A DNA stretch of 21,217 bases, taken from positions 1 through 21,217 of IMG/VR virus record IMGVR_UViG_3300022698_000323; one strand, written 5' to 3'. The translations under genes and the position numbers were made by a program. Origin of the DNA: a virus. Below are positions 1 to 21,217 of this stretch, in pieces (position 1 is the stretch's first letter; every line of letters begins with the position of its first letter). A model generated the notes under the pieces. That model made no database searches. It had not been told where the DNA came from and saw only the letters and a list, made by a program, of their open reading frames with translations.

Positions 1-25
1 TTCCCTACTTGACATTTGAGTAGGT

Positions 26-643
26 ATGTCGTATGTTTACGCAAGAACTAACAAACTAAAGGCTATGTCTTCATCAAGAGTTAAACCCAAAGCAGTACCT
101 ATCAAGGTGTTAAAGCCTGAAGAGACACTGCATCAAGCGCTCTCCCGCTACAAAGGACTGATCAATATGCATCTCAAGATTCCTGAAAAGGATGATCCCG
201 GTACACCTTGGCTGAAGTCTGTAGATTTCACTATAGACTTCAAGAAGGCTAAACTGAAGGAAACCGGGATGAAGCCGAGTGAGTATAACTCACCCCAGTT
301 TCAGAAAGCAGGGATTACTCCGGATACGCTGTGTTACTACCTGGCGCTGATCAGGAATAACCTTGTCAGGTTTGACAACAAGGATCATAATTCAGGGTAC
401 CTTGTACATCATCTTGCATACCCTACAGAGTTGAAAACAGAGAAAAGTACTGAAAAGGTATCAGAAGGACAGATCAAACAGGACATGTGTGCCAGCATGA
501 TAGAGTATCTGATCACTTACGGGCTTGAGTGGATTGAGCACTCTGTACAACGACAGGCTAAAAATGAAGTAGCCAAGTCTAACATGAAAGTAAACAAGTC
601 AGTGGAAGAACTTGAGAATCTTGCAAATGAGCTGGGTAAGTGA
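26..643 (+). CDS. hypothetical phage protein, 205 aa
   Basis: I do not recognise this protein. It is soluble, with no signal peptide or membrane segment. It has a basic N-terminus, a middle part with alternating charged and hydrophobic stretches, and a probably helical C-terminus rich in Lys, Glu and Asn. The reading frame is closed by a TGA at 17-19, so the start is either ATG 26 or ATG 65 (residue 14); I chose the first. Neither has a good Shine-Dalgarno sequence. A separate upstream gene may end at the TAG at 21-23, but too little is visible to call it. The C-terminus overlaps the start of the next gene by 17 bases. It sits in a run of small genes ahead of the terminase. Confidence 0.75.
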   Translation: MSYVYARTNKLKAMSSSRVKPKAVPIKVLKPEETLHQALSRYKGLINMHLKIPEKDDPGTPWLKSVDFTIDFKKAKLKETGMKPSEYNSPQFQKAGITPDTLCYYLALIRNNLVRFDNKDHNSGYLVHHLAYPTELKTEKSTEKVSEGQIKQDMCASMIEYLITYGLEWIEHSVQRQAKNEVAKSNMKVNKSVEELENLANELGK

Positions 644-1295
644 CGATAAGACTGTTATACTGAATAGTACTGCAGATGAGCAAAGGTACCAGGAAGAACA
701 GGAGCTCAAGATGTGGTATGCTGCTCAATATCCATTAACAACAACTGAAGCTCACCTGAGTACTAATTCGAGTACTAATTCTCAGCTTGCATACAAGTGT
801 ACTATCCATGGTCATTTCTCAGCTCTACAGACTTATTCGTTAGTATCACCTTTTAGAGGTAGAAGTTTTCACAGTAATATAGGTACTACCCCGGTATCAG
901 GTACCAGGGAACTTGCTGTAGACCGTGATGGTAATGGGTTTATCTACCGTGGAAGTTGGACACCGCTGCCAAGTAATCTTTCTAATGATGAAACTAACTT
1001 AAAAGAAGACTTGGAGGTACTGAAACGGGTACTGCAGTCTGAACTCGAGAACGCTGTAAAAAAATATAGGGCTACTCGCAAAATACCGTCAAGACTGATT
1101 GTTGTAGATGAATGGGAGCATGCTGTCAAGATGAATCATATTGATGGTAGTATTTTCTATGTAGAAGAGTACGGATCCTTTTACATTGTAATAGGAGATC
1201 AACTCAAGACTTTGCAGTATACTATACTGGAAAAACCTGATATGGAAGACGATCTGGTAAAGATTGCACACAAACTTAAAGCTATAACATTCTAA
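627..1295 (+). CDS. hypothetical phage protein, 222 aa
   Basis: Unknown function. I chose ATG 627 over the in-frame TTG at 612, because ATG is used by essentially every neighbour and still gives overlap with the upstream gene. The N-terminal third is Ser/Thr/Asn-rich and contains a duplicated four-residue unit (Ser-Thr-Asn-Ser) encoded by a perfect 12-base tandem repeat. The middle (about residues 120-155) is a charged, probably helical stretch. The C-terminal part has alternating hydrophobic residues typical of a small alpha/beta domain. The stop codon shares a base with the start of the next gene (TAATG), which suggests coupled translation. There is no signal peptide and no membrane segment. 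Confidence 0.7.
   Translation: MSWVSDDKTVILNSTADEQRYQEEQELKMWYAAQYPLTTTEAHLSTNSSTNSQLAYKCTIHGHFSALQTYSLVSPFRGRSFHSNIGTTPVSGTRELAVDRDGNGFIYRGSWTPLPSNLSNDETNLKEDLEVLKRVLQSELENAVKKYRATRKIPSRLIVVDEWEHAVKMNHIDGSIFYVEEYGSFYIVIGDQLKTLQYTILEKPDMEDDLVKIAHKLKAITF
758..781 (+). repeat. 12-base perfect tandem duplication inside a CDS
   Basis: The unit gagtactaattc occurs twice back to back (758-769 and 770-781). It keeps the reading frame and adds a second Ser-Thr-Asn-Ser to the protein. The pair is flanked by ctgag and ctcag, which could pair as a weak hairpin. It looks like a recent slippage or copy event. Confidence 0.85.
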
Positions 1296-1621
1296 TGCCG
1301 TTGTACAACTTCAAACCGCCGAACGATATCCTGTATATCAAGGCCCTTACAGGAATATTCATGAGCAGAGAGAACCCGACAGGGATTACTGAGAAAGAAT
1401 CCCACATACTGGCCCATATCAAGAGGCTCTTCAGGGAGCATGATACTGAACAGCTTAACCAGGAAATACGTAAAAAACTACGGATAGCGTTCAGTGTTAA
1501 GGAACAGAGTCTGCACAACATGATCAGCACCCTCAAGAAGAAGAAACTGCTGACCAAAGACAACAGGCTCCACAAAATATTAAGAGATGACGCGACAATC
1601 AAGATCATACAAGGGGATTGA
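1295..1621 (+). CDS. small basic protein, possible winged-helix fold
   Basis: A 108-residue basic protein. Residues about 30-100 are predicted helical, with the arrangement helix, helix, then a Lys-rich turn (KKKKLLTKDNRLHKIL) that resembles the recognition helix and wing of a winged-helix DNA-binding protein. Helices of this kind also occur in small terminase subunits, and the position a few genes ahead of the large terminase would allow that role. I cannot confirm either. The start codon overlaps the previous stop by one base (TAATG at 1293-1297), so the two are probably translated together. Confidence 0.65.
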   Translation: MPLYNFKPPNDILYIKALTGIFMSRENPTGITEKESHILAHIKRLFREHDTEQLNQEIRKKLRIAFSVKEQSLHNMISTLKKKKLLTKDNRLHKILRDDATIKIIQGD

Positions 1622-1631
1622 ATTAAAGACC

Positions 1632-1814
1632 ATGCCGGCCTTACTGCCCGAAAGTGGGTACTGTGTAAGCCTGCAGGCCTTTGTTAACCTTCCCTGGTTT
1701 CTCAATATCAAAACGTACTATGATAGGTATGGCAACTACCGCTATACCCGGATCTTTGATGCGCAAAGTTCAATCAGAATATATCCGAATGGCAAAGAAG
1801 AACACGAAACCTGA
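1632..1814 (+). CDS. hypothetical small protein, 60 aa
   Basis: A 60-residue protein rich in aromatic residues in its second half (many Tyr, with Arg between them), then a basic and acidic tail. An in-frame ATG at 1587 would make it 75 residues, but would put its first part inside the previous gene. ATG 1632, just after the previous stop, is the tidier choice. Unknown function. It overlaps the next gene by 26 bases in a different frame. Its short length lowers confidence, but the spacing fits the tightly packed operon. Confidence 0.5.
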   Translation: MPALLPESGYCVSLQAFVNLPWFLNIKTYYDRYGNYRYTRIFDAQSSIRIYPNGKEEHET

Positions 1815-2127
1815 GAAGACGATTAATGATGTTCTGATGGAAGACCTGGCCCTGGAGATGGGATTACCTATCTCAACTATAAAAGACGTGATCAACAATG
1901 GACAGAGTAAGTTCACTGCTCATGTCATGTCAAACAATGAGTTCAACGGTGTGCGCTGGCCCTACTTCGGAACTTTCAGGGCAAAGCACAAGTCAGTACA
2001 AGTCCTGAGCTTTATGAAAGGCCTGGATCCTATACAGAAACACTTCTTTACCAGTCAGCTCAAGAGACAGAAAGCAAAGAACTACAAAAAAGTACTGGAG
2101 AAATATGGCAAGGGTAAAACTGATTGA
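1789..2127 (+). CDS. small protein with an HU/IHF-like core
   Basis: A 112-residue protein. Residues about 10-65 look like the core of the HU/IHF family: two helices, then a motif with Val-Arg-x-Pro-Tyr-Phe-Gly-Thr-Phe that matches the usual family signature of a hydrophobic pair, Gly, Thr, Phe before the first strands. The long DNA-embracing beta arms seem to be missing, and the remaining C-terminus is a Lys-rich helix. HU-like proteins bend or coat DNA; here a role in packaging, replication or regulation is possible but only inferred. The ATG at 1789 was preferred over an in-frame TTG at 1681. The gene overlaps the next by 23 bases. Confidence 0.6.
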   Translation: MAKKNTKPEKTINDVLMEDLALEMGLPISTIKDVINNGQSKFTAHVMSNNEFNGVRWPYFGTFRAKHKSVQVLSFMKGLDPIQKHFFTSQLKRQKAKNYKKVLEKYGKGKTD

Positions 2128-2722
2128 CATAGATAACGACGGTAACGTCATAATATCTGAAGAGTGCAGGAAGATGGAGCCTTTCTCTACCATGCTTACT
2201 CCTGCTTATAACAAGGATAAGGGGGACGCTGCAGGTAAGGCCCGCAAGAGGGTACTGAAAGAATTCAAGTACATTTACTTCATGTTCGACTGGAGCAGCA
2301 GTCATGAGGGTATGGATGTGGATGAACGTCATGAACAGTCTCTACTCTCTGCCGGGCTTCCATTGAACTACAAGTTCAGTGATGAGATGTACCATGCAAT
2401 CGAGAAGTTCAAGAAGCTACGTTATTCACGCCCTGTCAAACAGTTGCTTACTGCCAGGCAATCAATTGACAGGATACGGAAATTCTTAAACAACGTAGAT
2501 CCCAGCGAAACAATTGAATATGTAGATAACAACGGTGAAACTAAAATAAAGCCGAAGTACGATACTAAAGAGGCGCTGGAAATTGCCAAGATGGTAAAAG
2601 ATCATATCAAAGACCTGCCCGACCTGATCAAGAAGATGAATGACCTGGAAGCACAGGTAATGAAGGATGAATCTGAAGAAACCACAGCGCGTGGTGAACA
2701 CTCAATAGGAAGACTGGGATAA
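2105..2722 (+). CDS. hypothetical phage protein, 205 aa
   Basis: Residues 50-75 hold a run with several aromatic residues followed by Ser-rich and acidic positions (YIYFMFDWSSS). Similar stretches appear, as far as I remember, in conserved proteins of unknown function from crAss-like and other Bacteroidota phages. The rest is mostly helical, with a long amphipathic C-terminal part (about residues 150-195) that could form a coiled coil. No signal peptide, membrane segment or catalytic motif is visible. Its place before the terminase and its coiled-coil tail would suit a packaging accessory protein, but this is a guess. The stop overlaps the next start as TAATG. Confidence 0.7.
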   Translation: MARVKLIDIDNDGNVIISEECRKMEPFSTMLTPAYNKDKGDAAGKARKRVLKEFKYIYFMFDWSSSHEGMDVDERHEQSLLSAGLPLNYKFSDEMYHAIEKFKKLRYSRPVKQLLTARQSIDRIRKFLNNVDPSETIEYVDNNGETKIKPKYDTKEALEIAKMVKDHIKDLPDLIKKMNDLEAQVMKDESEETTARGEHSIGRLG

Positions 2723-2937
2723 TGACAGTTACAGAATTTAAGAAACAGTACCCGGAGTACGCACACCTTGAAGGAAATGCTCTATGGAACAAAATGGAGG
2801 ATGTGATGTTTAAGAATGCTCACAGGCCTACTCCGGAAGAGATAGAAGAATTCGACAATCCAAGTACTCCGGAACCTCCGCTAAGAAGTTACAGGATGAT
2901 GTTTATAGATTTATCAGATCCAGATGAAGAAGATTAA
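2722..2937 (+). CDS. small acidic hypothetical protein, 71 aa
   Basis: A 71-residue acidic protein with Pro/Glu-rich stretches in the middle and an Asp/Glu C-terminus. It starts at the A shared with the previous stop (TAATG at 2720-2724) and ends inside the next gene with a 14-base overlap. No recognisable domain. The acidity and lack of hydrophobic core suggest a partly disordered protein, perhaps a binding partner of another phage or host protein. Confidence 0.6.
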   Translation: MTVTEFKKQYPEYAHLEGNALWNKMEDVMFKNAHRPTPEEIEEFDNPSTPEPPLRSYRMMFIDLSDPDEED

Positions 2938-3349
2938 ATACTGGCTTGTGCGGATGTATTATAAACTGTTCAAGAAACAGAAAATAGTCAGGATACTGTT
3001 TAAAGATCCATACTGGTCTTTGGGAGCTGTGCTGAAATCTCCGGATAGTAAATACTACCTCTTTGTAGGAAAGAACTACTGGATTGTATTATCTGTAGTT
3101 TTTATTATATTTACACAGACTCGGTGTTTTCAACCACCCTGTCCGACGTATGATCACAGGTTCAAGAGTGAGTTCATATTCAAGCTACATCAGAAGAAAC
3201 AACTAAAGAGAAAAGTCATATGTCCGAGCAATGATCAAGGAAAGATACCGGTACGTGATTATTATATTCATGGCGATAGCCTACGGTATACTGATCGCGT
3301 TCTGTATGTTCCTAAGGGCTCTGATGTTTTGACATCCACCGGTAAGTAG
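2924..3349 (+). CDS. single-pass membrane protein, 141 aa
   Basis: The N-terminal 30 residues are very basic. One clear hydrophobic segment follows at about residues 52-66, and after it come two Cys residues close to Pro (residues about 67-73) and a polar, basic domain. The N-terminus would be cytoplasmic and the rest on the outer side of the inner membrane. That arrangement is seen in spanin-like lysis proteins, but no proper lipobox is present and I see no sure homology. Start ATG 2924 lies inside the previous gene. A short membrane ORF is nested in another frame within its 3' part. The next gene encodes another membrane protein, so the pair may act together. Confidence 0.55.
   Translation: MKKIKYWLVRMYYKLFKKQKIVRILFKDPYWSLGAVLKSPDSKYYLFVGKNYWIVLSVVFIIFTQTRCFQPPCPTYDHRFKSEFIFKLHQKKQLKRKVICPSNDQGKIPVRDYYIHGDSLRYTDRVLYVPKGSDVLTSTGK
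3231..3332 (+). CDS. nested tiny membrane ORF, 33 aa
   Basis: This ATG-to-TGA frame lies wholly within the 141-residue gene, in a different frame. The product has a basic start (MIKERYRY) followed by more than 20 almost entirely hydrophobic residues (Ile, Ala, Leu, Phe, Met), a textbook single membrane span. The frame is closed upstream by TAA at 3204-3206. Nested membrane peptides occur in phage lysis cassettes. Chance is also possible for so short a frame, and no ribosome binding site supports it. Confidence 0.3.
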   Translation: MIKERYRYVIIIFMAIAYGILIAFCMFLRALMF

Positions 3350-3360
3350 TTACTGGTTTG

Positions 3361-3729
3361 ATGGATACTTTAATACATATATTCGAACATGAGTTCTTCC
3401 TGGCAGTTTATGGTGCAGTATTTTACTATGTCATAATCTGGAGTATGGAAAGGAATGCCATACAAGAGGAGAACAAGCGCAACGGTACCAGGAAAAAGTT
3501 TACCTTCAAGAAGTGGTTTGACGATAACTATGACGACATGCTTGTCACCTTGATGGTAGTACCCCTGGTTATTATCTTTGACGATGAGACTGTGATAATT
3601 TACAACAGCATCTTCGAAAAAGATATAGAAGGAATAGGAGCTCTGGTCTATATCATGGCTGGACCTATTACAAACTTGCTGTACCTGGGAATTAAAAGAC
3701 TTAGGACACGCACAACAGGAGTAGAGTAA
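3361..3729 (+). CDS. three-span membrane protein, holin candidate
   Basis: A 122-residue protein with three hydrophobic segments, at about residues 12-29, 61-74 and 91-108. They are separated by a strongly charged loop with many Lys, Arg and Asp, and the C-terminus is short and basic. Size, segment number and charged tail resemble class I holins, which open the inner membrane at lysis. Nothing in the sequence proves it, and no endolysin gene is in the window. I took ATG 3361; an in-frame TTG sits directly before it at 3358. The gap to the previous gene is 11 bases. Confidence 0.7.
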   Translation: MDTLIHIFEHEFFLAVYGAVFYYVIIWSMERNAIQEENKRNGTRKKFTFKKWFDDNYDDMLVTLMVVPLVIIFDDETVIIYNSIFEKDIEGIGALVYIMAGPITNLLYLGIKRLRTRTTGVE

Positions 3730-3732
3730 TCA

Positions 3733-3978
3733 ATGGCATGCACAGGATGCGGAAAAAGAAAAGATCCCGGCAGACCAAAGCCGGTACACTTGAAAAGTTA
3801 CGTGAGTATCAACCAAGTAATATCGATCCTGAAAAGTTACAACGTGTCTTACACACTGATAAGAGTCTCAGGAGTTTCTTTTATAAGAATGTGTCTGTGT
3901 AAACTGACTACACCGCTTATGAAAGATCTGCAGAAACTTAAAACTGATAGTAAGGGTCTTCCAATACATTACTACTAA
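3733..3978 (+). CDS. small Cys-containing protein, 81 aa
   Basis: The product begins with Met-Ala-Cys-Thr-Gly-Cys-Gly followed by a basic stretch, a Cys-x-x-Cys motif that could bind zinc or be part of a redox pair. The rest is short and hydrophobic/basic, with no clear domain. It is chosen because its stop overlaps the terminase start in the TAATG arrangement used several times in this operon. A GGAG sequence lies 9 bases before the ATG, one of few possible ribosome binding sites here. A second, also protein-like frame runs through the same DNA (3738-3902), so one of the two may be spurious. Confidence 0.5.
   Translation: MACTGCGKRKDPGRPKPVHLKSYVSINQVISILKSYNVSYTLIRVSGVSFIRMCLCKLTTPLMKDLQKLKTDSKGLPIHYY
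3738..3902 (+). CDS. alternative-frame ORF, 54 aa
   Basis: This frame overlaps the 81-residue gene. Its product is very basic at the start, then has a charged, amphipathic composition (for example LEKLREYQPSNIDPEKLQRV) that looks more like an ordinary soluble protein than the product of the other frame. Starts at ATG 3738 or 3747 are possible. It may be the real gene, an overlapping second gene, or chance. Confidence 0.35.
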   Translation: MHRMRKKKRSRQTKAGTLEKLREYQPSNIDPEKLQRVLHTDKSLRSFFYKNVSV

Positions 3979-6074
3979 TGTTCACGAATACCATACTGTT
4001 TTCGGAAGCTGCTCAATACAAACTAAAGCATGGTGTGTATTGCAAGGCCCCCTATCAGTCCAAAGATTACGATGACTTCTGGAATGAACAGGATAAACGG
4101 TGTAAATATGGATACTCCGTCGGCGGTACACGAATTACAGGGTATCATTACTGGTTCCTCAACTTTAAGCAGCTCGAGATCGTTGAAAACCCTCATGCAC
4201 GAGCTTCGAAGAAAATACTCAGCTTTCCCCGATTCTGGCAGGTCCACTATGAGTTCTTTCACGCACTGGAAAAAGCTGAGGACGCCGGCAAGCACTTTAT
4301 TATACTCAAACCGCGTGGATCCGGATTCTCTGAAATCGCTTCTGCCATGGCTACACGCGATTACACTCTGTATCCGGGATCTAAATCTTTCTTCTTTGCA
4401 TTCGATAGAGGATATCTTACAAAGGATGGCGTACTTACTAAGTGCTGGGACCACCTCGAGTATCTCAATCAAAACACTGAACGAGCTTATAGACATCTTC
4501 GACAAGTCAAAAATCAAGACCTTCATAAGCGAGCCAGTTGGCTTGACAGTAAAGGCGAGGAGAAAGGGCATAAGTCTGAGATCATCGGTAGGATTATTGA
4601 CAACCCTAGAAAAGTGCGGGGTGCTAGAACCGGGTCTAAAGGAAAGGTATACTTCGAAGAAGGTGGATCCTTCCCTGATCTAGAATCTGCAGTCACAACC
4701 ACAAGACCACTTGTTGAGCAAGGAGGGGTTGCGACCGGTCAGATTGTCGTTTGGGGTACAGGCGGTGAAGACGGAAAAGGTATAGAAGGTCTGGAACGTA
4801 TTTTCAGTGATCCGGAAACGTATAACTTCTACGCTTTCAAGAATATCTGGGATGAGAACATGGCTGATCAAAGCTGTGGATACTTCTTTCCGGTTACGCA
4901 TGCCATGGACAGGTTCATGGATAGTAACGGAAATTACCTGGAAGATGAAGCCTGGGAATTCCAGAAAGCTGAACGTGCCAAGATACGTAAATCCAAACCA
5001 CAGGCAGAAGATAAGTACATTGCTGAATATCCCATATCCCCGCAGGAAGCTCTTATTAGGGCCCGACAGAACATCTTCCCGGTAGCTGAGCTGCAACGGC
5101 AGTTATTGCATGTTCAGACAGATAAAGCCATCCAGGGATTTTTGAAACATGGAGATCTCTACAGAGATATTGATGGAAAAGCCAAGTTCCGGATCAATCC
5201 AAAAGCCCGGCCCCTGGTAGAATGGCCACTGAATGACGTAGATGATAAAGATGGTTGTATCACAATACTCGAAACTCCCTACAAAGACCAGATGGGAATC
5301 GTCCCGGACGGACTCTACTACATCTTACTGGACGCTTACTACCTTGACCAGTCCGAATACAGCGACTCTGTCGGGGCCGCTTACGTTTACAAGTCAATCA
5401 ACAACGTATCACCTACAGAAGACGACCTCTTCGTCGGCTGGTATGTCGGAAGACCGAAGACACTCGACATCTTCTATAAAAACCTCTTCCTGTTGGCCGA
5501 ATATTACAATGCTACGATCCAATCTGAGATCTCAGGAGGAGGAAAGGGCGTGTATGATTACGCTAAAGCAAAAAGGTTACTACACAGACTGGAAAAGGAA
5601 CCACATCTCATATTTACACAGGATAACCCGAGAAAAGAGGCAAGCCGGAGCTATTTCATGAAAATGCCTAATGACCGGGTACCGTTAGCACATACATATC
5701 TGGCTGAATGGCTTCTGCAAGAACGTTCCATATCAGAAGAAGGTACTGTTCTCAATCTTCACAGGGTTTATGACGAAGGTCTGTTGCGAGAATTGATCAA
5801 GCATAACGATCAGGGCAACTTTGACCGGGTGTCTGCAGCCAGACTTACTCCTTTCATGATTAAGGAGAAGGTAGAAGAGCGTGTAATGGCGTATGAAAGA
5901 AGCTCTAACAGCTTCTGGGACAGGGATTTCTTTGCTGACAGTCAACATTATGACAGTTCTTTTAACCTACCCGTTGCAGTAGTAGGTATGGCAGAAGACC
6001 AGGATCCTGAATATCCAGATAAGGATGATCCTTATACTGATTGGATGGAAGAAGTAGCAGATATCAGGGAGTAA
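3978..6074 (+). CDS. terL: terminase large subunit
   Basis: The packaging motor ATPase and nuclease, which cuts the concatemeric genome and drives it through the portal. The ATPase half has a Walker A-like loop at residues 111-119 (KPRGSGFSE) and a Walker B at 224-228 ending in Glu-Glu, the second Glu being the likely catalytic base. A Gly-Thr-Gly-Gly coupling motif follows at about 260-263. The C-terminal nuclease half shows the three expected acids: Asp452 in LLDAY, Glu517 in QSEIS and Asp616 in NFDRVSA. At 698 residues it fits the long terminases of crAss-like phages. The P-loop has Phe where Lys is usual, so the Lys at 111 or Arg at 113 may do its job. The start overlaps the previous stop (TAATG). 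The portal gene follows after a 105-base structured gap. Confidence 0.95.
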   Translation: MFTNTILFSEAAQYKLKHGVYCKAPYQSKDYDDFWNEQDKRCKYGYSVGGTRITGYHYWFLNFKQLEIVENPHARASKKILSFPRFWQVHYEFFHALEKAEDAGKHFIILKPRGSGFSEIASAMATRDYTLYPGSKSFFFAFDRGYLTKDGVLTKCWDHLEYLNQNTERAYRHLRQVKNQDLHKRASWLDSKGEEKGHKSEIIGRIIDNPRKVRGARTGSKGKVYFEEGGSFPDLESAVTTTRPLVEQGGVATGQIVVWGTGGEDGKGIEGLERIFSDPETYNFYAFKNIWDENMADQSCGYFFPVTHAMDRFMDSNGNYLEDEAWEFQKAERAKIRKSKPQAEDKYIAEYPISPQEALIRARQNIFPVAELQRQLLHVQTDKAIQGFLKHGDLYRDIDGKAKFRINPKARPLVEWPLNDVDDKDGCITILETPYKDQMGIVPDGLYYILLDAYYLDQSEYSDSVGAAYVYKSINNVSPTEDDLFVGWYVGRPKTLDIFYKNLFLLAEYYNATIQSEISGGGKGVYDYAKAKRLLHRLEKEPHLIFTQDNPRKEASRSYFMKMPNDRVPLAHTYLAEWLLQERSISEEGTVLNLHRVYDEGLLRELIKHNDQGNFDRVSAARLTPFMIKEKVEERVMAYERSSNSFWDRDFFADSQHYDSSFNLPVAVVGMAEDQDPEYPDKDDPYTDWMEEVADIRE

Positions 6075-6122
6075 AGCCACGTGTAAACTAAGGTAGAGAG
6101 GCCTGGTTAGCATTATCGTGCA

Positions 6123-6178
6123 GTTCTCACTTCTACTCGTAACTTTGTTAATGAAGTAGTAGAAGTAAACTAGAGAAC
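6123..6178 (+). promoter_or_regulatory. stem-loop in the leader of the portal gene
   Basis: The 105-base gap 6075-6179 is the longest space in the window without a gene. It holds two nested inverted repeats: gttctc (6123-6128) with gagaac (6173-6178), and acttctac (6129-6136) with gtagaagt (6159-6166). The arms stack on the left side, and a six-base bulge separates them on the right, giving a 14-bp imperfect stem that ends right at the portal ATG. It could control translation of the portal or act as an RNA-processing site. No T-run follows, so it is not an ordinary terminator. Confidence 0.5.
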
Positions 6179-6179
6179 C

Positions 6180-8690
6180 ATGGCGGTACCAGCACCAATT
6201 CAAAGGGAAGAGCATAAGCGTAAACCCTATACAGGTGGAAAACCATTGCTCAAAGTAGGATGGAACAAGAAAACCGGTAATAACTTTGAGCACACTAAGG
6301 ATGTCATAGACTATTTTATTGAGTGTACTTACTTTCAGGATCAGTACACATCAAATGTCGGTAATTACCGGGACCTGTACGTTTTATACGATGCCTACAA
6401 CAACATCATTCCTGAAGAATACTTCCACTACGTTACCAATCCCCTCAACAGCAGCAAAAAAGAACACTCCAACTTTCCAGCACGTATCCGTCCATACAAC
6501 ATCATCCGGCCGAACGTTGATCTATACCTGGGAGAATTTGACAAACGACCTAAAAATTACACTGTTGTAGTCAAAAATGAAGACACACTCAACCATCTCG
6601 AGCAGGAGATCTACAAGAAGATCCTTGAAGCAGTCAGCCAGCTCTTCATAAACGCAATAAACGAAAATGGAGGTGGGGAACAGACTGGTATTCCCAGTCA
6701 GAAAGTAGAACCGCCGGCAGAGATACAGGCAAAAGAGTTGGGAAATTACAAAGATGAACGTGCTGTATGGGGTCAGGAAGAGCTTGATCGCATGAATGAA
6801 GAGCTTGAACTGGACAGTGAGTTCGCCAGGCAATGGAAAGACTACATAATCGCCGGAGAATGTTTCTCTTACAAAGGAATAGAGCATGGAGACCCTGTGT
6901 ACGAGAGGGTAAGTCCCCTGGATATTGACTTTGATAAGTCACCGGACGAGAGATTTGTAGAAGATGGTGCCTGGGCCGTGCGAAGACAGTATGTATTACC
7001 TTCAGACGTAGTTGCAAAGTTCTACGATGAGATAGATTCTGATGATATCGATGATATCGAGTCACAGGATGCTACAATGCCTTTTACTTCTACTTACTTC
7101 AATACTTTGTTCGGGAACAGCTATCGGCGTGAAGAAGACCTGAGACGTACAAAACTCGTCCTGTACCATGTAACCTGGAAGTATTACAAGAGAATAGGCT
7201 TCTTGACCTTCAAGGATGAACTTGGAGAGGAACAAGTCATTGAAGTCGATGAGTCTTACAAGCCCGATAAGTCAAGGGGAGAGTCTGTTGAATGGATTTG
7301 GATCACCGAGTGGTGGGAAGGATACAGACTCGACTCCCCGAACATTGCTGCTAACCCTGCAGAAGGTACTGATGACAAGATTTACAACTACTTCAGGATT
7401 CGGCCGGTACCGTATCAGAGGTCTACAGTTAATAACTTCAGTTATTGCAAGGGCCCTTATAACGGATTCCGGTTTTCTGACACGCATTCAAGAAACACAT
7501 CTATTGTAGAACTCTCAATGCCTTATCAGATCCTGTATATCATCATGCATTACAGGCTGGAACTGACAATTGCCAAGTCAAAAGGCAAAATAGCCCTGCT
7601 TGACCGTGGTACCATACCTAATACTAAGGGCTGGGATGAGGAGAAGTTCTTTTACTGGTCTGAAGCCCATGGTTTTGCCCTGTTAGACAGGTTTCAGAAA
7701 GGAGTCGACCGGTCATGGAACCAATATCAGGTGCTTGACATGAGTTTATTCGAGCACATCCAGAACCTGATTAAGATCATGGACTGGATCCGTGTAGAAC
7801 TCGACACTCTTATGGGCTTTTCACCGCAGCGTAAAGGACAAACACAAGCTAGTGAGACCGCTTCCGGGATTGATGCTGCCAGGTACCAGTCAAGTGTTAT
7901 ATCTGAGCGCATGTTCAAGAGTTTTGACGAGTATCTTCGCCGTGAGCGTAAAGGTTTGCTTGACATTTCTAAGTTCAGAGATAATCTCGGCCGGAAGTAC
8001 ATCAGTATGAATGATGATATGAAGGCCATGATGATGACAGTAGATCCTATCAAGTACATAGAGACTGATTTTGATGTCTATGTCACTGATTCTACTGAAG
8101 AACTCAATAATCTTAACATGCTTAAGCAAAATCTGCAGAGCATAGCTTCTCAATCCAACAAACCATCCGTACTTGCTGAGATTGTACAGGCACGTAATGT
8201 AAGCAAGCTCAAGCAGATACTCAGGAAAGCTGAAAAGGAAGAAGCTGCCATGCAGCAACAACTTGAGCTTTCTAAACAGGAAGCTGAAGCTGCTAACATA
8301 GAAAGACAGCAAGCTTATAAGCAAATGGAAGCGGAGATTGACCTGATGCTGCAGAACAATGAGTGGGAGCACAGAAAAGAAGTAGAGCATATTAAAGGTC
8401 AGTACGATCTGGCAGATACAGATCAGCCCGGAGATACTCTGGACCCTGTAGCTGTAGAGGAGACATTGATGAAACGGGAAGAACTTGTAGATAAGAAAGC
8501 ACTTGAGCGTAAAAAACTGGAACTGGAAGAGAAAAAGCAGAACCAGGAAGCACGTCTGCAGGAGAAAAAACTTAAGATGGAAAAATACAAAGCTGACACT
8601 CAGTACAAAATAGCAAAGGAAAATAAGAACCGCTATGATACCAAAACTACCCCATCCACGGGTAAGAGTGGTAGGTCTAAAACATCCTAG
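6180..8690 (+). CDS. portal protein, crAss-like
   Basis: This protein forms the ring at one capsid vertex through which DNA enters and leaves. Its length of 836 residues and the order of conserved parts match crAss-like portals. Residues about 62-92 hold a Tyr- and Asn-rich stretch, and about 104-124 include RPYNIIRPNVDLYLGEF. Near 544-570 is a Gly-Phe-Ser-Pro and Ala-Ser-Glu-Thr-Ala-Ser-Gly region like the conserved core of the phage portal family. From about 675 to 820 it is a long Glu/Lys/Gln-rich coiled coil, followed by a basic Ser/Thr tail; this extension is larger than in most portals and could face the capsid interior or scaffold. The gene lies between terminase and scaffold-like protein, as expected. 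The start is preceded by a stem-loop. Confidence 0.9.
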   Translation: MAVPAPIQREEHKRKPYTGGKPLLKVGWNKKTGNNFEHTKDVIDYFIECTYFQDQYTSNVGNYRDLYVLYDAYNNIIPEEYFHYVTNPLNSSKKEHSNFPARIRPYNIIRPNVDLYLGEFDKRPKNYTVVVKNEDTLNHLEQEIYKKILEAVSQLFINAINENGGGEQTGIPSQKVEPPAEIQAKELGNYKDERAVWGQEELDRMNEELELDSEFARQWKDYIIAGECFSYKGIEHGDPVYERVSPLDIDFDKSPDERFVEDGAWAVRRQYVLPSDVVAKFYDEIDSDDIDDIESQDATMPFTSTYFNTLFGNSYRREEDLRRTKLVLYHVTWKYYKRIGFLTFKDELGEEQVIEVDESYKPDKSRGESVEWIWITEWWEGYRLDSPNIAANPAEGTDDKIYNYFRIRPVPYQRSTVNNFSYCKGPYNGFRFSDTHSRNTSIVELSMPYQILYIIMHYRLELTIAKSKGKIALLDRGTIPNTKGWDEEKFFYWSEAHGFALLDRFQKGVDRSWNQYQVLDMSLFEHIQNLIKIMDWIRVELDTLMGFSPQRKGQTQASETASGIDAARYQSSVISERMFKSFDEYLRRERKGLLDISKFRDNLGRKYISMNDDMKAMMMTVDPIKYIETDFDVYVTDSTEELNNLNMLKQNLQSIASQSNKPSVLAEIVQARNVSKLKQILRKAEKEEAAMQQQLELSKQEAEAANIERQQAYKQMEAEIDLMLQNNEWEHRKEVEHIKGQYDLADTDQPGDTLDPVAVEETLMKREELVDKKALERKKLELEEKKQNQEARLQEKKLKMEKYKADTQYKIAKENKNRYDTKTTPSTGKSGRSKTS

Positions 8691-8758
8691 AAACTAACTG
8701 TGCGGAGTGAACAGTGTGATTCTTTGTACTTATATCTAAAATTCTAAATATTAGCATC
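8691..8758 (+). other. 68-base leader before the scaffold-like gene
   Basis: This gap contains a weak 5-bp hairpin (actgt 8697-8701 with acagt 8711-8715) and then an A/T-rich stretch before the next ATG. No Shine-Dalgarno sequence is present, as is usual for Bacteroidota. A TTTG at 8723-8726 vaguely recalls the Bacteroidota -7 element, but no -33 element fits. I see no convincing promoter or terminator. Confidence 0.4.
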
Positions 8759-9910
8759 ATGGCAAAACAAACAGAAGAAGCTCTTCCTACAATGGACGAG
8801 TTTACCGAAGACAGTCTTCTTGAAACTATGGAAGAAGACACGGCATCCACCGAAACATCTGAGGAAGAAGAACAGGAAGAAGAGCAGGAAGAAAAACCTG
8901 TGAAAAAGGCGGAAGACGAGCAGGAAAAAGAGGAAGAACAGGAGGAAGAGGAGAAGAAACCCGAAGCTAAGAAGAAGCCTGAGAAGAAAGAATCCAAGAA
9001 GGAAGACGAGGAGGAAGAAGAATCAGATGAAGAATTGGCAGAAGCCAATAAGTTCTTTGAGGAAGTGGAGTCTATGACGGGTGTTGAAGTTGAAGTAGAA
9101 TACCCGGAAGGTGTAGATCCTTTGGGTCCTGAAGGAATTGCAATCCGTGAAAAAGCTCTTGTCGAAAACGTAATGGCCGATCAGCTTGCTTATCTTAAGC
9201 AGAACTTTCCAAGGTCTTTCAAGATGTTAGAGCACGAAGCTGCAGGAGGATCGGTAGAAGATCTTCTGAAAACCAGTGCCGGAGTTGATTACAGTAAAAT
9301 CGAACTCAAGGAAGACAATCCGGAACAGGCCAAGAAAATCCTCATGGATTATTATACAAAGGACAAAGGCCTGAGTGAGAAAAAAGCTCAACTAGCTGTT
9401 GAAGACGATGAAGACAGTGAAGGCGGTGTCTATGACGCTGCCAAGAAAATCCTGGAGTCCAAGATAAAAGCCCAGAAGGAAAGTGAGGAGAGGGTAATCA
9501 AGGAACAGAAGGAGAAATCCAGAAGGCAGAAACAGCAGGATCTTGCATTTACCGGTGTTGTACGACAGTTTACTGAAGGTGGTAAAGTCGGCAAGTTCGA
9601 AATTCCCAAAGGTGAGCGTGATGAGTTCTTTGCATACGCACTGAGCAATATTCACAGGGTACCCGATGGTAACGGTTACATGGTAGCCATACCCCTTGCT
9701 CAGAACAATCTTGAAGAAGCTCTACAGCAATTATACTTTGGGTTCAAAGGTGGAGACCTGAACGCTGTTGTTGAAAGGAGAGCTACTACGGAATCTGCAA
9801 AACGTTTGAGAGTGCGGGCTAAAAAAGAAAGCCAGCGTATCAAGCAAAAAGAAGAAGAACAGAGGGAAACCAAGAAGACACTTCCAACAATGGATGAATA
9901 CACGACCTAA
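8759..9910 (+). CDS. acidic scaffold-like capsid assembly protein
   Basis: Position directly before the major capsid gene, strong acidity and helical character all suggest a scaffolding protein that guides capsid assembly. This is inference from context, not from homology. Residues about 20-95 are an extreme Glu/Lys low-complexity region. Residues 96-225 look like a folded, mixed domain. A Lys/Glu/Gln-rich coiled coil spans about 225-265, and a second basic helix lies near 350-372. The peptide Leu-Pro-Thr-Met-Asp-Glu-aromatic-Thr occurs twice, at residues 9-16 and 375-382, close to both ends. This is unusual and may be a docking or cleavage site. No protease is visible in the window. Confidence 0.65.
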   Translation: MAKQTEEALPTMDEFTEDSLLETMEEDTASTETSEEEEQEEEQEEKPVKKAEDEQEKEEEQEEEEKKPEAKKKPEKKESKKEDEEEEESDEELAEANKFFEEVESMTGVEVEVEYPEGVDPLGPEGIAIREKALVENVMADQLAYLKQNFPRSFKMLEHEAAGGSVEDLLKTSAGVDYSKIELKEDNPEQAKKILMDYYTKDKGLSEKKAQLAVEDDEDSEGGVYDAAKKILESKIKAQKESEERVIKEQKEKSRRQKQQDLAFTGVVRQFTEGGKVGKFEIPKGERDEFFAYALSNIHRVPDGNGYMVAIPLAQNNLEEALQQLYFGFKGGDLNAVVERRATTESAKRLRVRAKKESQRIKQKEEEQRETKKTLPTMDEYTT

Positions 9911-9931
9911 AAGTCAATACATTAATATACT

Positions 9932-11473
9932 ATGAACAGTAGAAGTAACAAATTCCGATTCCAGGTTCACCAGGACATTTTTGATGGTAAGGATCTGCTG
10001 GACGAGCAGAACTTTTATCATCAGCGTTATGGCAAACCTGATGAGCTGTCCATGAAGCTTACTTGGCTTCTTGGTGACAGTACAAGATCTTTCCCGTTGA
10101 CAATGTCAACAATGGGTGATGTCGTCACACCTTCAGGGTTCAAAAAGAACAATGCGAAGGTAAAAGAGCTGAACGACATTCAGTACACGTATCCGGTAAT
10201 GTCCCGGTTGAACAAAGCCATTGTGCTTGCAGCAAGCAATTCGGACACCAATGCCGGACTGGGCGGTCAGGATTTTTACCTGACTTTCACGGACAACTGG
10301 GCCAAGCAGCACTATATGATTGAATCTCCCCTGGGAGTTCAGGCATATATCCTCGAAGCACCTACGAAGGTATCCGAGGGATGGCGTTATCGTTTGCAGC
10401 TTAACGCTGTAACCGACAAGACCGTCGTGCCATTGTCCGAGATGGTAGCGGGGACAAAGTGGGTTGAACTCAACACCTTCAATGCAGAATCCGAATCTCG
10501 CGGTACTGCATTCAAGCGTGTAGCTCCTGGTAAATTCAAAAACCAGATGAGCATCATCAGGCTCTCACACCAATGGGCCGGCAATGCTGCCAACAAAGTC
10601 ATGCCGATCAAGATTAGCCATGAAGGCAAAAAGAACATGGACCTCTGGATGGACTTCGAACACTATCAGTTCGAGCGTGCCTGGTTGGAAGAGTGTGAGC
10701 ACATGTTCTGGTACAGCCGGTACAACCGGAAAGCCAATGGTACCATCGATCTGCAGGACATCCTGACAGGAAAAGTAATCCCGACCGGTGCTGGCCTGCT
10801 TGAGCAGGTGAACAATTACAGCACCTACACCAGTCTCACTTACAATTACCTGCAGAACACTGTTGCCAACGCACTGTTTGGCCAGTCTGACACTGACGGT
10901 ATGAGCATTACGCTCTACACCGGCCGTGGTGGTATGCGTGAGTTTGACGCTGCGATGAAGTCTGCTGGTATCACCCAGCTCTTGCTCCAGGGGGGTGGTG
11001 GAAACATCGCCGAAAAATTCGTTGGCGGCACCAACTACAACCTGGTGTCCATGGGCTTCTTCGATGCAATGTACCACATTGACGGGTACTACATCAAAGT
11101 AAAGCACAATCCGGTATTTGATTACGGTCGTAGGGCCCTGAAATCACCCCTGCACCCGGAAACGGGATATCCGCTGGAATCTTACCGGATGGTTTTCATC
11201 GATGATGGTACCTATGAAGGTGAGCCTAACCTTCAGGTAGTTACTGAGAAAGGTCGTAGGTTCCTGCACGGAGTCGTTCCGGGCATGTCACCACTGCCAC
11301 GTCAGTACCGAATCCTGCAAGGAGCCGGAAACCTCAATTCAGGAAACCTGAGTCTGATTACCACAGACGTTGACAAGAGCTCCTATCACAGACTTATGGT
11401 CGGTGGAGTTCAGATGCGTAGGGGTAATACCAGTCTGCACCTCGAGTCTATCGCAGGTCTGGTGACTCTGTAA
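9932..11473 (+). CDS. major capsid protein, crAss-like HK97 fold
   Basis: The shell-forming protein, 513 residues. The assignment rests on its place after portal and scaffold-like gene, its size, which fits crAss-like capsid proteins, and its sequence character. It has no N-terminal signal, is rich in Gly, Asn and aromatic residues throughout, and has a conserved-looking core (RLSHQWAGNAANK, about residues 210-222). Codon choice is strongly biased (CTG for Leu, AAC for Asn, GAC for Asp, CGT for Arg), as expected of the most abundant phage protein. It starts 21 bases after the previous stop without a Shine-Dalgarno sequence. An intrinsic terminator follows about 50 bases after its stop. The HK97 fold itself is inferred. 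Confidence 0.85.
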   Translation: MNSRSNKFRFQVHQDIFDGKDLLDEQNFYHQRYGKPDELSMKLTWLLGDSTRSFPLTMSTMGDVVTPSGFKKNNAKVKELNDIQYTYPVMSRLNKAIVLAASNSDTNAGLGGQDFYLTFTDNWAKQHYMIESPLGVQAYILEAPTKVSEGWRYRLQLNAVTDKTVVPLSEMVAGTKWVELNTFNAESESRGTAFKRVAPGKFKNQMSIIRLSHQWAGNAANKVMPIKISHEGKKNMDLWMDFEHYQFERAWLEECEHMFWYSRYNRKANGTIDLQDILTGKVIPTGAGLLEQVNNYSTYTSLTYNYLQNTVANALFGQSDTDGMSITLYTGRGGMREFDAAMKSAGITQLLLQGGGGNIAEKFVGGTNYNLVSMGFFDAMYHIDGYYIKVKHNPVFDYGRRALKSPLHPETGYPLESYRMVFIDDGTYEGEPNLQVVTEKGRRFLHGVVPGMSPLPRQYRILQGAGNLNSGNLSLITTDVDKSSYHRLMVGGVQMRRGNTSLHLESIAGLVTL

Positions 11474-11522
11474 GATAACTGCAAGGTGGATGTTTGCAGG
11501 CTTTAGTTTGTTTTGTAGCAGG

Positions 11523-11550
11523 AGGGCCCTTGACTTATAGGGCCCTTTTT
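11523..11550 (+). terminator. intrinsic terminator after the capsid gene
   Basis: Two copies of the palindrome agggccct (11523-11530 and 11539-11546) are separated by an 8-base loop and followed by a further TTTT. They form an 8-bp, mostly G/C stem and then a T-run. It should end or reduce transcription after the capsid gene and so give capsid mRNA in excess. Because each arm is itself a palindrome, it could also pair between molecules. Confidence 0.9.
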
Positions 11551-11565
11551 GCGTAACTTGCCTAC

Positions 11566-11853
11566 ATGGACATACCTCTTGCTTTTGCTTCATTGATGGT
11601 TGGAAAGCGTATCCAGAACTTTTACTATGAATTAGGGATGGGTAAGCTTTCTGACCAAGCAATGGAATTACTCAAAGCAATACACGGAGATTCTTTAATG
11701 GAAAGCGGAATGGACAACTCATACTTGGTATTAAAGATCGACGATCAAATCTACTATGAGGGTGTTCGCAAGACTCCGGTGAAGACATCCACTCTTAACC
11801 TCAAAGACTTTCTCAATCAATTCATAACAAAACAAACAGATCATGCCGTTTAA
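11566..11853 (+). CDS. hypothetical small protein, 95 aa
   Basis: Unknown function. The product has a helical N-terminal half and a short beta-strand-like middle (YLVLKIDDQIYYEG), then a polar C-terminus. It starts just 16 bases after the terminator T-run. Transcription of this gene must therefore come by read-through or from a promoter I cannot see. Its 3' end overlaps the next gene by 11 bases. Its size and place after the capsid gene would fit a capsid decoration or head-closure protein, but no motif supports that. Confidence 0.65.
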   Translation: MDIPLAFASLMVGKRIQNFYYELGMGKLSDQAMELLKAIHGDSLMESGMDNSYLVLKIDDQIYYEGVRKTPVKTSTLNLKDFLNQFITKQTDHAV

Positions 11854-12943
11854 AACTGTAGAAATCCACCGCCAATACAGCTTTGCTGAAGAGGCTAACC
11901 AAGATCCCCAGGTACGGGAGTACTTCGATATGACCTACAGGTCTATCGGGCCCTACCCAAGGATCATTGGTAAAATTCCTGAATCGGGTCTTTCTCCCAA
12001 AGAAGAAGAGATCCTGTTACCTCATCTTGTGGGCTACAAGCCCGGAGAACGTGAATACAGGGAAGAAGTCAACAAGTTCTTCAATCAGATCAATACACAC
12101 GTGCCGGCAGAAGGCAGAAAACTGATCGTCAGCCTTGAAGATGACAAAGCACCGTTATCCCAGGATAACCTGCCTGTCAAGATTGAAGACTTCATCAGGT
12201 ACAAGCATGCGCTCAAGCATCCACAAGTTGGTAAGAACCGGGAAGAAGCTGAGCGTTACCAGCACAAAAAGTTTTATGTGCTAGACCAGGATGAGCAAAC
12301 TTTGACAGCATCCAAGATGCTCAAAGTAGAAGATCAGGCTCAGGAATACTACCTGCAGGTACGCAAAGATCCTCAGAAGGTAGACATGGTTCTTACTCTT
12401 CTGAATATCGATACTCGTGCACTGAGTCCAGATGAGATGAATCTTGAACTCAAACGCCAGGCTACCAGTGATCCGAGCCAGGCTGATGTGATCAACGAGC
12501 AAAAGCTTGACAGGTTCATCAATATCTGCAAAGACCGCGACATGCAGATCAAGTATGATATCTATCAACTGATCAGTCACGGTATACTTGAAAGGGTATC
12601 ACGCAGAATACTCGACAGGGAGTCCGGGAATGTACTCGGCAACAACCTGAAAGAAACTGTACTGTTCTTTAAGGACAAGGCTAACGCAAAGCAGGTGAAT
12701 TACTACCAGGCTGAGTTGGAAGAGTCCAGGAGGAAAGAGGGTAAGAAATCTATCATACCAGCAACGATCTCTCAAGACAAACAAGAAGAGACCAAGAAGA
12801 CTACTTCCAAAAAGAAGTCAGCTCCAGCTACTAAAAGCAAACCATCAAACGAAGAACCTGAAGCAGCAATAGCTGAGTTCAGTGAAGACACCAGTCTGGC
12901 TGACTTCGAGGTTGACGATGATGAGAAAGGAGAAGAATCATGA
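11843..12943 (+). CDS. structural-region protein with disordered tail, 366 aa
   Basis: Residues 1-310 are rich in charged residues and mostly helical. They hold no motif I can name. From about 312 to the end the chain is low-complexity: first Lys/Thr/Ser-rich, then Glu/Asp-rich, ending in a strongly acidic stretch. The tail looks disordered. Genes at this place in crAss-like phages code for virion proteins such as cargo or connector components, so a structural role is likely but unproved. The last codons form an AAAGGAG sequence that serves as a good ribosome binding site for the next gene, and the stop overlaps its start (ATGA). Confidence 0.7.
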   Translation: MPFKTVEIHRQYSFAEEANQDPQVREYFDMTYRSIGPYPRIIGKIPESGLSPKEEEILLPHLVGYKPGEREYREEVNKFFNQINTHVPAEGRKLIVSLEDDKAPLSQDNLPVKIEDFIRYKHALKHPQVGKNREEAERYQHKKFYVLDQDEQTLTASKMLKVEDQAQEYYLQVRKDPQKVDMVLTLLNIDTRALSPDEMNLELKRQATSDPSQADVINEQKLDRFINICKDRDMQIKYDIYQLISHGILERVSRRILDRESGNVLGNNLKETVLFFKDKANAKQVNYYQAELEESRRKEGKKSIIPATISQDKQEETKKTTSKKKSAPATKSKPSNEEPEAAIAEFSEDTSLADFEVDDDEKGEES

Positions 12944-13338
12944 AACTGAAAGGATTCCAGCCATTCATGAATTTTCTTCTGTGTGAATTGCATACAGATG
13001 CAAAAACCAAGTCGGGACTTCTACTGCCTGAAGACGTAAGTGACAGGTGGTTGAAAGTTCTTAAGACAGGTCCCAAAGTAGAGAATATCAAAACGGGACA
13101 GTATGTTCTGATGAACCAGCCCAGCGCTATCGAGATGACCTTTGAGGATGGCAAGAGATGCCTTCTCTTTCAGGAGTTCAACGTATGCGCTACCTACAAT
13201 CCGGATAAAGATGAAAAGCAACCATTCTACGCTCCTACACCCGAGCCTAAAGCCCGGCAGGATGATAATGGTATGAACATCATTGACAATCCGGGTATAG
13301 ATAAGGGCCCGTGGATAAACGAAATGCCGGAAGCATAA
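12940..13338 (+). CDS. GroES-like co-chaperonin-like protein
   Basis: Residues 1-87 follow the pattern of the GroES family. There is an N-terminal strand region (FMNFLLCEL), and the place of the mobile loop is taken by TKSGLLLPED at 23-32, which resembles the family's Gly-Ile-Val-Leu-Pro motif. A Val-Leu-x-x-Gly-Pro step follows at 40-45, then a Thr-Gly-x-x-Val-Leu segment at 52-57 and a final strand with Phe-Asn-Val near 80-82. The 45-residue C-terminal extension is Pro-rich and acidic. Co-chaperonins cap GroEL; T4 gp31 replaces GroES for capsid folding. Whether this one acts that way or uses the fold as a structural part is unknown. It is one of few genes with a Shine-Dalgarno-like sequence (AGGAG 8 bases ahead). 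Confidence 0.6.
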   Translation: MKLKGFQPFMNFLLCELHTDAKTKSGLLLPEDVSDRWLKVLKTGPKVENIKTGQYVLMNQPSAIEMTFEDGKRCLLFQEFNVCATYNPDKDEKQPFYAPTPEPKARQDDNGMNIIDNPGIDKGPWINEMPEA

Positions 13339-13339
13339 C

Positions 13340-14479
13340 ATGCCAAGACTAAACACAGCCTTTGAGATGCACCTTGAGGTGCTCCAGGCCTTACAAAAAG
13401 TAGATGGGTTTCAGCAGGATATTTTCCTACCTGCTGAGATTGATCTACATCTTAACAGGGAACAGGACAGGTTGATTGAAAAACTCTTCAACAAAGACTT
13501 CCAGGACAAACAGCTCAGGCTAGATTACGTGAAGAACATTGTTGTAAAGAACAAACAGATTCCTGTGTATGTACCTGTTGCAGGTGAGTACGCATACGCC
13601 GCTAACATGGTTTACGGTGTTTTGCCCAGTGATTACCTGCACCTGATCAACGACAGATCCCTGGCTACGTATTCTACGGATCCCGGGCTGTGTTTAGATC
13701 TTGGAATCATACCGACAGAAGTAGTAACCGAGAGACGTGCAGTATTGCCTTTTCCAAAGTCTACTTCAGATACAGGACCGTATTTCAAGAACCTGAAAAT
13801 AACAGTCAATGAAGGTGCCGGTGATACTGAAATCTATACCGCCCCTGAAGTGCTACAAAATCAGCCCGGGGAAGAAGGAGACTACACCATTATCAGAAAC
13901 ATCCTTGAGACTACTTTCGAGGGATATGAGTTCTACTGGGAAAGATACAGAGAACTTTACTATCCAGGTAGTTTCATCATACTCACAGACTCGGCGACTA
14001 CAGTAAGTTTTACAATCAGTATGGTAAAACCAGACTCCAGTCCGGATGTAACTACTACTGTACTTGTAGAACCGTACAATTATGCCCAGTACGATGATGA
14101 CGCTGTACTTGACATATCAGGAAGAGCTAATATAGAAATAGAAAACAGGCTTACTGAAGGTGATGAACTGTACGAGCTCAACAAGAATGTCTTCTACAAA
14201 ACACGTAAAAGAGAACCCGTGAGCTCACTGGATAGGGGATATTTAAGGGTATATCAGGATAAAAGCTATATAGTAACCTCCCTAAGTATCGACTATGTTA
14301 GGAGGCCCAGACAGATTTCTTTAGATTTAGATCAGTCTTGTGAACTCGCAGCTAATGCTCCAAGAATTATAGTAGACGGCTGCGTAACCTATTTAAAGAG
14401 AATTCTGGAAAATCCTGCATACAAGACTATGGAGGAAGACAGTATAATTGGAAATCAAAATATTCTGAACAATGCCTAA
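13340..14479 (+). CDS. head-tail connector (ring) protein, crAss-like
   Basis: A 379-residue protein. The N-terminus contains a helical segment (HLNREQDRLIEKLF, about residues 37-50) followed by an Arg/Asp-rich helix. The C-terminal part has SCELAANAPRIIVDGCV (about 333-349) and a further helix. I remember such a pair of motifs from the ring or connector proteins of crAss-like phages, which stack below the portal and join head and tail. The middle is beta-rich with many Thr and Tyr residues. Position between capsid genes and fiber genes agrees. It begins one base after the previous stop and overlaps the next gene by 8 bases. Confidence 0.7.
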   Translation: MPRLNTAFEMHLEVLQALQKVDGFQQDIFLPAEIDLHLNREQDRLIEKLFNKDFQDKQLRLDYVKNIVVKNKQIPVYVPVAGEYAYAANMVYGVLPSDYLHLINDRSLATYSTDPGLCLDLGIIPTEVVTERRAVLPFPKSTSDTGPYFKNLKITVNEGAGDTEIYTAPEVLQNQPGEEGDYTIIRNILETTFEGYEFYWERYRELYYPGSFIILTDSATTVSFTISMVKPDSSPDVTTTVLVEPYNYAQYDDDAVLDISGRANIEIENRLTEGDELYELNKNVFYKTRKREPVSSLDRGYLRVYQDKSYIVTSLSIDYVRRPRQISLDLDQSCELAANAPRIIVDGCVTYLKRILENPAYKTMEEDSIIGNQNILNNA

Positions 14480-15734
14480 TTCAAAGTACAGACGTTACAG
14501 CCGGAACCTCAGCGGGTTTAACGCCCAGGGGTTTTTCGCGGCTTATGGCTCGAATGACGCCAACACTGATGGTTACACCACACTTGACCTGCTTGCAGGA
14601 GCTGCACACGATGGTACCGGTACTAACGGTACTCTCGGCATATATGATGAAACCGGTGCTATCATTACCGTTGCATTGAATGCCGGTGATCAATATCGGG
14701 TTGCGCAGATCCTTGACGGTCAGGTCAAAATGTCAACCATGTTCACATGGGGAACAGGAGGACTTGCAGCATCAAGTGCAGTCAAGACCCCGTATTCTGC
14801 ACCCGTATTACAACAAATAGCCTTGGGCTATAATGGTACGGCGGGCAGTCTGAACCTCACGCTTGTGGCCGGACAGGAACAGGAGTTCGTGTTTGCTGCA
14901 CGTGATCTCACACCGGCAAACCAGCCTTTCCCTGTGCAGGAAGCTCGTGCGGTAAAAACGCTCGATGCTACTACGATTTTCCAAATCGCCAGTGCACTTG
15001 CCAGAGATTTCAACGGTGAATATGACCTTGAGCAGAATGAAGACGAGAACTTTGCACATGCAACAGTGATCGTGGACATTGCTACCCAGGCTGCAAATGG
15101 AGCTTTAACCCTGACGATTGCTCAGGATAGCAACATTGCAACGATTTCAGGAGCTCACGGTTATACCGGTGGAGAATACATTGCCATCCTTGGCCATCTG
15201 TTCCGTGTTGAAGAAGCTGTATCTGCAACAGTGATCCGTTTGGACAGAGCCTGGAAAGGTGCAACCCAGACCACCCTGGCAACCGGTACCACCATTGCAA
15301 CATGGGGTGACATCACTTATGTGGATGGTACCACTGAAATCGGTATCCAGGTTACTGCTGAAACTGAAGATGTTCATTTCAACCTGAGCGCTGGAGAAGA
15401 TCTTGCAGGTGCAACATACACGGTACTTCAGGCATGGGCACTGGGATCTGGTGCTGCATGGCAGATGAGATTCCTGGAAGAAGAAACCCAGACTTTTGCA
15501 GGCTGGACCACGAAGAACTACCCGTTCGTCGAGGATTACGGAAAGCCGACCAGCTTTGTATCAGCTGATGACGATTCTTCCCAGGAGTGGGATCAGTGGT
15601 TCATCCGGTACAGAAATGGTACGCTGTCCATGGCTTATGCCAACGAAAATGCACATCACGTAGGAAATCTCGTGATTGCTGCCGAGAACGGTGGTGCGGT
15701 AGAAACTTACCTCGACACGGTCTTTGGTACCTAA
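14472..15734 (+). CDS. abundant virion protein of unknown role, 420 aa
   Basis: A Gly/Ala/Thr-rich, beta-strand-rich protein without signal peptide or membrane segment. About residues 205-275 look like a separate small beta-barrel (Ile-Ser-Gly-Ala-His-Gly-Tyr then Leu-Gly-His-Leu-Phe-Arg-Val). The rest shows no domain I can name. The codon bias is strong and like that of the capsid gene, and an intrinsic terminator follows, so it is probably made in large amounts. Candidate roles are capsid decoration protein, head fiber or tail tube. A tail tube would argue against a simple short-tailed phage. The start lies inside the connector gene, 8 bases before its stop. Confidence 0.75.
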   Translation: MPNSKYRRYSRNLSGFNAQGFFAAYGSNDANTDGYTTLDLLAGAAHDGTGTNGTLGIYDETGAIITVALNAGDQYRVAQILDGQVKMSTMFTWGTGGLAASSAVKTPYSAPVLQQIALGYNGTAGSLNLTLVAGQEQEFVFAARDLTPANQPFPVQEARAVKTLDATTIFQIASALARDFNGEYDLEQNEDENFAHATVIVDIATQAANGALTLTIAQDSNIATISGAHGYTGGEYIAILGHLFRVEEAVSATVIRLDRAWKGATQTTLATGTTIATWGDITYVDGTTEIGIQVTAETEDVHFNLSAGEDLAGATYTVLQAWALGSGAAWQMRFLEEETQTFAGWTTKNYPFVEDYGKPTSFVSADDDSSQEWDQWFIRYRNGTLSMAYANENAHHVGNLVIAAENGGAVETYLDTVFGT

Positions 15735-15747
15735 TAGTATCAACCGA

Positions 15748-15760
15748 GGGGTTTCGCCCC
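15748..15760 (+). other. short G/C hairpin upstream of a terminator
   Basis: GGGG (15748-15751) pairs with CCCC (15757-15760) around a five-base loop. It lies 13 bases after the stop of the 420-residue gene, and no T-run follows. It may protect the 3' end of the message or help termination together with the next hairpin. Confidence 0.5.
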
Positions 15761-15783
15761 ATCTGATTAGTTCAAAAGAAACG

Positions 15784-15808
15784 AAAGGGGGCTTCATGCC
15801 CCTTTTTT
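15784..15808 (+). terminator. intrinsic terminator after the abundant virion gene
   Basis: aaagggggc (15784-15792) pairs with gccccttt (15798-15805) plus one more T, making a 9-bp stem with one G-U pair and a five-base loop. The stem runs directly into a T-run ending at 15808. The fiber gene block starts 12 bases later, so it must depend on read-through or on a promoter too weak to recognise. Confidence 0.9.
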
Positions 15809-15820
15809 ACTTTACAGAAT

Positions 15821-16537
15821 ATGGCACTCGAACTTAATATCTGCAGAACTGCTACAACCGCTGATTGCGGTACAGTTACTATAACAGACCAAACAGGAAA
15901 TTACGACGCAGTCGACAATGTTGGAGGATATGGTACGCCCAATCCTGACAGAGCTGATCTTGCCTTATTCCTTATGGGATGGAAATGGGTTTCTCCGGAT
16001 GAAGACGATCCTGAAGATGTGCCCTTGACGATCAATAATGATGATCCACTGAATGTAACTTCCTGGGACATTGCCCAGACAATCGATGGGTATTACTACT
16101 ACAAGATATTTGGAGTACCGGTATGGGATGTAGCTGTAGCGTATACTACTGGAGATGTAGTGTACGACTCTACTTACCAGGCATACTACAAAGCGTTACA
16201 AGGTAGTACCGGATCCCAGCCCGGAGCAACTCCGTTAGATTGGGAAGTAGTAGAAAATCTACTGGAAGAAGAAGACAATGACAGTATCTATCTTACAGAT
16301 TACAATGATGTTGTGTACTGCAGGGCTGAGGCATGCGTCGCTAAGATTCTGAGTGATTACACAGATCAATGTTGTAAAAAGTGTGATGGGTACGACATAT
16401 GCAAGCAATGGATCCAGGCTGAAACCCTGTTCCAGTCTGCGCTTGTAAATTCCTACCAGGAGAAGTGGGCAGAGTCAGATTATATCTTACGTTATCTCGC
16501 AGACCTGTGTTCTAATGTAGACTGCAGTGTCTGTTAA
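15821..16537 (+). CDS. Cys-rich protein with carbohydrate-binding-like module
   Basis: A 238-residue protein that probably belongs to the tail or fiber base. The N-terminal 90 residues carry a Thr-Gly-x-Tyr and Val-Gly-Gly-Tyr-Gly-x-Pro-Asn pattern that I have seen, with limited certainty, in virion proteins of Bacteroidota phages. Residues about 100-142 match the CBM5/12 plan: Trp, then Ala-Tyr-x-x-Gly-Asp-x-Val, a Tyr-Tyr-Lys-Ala strand, Gly-x-x-Pro and a final Trp. That family binds chitin and similar glycans. The C-terminal 75 residues are helical and hold nine Cys, including a Cys-Cys pair and the last residue. They may bind metal or form disulfides. The fiber gene follows after 11 bases. 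Confidence 0.7.
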   Translation: MALELNICRTATTADCGTVTITDQTGNYDAVDNVGGYGTPNPDRADLALFLMGWKWVSPDEDDPEDVPLTINNDDPLNVTSWDIAQTIDGYYYYKIFGVPVWDVAVAYTTGDVVYDSTYQAYYKALQGSTGSQPGATPLDWEVVENLLEEEDNDSIYLTDYNDVVYCRAEACVAKILSDYTDQCCKKCDGYDICKQWIQAETLFQSALVNSYQEKWAESDYILRYLADLCSNVDCSVC

Positions 16538-16548
16538 AACCTGAGTCA

Positions 16549-18150
16549 ATGTTTACAGCAGCTCAAAAACAAAGCATTCTGTACCAGGCCCAGGTAAAGC
16601 TGGGAGAACTGGGATACGAAATAGCGCAACTTGAACGCTACAGGGAACCTTGTACTGAACTCTATATACAAGGAAAAACGATTATTGCCTATATCAGGGT
16701 TCTCCAGCAACAAGAGCAACGGCAAACACTCACAGATAAAGAGCTGGAGAAGATCTATATTGCCTTGCGAGACTGTGCTGATATTCAAGATTATCCCATT
16801 GCGAATCCCCTTTCCGGTGTAGCAAACAACATTGTAGTTGGTGGTCAAGGTCCTGCCGGCCCTCCCGGGCCTCAGGGACCTACCGGACCTACCGGTGCAA
16901 CAGGAGCTGCAGGAAATGATGGTAATGATGGGGATCCCGGTGTACAGGGTAATCCCTACCGTACCATATTAATTTCTTCGGGATTTGATGAGGCTGCTAT
17001 TTCCGCAATTCAGACTACTCAGGGAGATTACCTCGTTAACAATAACGAATACTATACCGTCTATGTGGAAGCTGATACAAGAGCAGATACTAACGTACCA
17101 GCCGGTATTACTGGAGACATGTCAGGACACGTGGTTGCCTATGAGTCTCCAGGAGTCTGGTATGATTGGGGACAGTGGTTGGGACCTGCAGGCCCTCAAG
17201 GAATTCAAGGTATACAAGGTGCTACAGGTCCCACGGGTCCTGCTGGAGCAAATGGAGCAGTTTGGTTTACCGGATCTGGAATCCCTTCGGCAGGACTTGG
17301 ATCCAACGGGGATTTTTATCTACGAATTACCTCTACTAAAATTGCTCCCCCTGACGGAGATGTATATCAAAAAGCAGGAGGAGTCTGGAGCGTCGTCGGA
17401 AACATCCTCGGACCTGTCGGCCCTGATGGACCTGCTGGACCTGAGGGACCCGAAGGTGATCGTTATGCAACTACCTCTGTAACAAGTGTTGCAATACCAA
17501 TATCACATCCTACAGTAGTATCTCTTGTTGTAGAAACAGGTCTTGCTTACAGTCCAGGACAAGAAGTTATTGTAGCTTTTGACGGTAGTAACTTTTTTAC
17601 CGGTCTTGTAATTAGCTATGATGATCTTACCGGAGATTTGCAATTAAACTCTTCAAGTAATACAGGTACAGGCACCTATGCTACATGGGATGTTAATTTA
17701 ACCGGTGCTGCCGGACCACAAGGAGATCCCGGTTTGGATGGAGATACCGGAAAAGCATTAATACATATAGAAGATGATATCACACTCGATGAAGCAAAAG
17801 TCATTGCAGTCGAAGGAGGAGCTTGGACACCACAAGACCCCTACGCTGCGAGTGTCTTTGCAGATTCAAGGTCAAACCAGGGTTTACCTGCTCCGTTGGC
17901 AGGATCTATGGTTGGACACAGTATCGCGTATGACGGCACAAGCTGGTACGACAATGGAATCTGGAGAGGACCTCAAGGCGTAACAGGTGCAACTGGTCCA
18001 ACTGGACCTCAAGGACCTACAGGTCCTGCAGGAGCAACTGGGCCAGCAGGACCAGCTGGAGCTGATGGCAGGACTGTACAAGTATTTACAGGACCTAGTA
18101 CCCCGGGAGGAACTATATTTGAAGGAGATGTTTGGTTACCTGGAGCATGA
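16549..18150 (+). CDS. mosaic collagen-like tail fiber protein
   Basis: A 533-residue trimeric-fiber type protein. The helical head at 1-98 probably anchors it to the virion. Five Gly-x-y collagen-like tracts (about 99-136, 211-236, 287-304, 387-401 and 473-507) alternate with small beta modules. The modules at 137-210 and 402-472 are related: both hold an Ala-Asp-Thr/Ser-Arg step, then Met-x-Gly-His and a Trp-Tyr-Asp end. The module at 237-286 (with Asn-Gly-Asp-Phe-Tyr-Leu) reappears in short form at the C-terminus (508-533). The module at 305-385 resembles a domain common in phage fibers. The function inferred is an extended stalk with receptor contacts. Early tracts use G/C-ending codons, late ones A/T-ending. 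The stop overlaps the next start as ATGA. Confidence 0.85.
   Translation: MFTAAQKQSILYQAQVKLGELGYEIAQLERYREPCTELYIQGKTIIAYIRVLQQQEQRQTLTDKELEKIYIALRDCADIQDYPIANPLSGVANNIVVGGQGPAGPPGPQGPTGPTGATGAAGNDGNDGDPGVQGNPYRTILISSGFDEAAISAIQTTQGDYLVNNNEYYTVYVEADTRADTNVPAGITGDMSGHVVAYESPGVWYDWGQWLGPAGPQGIQGIQGATGPTGPAGANGAVWFTGSGIPSAGLGSNGDFYLRITSTKIAPPDGDVYQKAGGVWSVVGNILGPVGPDGPAGPEGPEGDRYATTSVTSVAIPISHPTVVSLVVETGLAYSPGQEVIVAFDGSNFFTGLVISYDDLTGDLQLNSSSNTGTGTYATWDVNLTGAAGPQGDPGLDGDTGKALIHIEDDITLDEAKVIAVEGGAWTPQDPYAASVFADSRSNQGLPAPLAGSMVGHSIAYDGTSWYDNGIWRGPQGVTGATGPTGPQGPTGPAGATGPAGPAGADGRTVQVFTGPSTPGGTIFEGDVWLPGA
16843..18069 (+). repeat. five collagen-like Gly-x-y tracts in the fiber gene
   Basis: The tracts lie at about 16843-16956, 17179-17256, 17407-17460, 17707-17751 and 17965-18069. 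They have Gly at every third residue with much Pro, Ala, Thr and Gln, the pattern of a triple helix stabilised by Thr and Pro in bacteria and phages. Synonymous codons vary from unit to unit, so the DNA is less repetitive than the protein. Confidence 0.9.
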
Positions 18151-19664
18151 GTAGAAAACGATCATATAACTGGATATTCGGAGACGATGCAAGGATCAGC
18201 TTTGATACTGATCCTCCTACAGTACTCGCTATGCCTGCAACTGGTTTTGACCAGAGAGAAGGATGCGATACTATATCTGATCCGGTGACCGGTGAACTAT
18301 TGTTTTATACTGATGGTAACAGACTATACAGGGCAAATGGTACGATAAAAGCCAGTTTTATATCTGGTATGGGCAGCAGTATGTCTATGCAAGCTGTAAC
18401 CATTGTCAGACAAATAGGTACCGGAAGTACTTACTACATGTTTTTTGTAGATAACTGGTCATCTTCTACAGCTGGAGAAATCCGTTACAGGGTTTATAAT
18501 CCTGAAACAGATGTACTGGGAACACTGACTACACTGGATACTTTTTCAGGAATAATCGGGTATAATGAAGTGCTCACTGCAGCGCTTGGCCATGATGGCA
18601 CATATCATTGGATCATTACAAAGATGCGTGGCAACAATCTGATACGTATCTGGAAACTTGACAATACTGGTATTACCGGCCCTTTTGACAAAGCTACAAC
18701 ATTTACCTGGCTTGGTAGTAACCGGTTTGGCCAGTTGAAGGCATCACCTGATGGGAAATTTCTGGTAATGGCATCAGGATTTGCAGGTACTGATAATTTC
18801 TGGCTGTGGGCATTCAATAATCAGACAGGAAACATCCTGACAGAGCACAAGGAGACCTTACCGTATAACGATCCGATAGGTGTAGATTTCTCACCGAATT
18901 CCAGAAACATCTACGTAAGCTATTATGGTACGGCCGGAACTAACGTGATAGCCAAGTTAAGGCTATATGCTTATAACTATCTGGGATACAGTGAAGTTAC
19001 TGTAACTTCGACAGCAACCTATCAGGGAGCTGTTCAGCTAGGGGCTAACAAGAAAATATACATAGCGCAGTATCTTAATAATGAACTGCTTGTTATTAAT
19101 GATCCGGATGCTGATGCTGATTTAGCAGCACCGGATATTACTACATTGAACATAAATACGCAGGGAGGTGTGTCCAAACTTGGATTACCGGTAGTTCCGC
19201 AAGATGCTGTAGCAGATGGAATAAAAGATTACCGGGTTTTTGACGGAGTTCAATGGAGGTCCGTTTGCGCCGGAGATGACATCAGGTATTATGATGGCTC
19301 TACGTGGCAGTTACTACAAGCAGGGGATAGGTATTATGATCAGACACTCAATGAATGGGTTGACATAGTTTGTAATCTTACTTATGAGACTATATACTTT
19401 GCTGCTCCTCTTATCGGAGTGCAAGAACCAGCACTTCCACCATTTAATACAGGAGCTTATACTCAAATACTTCTGGAGAATGTTGCAGGAGCATTTTTAT
19501 CTGTAGGCCAATTCATAAGGATAGTAGACAACGGTTTACTAAATGGTGAATGGGAAGTATTTCAGGTACAAAGTGTAGGAGCAGACCTTCAGATCATTAT
19601 AGACGCTGCTTGGAGTGTTTCATACAATACAGGGGGACAAGGATTAATTCCTACATTATTATAA
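18147..19664 (+). CDS. beta-propeller protein of Bacteroidota secreted-protein type
   Basis: A 505-residue protein in the fiber operon. Residues about 7-57 run Asn-Trp-x-Phe-Gly, Asp-Phe-rich strand, Glu-Gly-Cys-Asp-Thr-Ile-Ser-Asp, then Gly-Glu-Leu-Leu-Phe-Tyr-Thr-Asp-Gly. This is the start of the propeller found in many large secreted and gliding-associated proteins of Bacteroidota. Blade-like strands follow, with Ser-Pro-Asp-Gly-Lys-Phe at about 200 and Phe-Ser-Pro-Asn-Ser at about 248, as in WD40 or YncE-like propellers. After it come small Tyr/Trp repeats (about 360-410) and a C-terminal beta domain. There is no signal peptide. The phage probably uses it on the virion for surface binding. 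ATG 18147 was chosen (ATGA overlap) over a TTG at 18132. Confidence 0.75.
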   Translation: MSRKRSYNWIFGDDARISFDTDPPTVLAMPATGFDQREGCDTISDPVTGELLFYTDGNRLYRANGTIKASFISGMGSSMSMQAVTIVRQIGTGSTYYMFFVDNWSSSTAGEIRYRVYNPETDVLGTLTTLDTFSGIIGYNEVLTAALGHDGTYHWIITKMRGNNLIRIWKLDNTGITGPFDKATTFTWLGSNRFGQLKASPDGKFLVMASGFAGTDNFWLWAFNNQTGNILTEHKETLPYNDPIGVDFSPNSRNIYVSYYGTAGTNVIAKLRLYAYNYLGYSEVTVTSTATYQGAVQLGANKKIYIAQYLNNELLVINDPDADADLAAPDITTLNINTQGGVSKLGLPVVPQDAVADGIKDYRVFDGVQWRSVCAGDDIRYYDGSTWQLLQAGDRYYDQTLNEWVDIVCNLTYETIYFAAPLIGVQEPALPPFNTGAYTQILLENVAGAFLSVGQFIRIVDNGLLNGEWEVFQVQSVGADLQIIIDAAWSVSYNTGGQGLIPTLL

Positions 19665-19668
19665 GACA

Positions 19669-20454
19669 ATGGATTGCGAAAACGTTAAAAAATATATCAT
19701 AGAGCGGATAGCTGGTGTTCCAGGACCTCAAGGACCACAAGGACCTCCGGGCCCTCCAGGACCAGGTGCAAGTCTTCCCATTGCGGCAAGTGACATAAGC
19801 GTTACCAATCCAGGTTATGCTAACTTGCAGGAATTGCTGGATGATCTACTTTATGTAGAAATAGTCATTAATTCTTTTGGTCTGTCACAGTCAGTCTATG
19901 AGATAGGTGGAGCGGTATCATCGCTCCCCTTCTCGTGGACGCTAAACAAGAATCCTGTAACTCAGCAAATAACCGGAGACAACATCACAGCTATTACAGG
20001 ACTTACAACTGCAACAAGAAATGTAACTGCAGTACCAAGTCCTATTATTACCGGTTCAGCTCCTGGAGATTCTTTTGCCTGGACACTGCAGGTCAATGAT
20101 GGAACCACCGTAAAGACCAGAAACACAAGCCTTGTATTCTACAATGGAGTTTTTTGGGGAGATGCTGCAATACCGGGATTACTTGATTCTACGTGGATTA
20201 GAAATAATCTGACCAAAGCTTTACAATCGGGTAGAGGTAGAAATTTTACATCCAATGCTGGAGTAGGTGAATATGCCTGGTATGCTCACAGGAGTGCACT
20301 GGGTAATGCTAATTTCGAAGCCGGTGGTTTTCCAGGTGGATTCGAAGCTCCTCAAGTGATATCCTTTACAAACGCAAGTGGATACGTTGAGAATTATAAT
20401 GTGTATAGATCAACTAACCCGGCTATTGGGCCGGTTGACATAACTGTAACATGA
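19669..20454 (+). CDS. second collagen-like fiber protein
   Basis: A 261-residue fiber protein. Residues 1-16 are a short helix, and residues 17-33 are a compact collagen-like tract with Gly-Pro-Gln and Gly-Pro-Pro units. After a linker comes a beta-rich part (about 60-140). A C-terminal domain with Phe-Tyr-Asn-Gly-Val-Phe-Trp-Gly near 150 and a Gly-Gly-Phe-Pro-Gly-Gly-Phe stretch near 225-231 follows. The last region, with Phe-Thr-Asn-Ala-Ser-Gly-Tyr then Tyr-Arg-Ser, recurs in tail fiber tips of diverse phages as I remember them, so this may be the receptor-binding end. It starts 4 bases after the propeller gene, and its stop overlaps the next start as ATGA, so the three are probably co-translated. 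Confidence 0.8.
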   Translation: MDCENVKKYIIERIAGVPGPQGPQGPPGPPGPGASLPIAASDISVTNPGYANLQELLDDLLYVEIVINSFGLSQSVYEIGGAVSSLPFSWTLNKNPVTQQITGDNITAITGLTTATRNVTAVPSPIITGSAPGDSFAWTLQVNDGTTVKTRNTSLVFYNGVFWGDAAIPGLLDSTWIRNNLTKALQSGRGRNFTSNAGVGEYAWYAHRSALGNANFEAGGFPGGFEAPQVISFTNASGYVENYNVYRSTNPAIGPVDITVT

Positions 20455-21217
20455 GTCAAGCTGTAATAGATACCTTAAGTAGAGGCGGATCAGGAATATC
20501 TCCATTTGCCGTTGTTGTAGAACCTGACATCAGTGTTAGTTATATCACTGTAGCGGATCTTACAGCTCGGGATGCCATAGAAGAATGGCGCAGGAGATCT
20601 TATATGAGATGTCATGTAGTCTCAAACGGAAAAGACTACCGGTTAGGTTTGGATACTACAATATCCGGGCAGGCCTGGGCAGAAATTACAACGGAAGACC
20701 TGTCAGATTATCAACTGGTTTCCGAGAAAGGACAACCTGATGGGTATGTACCATTAGGTGCCGATGGTTTTATTTCTCCGAGCTACATACAGAATATCTA
20801 CAGCAACAACTCTTTTGTAGTAGCAGATGAGCCGGCACGGTTTGCCCTGTCAGCGCAGACTGGGGATATCGTAATACAACTTGATGATCCCAGTAATATC
20901 TATGTAAAGCTTAACAACGATTCTCCCCCAACCGATGCATCTGACTGGGGTGTAATTACTTACCCAGGTGCCGTATTATCCGTAAATGGGCAAACAGGTA
21001 ACGTCACGATCAGTATAGCTAATTTACTGGCTGTACCGCAGAACCAGACAGATTTTGATACGGCAGTATCTGCTAACGCTGACCTACTGGCCAACACTGC
21101 CCAAATAGTAATAAACACTGGAGATATCGCTACTCTGTTTTCACAGATAGCAGCTTTACAAGGGAACTCAGACGTATTCATTCCAATATACTCTGCTGTC
21201 AATACTTACAGCACAGG
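20451..21217 (+). CDS. tail fiber protein, 5' part only
   Basis: The frame opens at ATG 20451 (ATGA overlap with the previous stop at 20452-20454) and stays open to the window edge, giving about 255 residues. The visible part holds Pro-Leu-Gly-Ala-Asp-Gly-Phe-Ile-Ser-Pro-Ser-Tyr-Ile, then Phe-Ala-Leu-Ser-Ala-Gln-Thr-Gly-Asp, a Trp-Gly-Val step and Val-Leu-Ser-Val-Asn-Gly-Gln-Thr-Gly-Asn-Val-Thr-Ile. These are the standard hinge pieces of phage tail fiber shafts, in the usual order. After them comes an Asn/Ala/Asp-rich helical stretch that looks like the beginning of a trimeric coiled coil. The receptor-binding tip would lie beyond the window. Confidence 0.85.
   Translation, partial: MSQAVIDTLSRGGSGISPFAVVVEPDISVSYITVADLTARDAIEEWRRRSYMRCHVVSNGKDYRLGLDTTISGQAWAEITTEDLSDYQLVSEKGQPDGYVPLGADGFISPSYIQNIYSNNSFVVADEPARFALSAQTGDIVIQLDDPSNIYVKLNNDSPPTDASDWGVITYPGAVLSVNGQTGNVTISIANLLAVPQNQTDFDTAVSANADLLANTAQIVINTGDIATLFSQIAALQGNSDVFIPIYSAVNTYST

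Follow-up and report, generated by a model that had tools for sequence, protein, structure and literature searches.

A beta-propeller forms part of gp45, the receptor-binding protein in the virion of Staphylococcus phage phi11 (PMC4901313), the eBAP3 fibres of extracellular contractile injection systems combine a beta-propeller with a collagen-like shaft (PMC12923769), and BACON domains occur in the tails of crAssphage and its relatives, where they arrived partly via horizontal transfer (PMC6949934, PMC10136315). Within the crassviruses, a seven-bladed propeller is held by the muzzle protein gp44 of crAss001 (PMC10172136). Here, we describe a 505-residue propeller protein (P0001), encoded in the fibre operon of a 21,217-nucleotide stretch of virus DNA (the window), that is most likely a distal fibre or receptor-binding module built out of a surface module of the host. 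P0001 resembles phi11 gp45 in its use of a propeller, a 'works like' comparison with no sequence relation shown; while gp45 places a five-bladed propeller between helical stem and tower in one chain, the shaft for P0001 is probably a separate collagen-like protein. Likewise, the parallel to eBAP3 is one of architecture, with propeller and shaft in a single fibre protein there and in two neighbouring genes here. BACON, also a domain of Bacteroidota proteins that crass-like phages carry in their tail region, is comparable in its setting but small, Ig-like and often in tandem, whereas P0001 has a seven-bladed-type propeller with a family of its own. It would be the second module, BACON being the first, that crass-like phages have in common with proteins of their hosts. 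Our literature search, confined to open-licence papers, found none linking the Bacteroidota propeller with phages, which is weak evidence of novelty.

The window (IMG/VR record IMGVR_UViG_3300022698_000323, a 21.2-kb virus record) contains a crassvirus-type capsid module and, judged by its sequence, comes from a crassvirus-like (crAss-like) phage: capsid, portal and terminase, which together mark Crassvirales-like genomes, were all recognised by Pfam and PHROG models (Table 1). In profile comparisons, hhalign pairs 11843-12943 with crAss001 gp33 at a probability of 97.7%, and 13340-14479, more weakly, with the ring proteins gp34/gp35. Identity between the capsid protein and its nearest named relatives among crass-like phages is about 29%, low enough that the window possibly stems from an undescribed crassvirus lineage. 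It falls into a crassvirus-like phage group with L073, L078 and L082 (records about 95-96 kb). A GroES-like co-chaperonin gene (12940-13338; phrog_3188, 5.1e-7) is found within this module, on the downstream side of the capsid gene, and several related phages have homologs at the equivalent place.

Table 1. Features of the window relevant to the propeller gene (all on the plus strand).
Feature	Position	Strand	Evidence
Terminase large subunit	3978..6074	+	phrog_6681 3e-108
Portal protein	6180..8690	+	phrog_6547 2.5e-103
Major capsid protein, crassvirus type	9932..11473	+	Pfam Crass_capsid 3.8e-56; phrog_11589
Conserved gene immediately preceding the fibre operon, expected fibre-hub place	15821..16537	+	Comparison with related phages
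Collagen-like tail fibre gene, 533 aa	16549..18150	+	Pfam Collagen 3e-16; PHROG tail fibre families
N-terminal domain (residues 1-85) of upstream fibre, probable virion anchor	16549..16803	+	Conserved in related phages
Propeller gene (P0001), 505 aa: N-terminal seven-bladed-type propeller and C-terminal region	18147..19664	+	
ATGA start-stop overlap, probable translational coupling	18147..18150	+	Junction sequence
Propeller domain, residues 1-352, WYFG...LLFYT[ND]G...GQLKASPDG family, no signal peptide	18147..19202	+	207-bit profile, pLDDT, PDB Z
C-terminal region, residues 353-505, no detected family	19203..19664	+	Low-confidence models
Downstream fibre gene, short collagen stretch	19669..20454	+	Homolog in propeller-less relative, equivalent place
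Next virion/tail-type gene, runs off the window	20451..21215	+	PHROG virion structural/tail matches; L063 homolog

A first-pass annotation of the sequence had placed the propeller gene between two collagen-like fibre genes, with start-stop overlaps at its borders. Both fibre genes are there, the downstream one with a short collagen stretch only, and the overlap holds for the upstream border, where the start of the propeller gene sits in the stop codon of the fibre gene, but not for the downstream one, where a 4-base gap separates the propeller stop (ending at 19664) from the next ATG (19669). In its codon use, the propeller gene (GC3 of 0.33) resembles the fibre genes (0.29-0.36) and not the head and packaging genes (0.42-0.59). 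The low GC3 extends over 16549-21215 and hints that the fibre module has an origin of its own. We also considered the crAss001 tail-hub proteins as counterparts of the gene at 15821-16537 and of the N-terminal domain of the upstream fibre; profile comparison gave no match for either.

The propeller frame itself is intact, and the opening motifs originally noted for residues 7-57 are all present (NWIFG at residues 8-12, EGCDTISD at 38-45 and LLFYTDG at 51-57), with residues 1-70 alone scoring 53.6 bits against the profile of bacterial sequences given below, far above chance. Blade motifs said to follow were found as well: GQLKASPDG occupies residues 195-203, others besides, and homology reaches to about residue 350. 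An AlphaFold2 model built with 45 sequences predicts residues 1-350 as an all-beta domain, the propeller uninterrupted and pLDDT mostly 80-93. Among the 968 PDB chains aligned to the model, 958 had Z values of at least 8; the best solved structure, 1l0q (Z 25.8, 278 residues aligned), is the seven-bladed YVTN propeller of an archaeal surface-layer protein, with PKD following it, and the best matches also include propellers of Bacteroides lactonase type. Structure modelling hence agrees with the six- to eight-bladed propeller that the first-pass annotation had envisaged, and P0001 probably has seven blades, a number taken from its seven-bladed best matches. P0001 alone gave nothing significant in Pfam, NCBIfam, PHROG or PDB sequence searches, WD40 of Pfam did not match it, and the family is without a model of its own in the Pfam and PHROG libraries searched. 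Lactonases and other propeller enzymes do appear among the fold neighbours, and crassvirus tail spikes have been annotated with hydrolase domains (PMC10136315), both of which would suit a fibre-borne putative enzyme that degrades or modifies host surface glycans beyond mere binding. To our minds this is quite unlikely, as Pfam Lactonase stays below its curated cut-off on P0001 (11.7 vs 21.7 bits) and the likeness to such enzymes is one of fold only, at about 11% identity.

What the propeller is related to emerged from bacteria. Our single-sequence lead was a tblastn match in plasmids to a Hymenobacter protein (E 2e-6), next to whose gene a gliding motility-associated C-terminal domain is encoded. 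With an alignment of P0001 and this homolog as query, 28 loci were retrieved from a bacterial genome collection, every one of them (28/28) in Bacteroidota, and at E<=1e-10 the propeller occurs in 57 of 395 genomes drawn across Bacteroidota, mostly within open frames 400 to 1,900 codons long. In the genome of Mesonia aquimarina (G028, locus L030) there are seven propeller matches, several in large open frames, which looks like a lineage expansion. Full-length host proteins carry PKD domains (17/24) and the type IX sorting domains CHU_C (16/24) and Por_Secre_tail (8/24), and 49 of 54 host sequences have a hydrophobic segment before the propeller, upstream of a conserved Trp (a hydropathy proxy used in place of a signal-peptide predictor). 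A profile of the 54 bacterial sequences only matches residues 3-354 of P0001 with 207.4 bits (E 1.4e-62), while the best of 1000 shuffled sequences reached 5.7 bits and the reversed sequence -1.8 bits. P0001 was part of the query that collected these bacterial sequences, a bias that favours close ones and cannot create a score of 207 bits. Going by these profile scores, residues ~3-354 belong to the N-terminal propeller family of type IX-secreted (CHU_C/PKD) Bacteroidota proteins. The homology that the first-pass annotation had proposed is thereby borne out: a propeller is predicted, and its homologs, rather than being confined to unrelated phage fibres, are linked to secreted proteins of Bacteroidota.

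P0001 shares with these proteins full-length propeller homology, opening motif, GQLKASPDG and fold, at about 31-34% identity to its best bacterial relatives, but parts from them in everything that serves export. Only 8 residues precede the conserved Trp, so there is no signal peptide; Pfam PKD, CHU_C and Por_Secre_tail domains are missing, and hence the sorting domain; the C-terminal region is a different one, and the gene is located in a phage fibre operon. Without signal peptide and sorting domain, P0001 is a member of the domain family and not of the secreted protein class. Distribution and loss of export signals together suggest that a bacterial module moved from host to phage, a direction to which the tree, with P0001 on a long branch, lends no support. 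Although widespread in Bacteroidota, the propeller is not represented as a family in any library searched, and no open-licence paper that we found gives it a function. The words adhesin, mimicry and displacement, used in the first-pass annotation, claim more than these data support. A phage that has stripped the propeller to its bare domain and placed it among fibre genes suggests that binding a ligand is what the propeller natively does, and offers a compact, testable version.

Outside the propeller, residues ~355-505 matched no known family, whether searched alone or against related phages, and folded alone they reached a pLDDT of 40. Known fibre-attachment or trimerisation domains were not matched in these C-terminal ~150 residues. 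One weak local similarity (GDRYYDQTLNEWV) leads to the C-terminal end of a large Kehishuvirus tikkala protein that adjoins the crassvirus tailspike. A possible aromatic-D-G-W repeat in the region proved non-specific.

Comparison with related phages (49 capsid relatives retrieved) suggests that the propeller gene is a cassette. L063, whose capsid is ~83% identical, reaches the fibre locus and has counterparts of the two fibre genes that flank the propeller (48% and 42% identical), its collagen fibre split differently from that of the window, and its operon lacks the propeller. P0001 has no match in any of 26 related records, many of them fragments and several spanning the locus, nor does the family profile in the 14 of them searched with it. 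Flanking genes kept in L063 and a propeller missing from 26/26 relatives argue for a swappable unit. The upstream fibre, for its part, has an N-terminal domain (residues 1-85) that is conserved across seven related phages with otherwise dissimilar fibres and stands alone in an eighth (L059), as would fit a virion anchor with exchangeable distal parts. At its other end the fibre runs out in ...VFTGPSTPGGTIFEGDVWLPGA, which looks like the start of a unit found in full nearer the N-terminus of this fibre, so the point of entry of the propeller cassette may lie within a fibre repeat. The propeller gene thus has the placement of receptor-binding-type genes, in a tail-fibre locus variable between close relatives.

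The same distribution speaks to two other explanations. As there is only one propeller example in this crassvirus-like phage group, the gene could be a recent passenger, or an artefact of assembly that joined bacterial to phage DNA, with no role in the phage. We consider this very improbable given its intact frame, the ATGA junction, the fibre-like codon use and homologous fibre genes on both sides, and because the export parts are lost and divergence from bacterial relatives is strong. P0001 could also be a muzzle, or another internal tail protein, considering that it shares a seven-bladed-type propeller and a crassvirus tail or fibre context with gp44; size, domains and gene position differ, however. 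An hhalign comparison of the two gives a probability of 0.24%, and the 505 residues of P0001, against 1371 in gp44, are too few to accommodate a ring-joining domain, two Ig domains and a crass domain. Since, moreover, the muzzle is conserved in crassviruses and the propeller gene absent from close relatives, such a role is hardly credible.

Propellers of the family are not confined to the window. P0001 and representatives of both phage classes defined below found no match by tblastn in 50,697 phage records, and searching viral contigs with P0001 alone was equally fruitless; once the alignment including the Hymenobacter homolog was used, the family appeared in 46 viral contigs. Class A (15 contigs with a full propeller plus two fragments; proteins mostly 370-490 aa) shows a signal-peptide-like start, propeller and, in the two tested, PKD, the sorting domain being absent; a hydrophobic start segment was seen in 14/14 of its proteins. 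Class B (29 contigs) comprises proteins of mostly about 970 aa that have the propeller at about 190-550 and no signal peptide. In the two contigs read closely, the class B gene adjoins a 2,190-2,460-aa open frame, then two conserved genes, RuvC and primase; from these neighbours, the class B products are presumably virion proteins. T4-type Gp23 capsid was detected in 7 of 14 class A/B records tested, and Terminase_6C had no match in the class A/B records tested.

Because class A retains intact signal peptide and PKD, secreted phage versions of the propeller do exist. P0001 might, by analogy, be a free late factor that binds a host surface ligand or protein and, for example, prevents adsorption of progeny or rival phages to the infected cell or to debris; that P0001 has no known virion-attachment domain would be in line with this. 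Unlike class A, however, it lacks the signal peptide and is encoded inside an operon between fibre genes, which makes the free factor unlikely.

We consider it probable, then, that P0001 is an exchangeable distal component of the tail fibre whose propeller derives from a type IX-secreted surface protein of Bacteroidota and binds a ligand on the host surface. It would be made together with the upstream collagen fibre through ATGA coupling and assembled onto the fibre in the cytoplasm, which would explain why it has no signal peptide. Stripped of host export signals, the propeller probably has a second life on the virion, in contact with the surface of the presumed Bacteroidota host: its face may bind a Bacteroidota ligand, glycan or cell-surface protein, putatively the same kind of partner that bacterial propeller proteins touch. 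The precedents of phi11, injection-system fibres and BACON make virion incorporation, binding and such a ligand plausible. Fibre tips usually lie at the C-terminus, and the N-terminal position of the propeller in P0001 counts against the proposal, as do a C-terminal region that matches no known fibre-attachment or trimerisation domain, the single example in this phage group and the long branch in the tree. If the proposal holds, P0001 may help to identify receptor-binding proteins of phages whose hosts are not in culture.

As for the origin of the viral propellers, class A groups into a single clade (98/95), to which a Sphingobacteriaceae protein is sister (96/91), class B forms another (100/100), and P0001 a long branch without supported neighbours or bacterial sister. 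None of the viral-clade constraints was rejected (p-AU of 0.156 for A, B and window, 0.199 for A and B, 0.705 for window and B), and at sites where class B differs from the bacterial consensus, P0001 has the bacterial residue at 26 and that of class B at 8. Three architectures suggest three captures, while one common viral clade is also compatible with the tree. We therefore put forward only tentatively that at least three phage designs separately captured the host propeller as a general tool for recognising the host surface: as fibre cassette, as internal domain in a ~970-aa protein of T4-like phages, with genes for very large presumed virion proteins next to it, and as a secreted protein of large phages that keeps signal peptide and PKD and has lost the sorting domain. 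If true, phages would have turned the propeller against its owners. Finally, in four large Bacteroidota-type phage contigs the propeller gene lies beside gene clusters whose products have signal-peptide-like starts (L014:5901-9350, L009:13564-16105, L005:7929-10493, L012:7264-10471); many of these proteins end in similar short tails (...ISHN, ...IQHN, ...IYTN), and the clusters may represent a set of phage-encoded secreted proteins.
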